A DNA stretch of 35,626 bases from assembly GCA_020724505.1 (NCBI GenBank), contig DYGV01000025.1, positions 1 through 35,626 of the forward strand. The letters run 5' to 3'. Both the position numbers and the translations under genes were made by a program. The DNA is from Anaerolinea thermophila. Its GTDB lineage: Bacteria; Chloroflexota; Anaerolineae; Anaerolineales; UBA4823. The notes beneath the pieces are model-generated. The model was not told the origin of the DNA. It saw only the letters and a program-made list of their open reading frames with translations, and ran no database searches. Every line of letters begins with the position of its first letter. Position 1 is the stretch's first letter. Below, one piece after another: positions 1-35,626 of the stretch.

Positions 1-516
1 TCGACAGGAGAGTAGAAGAAACATTGAGGGAGCACGCCTGAGGCGGCGCAATTGAGCAGCCACCAGCGCATCATCGGAGCCAACCAGAGCGACGGGTAAA
101 ATTGGCGCGCCGGCTTTCATCGCCAGGAAGCTGGCCCCGGCACGTCCCTTTTGCAATCGTCCATCTGGACTGCGGGTGCCCTCCGGCGCTAACACCAGCA
201 CGCCGCCTTTTTTCAAGCGATTAAGGGTCTCGCGCACCGCGCCAAAATCGGCGTTGAAGCGATCCACCCAGATGACATCCAGTTGCCTGGCAAGCCATCT
301 GACCACGGGTATCCTTCGATACTTCTCCGCAGCCATCATGATAATATCCCTGCGCTTGCTAAACGCATAGATGATCACGGCATCCAACCGACCGATATGG
401 TTGGCGGCGATGATAAAGCTGGAGTGCAAGGGTAGATTTTCCATGCCGACCACCTCTAATCTGGCGATCAGGCGCAGGAGGACTTGAATGAGAAAGCGCG
501 TAATTTGGTATCCCAT
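1..516 (-). CDS. 1-acyl-sn-glycerol-3-phosphate acyltransferase (PlsC-type), 3'-truncated by the window edge
   Basis: Membrane-associated acyltransferase of glycerophospholipid synthesis; by family it transfers an acyl group from acyl-CoA or acyl-ACP to lysophosphatidate. The 172 visible residues start at an ATG at 516 and run open to base 1. They show the catalytic HX4D motif (H40, D45 within NHIGRLD) and the substrate-binding PEGTRS motif at residues 111-116, in the usual order and spacing. A hydrophobic N-terminal stretch (residues 8-24) is typical. No strong Shine-Dalgarno is seen before this start. The gene lies downstream of pheT on the same strand, separated by 221 bp that hold a hairpin and a good -10 box, so it is probably transcribed independently. 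Substrate specificity cannot be told. The C-terminal part lies outside the window. Confidence 0.88.
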   Translation of the reverse strand, partial: MGYQITRFLIQVLLRLIARLEVVGMENLPLHSSFIIAANHIGRLDAVIIYAFSKRRDIIMMAAEKYRRIPVVRWLARQLDVIWVDRFNADFGAVRETLNRLKKGGVLVLAPEGTRSPDGRLQKGRAGASFLAMKAGAPILPVALVGSDDALVAAQLRRLRRAPSMFLLLSCR

Positions 517-573
517 AGAGTTTTTCGCGGAAGAATTCTCGATCGTCTCCCTTCAGCGTTGATAATCAATGAG

Positions 574-579
574 ATTATA
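574..579 (-). promoter_or_regulatory. Candidate -10 box for the acyltransferase gene
   Basis: The minus strand reads TATAAT here, 57 bases before the acyltransferase ATG. No convincing -35 hexamer stands at 16-18 bp, so this is only a -10 match. It lies beyond the hairpin that follows pheT, where an independent promoter would be expected. Confidence 0.35.
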
Positions 580-695
580 TCTAAACCAGGCAGCGCATAG
601 AGAAAAATTAAGAGAATCTCCACCCACCCGCGCTTGCGTTGTAAATCCGGCGACGCTTTTGTGTAATGAAAAGAGCACAAGTCATCCATCTTTCA

Positions 696-726
696 GGCGC
701 GAGGCATTTTGGAAACGCCTCGCGCC
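696..726 (-). terminator. GC-rich hairpin after pheT, probable transcription terminator
   Basis: Perfect 10-bp inverted repeat (GGCGCGAGGC / GCCTCGCGCC) with an 11-nt loop, starting 12 bases past the pheT stop codon. No U-run follows on the minus strand, so it is not a textbook intrinsic terminator. The rest of 517-737 holds only the candidate -10 box for the acyltransferase. Confidence 0.5.
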
Positions 727-737
727 CGACCCGAATC

Positions 738-3287
738 TTAGCTTCTCAATTTGGCCCCTAGCTCTCTCTCCAACTGGCGGATGATCCTCTGTCGAATTTT
801 CTGAGCCTCCTCGGCGGTGAGCGTGCGCTCCGGCGATTGATAAGCCAGGCTATAAGCCAGGCTCTTCTTGCCGGCGCCGATTTGCTCGCCACGATACACA
901 TCGAACAGGCGCAACCCCGCCAGTGCCTTGCCGCTCGCCTGTCGTATGACCGCCTCCACCTGGTCGGCGGGCAGGTTTTCATCCACCACAACCGCCAGGT
1001 CTTCCAGCACCGGTGGGAAGACAGGTACCGCAGAGATTTCGAAGCGATCGGGGGTCAATGAAATAAGGGCGCGCATATTTAGCTCTGCGGCCAGCAGCGG
1101 CGTTTCAGGCAATTCGTAGTTCACCCGCGCCAGTGGATGCAGCTCACCGAACACGCCGAGGACCTGCTCGCCTACGCGGATGCGGGCACACTTGCCTGGA
1201 TGGAAGCTGGGATGTTCCGCCGGTTCATAGCGAACGCCCGTGATGTGCAGATCCTCCAGCAGAGCTTCGAGTATCCCTTTAAGATCATAGAAGTCCATAG
1301 GCGCGTTGTCCGCTTCTTGCCAACCAGCCGGAGCGCGTGGGCCACTGAGGGCGATCGCCAAACGCGGCACTTCATCTGGTAGAAGACCCTCCTCCGAAGC
1401 AAGATACACCGGTCCAATCTCAAACAGCGCCATGCGGGGGCGCAAACGGGCATTGCGCTCCACGACTTCCAGGACGCTAGAGAGCAAACTGTGGCGCATC
1501 ACAGTTCGGTCGGCAGCGATCGGGTTGGCCAGTTGAATATAAGGCAAATCGTCTGGGGCTGCGCCAGGTGGAAAACGGCGCGCCTCGCGTTCCGGCGATG
1601 TCAGGCGGTAGGTGGCGATTTCCTGCAACCCCAGGTTGACCAGGGCATCGCGGATGCGCTCTTCGCGTTCCAGTTCGAGATTGTTGCGCTGCGGCGGGAG
1701 TTCATCATTCATGCGTGTTTCGGGAATGCGCTCGTAGCCATAAATGCGGGCTATTTCTTCCATCAAGTCAGCCATGCCGACCACGCCCTCGCCAATATCC
1801 AGGCGGTGATCCGGCGTCTGAGCGCGCACCGTCTGCCCGAAGATCTCGGTCTTGAATTCCAGGCGCGCTAACAGATCGGCGATCTCCTGCGGCGTAAGAT
1901 CAATACCCAGCCAACGGCGCACATCGCTGGTTGAGATCTCCACCATCGGATCGCGCGGCGGCAGCGGATAGTTGTCTATCAGCCCCTGCGCGATCACGCC
2001 GTCCGCCCAACGGCGCATCAACTCCAGGCAGCGGCGCACGCCGCGCTCCGCCATGGCCGGGTGAACGCCGCGCGAAAAGCGGTAAGCTGCCTCGGATTGC
2101 AGTTTTTGGGCGCTCACCGTGCGGCGGATGTTAATGAAATTCCACGCTGCACCCTCTAACAGGATGTTGCGCGATTGGGCGCTCACCTCCGATTCAGCGC
2201 CGCCCATCACCCCGGCGATGGAGAGTGCCCCAGCGGTGTCGCACACCAGCACTGTGAAATCGTCCAATTCGCGCTCCACGTCGTCCAGGGTGGTCAACCG
2301 CTCGCCCGGCCGCGCCCGGCGGGTGATGATGGTGGGAGGGTTCCCGCCGGCACGCTGCTTCAACACGTCGTAATCGAAAGCGTGCAGCGGCTGACCAATC
2401 TCCAGCATGACGTAATTGGTGGCATCCACGATGTTATCAATCGGGCGCATGCCAGCCAGTTTGAGGCGCAATTGGACTTTATATGGGCTGGGACGGATGA
2501 TTACATTCTGCGCCAATCCAAGCACAAAGCGCGGGTTCAACTCGGGTTCCTGAATCTCGATAGAAGCCATTCCCTCAATTGAAGGGCCCTCCATTTGGAC
2601 AGAGTAATCCAGTTGGCGCAAAGGCTGCCCGGTGAGCGCCGCCACCTCACGCGCCACGCCCAACACACTGGCGCAGCGGGCGATATTAGGCGTGATGGCA
2701 ATATCCAGCACCGCATCGCCCATGTAATCCGCCAATGGGACGCCTACCGGGGCGTCCGGGTCGAGGAGAATGACGCCTTCATGTTCATCGGAGATGCCTA
2801 ATTCTTTTTCAGAGCAGATCATCGAATAGGAGTCAATGCCGCGAATCTTGGCGCGCTTGAGCGTGGTCAGCACCCGTCCGGGCTGATGCCCATCGTAGAT
2901 GCGCGCCCCTTCTTTGGCGTAAGGTACTTTAAGCGGTTCGGGCAGCGCTCCCAGACCTTTGTAGGGATACAGGTTAGGCGCTCCGGTGAGCACAATATGC
3001 TCCTGTTGCCCGTCATCCAGTCGGCACAGGACCAATCGGTCGGCGTTGGGGTGAGGCATAACCTCGTACACCGCCGCGGTCACAATCTTATCCGCCTCCC
3101 AGGAGAGACCTTCGATCTTGATCTCGTGATGCGCCGCGCTGTGCAAGTCTGCGCTGCTTGGCATAGGCAGCCCCACCACCTGAATGGCCTCGACTTCCAA
3201 ACCGGCCATAGTCAACAGGCGCGCCAGCTCTGGCAGCGGGAGCTGAATATCAACGAATTCTTTCAGCCAGGAAAGAGGTATTTTCAT
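738..3287 (-). CDS. pheT: Phenylalanine--tRNA ligase beta subunit
   Basis: Beta subunit of the cytoplasmic alpha2-beta2 phenylalanyl-tRNA synthetase, 849 residues, somewhat longer than the usual ~800. The N-terminus MKIPLSWLKEFVDI is typical, followed by an EMAP-type tRNA-binding domain (about 60-170), the B3/B4 editing region (about 230-420), the B5 domain (about 430-500), the catalytic-like core (about 510-720) and a C-terminal anticodon-binding FDX-ACB domain (last ~95 residues). I chose the ATG at 3287 because a perfect GGAGG lies 5 bases upstream and the family start matches; an in-frame ATG 60 bp further upstream would add 20 residues without family support. It follows pheS by 72 bp and is expected to share the T-box-controlled transcript. 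Confidence 0.96.
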   Translation of the reverse strand: MKIPLSWLKEFVDIQLPLPELARLLTMAGLEVEAIQVVGLPMPSSADLHSAAHHEIKIEGLSWEADKIVTAAVYEVMPHPNADRLVLCRLDDGQQEHIVLTGAPNLYPYKGLGALPEPLKVPYAKEGARIYDGHQPGRVLTTLKRAKIRGIDSYSMICSEKELGISDEHEGVILLDPDAPVGVPLADYMGDAVLDIAITPNIARCASVLGVAREVAALTGQPLRQLDYSVQMEGPSIEGMASIEIQEPELNPRFVLGLAQNVIIRPSPYKVQLRLKLAGMRPIDNIVDATNYVMLEIGQPLHAFDYDVLKQRAGGNPPTIITRRARPGERLTTLDDVERELDDFTVLVCDTAGALSIAGVMGGAESEVSAQSRNILLEGAAWNFINIRRTVSAQKLQSEAAYRFSRGVHPAMAERGVRRCLELMRRWADGVIAQGLIDNYPLPPRDPMVEISTSDVRRWLGIDLTPQEIADLLARLEFKTEIFGQTVRAQTPDHRLDIGEGVVGMADLMEEIARIYGYERIPETRMNDELPPQRNNLELEREERIRDALVNLGLQEIATYRLTSPEREARRFPPGAAPDDLPYIQLANPIAADRTVMRHSLLSSVLEVVERNARLRPRMALFEIGPVYLASEEGLLPDEVPRLAIALSGPRAPAGWQEADNAPMDFYDLKGILEALLEDLHITGVRYEPAEHPSFHPGKCARIRVGEQVLGVFGELHPLARVNYELPETPLLAAELNMRALISLTPDRFEISAVPVFPPVLEDLAVVVDENLPADQVEAVIRQASGKALAGLRLFDVYRGEQIGAGKKSLAYSLAYQSPERTLTAEEAQKIRQRIIRQLERELGAKLRS

Positions 3288-3359
3288 GAGTCCTCCGTAT
3301 TTCGTCCTACGATTTTTCAGCGTTTCTGCGGAGAATAAACCAGCCAACAGAGCGCGGGC

Positions 3360-4385
3360 TTAGAATTGCTCCAGGAAGCGCAGGTCGTTCATCCAAAGAT
3401 GACGGATGTCTTCGATGCGATGTTTAAGCATGGTGATACGTTCAGGCCCCATGCCGAAGGCGAAGCCGGAATAGATTCGCGGGTCGTAACCGCCGTTGCG
3501 CAACACAACCGGATGCACCATACCGGAACCCAGGATCTCTAGCCAGCCGCTGCCGCCGCACACGCTGCAACCCTCCCCGCCGCAGATAAAGCACTCGATG
3601 TCCATTTCGGCGCTGGGTTCAGTGAAGGGGAAATGCGAGGCGCGAAAACGCGTGCGCACGTTCTCGCCAAACATACGACGGGCGAAATCGGTGAGCGTTC
3701 CCTTCAGGTCGCCAAAGGTGATGTTGCGACCAACCGCCAGACCTTCAACCTGGTTGAACTGCGTGTCTTTGCGGGCACTGAGCTGCTCATAGCGATAGCA
3801 CATGCCGGGCAGGATCACGCGGATCGGTTCGGGCGCGTACTGGCGCATGACATGGATCTGACCCGGCGAAGTATGTGTGCGCAAGATCACGCCTGGCGTG
3901 GTGGTATAGAAAGTGTCCCACATGTCGCGCGCCGGGTGATGGGCGGGGATATTGAGCAACTCGAAGTTATATTCATCGGTCTCCACTTCGCGCGAACGAA
4001 ATACCTGGAAGCCCATGTCGCCAAAGATGCGGTAAATGCGCCGCAGGGTTTGCGTATTGGGATGCAGGCGGCCGCGCGCAATGGGTCGCCCTGGCAAGGT
4101 GACGTCCAACCGCTCGGCTTGCAGCGATCGCAAAACCGCGGCCTGGACGAGCGCCTGGCTGCGCGCTTCAAAGGCGCTTTCCAGGGCGCGTTTCACCTCG
4201 TTAGCGCGCCGCCCGATGCTTGGACGTTCCTCCTTGGGCAATGCGCCAAGATGGTCGAAGACGCGCATCAATGGCGAATTGCGCCCCAGGTGGGCGACCT
4301 TCCAGCGCTGCAGGGAGTCTTCATCCTGAGTCGCCTCCAGCTCATTCAGTGCCTGGCGTTCGATTTGATTTAAAGATTCGAGCAT
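3360..4385 (-). CDS. pheS: Phenylalanine--tRNA ligase alpha subunit
   Basis: Catalytic alpha subunit of phenylalanyl-tRNA synthetase, 341 residues, the normal length. It has an N-terminal coiled-coil (about 1-90) for tRNA binding, then the class II core with motif 2 around the RTHTSPGQIHVM segment, a four-cysteine cluster (CFICGGEGCSVCGGSGW) common in bacterial PheS, and motif 3 in GFAFGMGPERI near the C-terminus. A strong AAGGAGGAG Shine-Dalgarno precedes the ATG. It is first in the pheS-pheT operon, and its leader carries a phenylalanine-type T-box, so expression should rise when tRNA-Phe is uncharged. Confidence 0.97.
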   Translation of the reverse strand: MLESLNQIERQALNELEATQDEDSLQRWKVAHLGRNSPLMRVFDHLGALPKEERPSIGRRANEVKRALESAFEARSQALVQAAVLRSLQAERLDVTLPGRPIARGRLHPNTQTLRRIYRIFGDMGFQVFRSREVETDEYNFELLNIPAHHPARDMWDTFYTTTPGVILRTHTSPGQIHVMRQYAPEPIRVILPGMCYRYEQLSARKDTQFNQVEGLAVGRNITFGDLKGTLTDFARRMFGENVRTRFRASHFPFTEPSAEMDIECFICGGEGCSVCGGSGWLEILGSGMVHPVVLRNGGYDPRIYSGFAFGMGPERITMLKHRIEDIRHLWMNDLRFLEQF

Positions 4386-4709
4386 AGCTCCTCCTTAACA
4401 CATTAAAAAAATCCCCTCCCACAAAGGGACGGGATCGTCTTTTGATGCCCGCGGTACCACCCTGATTGGCTGCACGAGGCAGCCCGCTTTGCGCCAACGG
4501 CCGATGGGGGCGATTGGCTCTCCCAATAACGCAGGAGTTGCGTCCTGAACTACTAGGCGGCAGAAGTTGCGCCATTCACCCAGGAGGCTCCAGAAGGAAC
4601 TTCAGCCGTTTTCCGCCTGGCGGGGTCTCAGTCAACGCCTCGCGCCTCCCTGTCGGCTTCCTGACGGCTTACTTTCTTCTTTCACAGCCTTTGTTGGTGG
4701 TCAGTTGTT
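4386..4709 (-). promoter_or_regulatory. T-box leader riboswitch of pheS-pheT, specifier UUC (Phe)
   Basis: The roughly 320-nt leader carries the conserved T-box AGGGTGGTACCGCG at 4463-4450 (minus strand), with TGGT available to pair to the tRNA acceptor end. Upstream, a Stem I specifier loop can be drawn: AGTA on the 5' side, then paired AGCCGT/ACGGCT, then GAAG followed by TTC at 4599-4597, closed below by AGAAG/CTTCT. The AGTA/GAA pair is the usual loop-E signature and TTC is a Phe codon, matching the downstream genes. An attenuator hairpin with a U-run sits just before the pheS Shine-Dalgarno. This is the only stretch over 300 bp without a gene (4386-4885); the remainder holds the two divergent promoters and the leader of the YchF-like gene. 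Confidence 0.92.
4405..4435 (-). terminator. Intrinsic terminator (attenuator) of the pheST T-box
   Basis: On the minus strand ATCCCGTCCC pairs with GGGAGGGGAT across a TTTGT loop (one G-G mismatch) and is followed by seven T. The 5' arm also contains the CCC that can pair with the GGG of the T-box, giving the expected terminator/antiterminator choice. It ends about 20 bases before the pheS ATG. Confidence 0.9.
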
Positions 4710-4715
4710 GTCCTA

Positions 4716-4743
4716 ATTATCTGCAAAATAGCGCGGCTGTCAA
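4716..4743 (-). promoter_or_regulatory. Promoter of the pheST T-box transcript
   Basis: Minus strand: -35 TTGACA (4743-4738), 16-bp spacer, -10 GATAAT (4721-4716). The predicted start, near 4709, lies just before the Stem I base of the T-box, which supports the assignment. Confidence 0.7.
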
Positions 4744-4778
4744 GGCCCGTTGTGATCGCCGCCTCTCGCGAATCGCCA

Positions 4779-4807
4779 TTAAAAGGGAAGGGAATTTCGA
4801 TTATAAT
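4779..4807 (+). promoter_or_regulatory. Candidate promoter of the YchF-like gene
   Basis: A perfect TATAAT at 4802-4807 with a weak TTAAAA at 4779-4784 and a 17-bp spacer. The leader that follows has a perfect 8-bp hairpin GGCTTCCC/GGGAAGCC at 4819-4838. Confidence 0.5.
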
Positions 4808-4885
4808 ACCTTCCTTGTGGCTTCCCGCCGGGGAAGCCCTTTCATTCAATCAATTTTATTGAACAGGAGTCACTCAGTAAGTTCC

Positions 4886-5962
4886 ATGCGTTTGGGTATT
4901 ATCGGTTTGCCTCAATCTGGTAAAACCACTATTTTTAATGCGCTCACTCGCGGCGACCAGCCCACCACAATCAGCGGCGGGCGCTTCGAAGTGCGCACTG
5001 CAATGATCGAAGTGCCGGACGCACGCGTTGAGCGTTTATCGGCGTTGTTTCGCCCGCAAAAGACCACCTACGCCAAAGTGGCTTATGCGGACATCGCCGG
5101 GCTGGAGGGCAGCAACGGCAACGGAAAAAACGGCTTATCCGGTTCGCTGCTCAACCAGCTCAGCCAGTTAGATGGTTTCGTACACGTGGTGCGCTGCTTT
5201 GAAAACCCCACCGTTCCTCACCCGGCGGGCAGTGTGGACCCCCACCGCGATCTGCTGGCGCTGGACAACGAGCTGGCGTTGAACGATCTGATGATGGTTG
5301 AGCGCCGGCTGGAGAAGTTGGCCGAGGAGCGCAAGAAAGGCGGTGGGCGCGATAAGTCATTGATCGAGCGCGAGACAGCGCTCTTTGAAAGCTTCAAAGA
5401 GGCGCTTATGGCAGACATCCCCCTGCGCGACGTGGAGATCTCTCCAGAGGACGAAAAATCCCTGGCCGGCTTTGGCTTTCTGACCCGCAAACCGGTGTTG
5501 ATTGTGCTTAACATTTCGGATGGGGAAAAGCCGCCGGCGATTGAATATCCCCATCAACGCAGCGCGGTTCTCCCCTTGCAGGGGAGGCTAGAAATGGAAT
5601 TGGCGCAATTGCCGCTGGACGAGGCGCAGGTTTTCATGCTGGAATTTGGCATTCAGGAGCTTGGCTTGCAGCGCGTGGCGCGCCTGTCTTATGACCTGCT
5701 CGGGTTGCAGTCCTTCTTTACCGTCGGCGAGGATGAGGTGCGCGCCTGGACGGTGCGGCGCGGCGCGAGCGCCGTCGAGGCGGCCGGCGTGATCCACTCT
5801 GACTTGCAGAAAGGCTTCATCCGCGCCGAGGTGATCTCTTATGAGGAGCTGGTCAATCTGGGCGGTTTGGCGGAAGCCCGCGCACGCGGTCGCCTGCGCC
5901 TGGAAGGGAAAGAGTACCTGGTGCAGGATGGCGAGATTATGCACGTGCGTTTTAGTGGATAA
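4886..5962 (+). CDS. Divergent YchF-family (Obg-related) P-loop NTPase
   Basis: Probable ribosome-associated Obg-family ATPase/GTPase, 358 residues, close to the ~363 of YchF. It starts MRLGIIGLPQSGKTTIFNAL, where GLPQSGKTT is the G1 loop. The order then matches YchF: G3 region DIAGLEG, a helical/coiled insertion rich in Glu and Lys (about 130-190), a specificity-motif region reading LNISDGEK, and a C-terminal TGS-like/DUF933 domain (about 275-358) containing FFTVGEDEVRAWTVRRG. The G1 loop differs from the usual GLPNVGKST and the specificity motif is NISD rather than NxxE, so it is a divergent member and nucleotide preference is uncertain. The start follows the family N-terminus; AGGAG lies 16 bases upstream, an unusually long spacing. 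It is divergent from pheST. Confidence 0.85.
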   Translation: MRLGIIGLPQSGKTTIFNALTRGDQPTTISGGRFEVRTAMIEVPDARVERLSALFRPQKTTYAKVAYADIAGLEGSNGNGKNGLSGSLLNQLSQLDGFVHVVRCFENPTVPHPAGSVDPHRDLLALDNELALNDLMMVERRLEKLAEERKKGGGRDKSLIERETALFESFKEALMADIPLRDVEISPEDEKSLAGFGFLTRKPVLIVLNISDGEKPPAIEYPHQRSAVLPLQGRLEMELAQLPLDEAQVFMLEFGIQELGLQRVARLSYDLLGLQSFFTVGEDEVRAWTVRRGASAVEAAGVIHSDLQKGFIRAEVISYEELVNLGGLAEARARGRLRLEGKEYLVQDGEIMHVRFSG

Positions 5963-6107
5963 TGAATATGTTCGAAAACCGTCCTTCTCACCCCTGTTCG
6001 CTCGTTAGGGAAGGGGATGGAGGGAACTTCTGAGCACGTTTGATGATGCCTTAAAGGGCCTTTGCGTCTAGCTGGCGCAAGGACGATGAACTGTCAGGAG
6101 GAGCATA

Positions 6108-7883
6108 ATGGCAACTGCTTATGTACAAAAACGTTGGAGCCTTTCGGACCTCTTCAGCGCCCACGATGGGCCAGATATGCAGGCCGCGCGCGCCGAACTG
6201 GAAAAGCTAGCCGCCGCTTTTGAAGAGCGCCGCTCACAACTTTCTCCCGATATAGGGACGGCTCAATTCTTGGAGATCGTCCGTCAGCTCGAGGAAATCA
6301 ACCACCTGGCGTATCGCATCTACGCCTTTGCCAGCCTGAAATTCGCTGCCGACACCCAGGATCAGGTTGCACAAACCTTCCTGGGTCAGGTACAGCAGAG
6401 CATGGCGCAGATCGAAAACCGGGTGCTGTTCTTCAGCTTGTGGTGGAAAGGGCTGGATGATGAAAACGCCCAGCGGCTGATGGCCGCCTCCGGCGATTAT
6501 CGCTACTGGTTGGAGGAAATGCGCCATTTCAAGCCGCACACCCTCAGCGAGCCAGAGGAGAAGATCATCAATATCAAAAATACCACCGGCGCCAACGCGC
6601 TTGAAAATCTGTATGATTCCATCACCAATCGTTATGTGTTCCGCCTGACAGTAGACGGCGAGGAGAAAGAATTGACTCGCGGTGAATTGATGGTTTTCGT
6701 GCGCGGCTATGACGCCGATTTGCGCGCCAGAGCCTATCAGGAACTCTACCGCGTTTATGGTCAGGACGGCACCATTCTGGGACAGATCTATCAAACTCTG
6801 GTGCGCGACTGGCGCAACGAGCAGGTTGACCTGCGTCGCTTCAGCAGCCCGATTTCAGCGCGCAACCTGAGGAACGACATCCCTGACGACGTAGTGGATA
6901 CCCTGCTGGCAGTTTGTGAACGCAACGCGCCAGTTTTTCAGCGCTATTTTCGCCTGAAGGCGCGTTGGCTGGGTATGGAAAAATTGCGCCGTTATGATAT
7001 TTACGCCGCGGTAGCGAAAGCGGAAAAGCGGTACGACTTTGCTTCAGCGGCAAAGATGGTCTTCGATTCGTTTGCCGCTTTCGACTCGCATGTGGCTGAA
7101 CTGGCAGAGCGCGTCTTTGTGGAGGATCATCTGGATAGCGAAGTGCGCAAAGGCAAGCGCGGCGGCGCGTTCTGCGCCACGGTGACCCCAGATCTGACAC
7201 CCTGGGTGCTGCTCAACTACCAGGGTCGGCCGGAGGACGTGGCGACCATGGCGCACGAACTGGGACACGCCATTCATTCAATGCTGGCGGAGCATCATAG
7301 CCTGTTCACGCAGCAAGCCAGCCTGCCGCTGGCGGAAACCGCATCCACCTTCGGCGAAATGATGCTCATTGACCGTTTGCTACAACAAGAAGACGATGAA
7401 GCGGTGCGCCGCGATCTGCTCTTCCGTCAGGTGGACGACGCCTACGCCACCATCTGCCGCCAGGCTTTCTTCGCCCTGTTCGAGCGTCAGGCGCATGAAA
7501 TGGTGCAGCAGGGGGCTTCGGTGGATGAGCTGGCGCAGGCTTACCTGGCGAATTTAGCAGCTCAGTTCGGCGAGGCGGTCGAAGTCAGCGACGAGTTCCG
7601 CTGGGAGTGGGTATCCATCCCGCATATCTATCAGGTGCCTTTCTATGTTTACGCCTATGCCTTTGGGCAGCTTCTGGTTCTGTCGCTTTACCAGCAATAT
7701 AAAGCCGAAGGGGAGTCTTTCAAGCCCCGCTACTTGAAGATCCTCTCCGCCGGCGGTTCAGAGTCGCCGGCGCACATCCTGGCCGAGGCGGGGATTGACA
7801 TCCACAGCGCCGATTTCTGGCAAGGCGGTTTCGATGTGATCAGCCGGATGGTGGATCAGCTCGAAGCTCTGCCGGTGACTTAA
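6108..7883 (+). CDS. pepF: M3-family (PepF/oligoendopeptidase F-type) zinc metallopeptidase
   Basis: Cytoplasmic oligopeptidase that cleaves short peptides, 591 residues, the usual size for the M3B family. The zinc site HELGH is at residues 383-387 (MAHELGHAIHS), followed about 25 residues later by the ETASTFGEMM segment that gives the third zinc ligand. No signal peptide is present. A strong AGGAGGAG precedes the ATG. The 145-bp gap before it (5963-6107) shows nothing but a short TTGCG/CGCAA hairpin near 6060-6087 and a stretch resembling degenerate dispersed repeat; no promoter was convincing. The next gene starts 4 bp after its stop and is probably co-transcribed. Confidence 0.93.
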   Translation: MATAYVQKRWSLSDLFSAHDGPDMQAARAELEKLAAAFEERRSQLSPDIGTAQFLEIVRQLEEINHLAYRIYAFASLKFAADTQDQVAQTFLGQVQQSMAQIENRVLFFSLWWKGLDDENAQRLMAASGDYRYWLEEMRHFKPHTLSEPEEKIINIKNTTGANALENLYDSITNRYVFRLTVDGEEKELTRGELMVFVRGYDADLRARAYQELYRVYGQDGTILGQIYQTLVRDWRNEQVDLRRFSSPISARNLRNDIPDDVVDTLLAVCERNAPVFQRYFRLKARWLGMEKLRRYDIYAAVAKAEKRYDFASAAKMVFDSFAAFDSHVAELAERVFVEDHLDSEVRKGKRGGAFCATVTPDLTPWVLLNYQGRPEDVATMAHELGHAIHSMLAEHHSLFTQQASLPLAETASTFGEMMLIDRLLQQEDDEAVRRDLLFRQVDDAYATICRQAFFALFERQAHEMVQQGASVDELAQAYLANLAAQFGEAVEVSDEFRWEWVSIPHIYQVPFYVYAYAFGQLLVLSLYQQYKAEGESFKPRYLKILSAGGSESPAHILAEAGIDIHSADFWQGGFDVISRMVDQLEALPVT

Positions 7884-7887
7884 TCGC

Positions 7888-8550
7888 ATGAACGATACAG
7901 GCCAGGCGACTCTGGCGTCGCTCTTTAAGGCGGTTGGCGATGTCTTGCGTGAAAACCGGGAGGCGCTCAATCGGGCGGATCTCGAAAACGGCAATCACGG
8001 CGACCACATGGTGCAAGTGTTCGATATCGCCGCAAGCGCCGCCCACGAGAAACGTGAGGCTGAATTCGCAGAAGCGATGGAATACGCCGCCTGCCAATTG
8101 GAAGCGCAGGCAGACAATGGCTCTGCGCAGCTCTATGCCCACGGGTTGCAGCAGATTGCGCGGCAATTCCGCCGCTATGATCTGACGCTGGACGACTTTC
8201 TCAACTTTGCGCGCGCCGCGCTGGCGGAGGATAAGGTCAATCAGGGCACGCAAAGCGAACGGCGCGGCGATATGCTGAAAGCGTTGCTGACCGGGCTGGC
8301 TGCTTGGGCGCAAATAGAAAACGGGCAGCCAGTTTCCGACCACCCGTTGGACATGAACGCTTTATTCGAGTTCGGCGCGGCATACTTGCAAGCCAAACAG
8401 CGCGGCGGCAGCCGCAGTGAGATCCTGGCCGAAGCCGCGGCCAGCGCCAGCCCGTTGAGCAAATCGCCACATCGTTGCCAATCCGGCAAGCTGGCGATCC
8501 AGGCTTTGTTGCTGGCAATGCAATCTTCTCCGGCGGGCCGCAGCGCCTAA
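7888..8550 (+). CDS. Degenerate DhaL/DAK2-like domain protein, function unknown
   Basis: A soluble, mostly helical protein of 220 residues. Near residues 27-41 it reads LNRADLENGNHGDHM, which lines up with the metal-binding loop of DhaL-type domains (pattern LNxLD...GDGDHGTNM) and of FakA-type DAK2 domains (DGDTGTNM). If the alignment is right, aspartates that bind Mg-ADP in DhaL are Asn here, and two residues are missing, so it may not be an active kinase subunit. There is no DhaK partner nearby. The region after the motif is plausible helical-barrel sequence, but I could not match other family motifs. It starts 4 bp after pepF and is likely translated with it. Identification is by one motif, so moderate to low confidence in function; high that it is a real gene. 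Confidence 0.6.
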   Translation: MNDTGQATLASLFKAVGDVLRENREALNRADLENGNHGDHMVQVFDIAASAAHEKREAEFAEAMEYAACQLEAQADNGSAQLYAHGLQQIARQFRRYDLTLDDFLNFARAALAEDKVNQGTQSERRGDMLKALLTGLAAWAQIENGQPVSDHPLDMNALFEFGAAYLQAKQRGGSRSEILAEAAASASPLSKSPHRCQSGKLAIQALLLAMQSSPAGRSA

Positions 8551-8562
8551 ACGGCGAAGTCG

Positions 8563-8592
8563 CGGCGACGGATGCGAGCGCATCCGTCGCCG
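8563..8592. terminator. Bidirectional terminator-like hairpin between converging genes
   Basis: Perfect 14-bp inverted repeat CGGCGACGGATGCG / CGCATCCGTCGCCG separated by 2 bases, filling most of the 44-bp gap between the DhaL-like gene and ssb, which converge. No U-run on either side. Confidence 0.55.
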
Positions 8593-8594
8593 GT

Positions 8595-8981
8595 TTATTC
8601 AAAAGGGAATTCCTCCTCCTCCGGTGGGACGGGCAGAGGTTCTTCTTCTTCCGGCTTGCGGTCCAACATCTGCATGGTGGAGGCCACCACTTTGGTGAAA
8701 TAACGTTTTTCGCCGCCTTGCTCATACTGGTCGGTCTGCAAACGCCCCTCGATGAAGACCAATCGTCCTTTACTCAGGTACTCCTGGCAGATCTCGCCCA
8801 GCCTTCCCCAGGCTTCGATATTGAACCAATCGGTGCGCTCTTTGGCCTCGCCTTCGGCGCTGCGCCAGCGTCGGTCAACGGCGATGGAGAACTGGCACAC
8901 TTTCGCGCCCTTGGGGGTATAACGCGTCTCTGGATCGCGGCCCAGGCGCCCAATCAATTGCACACGGTTGAGAGATGGCAT
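8595..8981 (-). CDS. ssb: Single-stranded DNA-binding protein
   Basis: Binds single-stranded DNA in replication and repair. 128 residues with an OB fold: the N-terminus MPSLNRVQLIGRLGRDPETRYTPKG and the WFNIEAWGRLGEICQEYLSKG segment are diagnostic. A short acidic linker leads to the C-terminal tail EEEFPFE, which resembles the DDIPF-type tip used to recruit partner proteins but ends in an extra Glu. AAGGAG lies 6 bases before the ATG. Single gene with its own strong promoter; upstream palindromes suggest regulation. Confidence 0.96.
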   Translation of the reverse strand: MPSLNRVQLIGRLGRDPETRYTPKGAKVCQFSIAVDRRWRSAEGEAKERTDWFNIEAWGRLGEICQEYLSKGRLVFIEGRLQTDQYEQGGEKRYFTKVVASTMQMLDRKPEEEEPLPVPPEEEEFPFE

Positions 8982-9027
8982 AGCTGACTCCTTCGTCTAT
9001 CGGTTCCGAATGCGGACGAGCATATAC

Positions 9028-9055
9028 AGTTTAGCGCGAGTTCGCGCCTTGTCAA
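9028..9055 (-). promoter_or_regulatory. Promoter of ssb with a palindrome in its spacer
   Basis: Minus strand -35 TTGACA (9055-9050), 16-bp spacer, -10 TAAACT (9033-9028). The spacer contains the perfect palindrome GCGCGA-gt-TCGCGC (9034-9047), positioned where a bound repressor would block polymerase. Confidence 0.65.
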
Positions 9056-9116
9056 GGAAACGCATCGGTTACAATGGATTTTGCAACAGATCCTCTGTCG
9101 GATTATGGATCATTGT

Positions 9117-9132
9117 TAGAACAATTGTACTA
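9117..9132. promoter_or_regulatory. 16-bp near-palindrome, possible LexA-type operator
   Basis: TAGAACAATTGTACTA is symmetric at 14 of 16 positions. Read on the minus strand, AGTACAATTGTTCT fits the cyanobacterial LexA-box consensus RGTACNNNDGTWCB as I recall it. It abuts the stop of the glycosylase gene, about 60 bp upstream of the ssb -35 box. Whether this organism's LexA recognises such a site is unknown. Confidence 0.35.
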
Positions 9133-9816
9133 TTATTGGGCGGTTTTGGCAAGGGTTTTGGCGTTGTAATTGAGATAATAATGCCAAAATATACGCGTGG
9201 CGACGGAGCGATAGGGGCGCCAGGCTTCGCCGAGGTGCGCCATCTCGTCACTATCCGGAGTATGGTCGAGTTTCATGCCGCGTTGTACCGCAATTGCCAG
9301 GGCGCGATCCTGTGACGGCCAGATGTCGTAGCGCAAGAGCGCCATCAATAAGTAGATGTCCGCCGTCCAGGGACCGATGCCTTTCAAGCGCATCAGTTCG
9401 CTGCGCGCTACTTCATCTTCTAAATGCGCCAGGCGCTCCAGGTCTATCTCTCCCTGCAGGATCGCTTGAGCCAAACCGCGGCAATAGCCGGTTTTCTGGC
9501 GGCTGAAGCCAGCCCATTTCAACTCTGCGTCGTTGAGTTCCAGAAATTGCTGAGGGGTGAGAGCAGGACGCAACTGCATCAAGCGCTCAAAGGCTGCCTG
9601 CGCCGATGCCAGCGATACCTGTTGTTCCAGGATGATCCAAACCAATGTAGTGAAGCCCGTCGGTCGTTGCCAGAGCGGCGGCGGGCCGATCTGGGCAAGA
9701 ATATGGGCAAAGAAAGGCTCCTGCTGAGCCAGCGTTTGAGCGCAATCCGTAAGAGTCTGTTCGTTAAGCGAGGGGATAACTGTCGCGGTCATGATTTGCG
9801 AAGGATAATACCCCAT
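9133..9816 (-). CDS. DNA-3-methyladenine glycosylase, AlkA-like (HhH-GPD superfamily)
   Basis: Base-excision repair glycosylase removing alkylated purines. 227 residues. The helix-hairpin-helix reads LMRLKGIGPWTADIYLLMAL, and the conserved catalytic Asp follows in WPSQDRALA, the standard HhH-GPD arrangement. There is no C-terminal FeS cysteine cluster, which argues against the MutY/Nth branch, and no AlkA N-terminal domain beyond ~60 residues. I keep the ATG at 9816 because GGAG stands 8 bases before it; an internal ATG at 9792 would shorten it by 8 residues. It precedes ssb on the same strand with a 151-bp gap. Confidence 0.88.
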   Translation of the reverse strand: MGYYPSQIMTATVIPSLNEQTLTDCAQTLAQQEPFFAHILAQIGPPPLWQRPTGFTTLVWIILEQQVSLASAQAAFERLMQLRPALTPQQFLELNDAELKWAGFSRQKTGYCRGLAQAILQGEIDLERLAHLEDEVARSELMRLKGIGPWTADIYLLMALLRYDIWPSQDRALAIAVQRGMKLDHTPDSDEMAHLGEAWRPYRSVATRIFWHYYLNYNAKTLAKTAQ

Positions 9817-9865
9817 CTTTCCGACTCCGTGAACAGTTGTAGCAAGAAAACGAGGATCAGAACGG

Positions 9866-9894
9866 TTGCAATCTAAGCCAATCGCTGGTATGCT
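9866..9894 (+). promoter_or_regulatory. Promoter of the deoxynucleoside kinase gene
   Basis: -35 TTGCAA, 17-bp spacer, -10 TATGCT, about 70 bp before the ATG. CCAAT and ATTGG flank the -10 region as a short inverted repeat. The rest of 9817-9963 shows nothing else. Confidence 0.5.
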
Positions 9895-9963
9895 TATTGG
9901 GGCTTTGATCTGGCAGGGTCAAGTGCCTGAAGAAAATCCCTGAGATTACAGAGGCTAGCAACG

Positions 9964-10611
9964 ATGTACATTGCCATCGAGGGTGTGATTGGCGTCGGCA
10001 AAACCACACTGGCGAGACTGCTCCAGCCGTCGTTTAAGGCGGGTTTGCTATTAGAAGTGTTCGAGGAGAATCCGTTTCTATCCGATTTTTATGCCGACCG
10101 ACAACGCTACGCTTTCCAGACGCAGATCTTCTTTCTGTTGAGCCGCTACCACCAACAGCGGCGTATGGTTCCTGACCTGATGAGTCAATATGATCACCTG
10201 ATCGCCGACTATACGTTCGAAAAAGACGCGTTGTTCGCCCGCATCAACCTGCAGGGTGATGAACTGGAGATGTATTACCGCGTTCATGAGGCGCTGGCGG
10301 AGAAAATCATTGTCCCAGATCTGATCGTTTATCTGCGCGCCGACACGGATGTATTGATGCAACGTATCGCCTTGCGCGACCGTCCTTATGAGCGCAATAT
10401 GGAGCGCTCTTACATAGACGAGTTGAACCGCGCCTATGAGGAATTTTTCGGTGATCATCAGGAGCGTCGCTCGCCAGTCCTGGCAGTGGATACAAACCAG
10501 ATTGACTATGTGCATCGCCGCGAGGATCTGATCTGGGTTGAGAACCGCATTCGGCAGGCGTTGAAGATGCCTCCCTATCAGCCAGAGCTGCCGCTCGAAA
10601 TGGCGGATTAA
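9964..10611 (+). CDS. Deoxynucleoside kinase (dAK/dGK/dCK family)
   Basis: Phosphorylates deoxynucleosides in nucleotide salvage. 215 residues, the normal length of bacterial deoxyadenosine/deoxyguanosine kinases. The P-loop is at residues 7-15 (GVIGVGKTT); the ENPFLSDFYAD segment and DYTFEKDALFARI follow as in the family, and the RPYERNMERSYIDEL segment corresponds to the lid/base-binding region. Exact substrate cannot be read from sequence. AGAGG stands upstream of the ATG. It is followed by the nucleotidyltransferase gene 81 bp later on the same strand. Confidence 0.9.
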   Translation: MYIAIEGVIGVGKTTLARLLQPSFKAGLLLEVFEENPFLSDFYADRQRYAFQTQIFFLLSRYHQQRRMVPDLMSQYDHLIADYTFEKDALFARINLQGDELEMYYRVHEALAEKIIVPDLIVYLRADTDVLMQRIALRDRPYERNMERSYIDELNRAYEEFFGDHQERRSPVLAVDTNQIDYVHRREDLIWVENRIRQALKMPPYQPELPLEMAD

Positions 10612-10632
10612 TTGGCTCTATGAGCGGTTGGA

Positions 10633-10690
10633 TATAATTACGCCGTTCAGAGGTTCTATCTCTTACGCGGTATATTCATCTGAGATAGAA
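10633..10690 (+). promoter_or_regulatory. -10 box and 9-bp hairpin in the leader of the nucleotidyltransferase gene
   Basis: A TATAAT at 10633-10638 is followed by a perfect inverted repeat TTCTATCTC (10654-10662) / GAGATAGAA (10682-10690), loop 19 nt. The 3' arm ends 2 bases before the ATG and covers the place of the Shine-Dalgarno (GAGATAG), so folding would hide the ribosome-binding site. Confidence 0.5.
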
Positions 10691-10692
10691 AC

Positions 10693-11703
10693 ATGCGCAT
10701 CACTCACGAGACATTACTCAAGATTGCCAACGATACGGTCGCGCGACAGGCGCGTGCCTCGCGACAGTTGCTTGCGGCGTATTTATGCGGATCGCTGTTA
10801 GGGGGAGACTACTTACTGGGCGGAGCAACGGATATTGATTTAGTCTTTATCTATACAGAAGCACCCGCCCACGAACGAGAAATTGTGCGCCTCACCGATG
10901 AAGTGCATCTGGATATCGCCCATCATGGACAACGAGACTACCGCGAGCCGCGTCGGCTGCGCGTCCATCCCTGGCTTGGGCCGGCGCTCAACACCTGTCG
11001 CGTGCTCTATGACCCTCAGCATTTCATGGATTTCATTCAGGCTAGCGTCCGTGGGCAGTTTGACCGCCCGGACTATGTATTCGAGCGGGCGCGCAAACAG
11101 GCGGAGCAGGCGCGCAATCTTTGGTTGGAGTTACGAGGGTTGCGAGGCGAACTCCTGCCCGATCAATTAAAATTATATTTGCATTCAGTTGAATATGCCG
11201 CAAATTCTATTGCGTGTTTGAGCGGCCCACCTTTAACTGAGCGGCGGTTCTTGCTAACTTTCCCGGAACGGGCAGAGGCGGCGGGACGGGCAGGGTTATC
11301 TGCCGGGTTGCTGGGTTTGATCGGCGCGCCGCGGCTAACAGGCGACGACCTGAGCGAATGGTTGATTCCCTGGCAGGCAACCTACCGCTCTTTACCCAGC
11401 GAACAGACGCCGGCGCGGCTGCACGCAGATCGGCTGACATACTATCTAAGCGCGTTCCGGGCTTTGATAGACAGCGATCAACCGATTGCGGCTCTCTGGC
11501 CCCTGTTGCGTACCTGGACGCAGGCGGTTAGCCTTCTGCCGAGCGATTCCGCACATCGCCGCGCATGGTGGGCTTCTCTCGATGCAATCGGTCTATCTGG
11601 CGAAGGTTTTGCTGAACGTCTGCAGGCGCTAGATGTTTATCTGGATATGGTGGATGAAACACTCGAATCCTGGGCAAGGGAGAATGGAGTCTGGGAAGGG
11701 TGA
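10693..11703 (+). CDS. Nucleotidyltransferase-fold protein (Pol beta superfamily, ANT-like)
   Basis: 336 residues. The N-terminal domain has the nucleotidyltransferase signature: GS at residues 33-34 and the metal-binding DID at 47-49 (ATDIDLVF), with a third candidate Asp in HLDIAHHG about 28 residues later. The remaining ~230 residues are helical and resemble the C-terminal half of aminoglycoside-adenylyltransferase-like proteins, but I see no residue pattern that fixes a substrate. It could act on a small molecule, a protein or a tRNA. No membrane segments. It sits between the deoxynucleoside kinase gene and a parS-like site. Confidence 0.75.
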   Translation: MRITHETLLKIANDTVARQARASRQLLAAYLCGSLLGGDYLLGGATDIDLVFIYTEAPAHEREIVRLTDEVHLDIAHHGQRDYREPRRLRVHPWLGPALNTCRVLYDPQHFMDFIQASVRGQFDRPDYVFERARKQAEQARNLWLELRGLRGELLPDQLKLYLHSVEYAANSIACLSGPPLTERRFLLTFPERAEAAGRAGLSAGLLGLIGAPRLTGDDLSEWLIPWQATYRSLPSEQTPARLHADRLTYYLSAFRALIDSDQPIAALWPLLRTWTQAVSLLPSDSAHRRAWWASLDAIGLSGEGFAERLQALDVYLDMVDETLESWARENGVWEG

Positions 11704-11710
11704 AGTCAGA

Positions 11711-11726
11711 TGTTTCACGTGAAACA
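11711..11726. promoter_or_regulatory. parS-type centromere site
   Basis: TGTTTCACGTGAAACA, a perfect 16-bp palindrome identical to the bacterial parS consensus bound by ParB/Spo0J. It lies 7 bp after the nucleotidyltransferase stop codon, in a 171-bp intergenic region, where neither gene needs it. No parA/parB genes are in the window. Confidence 0.88.
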
Positions 11727-11792
11727 ATTTACGAAAAAGCACGCCTAACATAATTGATAACCCAAATTCGTTCAGGGGATGACAAATGTCAA

Positions 11793-11821
11793 TTGATCTG
11801 TTGTGGGGAAAATGATACACT
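11793..11821 (+). promoter_or_regulatory. Candidate promoter of the DUF11 protein gene
   Basis: -35 TTGATC, 17-bp spacer, -10 TACACT, ending 53 bp before the ATG. A short inverted repeat TGAC-aaat-GTCA lies immediately upstream (11780-11791). Confidence 0.5.
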
Positions 11822-11874
11822 CTATTTGAGTCGTCGGCGTTTCAATGCGGTAATCAATTGGTTCGGAGGGGATT

Positions 11875-14800
11875 ATGAAGCTGTCTCAACCATTATTGTC
11901 CTCGTTATCACGGTTGTCATCAAAGGTTTTGCGGGCCGCAGGGTTGTCACTCGCCAGCCTGGTGACGGCGCTGGCGCTGATTTACGCCTTCATGCAGGCA
12001 GCGAACGTGCACGCGGCGGGCACGGCCCAGGAAACACCGCCAGCACCAGAAGATATTGACCAAGCTGTGGCTTCGGATCTACAGGTAGAAACATCCGTCA
12101 ATGAGGAAAGCGCGCGACCAGGGGATACGATTACCTATACAGTGCGCTACACCAACTCTCTCTCAGTGGCGATCACCAACGTTACGATCTCAGATACCAT
12201 CAGTCGTTGGCAATCTTTTTTCGGCGAATATACTTCCTCCCCCAATATCCCCATCGAACAGTTCAGTTATTCCGGCTCAGACTCAAGCGGATACGCCTTG
12301 TCCTGGCAAATTCCTCTCTTACCGCCCCAATCCAGCGGCGAAATTAAGTTCAGTGTGGTGATCTCACCCACTAACGAGCCCTCGTTCACCAAACCGATGA
12401 TCCTGCTGGGCAACGCGGTCGCTATTCGCTCGTCGCAAACCAGTCCACCGGTGACCGGCGCTTACGACGACGCGGTGACGATGGTGATAGGCCCCCTCTT
12501 GACCATCTCCAAAACGGCGGCCGCCAATGTCTTACCAGGGCATGTGCTGACCTATACATTAACCGTGGTCAATAACAATCGCGCTGACGCCATCCCTGCT
12601 ACGAATATCCTGATTGTAGATACTATTCCAAACGAAACAACCTTTTTGAGCGCCAACAACGGCGGAATGTATGACCCTGGGACGAAGCGCGTCTCTTGGT
12701 TACTTCCGGGGCCGTTACAGCCAGGCGGCAGCCTCAGCGTGCAGTTCGCGGTGTTGGTCAATGAACAGATAACCCTGCCTGCCACCATCCGCAATTCACG
12801 CATCGCTTTCTCGGTGACCAGCGCCGAGGTGCAATTGCCGGTTTACGGCACGCGAGATGTTAATACACCCGTCGCTTCTCTGCTGCAAAAGACGGTGGTG
12901 GACAAAGACGGCGGAACCGTGCGGGTATTTCCCACCGAGGAAGTGACTTACACCATCACAATTTACAACCCCCTCTCCGTAACCCTCATGGGCGTGATCG
13001 TTACCGATACCATGCCGGGCAATCCCGAACCATTCACCTTCGTGCGCGCCGTCGCGGGCAGCCCAGCACCCACGATCGTTGAAAATGGGCGCAAACTGGT
13101 CTGGCAGGTGAATCTGGCTGGCTGGGGCAGCACTTCATTGTCCTTCGTCGCTCGGGTGCCGCGCCAAACTCGTATCCGTGATAATGGTTCAAACGAGAGA
13201 TATTACAACACTCTCAGCGCCTATCACCCTCAGGCTAATTTCAAACCGGCGAACAATCTGGCGGAAGTGCTGGTTTATGCGGCATTGACCATGGATAAAC
13301 AGGTTACCCCAAGCCACGGGCTGACCGGCGATGTGGTGACATACACCATCAACCTGACGAACCACGGCCCGTTCGTGATGAGCGACATCCGCCTCACTGA
13401 AACTCTACCCGCCAACTTCCATTATTTATATATGGTATCGGGACCAGCTCCGTTGCCGGATTATCGCTATAACCCGGTGGTTTGGGCGGGGTTAACAGTG
13501 CAACCCGGTCAAAGGTACCAACTGATCTTTGCTGCGGTGATAGATGGCAACTGGCTAGTCACTTACGGCAACAATCTGAGCGCCTATTCGCCGGATGCTT
13601 ATATCCCGCGGCGCATCAATATTGCGCGCGTCTTGGTAGATCCGCCGCTGGCGATTAACAAGACGGTGCAGCCCACGACTGCTTATTTGGGATCCACGAT
13701 TCGTTATGATTTGCAGTTGACCAATCGCAGCGACGTCACCTGGACGATGGATTGGCTGCGCGACGATTTGCCAAATGGTTTCTATCAGGTGGGGGGAAGC
13801 AACGGCAATATCGCCGAGCTGTATTTCATCCCGCCGGTGGCTATTCCTCCAGGTGGCGTATGGAATGGCTCTTTCAACGCGCAAATCAGCGACGTGATTT
13901 GCGGTTTGTTGCCGCACACTTATCATAACGCGGCGGGGGCGATATCCATCCACACGGTTTTGCCGGAGTCCCTGGAAGCAACCAACGCCAGCAATTTGGC
14001 ACCGGTGGTGGTCGAGCCAAATATCAAGGTGGACTTGATCCCTTATCGCTATGCAGTGATTGCCGGCAGCGTTTTTACCTATACCCTGCATTTGAATAAT
14101 GTCTCTCCGACCGCGGCGTTGAACAGCACCATTGTAGTCACCTTACCAACAGGCTTTTCATACGTCGGGTCACCGCCAGGACAATTAGTCCCATCAGTGA
14201 ATGGACAGACGCTCACCTGGACAGGCATTGACTTGCTCGGGAACTCACAGATGTGGATCGTGTTCCGCGTTCAGGTGGCGGTTGGCGTTCCGACGGGCAT
14301 CAAAACGCCTAGTTTCAGCGCCACCTCCCCATCGTATGTGTGTTTTGGGCAGCTGGGCAGCGGCGATCACCCTCAAGGCGATGGCAAAGTATCGGTGGTG
14401 TCATGGGGGCTGGAGTTCAGCAAGCGGGCGATCCGCTCACAGGTTCCCCCCATGGCGTTGGTGGATTTCGAGATCACCCTGAAAAATAACGACGCCTATG
14501 ACTTTATCGTTGCTACCATAACCGATACCCTGCCAACCGGCTTCACCTATTATTCAATGGTCAGCGGGCCTTTGCCCTCGCTGGTTCAGCCGGGACGTCT
14601 GGTGTGGCGCAATGTCCTTATTCCGCCGACGGATCCAAAATGGACGGTGCGTCTGCAATCCTCGCCGTTATACGGCACGTATCAGAATCAGATCACCGCG
14701 TATAGCTCGGAAACAAACGTTCTACCAGGGGCGAGCGAATTTGTAAGCGTGATGCCGCTGTTCGACCTCAAGAAAGATGTCCGCGCCTCTCCTGCCATCC

Positions 14801-15177
14801 CAGGCACGATCATCCCTTACACCATCACGCTGGTCAATCAAAGTCAATCCACCTATAGCAGCATCCTGGTCACGGATACGCTGCCGGTAGGTTTTACTTA
14901 TCTGCGTACGCGCTCAGGTCCCACGCCCATTTCACTGGGGCCGAACAATGGTCGGCCTGTATGGAGCATCGCGGAATTGCGCGGTAATTGCACCGGCGGC
15001 TGCGCCATCCAGTTGGCGTTTGACGTATTCATCAGCCCTCTGGCAAGCCCTGGCGTGTATTACAATCGGGTGATCGGCAGCAGCCCCTCTGGTTCGGTGC
15101 CGGGCCCGATCAACACCGCGCCGTTGACCATCACCCAGGCTGCGGCCAATATCTTCCTTCCCGTTGTCGTCCGATAG
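11875..15177 (+). CDS. Secreted protein with about eight DUF11-type repeats and a Phe-Leu-Pro C-terminal motif
   Basis: Large exported protein of 1100 residues, probably cell-surface. An N-terminal signal peptide (about 1-46) has basic residues, a hydrophobic core and an AHA-type cleavage site. The body consists of about eight Ig-like DUF11 (conserved repeat) units starting near residues 79, 218, 350, 480, 602, 727, 857 and 975. Most begin with a variant of PGxxxTYTxxxxN (for example GDTITYTVRYTN, GDVVTYTINLTN) and contain a DTLP-like strand, for example TDTLPTGFTY and TDTLPVGFTY. No catalytic domain is seen, so a structural or adhesive role is inferred. The last residues, ANIFLPVVVR, match the end of the exported protease at 21091-22509. 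A GGAGGGG Shine-Dalgarno precedes the ATG. Probably monocistronic. Confidence 0.88.
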   Translation: MKLSQPLLSSLSRLSSKVLRAAGLSLASLVTALALIYAFMQAANVHAAGTAQETPPAPEDIDQAVASDLQVETSVNEESARPGDTITYTVRYTNSLSVAITNVTISDTISRWQSFFGEYTSSPNIPIEQFSYSGSDSSGYALSWQIPLLPPQSSGEIKFSVVISPTNEPSFTKPMILLGNAVAIRSSQTSPPVTGAYDDAVTMVIGPLLTISKTAAANVLPGHVLTYTLTVVNNNRADAIPATNILIVDTIPNETTFLSANNGGMYDPGTKRVSWLLPGPLQPGGSLSVQFAVLVNEQITLPATIRNSRIAFSVTSAEVQLPVYGTRDVNTPVASLLQKTVVDKDGGTVRVFPTEEVTYTITIYNPLSVTLMGVIVTDTMPGNPEPFTFVRAVAGSPAPTIVENGRKLVWQVNLAGWGSTSLSFVARVPRQTRIRDNGSNERYYNTLSAYHPQANFKPANNLAEVLVYAALTMDKQVTPSHGLTGDVVTYTINLTNHGPFVMSDIRLTETLPANFHYLYMVSGPAPLPDYRYNPVVWAGLTVQPGQRYQLIFAAVIDGNWLVTYGNNLSAYSPDAYIPRRINIARVLVDPPLAINKTVQPTTAYLGSTIRYDLQLTNRSDVTWTMDWLRDDLPNGFYQVGGSNGNIAELYFIPPVAIPPGGVWNGSFNAQISDVICGLLPHTYHNAAGAISIHTVLPESLEATNASNLAPVVVEPNIKVDLIPYRYAVIAGSVFTYTLHLNNVSPTAALNSTIVVTLPTGFSYVGSPPGQLVPSVNGQTLTWTGIDLLGNSQMWIVFRVQVAVGVPTGIKTPSFSATSPSYVCFGQLGSGDHPQGDGKVSVVSWGLEFSKRAIRSQVPPMALVDFEITLKNNDAYDFIVATITDTLPTGFTYYSMVSGPLPSLVQPGRLVWRNVLIPPTDPKWTVRLQSSPLYGTYQNQITAYSSETNVLPGASEFVSVMPLFDLKKDVRASPAIPGTIIPYTITLVNQSQSTYSSILVTDTLPVGFTYLRTRSGPTPISLGPNNGRPVWSIAELRGNCTGGCAIQLAFDVFISPLASPGVYYNRVIGSSPSGSVPGPINTAPLTITQAAANIFLPVVVR

Positions 15178-15182
15178 ATCAT

Positions 15183-15206
15183 AGGGGCGGATGATGATCC
15201 GCCCCT
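15183..15206. terminator. Perfect hairpin between converging genes
   Basis: AGGGGCGGAT-gatg-ATCCGCCCCT, a perfect 10-bp stem 5 bp after the DUF11 gene stop and 27 bp from the end of the CPBP gene on the other strand. No U-run; probably a bidirectional terminator. Confidence 0.55.
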
Positions 15207-15233
15207 GCTACAGACGACAATCTGCTCTTCCGC

Positions 15234-16124
15234 CTAAGGGAGCGCTTCTTCTGGGGGTATGGTTGATTCGGGCGCGGGCAATTGTTTGCGCCAGATCAGC
15301 CAGCCGATAAGCAAGAGCATAGGGATCCAACCCGTCAGGCTGGTCAACGTACCGCCCAGCGCCATATCCACTTTGGGCATAAATAGTAGAGGAAAACCGG
15401 CTACCGCGTTGAGTGTGGCATGGCCTAACGCCGGCGCCCACGGACTGCCAGCACGCAGGTAGAGCCAACTGAGGAAGGCGCCAAACAAAACGCAGAAACC
15501 GATCATTAGAAACATTCCCAGATAGGGATGATTGGGATAATTATGTCCCTGTAAAATGGCTGGCCAGTGCCAGATGCCCCAAATCGCGCCGCTGATCAAA
15601 ATGGCGCGCCCCTGCCCCAGCGGCAGCAGCTTGGGAAGCAGATAGCCGCGCCAGCCCAACTCCTCGCCCAAGGCGAATAACGTGTTGAAGAGAGGGCCAA
15701 TGGTCAACCCAATCAGCGCCTGTACGGAGATCACGAACCACGGCGGCGTATCCGCTCCCGCCGTCCCCGCCATCGCCTGGCGCAGTTGGGTAAATTCCAG
15801 ATCCAGTTGTCCTACGCCCAGCAGGACAGAGAAAAATCCTGCACCAGCCACCAACAGCGGCGGAACCAGCCACGCCCAGAGGTATATACGTCTCTCGCCT
15901 AGTTTTCCCAGGTTCAAGGCGCTTAGCGGCTGGCGGTCCACTCGCGTCAAAGCGATCACCGCCGCAAGGCCTGGCGCCCACATCGCCGCCGACCAGGCTA
16001 CCAGTGTAACCGCCTGGCGCGTGGACGTCTCTGGAGCGCCAAAAGCCAGCGGCAGGACGAACAAAATCCAGGCAATGGTAAAGGAAGTCAATAAATAGAC
16101 TATCAGACTCTTTCGTTCGATCAT
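15234..16124 (-). CDS. CPBP-family (CAAX/Abi-type) intramembrane metalloprotease
   Basis: Polytopic membrane protein of 296 residues with about eight hydrophobic segments. The CPBP signature is present: EELGWRGYLLP near residues 155-165 (motif 1, EExxxR), WHWPAIL about 35 residues later (motif 2, with His), and a C-terminal GHATLNA (motif 4-like His). Members cleave or process membrane-associated substrates; the substrate here is unknown. AGGTG stands just before the ATG. It starts 15 bp after the gntR gene on the same strand and is probably co-transcribed with it and controlled by it. Confidence 0.87.
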   Translation of the reverse strand: MIERKSLIVYLLTSFTIAWILFVLPLAFGAPETSTRQAVTLVAWSAAMWAPGLAAVIALTRVDRQPLSALNLGKLGERRIYLWAWLVPPLLVAGAGFFSVLLGVGQLDLEFTQLRQAMAGTAGADTPPWFVISVQALIGLTIGPLFNTLFALGEELGWRGYLLPKLLPLGQGRAILISGAIWGIWHWPAILQGHNYPNHPYLGMFLMIGFCVLFGAFLSWLYLRAGSPWAPALGHATLNAVAGFPLLFMPKVDMALGGTLTSLTGWIPMLLLIGWLIWRKQLPAPESTIPPEEALP

Positions 16125-16139
16125 TCATACACCTGTTGG

Positions 16140-16565
16140 TTATTCTTGCGCTTTCTCTTTATTTTCTCTTTGTGGCGTTGCGAGAGCCAATCGGCTCTCA
16201 ATCGCTGCCGCGGTCGCTTGGGCGATCTCTTGCAACGTGTAGCCCCAGCGCTGGGCTTCGCTCAGATAGTGTTGGGTCAGGTCCTCCAATGTCTGTCGGC
16301 GCAGCCGCTGAGATATTTCATTGGAGGGCTGCTCCCAAACATAGGTGCCACGGCCATGTTGGGTAGAAATCAGCCCCGCTTCATCCAGCAGACGATAGGC
16401 TCTGGCGACGGTGTTGAAGTTGACGCTCAAACTCGCAGCCAGTTGCCGGACGGTGGGCAAGCGTTCGCCAGGTTTTAACTCTCCGCTGGAGATCTGGCGT
16501 TGGATTTGTTCAGCGATCTGTAAATAGATCGGGTAGCCGGAGCGAAAATCTATCTTTAGCTGCAT
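16140..16565 (-). CDS. GntR-family transcriptional regulator, YtrA-type
   Basis: 141 residues. An N-terminal winged helix-turn-helix (about 10-75) carries the GntR hallmarks: PIYLQIAEQIQRQI, GERLPTVRQLAASLSVNFNTV and GLISTQHGRGTYV. The C-terminal part is only about 65 residues and helical, as in the YtrA subfamily, too short for the FadR or HutC effector domain. YtrA regulators usually repress a following ABC-transporter operon; here the following gene is a CPBP protease. Six tandem 8-bp repeats 30 bp before its start are the obvious operator candidate, suggesting autoregulation. Confidence 0.92.
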   Translation of the reverse strand: MQLKIDFRSGYPIYLQIAEQIQRQISSGELKPGERLPTVRQLAASLSVNFNTVARAYRLLDEAGLISTQHGRGTYVWEQPSNEISQRLRRQTLEDLTQHYLSEAQRWGYTLQEIAQATAAAIESRLALATPQRENKEKAQE

Positions 16566-16594
16566 AACAACTAAACTCTCCCAAATAAACCCAT

Positions 16595-16642
16595 AATTGT
16601 CTTATTGTATAAATGTATAATTGTATGATTGAATTATTGTAT
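16595..16642 (-). repeat. Six tandem 8-bp repeats upstream of gntR, probable operator array
   Basis: On the minus strand the six consecutive octamers are ATACAATA, ATTCAATC, ATACAATT, ATACATTT, ATACAATA and AGACAATT, against a consensus ATACAATT. Each unit differs at no more than two positions. The array overlaps the expected promoter of the gntR-CPBP operon (several TATACA/TACAAT -10-like hexamers). Confidence 0.7.
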
Positions 16643-16762
16643 GCAGATTTTGAGATTTGTCAAGGATGAACATGTTGAAGTCATTTCCATGCAGACCACA
16701 GATACAAGGGCGTGACTCCGCAGAATTTTCCAAAAGAGTCTCATCAAAGGGCATAAAAAATA

Positions 16763-16771
16763 TGCTAAGAT
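16763..16771 (+). promoter_or_regulatory. Extended -10 promoter of the small membrane protein gene
   Basis: TGC-TAAGAT forms an extended -10 element 42 bp before the ATG. A GCATA-aaaaa-TATGC inverted repeat overlaps its 5' side (16751-16765). No clear -35. Confidence 0.4.
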
Positions 16772-16813
16772 AGAGTTCGAGAGACTTTTTCTTTGGACAT
16801 TTGTGAGGTGAAT

Positions 16814-17131
16814 ATGAACGAAACCCACTGGGCGAATCGCAAGACCTTTCTGGTTTTGCTCACCCTTTCCTTCTTTGTGCTGGTGATCGCTGCCTTCGTT
16901 GTGGTATATTACGCCAACGCTGCGCCCAACGCCGCGGGAGAACAACAAGGGGCTACGGTCTATATCACCGGCAAGACCATTACCGCTCTAAGGGCGGGCC
17001 AAAACTTGTCTTGCAGCGTGGTTTCATCGAAACGCAAATTAGGCCAATACAAAGTGGTGTTGACCTGTACGGAAAACGTCGCTCCGCCGCCTTACCCGCT
17101 GCCATCGCCAACCAGTTACCCATCTCCATAA
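16814..17131 (+). CDS. Small single-pass membrane-anchored protein, unknown
   Basis: 105 residues from the ATG at 16814, which has GAGGTG 5 bases upstream; an in-frame ATG 21 bp earlier lacks one. Residues 11-36 form one hydrophobic segment (FLVLLTLSFFVLVIAAFVVV) that may be an anchor or an uncleaved signal. The outer part (about 40-95) has exactly two Cys, in NLSCSVV and VLTCTEN, placed as if to form a disulfide in a small beta domain. It ends in a Pro/Ser/Tyr-rich tail. I do not recognise a family. It stands alone between divergent gntR and the DUF1848 gene. Confidence 0.7.
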   Translation: MNETHWANRKTFLVLLTLSFFVLVIAAFVVVYYANAAPNAAGEQQGATVYITGKTITALRAGQNLSCSVVSSKRKLGQYKVVLTCTENVAPPPYPLPSPTSYPSP

Positions 17132-17196
17132 GGGCGGTGAAATGACCCCGGCGCTAACCAGGGTCAATCCTAACCCAACCGTTTTTCAATGTTCCG

Positions 17197-18105
17197 GTGA
17201 TCATCAGCGCTAGCCGACGTACCGACATCGCGGCTTTGTACGCCGCCTGGTTTATCAACCGCATTCGCGCCGGTTATTGCCTGACGCCGAACCCCTTCGA
17301 CGCCCGTCAGGTGGGGCGCATCTCGTTGTTGCCAGAAGACGTGGATGCAATCGTCTTCTGGACGCGCAACCCCCGCCCACTCTTCCCGTACCTGGATGAA
17401 TTGGATCGGCGCGGGTTTCGTTACTACTTTCAGGTCACTTTATTGGGATATCCCAAACTTATCGACGCGCATGCCCCTCGCCCGGAGGGGGTCATCGCCG
17501 CGCTGCGAGAGTTGGCAAACCGGATCGGGGCAGAGCGGGTGATCTGGCGCTATGATCCCATTGTGATCAGCGAGTTGACCCCGCCGGATTATCATCGTCG
17601 CGCCTATGAAGACCTGGCCAGGGCGTTGCGCGGCAGCGCCTTGCGCTCGGTGATCAGTCTGATGGATGTATATGGCAAGGCGCACAGGCGGCTGAAGCGG
17701 CTTGCTGCTCAAGGGGCGGCGTTAACCTGGACAAAAGAAAACTCGCCGCTAGAGAGCGGTGAGCTTCCCTCCTGGTTGAGATGTCTGATCGGCGACCTGG
17801 CGCAGATCGCCCATGAAAACGGTATGGAGATCGTAAGTTGCGCCGAGACTTTGAACTTGCAGCCTTATGGCGTTCGCTCGGGCAAATGCATAGATAACGA
17901 ATTGCTACAGCGGGTGTTTGGCATCGAGGTTCCGGCCGTCAAAGATCCTGGTCAACGCAAAGCTTGCGGCTGTGTGGTCAGCAAGGATATCGGCATGTAC
18001 GACTCCTGCCTGTTCGGTTGCAGCTACTGTTACGCCACCAGCAGCTTCGAGCGCGCTCGCGCCAACTATCTGCGGCACGATCCCAAAGCCGAAACGCTTT
18101 ATTGA
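17197..18105 (+). CDS. DUF1848 family protein, likely iron-sulfur enzyme related to radical SAM proteins
   Basis: 302 residues, starting with a GTG that gives the family-typical MIISASRRTDI. Other conserved segments are FWTRNPRPLFPYL and VIWRYDPIVIS. The C-terminus has a cysteine cluster, CGCVVSKDIGMYDSCLFGCSYCYAT (about 256-281, written here in overlapping parts: CGCVV, DSCLFGCSYCYA), which suggests a 4Fe-4S site. The fold is TIM-barrel-like by family; the reaction is not known. No good Shine-Dalgarno is seen and the ATG just upstream is out of frame. It converges on the tal-pgi gene with 20 bp between stops. Confidence 0.85.
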   Translation: MIISASRRTDIAALYAAWFINRIRAGYCLTPNPFDARQVGRISLLPEDVDAIVFWTRNPRPLFPYLDELDRRGFRYYFQVTLLGYPKLIDAHAPRPEGVIAALRELANRIGAERVIWRYDPIVISELTPPDYHRRAYEDLARALRGSALRSVISLMDVYGKAHRRLKRLAAQGAALTWTKENSPLESGELPSWLRCLIGDLAQIAHENGMEIVSCAETLNLQPYGVRSGKCIDNELLQRVFGIEVPAVKDPGQRKACGCVVSKDIGMYDSCLFGCSYCYATSSFERARANYLRHDPKAETLY

Positions 18106-18125
18106 ATGCGGCAGGATCAATAGGC

Positions 18126-20951
18126 TTATTCGATGGCTTGCGTCAGCCGCGCCAGCCCAACCAGCACGTCTTTTCCCAGATGAAAGCGGATCACCCGACG
18201 CCCTGCATCCAACAACGCCTGTCGGTCTCCCAACGCCTGGGCGGTTTTTAAAACACCGAAGGTAATGGATGATTTTTCCACCCCGGCTTCATCGGGGATG
18301 GGGGCATCCTGCACGGGATCGCTGGTGATCTGAACGAACAAGCCGTGTCCGGCGTCGCCCTTGTGCAATTGACCGGTTGAGTGTAGGAAGCGCGGCCCAT
18401 AGCCGGTAGTAACAGCCAGCAAGGTCTTTTCTCGCAAGCGGCTGCGCAGCGCCAACAGCGAGGCGTCGGTCTCTGTGGTTGGGTGAAGGTACGCCTGGAC
18501 GGCAATGTAGGCATCCGGTTGAACCGATGAGAGGAACGCTTTCCAGGCCTCTGCGATAGTTTTTACCTCCGAATCGCTATAAACGGTGACACTCCCCTCG
18601 CGCAGGGTCGGCGTCAATTCGGGCAACCGACCGTGCTGCTGATAAGCCGCGACCATCTGCCGCGCCAGGGCTTTTGCGGCTTCAACATTGGGCTGATCGA
18701 AGGGATTGACGCCCAGCCGCTGACCTGCCACAGCGGTTGCCATCTCCCAGAGGAAAAATTGCGCCCCCAGATCGTAAACATCCTGCATTTCCAGTCGTAT
18801 CACCGGATGTCCCGCCGCTTCCAGCGCCAGCACAGCCAGGTCGTGAGTATGATCCTCCGCCAAGCGCAGGTAGACGAAACCGCGATCCTTGCCATAGAGT
18901 TCAGGCTCGGCGATAGCCTCTCCTACTACCGGTAGAATCCCCTTGCCATCTTTTCCGGTGCTTTCGGCGATGAGTTGTTCAACCCAATCGCCAAAGGTGC
19001 AGATGGCTGGCGAGGTAATCAAGGTGAGTTTATCGCAGCCAGCCTTTGCCATTTCTCCAATAGCGGCGCCCAATCGAGCTGCCGGATTGAGAGCGCCATC
19101 TCTTCGATACGCTTCGGCTGCCCCGCAGGCTTCAGCCATAGCCTGGGCGCGCTCCAACAACCGCGGCATTTGCACACCAATCAACGCCGCCGGTGCCAGC
19201 CCAAACAGCGAGAGCGCCGAATATCTCCCGCCGATGTTGGGGTCGTTGAGCAGGGCGGCGCGAAAACGATAACGCTCTGCAACCTCGGCCAACCCGCTCC
19301 CAGGATCGGTGATGGCGATAAAATGTCTCCCTGCCTGCTCAGCCCCCAGCGCAGCCGACACCCAGTTGTAAAAAAATTTAAAAAGCGAGAAGGTTTCGAT
19401 CGTCCCGCCGGATTTTGTAGAGACAATGAATAGCGTACGCGCTGCATCCAGCCGTTGGGCGTGTTCCAACACCGCGTCCGGGTCGGTGCTGTCCAAGACA
19501 GCCAGATCCAGATACCCTGGCGATACACCGAACGTCTTTCTCAGGACCTCCGCCGCCAGGCTGGAGCCTCCCATCCCTAATAACAGGGCATGGGTGAACC
19601 CTTCGGCGCGCAGCTCTTGCGCCAGAGCTTCCAGGCGCGGCACAGCTTCCTGACTGGTTTCGATGGTCTTCAACCAGCCCAGCCGGTTGCTAATTTCAGC
19701 CGGATCCGGCTTCCAGAGCGTATGATCCAACGCCCAGATGCGATCAACCACCCGCTCGCGTGCCAGTTCGGCTTTCGCCACCTCGACGGCGGGTTGGTGT
19801 GCAGCCAATCGTTCGCTGAATGACTGGCCATACCTCTCAGCTAACAATAAAAGCTGTCGTTTCTGGGTGATGCTCCGCATGAGCGAATCGAAAGACTTTT
19901 GAAATGCAATCACCCCTTCCACCTGTAATTGATGCGTGACTGCGTCCAGGTCAATCCCCAGTACCGCCAGTTGAGCAATATCCCGGCGCGCCTGATCCAA
20001 ATCCACGTCCACCGTCCGCGCGACGCGGCCATGATCCAGCACCGCTTGCAAAGTAGCCGGCGGCAATGTGTTCACGGTATGCGGGCCGATCAAATTGTCT
20101 ACATACAGAGTATCTGAATAAGCCGGATTTTTCGTCCCGGTGCTAGCCCACAATGGACGCTGCAAGCGCGCCCCCGAGGCAGCTAATTTCTCCCAACGTT
20201 CGCCTCTGAAAATCCCTTGAAAACAGGCATAAGCCAGCTTGGCGTTGGCAACGGCGATCTTGCCGCGCAGTCCGGCGGCGATGTTTGCCAGATTTTCGTC
20301 GCGGATCGACTCCAGCGCTTTATCTACCGCGGTGTCCAGCCGGCTGACAAAGAAGGACGCCACCGAAGCCACGCGAGATACATCTCCTCCAGCCGAAACC
20401 AGCTTTTCTAGCCCGGACATAAACGCCTGGGTTACCGCCTCATATTGGGCAATGGAGAAGATCAGGGTAACGTTGACATTTATCCCGCGCGCCAGTGCTT
20501 CTTCAATCGCCGGCAAACCCTCCGGCGTGGCGGGGATCTTGATCATCAGATTCGGACGATCCACTGCCTGGAAAAGGCGCACCGCCTCGGCTACTGTGGC
20601 TTGGGTGTCGTGTGCCAGAGAAGGGTTGACCTCCAGGCTGACAAAGCCATCCGCGCCGCCACTCGCTTCATAAACCGGGCGAAACAGATCCGCCGCCTGA
20701 CGGATGTCGGCGATCGCCAACGCCTCATAAATCTCCTCCACAGACTTGCCAGCCAGCGCCAGAGCGCGCATGGCATCGTCGTAATCGCGGCTGCCAGCGA
20801 TCGCCTTGTCGAAGATGGTGGGATTAGAGGTCAAACCGCGTAGCCCCTGCGCAATCAGGTTTGCCAGAAAGCCGCTGTCAAAATAAGAGCGCCGGATGTC
20901 GTCGAGCCAGATCGCCTGGCCGAGCTCCACAAAATCGGTTAGTTGAGCCAT
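18126..20951 (-). CDS. Bifunctional transaldolase / glucose-6-phosphate isomerase
   Basis: A 941-residue fusion acting in the pentose phosphate pathway and glycolysis. Residues 1 to about 365 are transaldolase: LTSNPTIFDKAI near the start, the Schiff-base Lys in LMIKIPATPEG (around residue 138), and GINVNVTLIFS. From about 380 to the end it is a glucose-6-phosphate isomerase: LGMGGSSLAAEVLR, the sugar-phosphate SIS motif STKSGGTIETFS, GGRYSALSLFGL, and HKGDAGHGLF near the C-terminus. Both active sites look intact. The fusion would let fructose-6-phosphate from one domain feed the other. GAGG lies just before the ATG; three CTTTAGC repeats cover the leader. It follows the exported protease gene on the same strand after a terminator, so it probably has its own promoter. 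Confidence 0.95.
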   Translation of the reverse strand: MAQLTDFVELGQAIWLDDIRRSYFDSGFLANLIAQGLRGLTSNPTIFDKAIAGSRDYDDAMRALALAGKSVEEIYEALAIADIRQAADLFRPVYEASGGADGFVSLEVNPSLAHDTQATVAEAVRLFQAVDRPNLMIKIPATPEGLPAIEEALARGINVNVTLIFSIAQYEAVTQAFMSGLEKLVSAGGDVSRVASVASFFVSRLDTAVDKALESIRDENLANIAAGLRGKIAVANAKLAYACFQGIFRGERWEKLAASGARLQRPLWASTGTKNPAYSDTLYVDNLIGPHTVNTLPPATLQAVLDHGRVARTVDVDLDQARRDIAQLAVLGIDLDAVTHQLQVEGVIAFQKSFDSLMRSITQKRQLLLLAERYGQSFSERLAAHQPAVEVAKAELARERVVDRIWALDHTLWKPDPAEISNRLGWLKTIETSQEAVPRLEALAQELRAEGFTHALLLGMGGSSLAAEVLRKTFGVSPGYLDLAVLDSTDPDAVLEHAQRLDAARTLFIVSTKSGGTIETFSLFKFFYNWVSAALGAEQAGRHFIAITDPGSGLAEVAERYRFRAALLNDPNIGGRYSALSLFGLAPAALIGVQMPRLLERAQAMAEACGAAEAYRRDGALNPAARLGAAIGEMAKAGCDKLTLITSPAICTFGDWVEQLIAESTGKDGKGILPVVGEAIAEPELYGKDRGFVYLRLAEDHTHDLAVLALEAAGHPVIRLEMQDVYDLGAQFFLWEMATAVAGQRLGVNPFDQPNVEAAKALARQMVAAYQQHGRLPELTPTLREGSVTVYSDSEVKTIAEAWKAFLSSVQPDAYIAVQAYLHPTTETDASLLALRSRLREKTLLAVTTGYGPRFLHSTGQLHKGDAGHGLFVQITSDPVQDAPIPDEAGVEKSSITFGVLKTAQALGDRQALLDAGRRVIRFHLGKDVLVGLARLTQAIE

Positions 20952-20959
20952 AACGCCTC

Positions 20960-20989
20960 GCTAAAGATTGCTAAAGGTTTTTGCTAAAG
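20960..20989 (-). repeat. Three CTTTAGC direct repeats in the tal-pgi leader
   Basis: CTTTAGC occurs at 20989-20983, 20976-20970 and 20966-20960 (minus strand), at spacings of 13 and 10 bp. The last copy lies directly next to the GAGG ribosome-binding site. A GAAGAA-C-TTCTTC inverted repeat lies slightly further upstream. Confidence 0.55.
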
Positions 20990-21041
20990 TTTCAAGAAGA
21001 AGTTCTTCAAACGCCGAGGATGATAAAAGTGTAGCGCAATT

Positions 21042-21077
21042 AAAACAGAAATCGAGCCAATTTGCAGCCCGATTTCT
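21042..21077 (-). terminator. Intrinsic terminator of the exported metalloprotease gene
   Basis: On the minus strand AGAAATCGGGCT pairs with GGCTCGATTTCT (two G-U pairs) across a 7-nt loop and is followed by CTGTTTT. It begins 14 bases past the stop codon. The 139-bp gap 20952-21090 holds this and the tal-pgi leader. Confidence 0.75.
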
Positions 21078-21090
21078 GCGCAAAATCGGA

Positions 21091-22509
21091 TTATTTGCGT
21101 ACAGCCGGTAAGAAAACGTTATTCGGCCAAAGCCAGAACGGTCGAGGCGTGGCTGTTGGCGTCGGCGTCCGCGTTCGCGTCGGGGTCGGCGTAGGCGTGC
21201 CCGTCACAGGGCGTACGCGGAAATTGGCTACGGTGTAAGCAGTGTTATTCAGGACGCGGTGATCATCCGCGTCGCAGGGGGGATGGTTGACATCGCCGAG
21301 GCGGCACGAGGTGTTCGTACCGCCGGGTACGCCCATCGGCTGGCCGCTGTAATAGAGGGCCGGGTTAGCCCAATATTGCAGCCGTGTACAGCTAATGCGT
21401 CGCGCATCGCATTCGTTTTTGTAGGACATGATGGTGCGGAAGCGAGCGACGGTGTTCACATAGCCGTGAGCGTAGCTATACGGAGTAACACCGACATCCA
21501 CAAACCAATCGTGGCGCGCCCCCATGTTGTGCCCCAACTCATGGGCAAAGCTATAGTAACCGGTGGCGCAATCGTGAGCCACCACCGAGAAAGCCCAATC
21601 CCTGAAATAAGAGCCCACCGGATTCATGTGATAGGCAATGCCGCAGTACTGAGAGGAAACCTCGATCAGACTGACCAGATCCGCGTAGTAAGTGTTGCGC
21701 AGCGAGTGTACGCTGTTCATATGTTGGTCATCGCTGCGTCGCAAGCGTTCCAGGTCGGTTTCCATGCTGCTAGATTCGGTGTAGGCGATCTCGCCCATAT
21801 ATACCAGGTTTAGTCGCTGGTTGATGTTGCTGTTGGCGTAAGAGGTATTGGTTTGGGCGATCGCCAGGTTAATCAGGTTCTGGATAGCAGTAACGCCACC
21901 GGCGGCGCTGCGCGCTGCGGGGGTGTAAACCACCAATACATCAATCACTGAACCATCATCCTCCACCGCGTTGGGTGAGGGGAATGTTTCAGGCGAGTTG
22001 ATTTCAGACGCCGGCGGGTTGACCTCAATGGGCGGCGCTTCTTCGGGGTATAAGGACTGATCAATCTGGGAAATCACGTGAACGCCATCACCGGCGTAGC
22101 GTACTTCGTAAACGCCGTTGGGGGAGCTGACTTGCGCCGCGATTTGTCCACCGCTGGAAGCCAAAAATAGCTGCGCCATTGCTTCACCTTCGATATGACC
22201 GACCCAGATGGTTGCATTGCCTTGCAAATAGTTTTCATCAATTACGGCGGTCAGAACCAAATCATCGAACAGATTCAGCAGCAATTTTCCACCTGGGCGC
22301 GCCCTTTCCAAAGAGGCGAAGTTGATGGTCGCGAAGCGCGATCGAGCCGCTGCCCGTAGATTTGCCTCATTCAGTTGCTGAGTCTGATGGGTCTCCAAGA
22401 ATAGGGGGGCAACTTCCTGATCCACGCGGGTTGCAGCGGCTACCCCAAAGCTCGCCCCTAAAACAACAGTAACCAGCAACAAGACGGGTAAATGTTTTTG
22501 GTTGTTCAT
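21091..22509 (-). CDS. Secreted metzincin-type zinc metallopeptidase with Thr-Pro linker and Phe-Leu-Pro C-terminal motif
   Basis: 472 residues, exported. It has a signal peptide (about 1-26: basic NNQKH, then a hydrophobic core ending VAAA), an N-terminal region of about 150 residues that resembles a propeptide, and a catalytic domain (about 175-430). The extended zinc motif HELGHNMGARHD is at 323-334 and the Met-turn reads RTIMSY some 30 residues later, both metzincin hallmarks (reprolysin/pappalysin-like). Several Cys in the catalytic domain may form disulfides. A Thr/Pro-rich linker (TPTPTPTRTRTPTPTATP) leads to the C-terminal WPNNVFLPAVRK, which resembles the end of the DUF11 protein. 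The ATG at 22509 has AAGGAG 10 bases upstream; an in-frame ATG 51 bp earlier does not. Substrate unknown. Confidence 0.9.
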   Translation of the reverse strand: MNNQKHLPVLLLVTVVLGASFGVAAATRVDQEVAPLFLETHQTQQLNEANLRAAARSRFATINFASLERARPGGKLLLNLFDDLVLTAVIDENYLQGNATIWVGHIEGEAMAQLFLASSGGQIAAQVSSPNGVYEVRYAGDGVHVISQIDQSLYPEEAPPIEVNPPASEINSPETFPSPNAVEDDGSVIDVLVVYTPAARSAAGGVTAIQNLINLAIAQTNTSYANSNINQRLNLVYMGEIAYTESSSMETDLERLRRSDDQHMNSVHSLRNTYYADLVSLIEVSSQYCGIAYHMNPVGSYFRDWAFSVVAHDCATGYYSFAHELGHNMGARHDWFVDVGVTPYSYAHGYVNTVARFRTIMSYKNECDARRISCTRLQYWANPALYYSGQPMGVPGGTNTSCRLGDVNHPPCDADDHRVLNNTAYTVANFRVRPVTGTPTPTPTRTRTPTPTATPRPFWLWPNNVFLPAVRK

Positions 22510-22675
22510 CAATCGTAATCTCCTTATGTTCACGCCATACTCGACTCTACCTTGCATCACATCTTACTGCAATCCCACAAAGGTTGTATTTAGGGTTTCC
22601 TTATCAAACGGCAAAGCGGTTATTAATTTTCTATTAGAACCATCCACCACGCCTGCTCTGAGCGCGCCTCACGGA

Positions 22676-22704
22676 TTGCAAGCTGTGTCGCTGCATGGTA
22701 GAAT
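22676..22704 (+). promoter_or_regulatory. Promoter of the pdxS operon
   Basis: -35 TTGCAA, 17-bp spacer, -10 TAGAAT, giving a leader of about 70 nt. In that leader CCGACT-ctcgt-AGTCGG-TTTT (22748-22768) forms a short terminator-like hairpin just before the GGAGG. The rest of the 273-bp divergent region 22510-22782 shows nothing else clear. Confidence 0.65.
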
Positions 22705-22782
22705 GAATTGTGTGACAAAAAAGAATACAAATCAGACAAAAGACATCCCGACTCTCGTAGTCGGTTTTGGAGGTTAAGGAAA

Positions 22783-23670
22783 ATGGAGCAGCAAGTTGGA
22801 ACCTTTGCGGTCAAGAAGGGGCTGGCGCAAATGCTCAAAGGCGGAGTAATCATGGACGTGGTGACGCCGGAGCATGCCCGCATTGCGGAAGACGCCGGAG
22901 CGGTGGCGGTGATGGCTTTGGAGCGCGTGCCGGCGGACATCCGCGCTCATGGCGGCGTGGCGCGCATGAGCGACCCCGAGTTGATCCTCAAAATCATGGA
23001 CGCGGTCTCGATCCCGGTGATGGCAAAGTGCCGCATTGGGCATTTCGTGGAAGCGCAGATTTTGGAAGCCATCGGCGTAGATTATATTGATGAATCCGAA
23101 GTGTTGACGCCGGCCGATGAACATCATCACATCAATAAACATGCCTTCAAGGTGCCGTTTGTCTGCGGCTGCCGAAATTTGGGCGAGGCGTTGCGGCGCA
23201 TTGGCGAAGGCGCGGCGATGATCCGCACCAAGGGCGAGGCCGGTACCGGCGATGTGGTTGAAGCCGTGCGCCATGCGCGCTCGGTGTTGGGCGACATCCG
23301 CCGCCTGCAAACGATGGCGGAAGAAGAGGTTATGGCCTTTGCCAAGGAGATCGGCGCGCCGTACGAGCTGGTGATGGAGACGCGCGCTTTGGGGCGCCTG
23401 CCGGTGGTGAACTTCGCCGCAGGAGGCATCGCCACCCCCGCCGACGCGGCAATGATGATGCAACTGGGCGTGGATGGCGTGTTCGTCGGTTCCGGCATCT
23501 TCAAATCCGGCGACCCGGCGCGGCGCGCGGCGGCGATTGTCAAGGCAGTCACACATTACAACGACCCCTACATCCTGGCGGAAGTCAGTCGCAATCTGGG
23601 CGAACCGATGGTCGGACGCCAGATTTCGGCGATACCGGAAACAGAGCTGATCGCCGGCCGTGGTTGGTAA
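22783..23670 (+). CDS. pdxS: Pyridoxal 5'-phosphate synthase, lyase/synthase subunit
   Basis: Builds pyridoxal 5'-phosphate from ribose 5-phosphate, glyceraldehyde 3-phosphate and ammonia supplied by PdxT, in a dodecameric cytoplasmic complex. 295 residues, normal length, very conserved. The Schiff-base Lys is K82 in [15 protein letters not shown]; the second active-site Lys is in [15 protein letters not shown]. The [16 protein letters not shown] and [11 protein letters not shown] segments form the phosphate site. The ATG at 22783 is chosen for family length and GGAGG upstream. First gene of a five-gene operon running to tmk. Confidence 0.97.
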
Positions 23671-23711
23671 GTCAACGTTACGCCTGGATTTATCGAGCGT
23701 CATCGAAGCGT

Positions 23712-24302
23712 ATGAGAATTGGAGTTCTTGCCCTTCAAGGCGATTTCGCCGAACATATTGCTGTGCTGAGACGGATCGGCGTTGAGGCTGAAGAGGTGCG
23801 CTTGCCGCAGCATCTGCATTCGTTGGATGGATTGATTATTCCCGGCGGCGAATCGACCACCATCGGTAAGTTGGCTGTGGCGTATAACTTGATCGAGCCA
23901 CTGCGCGAATTTGGGAAAGAAAAACCCATCTGGGGCACCTGTGCCGGAGCAATTTTTCTCTCCAAAGACGCTCGCCGCCAACAACCGCTGTTGAACCTGA
24001 TGGATATTACTGTCGAGCGTAACGCATTTGGACGCCAGGTGGATAGCTTTGAAATAGATCTGGATGTGCCGGCCTTGCACCCGTTTGGCGCAGAGCCGCG
24101 CCCCTATCACGCCGTGTTTATTCGCGCGCCGTTGATCGCCAGCGTGGAGAAGGACGCCCAGCCGCTGGCTTGCCTGCCCGATGGTCGCATTGTGGCCGCC
24201 CGGCAGGGGCATTTGCTGGCGACCTCCTTCCACCCGGAGTTGACCTCCGATGATCGTTTTCATCGCTATTTCTTGTCTTTGGCGAAGAAGGCTGAAAGTT
24301 AG
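23712..24302 (+). CDS. pdxT: Pyridoxal 5'-phosphate synthase, glutaminase subunit
   Basis: Class I glutamine amidotransferase that hydrolyses glutamine and channels ammonia to PdxS. 196 residues from the ATG giving MRIGVLALQGDFAEH, the family start. The glycine-rich PGGESTT loop is at 44-50, the nucleophile is C77 in WGTCAGAIFL, and the His/Glu pair is in SFHPELTSDDRFH near the C-terminus. It begins 41 bp after pdxS. The Shine-Dalgarno is weak, suggesting coupling to upstream translation. The next gene starts 9 bp after its stop. Confidence 0.96.
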   Translation: MRIGVLALQGDFAEHIAVLRRIGVEAEEVRLPQHLHSLDGLIIPGGESTTIGKLAVAYNLIEPLREFGKEKPIWGTCAGAIFLSKDARRQQPLLNLMDITVERNAFGRQVDSFEIDLDVPALHPFGAEPRPYHAVFIRAPLIASVEKDAQPLACLPDGRIVAARQGHLLATSFHPELTSDDRFHRYFLSLAKKAES

Positions 24303-24311
24303 CGGTTGCCG

Positions 24312-25247
24312 ATGAGTGTTCGTCTGTTTGACTGGCGCGATCTGCCTGTTCTGCACCGTTATCGTAACCAGAGCGTGTTTTTGGATGCGGCTCTGGTGCT
24401 AACGCGCGGCCCTATGATCCTTCCAGGAGCGCTGTTCTCTTACCTTGCGCCTTCGATGGGCATCTTCACCTGCGTCTTGAACAAAAATGGCGCCAGCGGC
24501 GCGCCGGTGATTGGCCAGTTTATCCATTTGCTCGGCTCGCCTCTATCGCATCTCACATTTTTAGCGCCGCAGGAGGCGCTGGATGCAGCGCAGGTGGCGG
24601 CGCTGGTTGAGTATATGTTTAGGCTGTTGGGTGAGCGTGGCGCAATGCGTCTGCTGGCCGATGTAGACGAACACACCGGTGCATTTGAAGCGTTGCGCTT
24701 GAATGGATTCGTAATTTACACGCGGCAGCGTATCTGGCAATTGACCGGACACCCGCCAGCCAGGTCGGGCGCAGAATCATGGCGCGTGGCGAGCGACCAA
24801 GATGAGATTGCGATCCGAGGGCTATATAACAATCTGGTGCCTGCTCTGGTGCAACAGGTGGAATTGTTTGCCACTCAACGACCGAGAGGCATGGTTTATT
24901 ATCAAAACGGCGAATTGCAAGCCTATGTAGAATTAAAATACGGACATCGCGGTATCTGGGCGCATCCTTTCATACACCCAGACGCCGAGGATGTCGGTGA
25001 TCAATTTATTAATTTGCTGAGCAAAATCCCCAATCGGCGCTCCCGCCCGGTCTATGTGTGTGTGCGTTCCTATCAGGCCTGGCTGGAAGCAGCGATTGAA
25101 GAATTGGGCGCGGAGGCTGGTCCGCGCCAGGCGGTTATGGCCAAACAGTTAATGATCCCGCAAAAGGCAGCGCGTGCTTACGCCATTCCGTCCCTGGAGG
25201 GAGGACAGCCTGAGATAACCGCTCCCGTTGCTCGACTGGAGAGATAG
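24312..25247 (+). CDS. GNAT-like protein of unknown function in the pdx operon
   Basis: 311 residues. No family is recognised with certainty. The layout resembles a double GNAT-type acetyltransferase fold: an N-terminal half with MFRLLGERGAMRLLADVDEHTGAFEALRLNGFVIYTRQRIWQL, which reads like the alpha3-beta6-beta7 end of a GNAT domain (quoted segments: GAMRLLADVDEH, FEALRLNGFVIYTRQ), and a C-terminal half with VYVCVRSYQAWLEAAIEELG. The usual acetyl-CoA loop Q/RxxGxG/A is not clear. No signal peptide or firm membrane segments. I took the ATG at 24312 rather than a TTG at 24306. It lies 9 bp after pdxT and 9 bp before the next gene, so it is surely in the operon. Confidence 0.6.
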   Translation: MSVRLFDWRDLPVLHRYRNQSVFLDAALVLTRGPMILPGALFSYLAPSMGIFTCVLNKNGASGAPVIGQFIHLLGSPLSHLTFLAPQEALDAAQVAALVEYMFRLLGERGAMRLLADVDEHTGAFEALRLNGFVIYTRQRIWQLTGHPPARSGAESWRVASDQDEIAIRGLYNNLVPALVQQVELFATQRPRGMVYYQNGELQAYVELKYGHRGIWAHPFIHPDAEDVGDQFINLLSKIPNRRSRPVYVCVRSYQAWLEAAIEELGAEAGPRQAVMAKQLMIPQKAARAYAIPSLEGGQPEITAPVARLER

Positions 25248-25256
25248 TAATTTCGT

Positions 25257-26855
25257 ATGCAGCAACAAAAAATTACAGACGACCTTCATGCTCTGTTGGC
25301 TGTATTGCCGCCAGAGATTGCCCGCGCGGTCACCAAAGCCAACGATAGTGACAATCTATTGGAGGTGATCCTGGATTTGGGGAGGCTTCCTACTGCGCGC
25401 TTTGTAGATCGCGAGGTCACGCTCAGCCAGGTCGAGGTGAAGCACGAGGACATTGATTACGTCGTCGAGCGAATTGGCGAGTTCGACGCCGACAATCGCG
25501 CTGGCCTCGAACGCACCTTGCACCGTATTTCAGCCATCCGTAACCGGCGCGGTTATATCGTTGGCTTGACCTGCCGCGTCGGCCGGGCTGTGTATGGCAC
25601 CACCGACATCATCAAAGATCTGATCGAAAGCGGTAAAAGCCTGTTGATTTTGGGTCGCCCCGGCGTAGGGAAGACAACCATGCTGCGCGAAGCGGCGCGC
25701 ATCCTGGCTGAGACCAAGCGCGTGGTTATTGTAGATACCTCGAACGAAATCGGCGGCGATGGTGATGTTCCCCATCCGGCGGTTGGACGCGCCCGCCGAA
25801 TGCAGGTAGCTACGCCTTCTTTGCAGCATGAGGTGATGATCGAGGCGGTGGAGAACCACAACCCGGAAGCTATCGTCATTGACGAGATTGGCCGTGAATT
25901 GGAGGCCGCCGCGGCGCGCACCATCGCCGAGCGCGGCGTGCAGCTTATTGGCACGGCGCATGGCAACACCCTGGAAAACCTGCTGCTCAACCCCACTTTG
26001 TCCGACCTGGTGGGCGGCATCGAATCGGTGACCCTCTCCGACGAAGAAGCCCGTCGACGCGGCACTCAAAAGACCGTTTTAGAACGGCGCTCGCCGCCCA
26101 CCTTCGATGTGCTGATCGAGATCCAAACCCGCGACCGCCTGGCTGTGCACCCTGACGTGGCCGCGGCGGTGGACGCGCTGTTGCGCGGCTACCCACTGCC
26201 CCCAGAAATTCGCTCGCGCGTCAACGGCGATATCCGCATCGAGCGGGCGCCCGCGCCGCAGCGTTTATCCGCCGGAGGACAGCAGGGCTATCGCCGTCAG
26301 AGTGGAGAATATACGCCGGAGCGCCAGGAATACGGAGCGAACCAGCGCTTTGATAACGGCACGGTGGGGCGCGATCGCTCCTCGCTACAGACCATGCGCA
26401 TTTACCCGTATGGTGTGGCGCGCAACCGCCTGACGCAAGCCGCCCGTCGCCTGGGTGTGCCAGCTGTTATTGTGGATGAGCCGGGCAACGCCGACGTGCT
26501 GGTGACGCTGCGCTCCTACTATCGAAAACGCCAACGCACCATCACCGACGCCGAGCAGCGCAATGTTCCCATCTACGTCTTGCGCTCCAACACCGTGAAC
26601 CAGATGCAACAATTCCTGGGCGATTTGTTCAGTTTATATACCGAGAATTTAGGCGACTCGGCGATGGAATCGGTGCTGGAAGAGACGCGGGCGGCGATCA
26701 ATGCAGTGATGAACGGCGAGCGTTGGGTCGAACTGCATCCGGCAGCTTCATCTATCCGCCGTTTGCAACATCAGATGGCACGCGAAGCGAACCTAGTTTC
26801 GCATTCATACGGAAAAGAACCCAACCGGCGGGTGCGCATCTTCCGGGAAAGCTAG
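25257..26855 (+). CDS. Ycf45-like AAA ATPase with C-terminal R3H domain
   Basis: 532 residues. The ATPase domain (about 110-300) resembles SpoIIIAA/Ycf45-type secretion-like ATPases: Walker A GRPGVGKTT at 133-141, Walker B AIVIDEIG, and IGTAHGNTLENLL as sensor region. After a Gln/Arg/Tyr-rich linker (about 335-375) comes a region with YPYGVARNRLTQAARRLG, and the end has an R3H-type single-stranded nucleic-acid-binding domain (about 465-530) with Arg and His in SSIRRLQHQMAREANLVSHS. Such proteins are conserved in cyanobacteria, plastids and Chloroflexota; the role is unknown. Operon position is between the GNAT-like gene (9 bp) and tmk (4 bp). Confidence 0.88.
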   Translation: MQQQKITDDLHALLAVLPPEIARAVTKANDSDNLLEVILDLGRLPTARFVDREVTLSQVEVKHEDIDYVVERIGEFDADNRAGLERTLHRISAIRNRRGYIVGLTCRVGRAVYGTTDIIKDLIESGKSLLILGRPGVGKTTMLREAARILAETKRVVIVDTSNEIGGDGDVPHPAVGRARRMQVATPSLQHEVMIEAVENHNPEAIVIDEIGRELEAAAARTIAERGVQLIGTAHGNTLENLLLNPTLSDLVGGIESVTLSDEEARRRGTQKTVLERRSPPTFDVLIEIQTRDRLAVHPDVAAAVDALLRGYPLPPEIRSRVNGDIRIERAPAPQRLSAGGQQGYRRQSGEYTPERQEYGANQRFDNGTVGRDRSSLQTMRIYPYGVARNRLTQAARRLGVPAVIVDEPGNADVLVTLRSYYRKRQRTITDAEQRNVPIYVLRSNTVNQMQQFLGDLFSLYTENLGDSAMESVLEETRAAINAVMNGERWVELHPAASSIRRLQHQMAREANLVSHSYGKEPNRRVRIFRES

Positions 26856-26859
26856 GCGC

Positions 26860-27489
26860 ATGTTCATCACCTTTGAAGGCCCCGAAGGGAGCGGTAAGAC
26901 TCGCCAGGCTGCCGCGTTGGCAGATTTTTTGCGTCAGCAGGGTTATGAGGTTCTGCTGACGCGTGAACCGGGCGGCACGCAAATTGGCGATCAAATTCGC
27001 GCCATCCTTTCCGATCTCAAGAACGTTGCCATGCGGCCGCGCACCGAGACGCTGCTTTTCCAGGCTTCGCGCGCTCAATTGGTGGAGGAGGTTATCCGCC
27101 CCCGTCTGGAAAAGGGCGACCTGGTGCTCAGCGACCGCTACGCCGATTCGACCCTGGCTTACCAGGGGTACGGACATTGCTTCAACCTGGACGAACTGCG
27201 TGCCCTGATCCGTTTTGCGACCGGCGGGCTTTCGCCCGATTTGACCTTGCTGCTGGATATTGATGTCGAGACGGGTTTGCGGCGCAAGGTGAGCGGCGGG
27301 GAGTGGAACCGCCTGGATGCCTATGATCTGGAGTTTCATCGGCGCGTGCGCTCTGGTTTTTTAGAACTGGCGCGTCAGGAGCCTCAGCGTTGGGTGTTGA
27401 TTGACGCCGGACAGCCGCCCGATGCAGTGCAGGCGGCTGTCCGCGAGGTGGTGATGCAGCGCCTCCCGGCGCCATCGAAACACGCCTGA
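26860..27489 (+). CDS. tmk: Thymidylate kinase
   Basis: Phosphorylates dTMP to dTDP. 209 residues, usual length. P-loop GPEGSGKT at 7-14, the thymidine-site TREPGGTQIG and the DRYADSTLAYQGYG segment are all standard. The lid region reads GGEWNRLDAYDLEFHRRV. It starts 4 bp after the R3H gene and is last in the pdxS-tmk operon. It converges with the FmdB-type gene with only 4 bp between the two stop codons. Confidence 0.96.
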   Translation: MFITFEGPEGSGKTRQAAALADFLRQQGYEVLLTREPGGTQIGDQIRAILSDLKNVAMRPRTETLLFQASRAQLVEEVIRPRLEKGDLVLSDRYADSTLAYQGYGHCFNLDELRALIRFATGGLSPDLTLLLDIDVETGLRRKVSGGEWNRLDAYDLEFHRRVRSGFLELARQEPQRWVLIDAGQPPDAVQAAVREVVMQRLPAPSKHA

Positions 27490-27493
27490 GCGT

Positions 27494-27886
27494 TTATTCT
27501 TCATCTCCTCCAGCGAGGTCGCTCTCGCCCGCCCCCAACTCGGGTATGGCAGCTTCTATTTCCTCTGGGCTTTGACCAGCCTCCAACCGATCAATGACTT
27601 CATCCATTTCGGGTCCCATATCTTCGCCTATTTCTTGGCTCATCTTGCGCATCATCCTGCCCAGGGCGCGCGGATCATCTTCCAGACCGCTGAAATCGTC
27701 CAGGTCGCTCAGATCCTCTAGACGGCTATCTTCCGACTTGGCGATACGCACACGGCTGATGCGCCGCTGTACGTTCGAGCTGCCGCAGTGGGCGCAGACC
27801 ACTGTCTGATTCCCGTATTCGCTGTAGGTCATGAAGACTTCAAAACGCCGCTTGCAATCCAGGCAACGAAATGGATAATATGGCAT
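27494..27886 (-). CDS. FmdB-family zinc-ribbon protein
   Basis: 130 residues. The N-terminal FmdB/CxxC zinc ribbon begins MPYYPFRCLDCKRRFE and has Cys pairs at 8/11 and 31/34 (CLDC, CAHC). The rest is strongly acidic and probably disordered (LEDLSDLDDFSGLEDD, AGESDLAGGDEE), longer than the ~70-110 residues common in the family. Members are thought to be regulatory or chaperone-like; function is not known. GGAGG precedes the ATG. It is divergent from gmk across 126 bp. Confidence 0.87.
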   Translation of the reverse strand: MPYYPFRCLDCKRRFEVFMTYSEYGNQTVVCAHCGSSNVQRRISRVRIAKSEDSRLEDLSDLDDFSGLEDDPRALGRMMRKMSQEIGEDMGPEMDEVIDRLEAGQSPEEIEAAIPELGAGESDLAGGDEE

Positions 27887-27928
27887 TTTATTCCTCCGGT
27901 ATCAGGTCTTGAGATCGGATTTTGAAAT

Positions 27929-27934
27929 TATAAT
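27929..27934 (+). promoter_or_regulatory. -10 box of gmk
   Basis: A perfect TATAAT 79 bp before the gmk GTG. The best -35 at proper distance is a poor TCTTGA (16-bp spacer). The sequence AATTATAATC is also close to a -10 box on the other strand, where the FmdB-type gene starts. Confidence 0.45.
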
Positions 27935-28012
27935 CAAGGCGCGAGAAACTGTCACGCAGGGAGCCCATTTTGGATATCCCTGCCCGGAAAGAATGCGCCA
28001 CAGGAGAAGTTT

Positions 28013-28636
28013 GTGTCAGATCAAAAACCTTTTCATCCCCCCGCCTCTAACCCGTTGCTGATCGTCATTTCCGGGCCGTCGGGGGTTGGCAAAGATACAG
28101 TGATAAGCTGTATGAAAGAGCGCGGCCTGCCCTTCCACTTCGTGGTCACGGCGACTACCCGACCGCCGCGCGTGGATGAGCGCCACGGCGTGGATTATTA
28201 TTTTCTCTCCAAAGATGAATTCGCCGAAATGATCGAGCAGGGTGAGTTGCTCGAATATGCCATTGTATATAACGATTATAAAGGCATCCCCAAACAGCAA
28301 GTGCGCCAGGCATTGGAGAGCGGAAAAGATGTGGTGTTGCGTGTGGATGTTCAAGGCGCAGCCACCATCCGTAAGCTTTGCCCGGAGGCGCTGCTCATTT
28401 TTCTCATCACAGAAAACGAGGCTGAGCTGGAGGCGCGTTTGATTGCCCGTAAAAGCGAGACGCCCGAAGGGCTAAAGCTGCGCATTGCCACCGCCCGGCA
28501 GGAACTAAAACAAATGGATCTATTCGATTACGTGGTCGTCAATCGGCAATCCAAACTTCAGGAGACGGTCGAAACGATCCAGGCCATCATCCGAGCGGAG
28601 CATCATCGCGTGCATCCGAGAAAGGTTGTCCTCTAA
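28013..28636 (+). CDS. gmk: Guanylate kinase
   Basis: Phosphorylates GMP/dGMP to the diphosphate. 207 residues. P-loop SGPSGVGKDT at 20-29 (Asp where many have Ser or Gly), the GMP-binding TTRPPRVDERHGVDYYFLS, and RVDVQGAATIR are characteristic. The start is a GTG preceded by AGGAG at 6 bases; no in-frame ATG fits. Its TAA overlaps the ATG of the rhomboid gene (TAATG), so the two are translationally coupled. Confidence 0.96.
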   Translation: MSDQKPFHPPASNPLLIVISGPSGVGKDTVISCMKERGLPFHFVVTATTRPPRVDERHGVDYYFLSKDEFAEMIEQGELLEYAIVYNDYKGIPKQQVRQALESGKDVVLRVDVQGAATIRKLCPEALLIFLITENEAELEARLIARKSETPEGLKLRIATARQELKQMDLFDYVVVNRQSKLQETVETIQAIIRAEHHRVHPRKVVL

Positions 28637-29394
28637 TGTTCCCTCCCCCCAATGATCCGAACGCCTCTCAGTCCGGTGGTCGCTATGTGACCGTCCAATT
28701 GCCGCGTTTGACGCCTTATTTCACCATTGCTTTACTTTCAGTTACGATTGCGGTGTTTCTGGCGCAAATAATCACCCAATACCTGCTGGGTTTCGATTTA
28801 CCCTCCCTTCTTGGCTTGAAAGTGAATCAGCTCATCTTACGCGGCGAGGTATGGCGGCTGATCACCCCTGTGTTTTTACACGGCTCGCTGCTGCATATCG
28901 GCTTTAATCTGTATGCTTTGTACATTTTGGGGCCAGCGCTGGAAAGTCACTATGGCCATGGCCGTTTTCTGGCGCTGTATTTGATCTCTGGCTTTGCCGG
29001 TAATGTGCTTTCCTTCTTATTTTCCAGCGCGCCTTCGTTGGGTTCTTCGACAGCGATCTTTGGTTTGCTGGGTGCAGAGGGCATTTTCCTGTACCGCAAT
29101 CGGGAAATTTTCGGCGCCCGGGCGCAGCGCGCGCTGGGCAATGTCATCTTGATCGCCGTGGTAAACCTGGTCATCGGCATGTCGCCTGGGATTGACAATT
29201 GGGGGCATGTCGGCGGTCTGTTGGCCGGCACATTCTTTGCTTGGTTCGCCGGCCCGTTATACCATTTGGAAGGCGATTCTTTTTTTCCCCGTCTGGTAGA
29301 TGAGCATGGCAACGGAGACGCCCTGCGCGCCGGCATTGTAGATGGGATCATCTTTGCCGCTTTGGCGGCGATGAAGTTTGTGCGCGGCTTCTGA
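28636..29394 (+). CDS. Rhomboid-family intramembrane serine protease
   Basis: 252 residues, about six to seven membrane segments. Catalytic Ser138 lies in LGSSTAIFGLLGA (GxSx at 136-139) and catalytic His191 in NWGHVGGLLAG. The HGSLLHIGFNLYAL segment in the first loop is also a rhomboid hallmark. It cleaves membrane proteins within the bilayer; the substrate is unknown. It is translationally coupled to gmk, a pairing that need not mean shared function. A short soluble N-terminus rich in Pro and Asn precedes the first segment. Confidence 0.92.
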   Translation: MFPPPNDPNASQSGGRYVTVQLPRLTPYFTIALLSVTIAVFLAQIITQYLLGFDLPSLLGLKVNQLILRGEVWRLITPVFLHGSLLHIGFNLYALYILGPALESHYGHGRFLALYLISGFAGNVLSFLFSSAPSLGSSTAIFGLLGAEGIFLYRNREIFGARAQRALGNVILIAVVNLVIGMSPGIDNWGHVGGLLAGTFFAWFAGPLYHLEGDSFFPRLVDEHGNGDALRAGIVDGIIFAALAAMKFVRGF

Positions 29395-29412
29395 TCCGAC
29401 TCGGAGAAGCAG

Positions 29413-30189
29413 TCATAGATAACGGGGTGGGCGTTTTTCCAAAAACGCCCGAACGCCTTCTTTGTGTTCTGCGCCTTGCCCGGCAATTTCCTGCAAGTGA
29501 GCTTCGTAATCCAAAACTTCTTCCAGGTTGCCCAACACGGCTTTGTTAAAGGCGCGTTTGGCCAGCCCCATGGCGCGTATGGGTCCCTGTGCCAGCCTGG
29601 TGGCCCAGGCTGCGGCTTCTGCCTGGAATTCGGCGGTCGGCGTCACCCGATTGACCAGCCCCCAGGCCAGCGCCTGCTCGGCGCTGATGGAGGCATTGGT
29701 GAAGGTAAATTCCGCCGCCCGCCCCAGTCCGATGAGCGCCGGCAAGAGCAACGAGACGGCCGAATCGGGCGCCAGGCCAATACCACCAAAGCCAACTACA
29801 AAACGGGCCCGCTCCGAGGCCAAGCGCAAATCGCACGCCAGGGCAATGCCCAGCGCTGCGCCGGAGACCGCGCCATTGATGGCCGCCAGGACAGGCTTTT
29901 CCAGCCGGCGAATCTGCAGGATCAATGGATTATAGGTGCGCAATAGATGGCGGCGGAAGGAGACCGGTTCTTCCTGCTGAAAAGCGGTGACATCCTGACC
30001 AGCGCTAAACACCTCGCCTGCTCCGGTCAGCACGACGCAACGCACCTGATCTTCGCGCTCCGCCTGTTTGAATGCGGATTGCAGCGCAGCGATCAACTCG
30101 AAATTAAAGGCATTGACCTTTGGCCGATTGAGTGTGAGGGTAAGAACCCCTTCCTTGAAGTCGGTTAGCAAGAGGTGAGTTTCGTCCAT
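29413..30189 (-). CDS. Enoyl-CoA hydratase/isomerase family protein, PaaG-like
   Basis: 258 residues, crotonase fold. Oxyanion-hole segments are FSAGQDVTAF and GAVSGAALGIALACD. The first hydratase Glu (as in GGGCELA) is absent, while GLAPDSAVSLLLPALIG has the Asp typical of PaaG-type isomerases (GLVPDSG...). It is therefore more likely an isomerase, such as ring-epoxide phenylacetyl-CoA isomerase or delta3-delta2-enoyl-CoA isomerase, than a hydratase; the exact substrate is unknown. It converges with the rhomboid gene. The Shine-Dalgarno is weak. The acidic orphan lies upstream on the same strand. Confidence 0.87.
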   Translation of the reverse strand: MDETHLLLTDFKEGVLTLTLNRPKVNAFNFELIAALQSAFKQAEREDQVRCVVLTGAGEVFSAGQDVTAFQQEEPVSFRRHLLRTYNPLILQIRRLEKPVLAAINGAVSGAALGIALACDLRLASERARFVVGFGGIGLAPDSAVSLLLPALIGLGRAAEFTFTNASISAEQALAWGLVNRVTPTAEFQAEAAAWATRLAQGPIRAMGLAKRAFNKAVLGNLEEVLDYEAHLQEIAGQGAEHKEGVRAFLEKRPPRYL

Positions 30190-30203
30190 AGCCTAGATAA
30201 GAC

Positions 30204-30228
30204 GTGCGGCGGGGAGCGCCCGCCGCAC
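30204..30228 (-). terminator. Hairpin between the acidic orphan and the PaaG-like gene
   Basis: Perfect 10-bp stem GTGCGGCGGG / CCCGCCGCAC with a 5-nt loop, 11 bases after the stop codon of the upstream gene. Only a few T follow (GTCTTATCT). Confidence 0.5.
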
Positions 30229-30239
30229 AAGAGAGTTAA

Positions 30240-30620
30240 TTATCGGTTGAGATCATCGTCCGGTTCGTCGTAGAAATCGTCCCCAGGGTCCTCGAGACCC
30301 GCCTCAAGTTCATCCTCGTCGTATTCCAGACGCACCCACAAGATCAACATTTGCCCTTCGTCCACATCCACGGCGCGAGCGGCCAGGATGGGCGCTCGGC
30401 TCTCCAGGCCATCCATGTCGCGATATTCCAGATTGATGCTATTTTGGTTGCGCCAGGCGCGGTTGCAGCGCTCGATCAGAGCGGGGCCGTTAAACGTCCG
30501 CAGCCGGGTGAGGGCAATGTTGAACAGATAGGGGCCTTCATTCAGCCCCAGCGCCCAGCCGTCCGAAACGGCTTCAAAAGTGGGCGTTGGCCCTTCGATT
30601 ATTGTGATTTTGTCGTCCAT
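30240..30620 (-). CDS. Acidic protein of unknown function
   Basis: 126 residues. No family recognised. The body (about 1-100) looks like a compact alpha/beta domain with YLFNIALTRLRTFNGPAL and GQMLILWVRLEYDE; the last 25 residues are mostly Asp/Glu (EDPGDDFYDEPDDDLNR). No signal peptide or membrane segment. GGAG stands 11 bases before the ATG. Codon use is like its neighbours. It is divergent from the EthD-like gene. Confidence 0.65.
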   Translation of the reverse strand: MDDKITIIEGPTPTFEAVSDGWALGLNEGPYLFNIALTRLRTFNGPALIERCNRAWRNQNSINLEYRDMDGLESRAPILAARAVDVDEGQMLILWVRLEYDEDELEAGLEDPGDDFYDEPDDDLNR

Positions 30621-30698
30621 TTACACCGTTACTCCAGGAAGCGAATCATACCATAAACTCTGTAAACCTGCGTGTATAATCAACGGAGGAGATTCGCC

Positions 30699-31049
30699 AT
30701 GTACAAACTGGTCATATTGATCGAACCGCCCGCAGACATCAACGCCTTTGAGTCTCAATGGCCTGAATTCTTGCACCTAGCCGAGGCAATGCCAGGGCTG
30801 CGCAAAGAAGCTACCAGCCGCGTTGAACAATTTCTTTATGGCGCAACGCCCTGTTATCAGATACACGAATTGTTTTTCGATACACGAGAGGCTGCGGAGC
30901 AGGGCCTGGCTTCACCCAGCGGGCAGGCAGCAGGCCGTCTGCTGCAACAACTGACGGGCGGAAAAATGACACTGTACTTTGCCGACCATCGCGAGGATGA
31001 TCTGGCGCGCATCCATCGTTTTAAACAGGATAGCCGTGCATCTGAATAG
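30699..31049 (+). CDS. EthD-family protein
   Basis: 116 residues, a ferredoxin-like alpha/beta barrel fold by family. MYKLVILIEPPADINAFESQW at the start, YQIHELFFDTREAAEQGLAS in the middle and a C-terminal GGKMTLYFADH strand match EthD-type proteins (quoted in parts: YKLVILIEPP, HELFFDT, TLYFADH). Members are small dimeric enzymes or accessory proteins; reaction unknown. The ATG at 30699 has a strong GGAGGAG. The M23 peptidase gene overlaps its end by 14 bp. Confidence 0.75.
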   Translation: MYKLVILIEPPADINAFESQWPEFLHLAEAMPGLRKEATSRVEQFLYGATPCYQIHELFFDTREAAEQGLASPSGQAAGRLLQQLTGGKMTLYFADHREDDLARIHRFKQDSRASE

Positions 31050-31815
31050 AAGCTCCTTCCGCCGACCGAGAAGGTCGCTTTGGGTGATTATCGGATTAGT
31101 TTTGCTGATTGGCGTCATCGCAGTTGCTGGCATAGGGTTCTCTTTCTATCGCTCGCATGTATTCAGCCCTGTCCGTATGCGCTGGCTGATAAACTGGCTG
31201 CGCGACCCCGATTCACTGGCGGAATGGCGAGTGGCAGCAGGCGAGCGTTGCAATGGCGCTCCCTTTCAGATGCCCACCGAAGGCTATATTGGGTTTCTGT
31301 GGGGCGATTCGTTCCGCTGGGGGCATCATCACCAGGGAATTGACATCTTCGGCGGCGAAGACCCCGGCGTTACGCCAGTCTATGCTGCTTATGCAGGGTA
31401 TCTGACGCGCCTTGCAGAGTGGAAGTCCACCGTGATTATCCGCATTCCCCAGGATCCTTTGCAACCCGATCGGCAGATCTGGACGTATTACACCCACCTG
31501 GCAGGACCGGATGGTCGGTCCTACATCGTGGATGCTTTTCCCGCAGGGGCGAACGAAGTTTTCGTGGAAGCGGGGACGCTGCTGGGCTATCAAGGGAACT
31601 ACTCTGGAACGCCCGGCAATCCGGTGGGGGTGCATCTTCATTTTTCCATTGTGAAAGATGATGGGCAGGGAGGTTTTCTCAACGAATTGGATATTGATAA
31701 CACATTGGACCCTTCCCCTTATTTGGGTTTGCCGCTCAACGCCTGGGCAAACCGCGACCAATTGCCGGTGTGCGAGGCCGCATCGCAAATTGAAGCGGCA
31801 ACCCCTGGTCCGTAA
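31036..31815 (+). CDS. M23-family (LytM-type) peptidase, membrane-anchored
   Basis: 259 residues from a GTG at 31036 that overlaps the previous gene by 14 bp and has AGGA upstream; longer in-frame starts would lie deep inside that gene. Basic N-terminus (NRSSFRRPRRS) followed by one membrane segment (about 15-36, VIIGLVLLIGVIAVAGIGF), then an outer LytM domain. Zinc residues are H99 and D103 (HQGID), and H200/H202 in GVHLHF. By family it cleaves peptidoglycan cross-links or acts as a scaffold; all ligands are present, so it may be active. Confidence 0.88.
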   Translation: MHLNRSSFRRPRRSLWVIIGLVLLIGVIAVAGIGFSFYRSHVFSPVRMRWLINWLRDPDSLAEWRVAAGERCNGAPFQMPTEGYIGFLWGDSFRWGHHHQGIDIFGGEDPGVTPVYAAYAGYLTRLAEWKSTVIIRIPQDPLQPDRQIWTYYTHLAGPDGRSYIVDAFPAGANEVFVEAGTLLGYQGNYSGTPGNPVGVHLHFSIVKDDGQGGFLNELDIDNTLDPSPYLGLPLNAWANRDQLPVCEAASQIEAATPGP

Positions 31816-31914
31816 AGAATGGTCATAAATGTTCCGCAGGTACGATCAGAGCAAGTTGCGGGGCGTTTTGCGCCGTTCAGCGAATCCCCATAAAAACGAT
31901 TACTCGAGGCTCGA

Positions 31915-32658
31915 ATGGCGAATTTTGCAGGCAAAGTTGTGTTGATTTCTGGCGCCGGGCGAGGAGTTGGCCGAGCGATGGCGCAGGTGTTTGCCGCGCA
32001 TGGGGCAGCGATCGCCGCTAACGACATCACCCCCATCAACCTGGATGTTACGTTGGAGCACATCCGGGCGGCTGGCGGGCAGGCGAAGGACTACATCTGC
32101 GACGTGGGTAAAAAGATGCCCGTCGAGAGCATGGTAGATCAGGTATTGAACGATTGGGGGCAGATTGATATTTTGATTAACGCCGCCAGCGTTCAACCGC
32201 GAGCTGCCTTGCTGGATATGGACGAATGGGATTGGCGGCGCGCCGTGGATGTCAACCTGGGCGGCGTTTATTTTATGATTCAACTGGTTGGACGCGCTAT
32301 GCGCGCTCAGGGAGGTGGGACAATCGTCAACGTTCTAACGGCTATAGCCGAGCAGATCGCCGGTAAACCGTCAGGCTGGGCGGGGCGCGCCGCCTTCATC
32401 GCCAGCAAAATGGGGGTGATCGGGTTGACCCAGGCTGCGGCGCACGAGCTTTCCCCCTATAACATTCGAGTCAATGCACTCTGCCTCAGTGAGAGCGAGG
32501 CTCAAGCTCAAGAAAAAGACCCTGCCTCCCCCGACGCTGCGGTTGGATACTCTGCTCTGGCGCAAGAGGCGGCTGAAACTGCACTTTTGTTGTGCAGCGA
32601 AAACGCAATCCATCTCACTGGTCAAATCCTTTATTTGGGCGGCAGGAGGTATACGTAG
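31915..32658 (+). CDS. SDR-family oxidoreductase-like protein lacking the catalytic Tyr
   Basis: 247 residues with a Rossmann fold. The cofactor motif SGAGRGVG is at 12-19 and D63-V64 and N89-A90-A91 (NNAG-like) follow. At the active site, where YxxxK is expected, it reads F161-IAS-K165, and the catalytic Ser region reads NVLTAI (Thr142 or Leu). N114 is present. So Tyr is replaced by Phe and Ser by Thr, and standard dehydrogenase chemistry is doubtful; a binding or altered role is possible. GAGG precedes the ATG. The 99-bp gap upstream shows nothing. It precedes the enoyl-CoA hydratase gene on the same strand. Confidence 0.85.
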   Translation: MANFAGKVVLISGAGRGVGRAMAQVFAAHGAAIAANDITPINLDVTLEHIRAAGGQAKDYICDVGKKMPVESMVDQVLNDWGQIDILINAASVQPRAALLDMDEWDWRRAVDVNLGGVYFMIQLVGRAMRAQGGGTIVNVLTAIAEQIAGKPSGWAGRAAFIASKMGVIGLTQAAAHELSPYNIRVNALCLSESEAQAQEKDPASPDAAVGYSALAQEAAETALLLCSENAIHLTGQILYLGGRRYT

Positions 32659-32728
32659 CAATTGCGCTTAGCACAGCATTGCATCAATTCGTCCAGAGCT
32701 TGTCGAATGAATACGCAGCTACAAAACG

Positions 32729-32780
32729 CACGCAGCCTGCCGCCATAGACTGGATGCAACCGATGCAGATCGGCTGCGTG
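32729..32780 (+). repeat. 9-bp inverted repeat in the leader of the enoyl-CoA hydratase gene
   Basis: CACGCAGCC (32729-32737) and GGCTGCGTG (32772-32780) can pair with a 34-nt loop. They lie in the 218-bp gap between the SDR and hydratase genes, which otherwise shows no feature except the AGGAGG Shine-Dalgarno at its end. Confidence 0.35.
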
Positions 32781-32876
32781 AACTTCGCAGGTGCAGTTAC
32801 AACTGCCGAAAACCCCTCTGTATTTAGCAGCGCGATGTTTTCATTGCAACAGAATAAAAACTCAGGAGGAAAGAAT

Positions 32877-33653
32877 ATGAGCAGCTATTCCACGATTTTG
32901 GTTGAGGTCTCAGAACAGGTGGGGCTGGTGCGCCTGAACCGGCCGCAAGCCATGAACGCCTTCAATCTGACGATGTCGCGAGAACTGATGGATGCATTGC
33001 TTGCGCTGGATGACGACGATCAGGTGAGGGCATTGGTGGTGACCGGCAACGAGCGCGTCTTCGCCGCGGGGGCGGACATTAAAGAGATGGCTGACGCCTC
33101 AGCCGTCGAGATGCTATTGCGCGATACGGTTTCACAATTTGACCGCATCCGCCAAGTGAAGAAGCCGGTTATCGCGGCGGTATCTGGCTGGTGCCTGGGC
33201 GGCGGCTGCGAACTGGCGCTGTCTTGCGACATGATCGTCGCTTCGGAGACAGCCCGCTTTGGTCAGCCGGAGATCAATCTGGGCGTGATCCCCGGCGCCG
33301 GAGGCACACAGCGCCTGGCGCGCGTCTTGGGCAAAGCCCTGACCATGGAAATGGTGTTGAATAATCGCACCTTGACGGCTGAGGAAGCGCTGCGCTTTGG
33401 CCTGGTTAACCGCCTGGTCCCCATCGAGCGCTACCTGGAAGAAGCCCTCAGCCTGGCAAAGGAGCTCGCCGCTCGCGCCCCCTTGGCGGTGCGCATGGGC
33501 AAGGAAGCCGTCAACCACGCCTTCGATTCGTTCCTGACCGAAGGGCTTGCCGACGAGCGCCGCTCCTTTTACTTTCTGTTCAGTACGCAAGATCAAAAAG
33601 AGGGCATGGCGGCGTTCATCGAAAAACGAAAACCGCAATGGAAAGGCGTGTAA
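32877..33653 (+). CDS. Enoyl-CoA hydratase
   Basis: 258 residues, crotonase fold, hydrating trans-2-enoyl-CoA in beta-oxidation. Both catalytic glutamates are present: E112 in GGGCELALSCD and E132 in FGQPEINLGVIPGAGGTQRL (quoted in parts). The oxyanion-hole FAAGADIKEM is normal. The ATG at 32877 has a strong AGGAGG; the reading frame is open 285 bp further upstream, but that part does not read like crotonase. The AAC(3)-like gene overlaps its end by 16 bp. Confidence 0.95.
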   Translation: MSSYSTILVEVSEQVGLVRLNRPQAMNAFNLTMSRELMDALLALDDDDQVRALVVTGNERVFAAGADIKEMADASAVEMLLRDTVSQFDRIRQVKKPVIAAVSGWCLGGGCELALSCDMIVASETARFGQPEINLGVIPGAGGTQRLARVLGKALTMEMVLNNRTLTAEEALRFGLVNRLVPIERYLEEALSLAKELAARAPLAVRMGKEAVNHAFDSFLTEGLADERRSFYFLFSTQDQKEGMAAFIEKRKPQWKGV

Positions 33654-34468
33654 GCGTAACCGAAGCCGATTGGGTGCGGGCATTACAGGAACTGGCAATT
33701 CCGCGTCGTGCTCCGATCATGGCTCACGCCTCCTTGTCGGCGTTCGGTTATGTGGAAGGCGGCGCGGAAACGGTTTTGTCCGCTTTGCTGCACCAGTTTG
33801 AGACTTTGCTGATGCCCGCCTTCACCTATAAGACAATGGTGACGCCGGAGATTGGGCCGCCGGATAATGGCCTGGATTATGGCGCTTCCCAGGATGCAAA
33901 CCGGATGGCGCAGTTTTTCGACCCGCAGATGCCGGTTGACCGCTTGATGGGCATCATCCCAGAGCGAATGCGCCTCCTTCCAGGCGCGCAGCGTTCCTCG
34001 CACCCGATCCTTTCTTTCGTGGGCGTCAACGCGGCAGACATTCTGGCGAGCCAATCTCTGGCCGAGCCTCTGGCACCAGTCGGAGAGATGCTGCGCGCAG
34101 GCGGCTGGGTCTTATTATTGGGGGTGGATCACTCGGTAAACACCAGCATCCACTACGCAGAACGCCTCGCCGGGCGTGGCCAGTTTGTGCGTTGGGCGCT
34201 TACTCCGGCAGGAGTGGTGGAATGTCCGCGCTTTCCAGGCTGCTCGGACGGTTTCCCCGCGCTTGCACCGCGCCTGCGCGGCGTAGGTCGTCTAACGATG
34301 TTAGGGCAAGGCCTGATTCAGGCGCTTCCCCTGGCAGATTTGATGCGGGCAGCCTTGGATTTATTAGCCCAGGATCCGCTGGCTTTACTTTGCGATCGCT
34401 CTTATTGTGAACGCTGCGAATCTGTCCGCAGCCGGGCGCTGAAGTCCTCAAAAGCAGAATATCTGTAA
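33638..34468 (+). CDS. Aminoglycoside N3-acetyltransferase family (AAC(3)/YokD-like) protein
   Basis: 276 residues. The family N-terminal pattern appears as IMAHASLSAFGYVEGGAETVLSALL followed by LMPAFTYKT, and later SSHPILSFVGVNA, GWVLLLGVDHSVNTSIHYAE (with the conserved His-containing TSIHYAE). These match the antibiotic acetyltransferase family, whose members use acetyl-CoA. Chromosomal relatives often have no proven role in resistance, so I would not call this a resistance gene. It overlaps the enoyl-CoA hydratase gene by 16 bp and has a weak Shine-Dalgarno, suggesting coupling. The C-terminal CERCESVRSR is a short Cys pair of unknown meaning. Confidence 0.85.
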   Translation: MERRVSVTEADWVRALQELAIPRRAPIMAHASLSAFGYVEGGAETVLSALLHQFETLLMPAFTYKTMVTPEIGPPDNGLDYGASQDANRMAQFFDPQMPVDRLMGIIPERMRLLPGAQRSSHPILSFVGVNAADILASQSLAEPLAPVGEMLRAGGWVLLLGVDHSVNTSIHYAERLAGRGQFVRWALTPAGVVECPRFPGCSDGFPALAPRLRGVGRLTMLGQGLIQALPLADLMRAALDLLAQDPLALLCDRSYCERCESVRSRALKSSKAEYL

Positions 34469-34495
34469 GATCGTTCCTGTGAGGAGAAAAAAGCA

Positions 34496-35209
34496 ATGAG
34501 TACATTGACCAATTTTCAAATCTATGATCTTCTAAATCGCCCGCGTCCGTTGTGGCTGGTGAAAATTGACCTCAGCGACGCTTCCCTGTATTGGGCGGAT
34601 TTGAGCGGCTGTATTTTGAACATGGCCAATCTTAGCAAAGCCGATTTAAATTGGGCAAACCTGGCCGGCGCCGATCTGCGGCGGGCAGATTTAAGCATGG
34701 CGAACCTGTTTGAAGCCCACCTGCAACGGGCAAATTTGAACGAAGCCAACTTGAGCCGCGCGAACCTGACCCGCGCCGATTTGGGAAAGTGTGAATTGCT
34801 GGAAACGGTGATGGTGGAAGCCAACCTGAGCCGCGCCAACTTGAGCAAATCCATGATGGCGCGCGCCAATCTGAATGGCAGTAACCTGACGCGGGCGGAT
34901 TTGAGCAAGGCCAACCTTGCCGGGGCAAATCTCAGCGGCGCAGACTTGACCCAGGCCAATCTCTTCGACGCCAATTTGAGCGGTGCGAACTTGCGCAACG
35001 CCAATTTGACCCGCGCCGACCTCACCGCCGCGAACCTGGCGCGAGCCGATCTCACCGGCGCAAACTTGACTGATGCTGATCTGACCGAAGCCAATCTGGA
35101 AGGCGCCACGCTGAATGGCGCCATCCTCGAGGGCGCCAAACTGACCGACGCCATCCTGCCAGACGGCGCCCGTCAGGAAAAGCCTAAAGCATCAGGAAGC
35201 GGCGGGTAA
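34496..35209 (+). CDS. Pentapeptide-repeat protein
   Basis: 237 residues. From about residue 22 to 225 it is built of roughly 40 tandem A(D/N)LXX pentapeptides (ANLSK ADLNW ANLAG ADLRR), which fold as a right-handed quadrilateral beta helix. The end is a short Lys/Gly/Ser tail. No signal peptide. Function cannot be told from such repeats; some members mimic DNA and protect gyrase, but nothing here shows that. GAGGAG precedes the ATG. Its last 18 bp overlap the end of the histidine kinase gene on the other strand. Confidence 0.93.
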   Translation: MSTLTNFQIYDLLNRPRPLWLVKIDLSDASLYWADLSGCILNMANLSKADLNWANLAGADLRRADLSMANLFEAHLQRANLNEANLSRANLTRADLGKCELLETVMVEANLSRANLSKSMMARANLNGSNLTRADLSKANLAGANLSGADLTQANLFDANLSGANLRNANLTRADLTAANLARADLTGANLTDADLTEANLEGATLNGAILEGAKLTDAILPDGARQEKPKASGSGG

Positions 35210-35626
35210 GTCCGCCCAAAAGGTTGTGCCATTGCCGATCTGGCTGCTGACGCCGATCTCGCCACCGTGGTTTTCGACGATGGACTTGGCGATTGCTAGC
35301 CCTAATCCACTGCCGCGGCTGACGCCGGGGCGAGGCTGAGTGGTTTCGGCGCGATAAAAGCGTTCAAAGACATGGGGCAAGTGTTCCGGAGCGATGCCGG
35401 GGCCGGTGTCGCGCACCAGCAAGCGAACGGTGTTTTCATTTGGCCCGCGCCGTAGCAATATTTCTGCTCTTCCGCCACACGGGGTATATTTGATGGCGTT
35501 CTCCACCAGGTTGTAGAACACGCGTCGGATCTGATCTTCATTGCCCATAATCGGCGGTAGATTTTCTTCCACTTCCAGGCTTAAAGAGACTTCTGCGCGC
35601 GCGGCGCGAATGTTGAACGTTTCGTA
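35192..35626 (-). CDS. Sensor histidine kinase, C-terminal part (cut by the window edge)
   Basis: The 144 residues visible are the catalytic ATP-binding (HATPase_c) domain of a two-component sensor kinase. N box NLVENAIKYTP, G1 box DTGPGIAPEHLPHVFERFYR (F box included) and G2 box GSGLGLAIAKSIVENHGG are all intact. The His-containing dimerisation domain and the sensor lie beyond 35626; the frame is open to the edge, so internal GTG/ATG codons are not the start. It ends tail-to-tail with the pentapeptide-repeat gene, overlapping by 18 bp. Confidence 0.95.
   Translation of the reverse strand, partial: YETFNIRAARAEVSLSLEVEENLPPIMGNEDQIRRVFYNLVENAIKYTPCGGRAEILLRRGPNENTVRLLVRDTGPGIAPEHLPHVFERFYRAETTQPRPGVSRGSGLGLAIAKSIVENHGGEIGVSSQIGNGTTFWADLPAAS

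Follow-up and report, generated by a model that had tools for sequence, protein, structure and literature searches.

Two unrelated proteins, both apparently exported and encoded on a 35,626-nucleotide contig of Anaerolinea thermophila (GenBank DYGV01000025.1; the whole stretch that was analysed is called the window here), end in nearly the same residues, FLP followed by a few variable residues and a terminal R or K. This raises the question whether the shared end, hereafter the tag, is an accident of two sequences or a signal, and, if it is a signal, what it is for.

Two unrelated window proteins with a common end

Both ends were found as predicted, with ...AANIFLPVVVR-stop at 15142-15177 on the forward strand and ...PNNVFLPAVRK-stop at 21126-21091 on the reverse strand (Table 1). 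The claim that the two proteins are unrelated in sequence also held, one being made of DUF11 repeats and the other an M12B/reprolysin metalloprotease, and the assumed export of both is supported by a signal peptide in each (simple rule). A Thr/Pro linker upstream of the tag is present in the metalloprotease, as had been noted, and there is none in the DUF11 protein. Single-sequence folding of the metalloprotease gave a mean pLDDT of 33.6 and was useless. No NCBIfam model for the tag was reported among the proteins scanned. The window further contains, at 18126-20951 on the reverse strand, an open reading frame of 941 residues that by eye fuses a transaldolase-like with a glucose-6-phosphate isomerase-like part.

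Table 1. Coordinates of the tagged genes of the window and of their parts
Feature	Coordinates	Strand	Basis
Gene of DUF11-repeat protein, exported, tagged, 1100 aa	11875..15177	+	ORF; PF01345, 2.4e-63; signal peptide by simple rule
Signal peptide of DUF11 protein, about the first 48 residues, end approximate	11875..12018	+	hydrophobic segment after K/R, then AHAAG; cleavage site inferred
C-terminal tag IFLPVVVR and stop codon, DUF11 protein	15151..15177	+	fits the profile of 100 ends
Gene of M12B/reprolysin metalloprotease, exported, tagged	21091..22560	-	PF13583, 2e-19; HELGHNMGARHD motif
Likely true start (ATG) of metalloprotease	22509	-	
Signal peptide of metalloprotease, MNNQKHLPVLLLVTVVLGASFGVAAA	22432..22509	-	start and end inferred
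Thr/Pro linker of metalloprotease, GTPTPTPTRTRTPTPTATPRPFWLWPNN	21118..21201	-	equivalent linkers of Herpetosiphon-type homologs predicted disordered
C-terminal tag VFLPAVRK and stop codon, metalloprotease	21091..21117	-	

Enrichment of the tag on exported proteins

The proposed check, a comparison of exported C-termini with shuffled and cytoplasmic sets, was run on about 1.9 Mb of sequence, taken mainly from the surroundings of pattern matches in ten Chloroflexota genomes; genes and signal peptides were called there by a simple script and rule. It was passed: the end [FY]LP-h-h-x-[RKHNQ] occurred in 80 of 246 signal-peptide (SPI-type) proteins and in only 4 of 596 cytoplasmic calls, three of which appear to be exported proteins that are fragmentary or have a misplaced start, and shuffling of the last eight residues left a mean of 0.085 matches, with a maximum of 2 in 200 runs. 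Only one of 34 lipoproteins and one of 258 membrane proteins carried the end, and internal matches amounted to 10 in approximately 495,000 residues. Since most stretches had been picked for holding a tag, 80/246 overstates the tagged share of exported proteins genome-wide; the choice was blind to export, which leaves the contrast between protein classes meaningful.

A profile of 100 ends, [V42 L21 I15][Y61 F35]L95 P100 [L52 M17 V12 I9][V53 I28 L15]x[R69 K20], agreed in outline with the consensus of the original prediction, N-[IV]-F-L-P-[VA]-V-x-[RK], but not in detail: V, L or I occupies the first position, Y outnumbers F as the aromatic residue, and the chain closes with R in about 70% of ends and with K in 20%. 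The way the ends were selected accounts in part for the invariant P and for the constant spacing to the stop codon. Among variants that had not been fetched for their own end were VYLPFIVR, VYLPLTIR and VFLPSVRR, together with ends carrying one to three extra residues; extensions past the basic residue included VYLPLTTKQP, YLPLIIKSVP and VYLPVVLKP. That the motif keeps a set distance from the C-terminus points to recognition of the chain end. The exact C-terminus is not essential to the tag, given that short extensions occur, and because these are tolerated a free carboxylate is probably not essential either.

All four proline and all six leucine codons are used in the tag, so that it is not a DNA repeat, and to judge from this codon variety selection appears to act at the protein level. 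Tagged proteins are longer than untagged SPI proteins (median of 772 versus 312 residues). A strongly Thr/Pro/Ser-rich approach to the end was seen in 8/80 tagged proteins versus 2/112, and linkers are thus common without being the rule.

Occurrence in the window's own genome and across Chloroflexota

In the 4.1-Mb genome from which the window comes, the DNA pattern of the tag ([FY]-L-P-h-h-x-[R/K-like]-stop) was found at 20 places, versus 10 for the reversed control. At least eight credible genes end in the tag, two of them in the window. The other six encode an exonuclease (IYLPLATR), a PKD protein (LYLPVIEK), two proteins that end in LYLPLVIR and in LYLPIVVK, a protein of 175 residues whose signal peptide is clear (LYLPVLHR) and a protein ending in LFLPLTRR, the N-terminus of which is missing in an assembly gap. 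All of these tagged proteins with a readable N-terminus are exported; the remaining pattern matches are mostly short or accidental frames.

Genome-wide counts of the pattern and of its reversed control in 251 Chloroflexota genomes showed an excess of the tag in several families, here designated by f numbers: 246 vs 36 in f22, the richest family, 67 vs 17 in f32, 58 vs 17 in f3 and 17 vs 4 in f5. Single genomes gave 18 vs 0 (G154) and 7 vs 1 (the window's own genome). No excess was detected in f2, which belongs to the same order as the window (22 vs 44), or in families f17, f27 and f30, and 35 genomes from other phyla showed none either (100 vs 122). These counts and the tagged proteins identified in further genomes confirm the statement in the original prediction that similar ends exist on other Chloroflexota proteins. 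Chance or compositional bias as the origin of the end is ruled out by the shuffles, the reversed-pattern control and the genomes outside the phylum, and after these controls nothing speaks in its favour; we give it practically no weight.

Within family f3, one genome (G163) has no tag matches and seven sortase matches, and in two others (G156, G184) tags are numerous and sortase is missing. It is possible that one sorting system was replaced by another in this family.

The tag as an add-on module

Forty-eight tagged proteins matched 76 Pfam families, among them RCC1 repeats, M14, M28, S8, trypsin, C25, CAP, amidase, nucleases, beta-helices and DUF11, and an alignment of these proteins was invariant only at the leucine and the proline of the tag. 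The tag thereby shares with C-terminal sorting signals in general that it is a common end on otherwise unrelated exported proteins.

Closely related proteins differ in whether they carry it. In M12B paralogs of the Herpetosiphon type, L251-L253 stop where the folded part ends and have neither linker nor tag; L238-L240 and L247-L249 continue with a TP linker of variable length and then the tag. A search of named genomes yielded 80 relatives of this clade, the tails of which were typed by eye. The tail is a type IX secretion domain in members from Bacteroidota/Ignavibacteria, GlyGly-CTERM-like in those from gammaproteobacteria, and a linker followed by VYLPVAIKN in the member from Herpetosiphon aurantiacus DSM 785. 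As the tails differ by phylum, each phylum seems to place its own sorting signal at the same position, the tag being that of Chloroflexota; on the evidence of these sequences, the tag is located where relatives from other phyla have known sorting signals. In the AlphaFold model of the H. aurantiacus protein, linker and tag (residues 678-745) have a pLDDT below 50, and the domains mostly reach 80-97. The metalloprotease of the window is only remotely similar to the clade used for this comparison and retrieved no relatives as a query in the first scan of named genomes. Proteins with an LTD domain, considered as a second example of a signal swap within the order, proved uninformative.

Other common tails were encountered along the way. 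Two Tahibacter M12B homologs (L257, L319) have the C-terminus DLIF[KR]N[GS]F[ED]P, a short common tail where relatives have sorting signals, and a homolog from Acidobacteria (L270) has a similar NLIFANDFEQG near its end. Exported proteins of one genus (L411, L413 and L414, from G156 and G184) have in common an end region GWNLVS...GWGYW...Y[DS]LP, apparently a different C-terminal module, which is also found on an untagged C25 peptidase.

Comparison with known sorting systems

What sets the tag apart from LPXTG, PEP-CTERM, GlyGly-CTERM and type IX signals is that it contains no membrane helix and no folded domain. It resembles LPXTG signals in the LP near the C-terminus, the basic last residue and the linkers; it differs in being LP-h-h-x-R/K at the very end, without threonine-glycine, without a helix and with nothing after the motif that could retain the protein. 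With GlyGly-CTERM/rhombosortase and PEP-CTERM/exosortase it has in common that a short, lineage-specific C-terminal signal with a basic end occurs on unrelated exported proteins, often behind a low-complexity linker, but it has no C-terminal transmembrane helix, tag and linker being short or disordered, and exosortase is missing from nearly all tag-bearing genomes. The type IX system of Bacteroidota (Por secretion tail, PorU sortase) likewise uses a helix-free C-terminal signal on Sec-exported proteins of many kinds, its domain is found at the same place on homologous M12B proteases, and a PorU-like C25 peptidase is present in most tag-bearing genomes. However, the type IX C-terminal domain is folded and comprises about 70-100 residues, whereas the tag consists of eight; SprA is absent from the Chloroflexota genomes tested, and C25 does not seem to be strictly required. 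The window itself encodes a GlpG-like rhomboid protease (28636-29394, forward strand) that resembles rhombosortase only weakly, scoring 34.1 bits against a cut-off of 84, and is probably an ordinary rhomboid.

Candidate readers of the tag

The original prediction had suggested looking for a co-occurring transpeptidase. This search gave a correlated candidate only, a PorU-like C25 peptidase; sortase and exosortase failed as general readers. Sortase does not track the tag (24/26 tag-bearing versus 24/30 tag-free genomes, p 0.26) and no sortase match (PF04203) was found in the tag-rich genomes G156 and G184, while exosortase (PF09721) is limited to 2/26 tag-bearing genomes, that of the window included. 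Both enzymes are ruled out as general readers by this distribution. The tag could still be taken for a degenerate LPXTG substrate of an ordinary sortase, or for an exosortase substrate, in view of its LP and terminal basic residue and of the sortases that most Chloroflexota possess. We consider this highly improbable: unless the assemblies miss genes, the two sortase-free, tag-rich genomes refute it as a general explanation, exosortase is too rare, the tag comes without a membrane helix, and genuine LPXTG proteins are present in the same genomes. The exosortase-family match of the window's own genome (L337; G000:C208:17752-18525) lies in an 884-residue frame, and such matches are rare among the sampled Chloroflexota.

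The translocon protein SprA was absent from all 22 Chloroflexota genomes tested but was found in Hymenobacter, the positive control, and the type IX translocon is thereby ruled out as the general reader. No Por secretion C-terminal domain was reported in the window proteins or among the 25 commonest families of the 48 tagged proteins, and in the gene neighbourhoods of the ten genomes no family recurs beside tagged genes.

Peptidase_C25 (gingipain/PorU family) matches were found in 24/26 tag-bearing versus 3/30 tag-free Chloroflexota genomes, and matches with an intact His/Cys pair in 22/26 versus 1/30 (p approximately 1e-10; counted by family, 8/9 versus 1/16, p approximately 7e-5), although shared ancestry inflates these p-values. 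The C25 protein of G109 had PorU as its only PDB match (6za2, 1.6e-12) and the PorU model as its best NCBIfam match (165 bits, below the cut-off of 420). This co-occurrence across genomes and families, and the resemblance to PorU, speak for the tag as a signal that marks substrates for a PorU-like cysteine peptidase of the C25 family. Such an enzyme would cut or transfer proteins at the cell surface in the manner of PorU acting on type IX cargo, but without a type IX translocon. Against it stand the exceptions, which weaken C25 as an obligatory reader: G095 has many tags and a sole C25 that is dead and lacks the His/Cys pair (YFGQ, SFAS), no C25 exists in G031 despite four verified tagged proteins, and a true C25 is likewise missing from the tag-bearing genomes G198 and G191. 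Moreover, most C25 proteins carry the tag, or a variant thereof, at their own C-terminus and may simply be cargo. We think it unlikely that C25 is what the tag serves. Read cautiously, the data make C25 a preferred cargo or an accessory; that it acts as a sortase is possible, but there is no demonstration of it. Equally doubtful is the further proposal that tag and PorU-like C25 form a type-IX-like pathway in bacteria without known outer-membrane genes, in which exported proteins would be recognised by the eight residues and a C25 transpeptidase would cut or attach them at the surface without the type IX translocon.

C25 genes were also seen near sortase-related genes. In G109 two DUF11 proteins, the first tagged and the second LPQTAG-anchored, are followed in the same row by a tagged PorU-like C25 (L415:4361-10001, reverse strand), in G236 an LPETG protein adjoins a tagged C25 (L167:4447-7789, forward strand), and in G061, G029 and G093 roughly 1 kb separates a C25 from a sortase.

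A probable sorting tag with an unidentified reader

The tag exists, is C-terminal, is almost confined to proteins with a signal peptide, behaves as an add-on module and is limited to certain lineages. We conclude that the end [V/L/I]-[Y/F]-L-P-[L/M/V/I]-[V/I/L]-x-[R/K] is probably a C-terminal sorting tag in part of the Chloroflexota, the reader of which is unidentified. The initial suggestion of an uncharacterised sorting, anchoring or secretion signal is supported by the enrichment, and which of these functions applies has not been established. A tagged protein would leave the cytoplasm by the Sec route, directed by an ordinary signal peptide that is not of the lipoprotein type. Once it is across the membrane, its exposed and often linker-borne C-terminus would be recognised by an as yet unidentified component of the envelope, which may then deliver it into or across the outer envelope of the cell. 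An envelope receptor is the best explanation because the tag is nearly confined to SPI-type proteins, is modular and occupies the position of the sorting signals of relatives; the reading of the tag by a receptor, with localisation as the outcome, is inferred, without experimental evidence that connects the tag with localisation. Chloroflexota envelopes are described as multilayered and sometimes diderm-like, without known outer-membrane genes (PMC13319060), and a tag that serves to bring proteins to a layer of such an envelope, or to keep them there, would fit.

A narrower form of the sorting-tag explanation is that the tag acts as a docking peptide which binds non-covalently to one surface structure (S-layer-like or an outer layer). 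The rarity of other anchors on tagged proteins, to which the lipoprotein and membrane-protein counts testify, the occurrence of Thr/Pro linkers and the multilayered envelopes (PMC13319060) agree with docking, but no binding partner has been found, and we regard it as a tentative possibility. It is very unlikely that the end is not read at all and merely forms a generic beta-strand or hydrophobic cap that aids folding or resists C-terminal degradation. Its residues are indeed hydrophobic and strand-like, with a basic residue last, and many of the upstream domains have beta-sandwich or repeat folds. A cap, however, would not be expected to stand alone behind long disordered linkers, to keep LP near-invariant among variable neighbours, or to be missing from paralogs, from nearly all lipoproteins and from families such as f2, which are related and export comparable proteins.

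We found no paper on the tag or on Chloroflexota sorting in the open-access literature of PubMed Central, which is weak evidence of absence as only open papers are covered. Protein sorting across the multilayered envelopes of Chloroflexota is little described, and a tag on dozens of proteins per genome offers a handle on the secretome: it predicts which proteins reach the surface or the outside, and it turns the search for the reader into a defined problem, for which users of the tag and their close relatives without it provide a natural comparison. A helix-free signal of eight residues would join the known C-terminal sorting signals.
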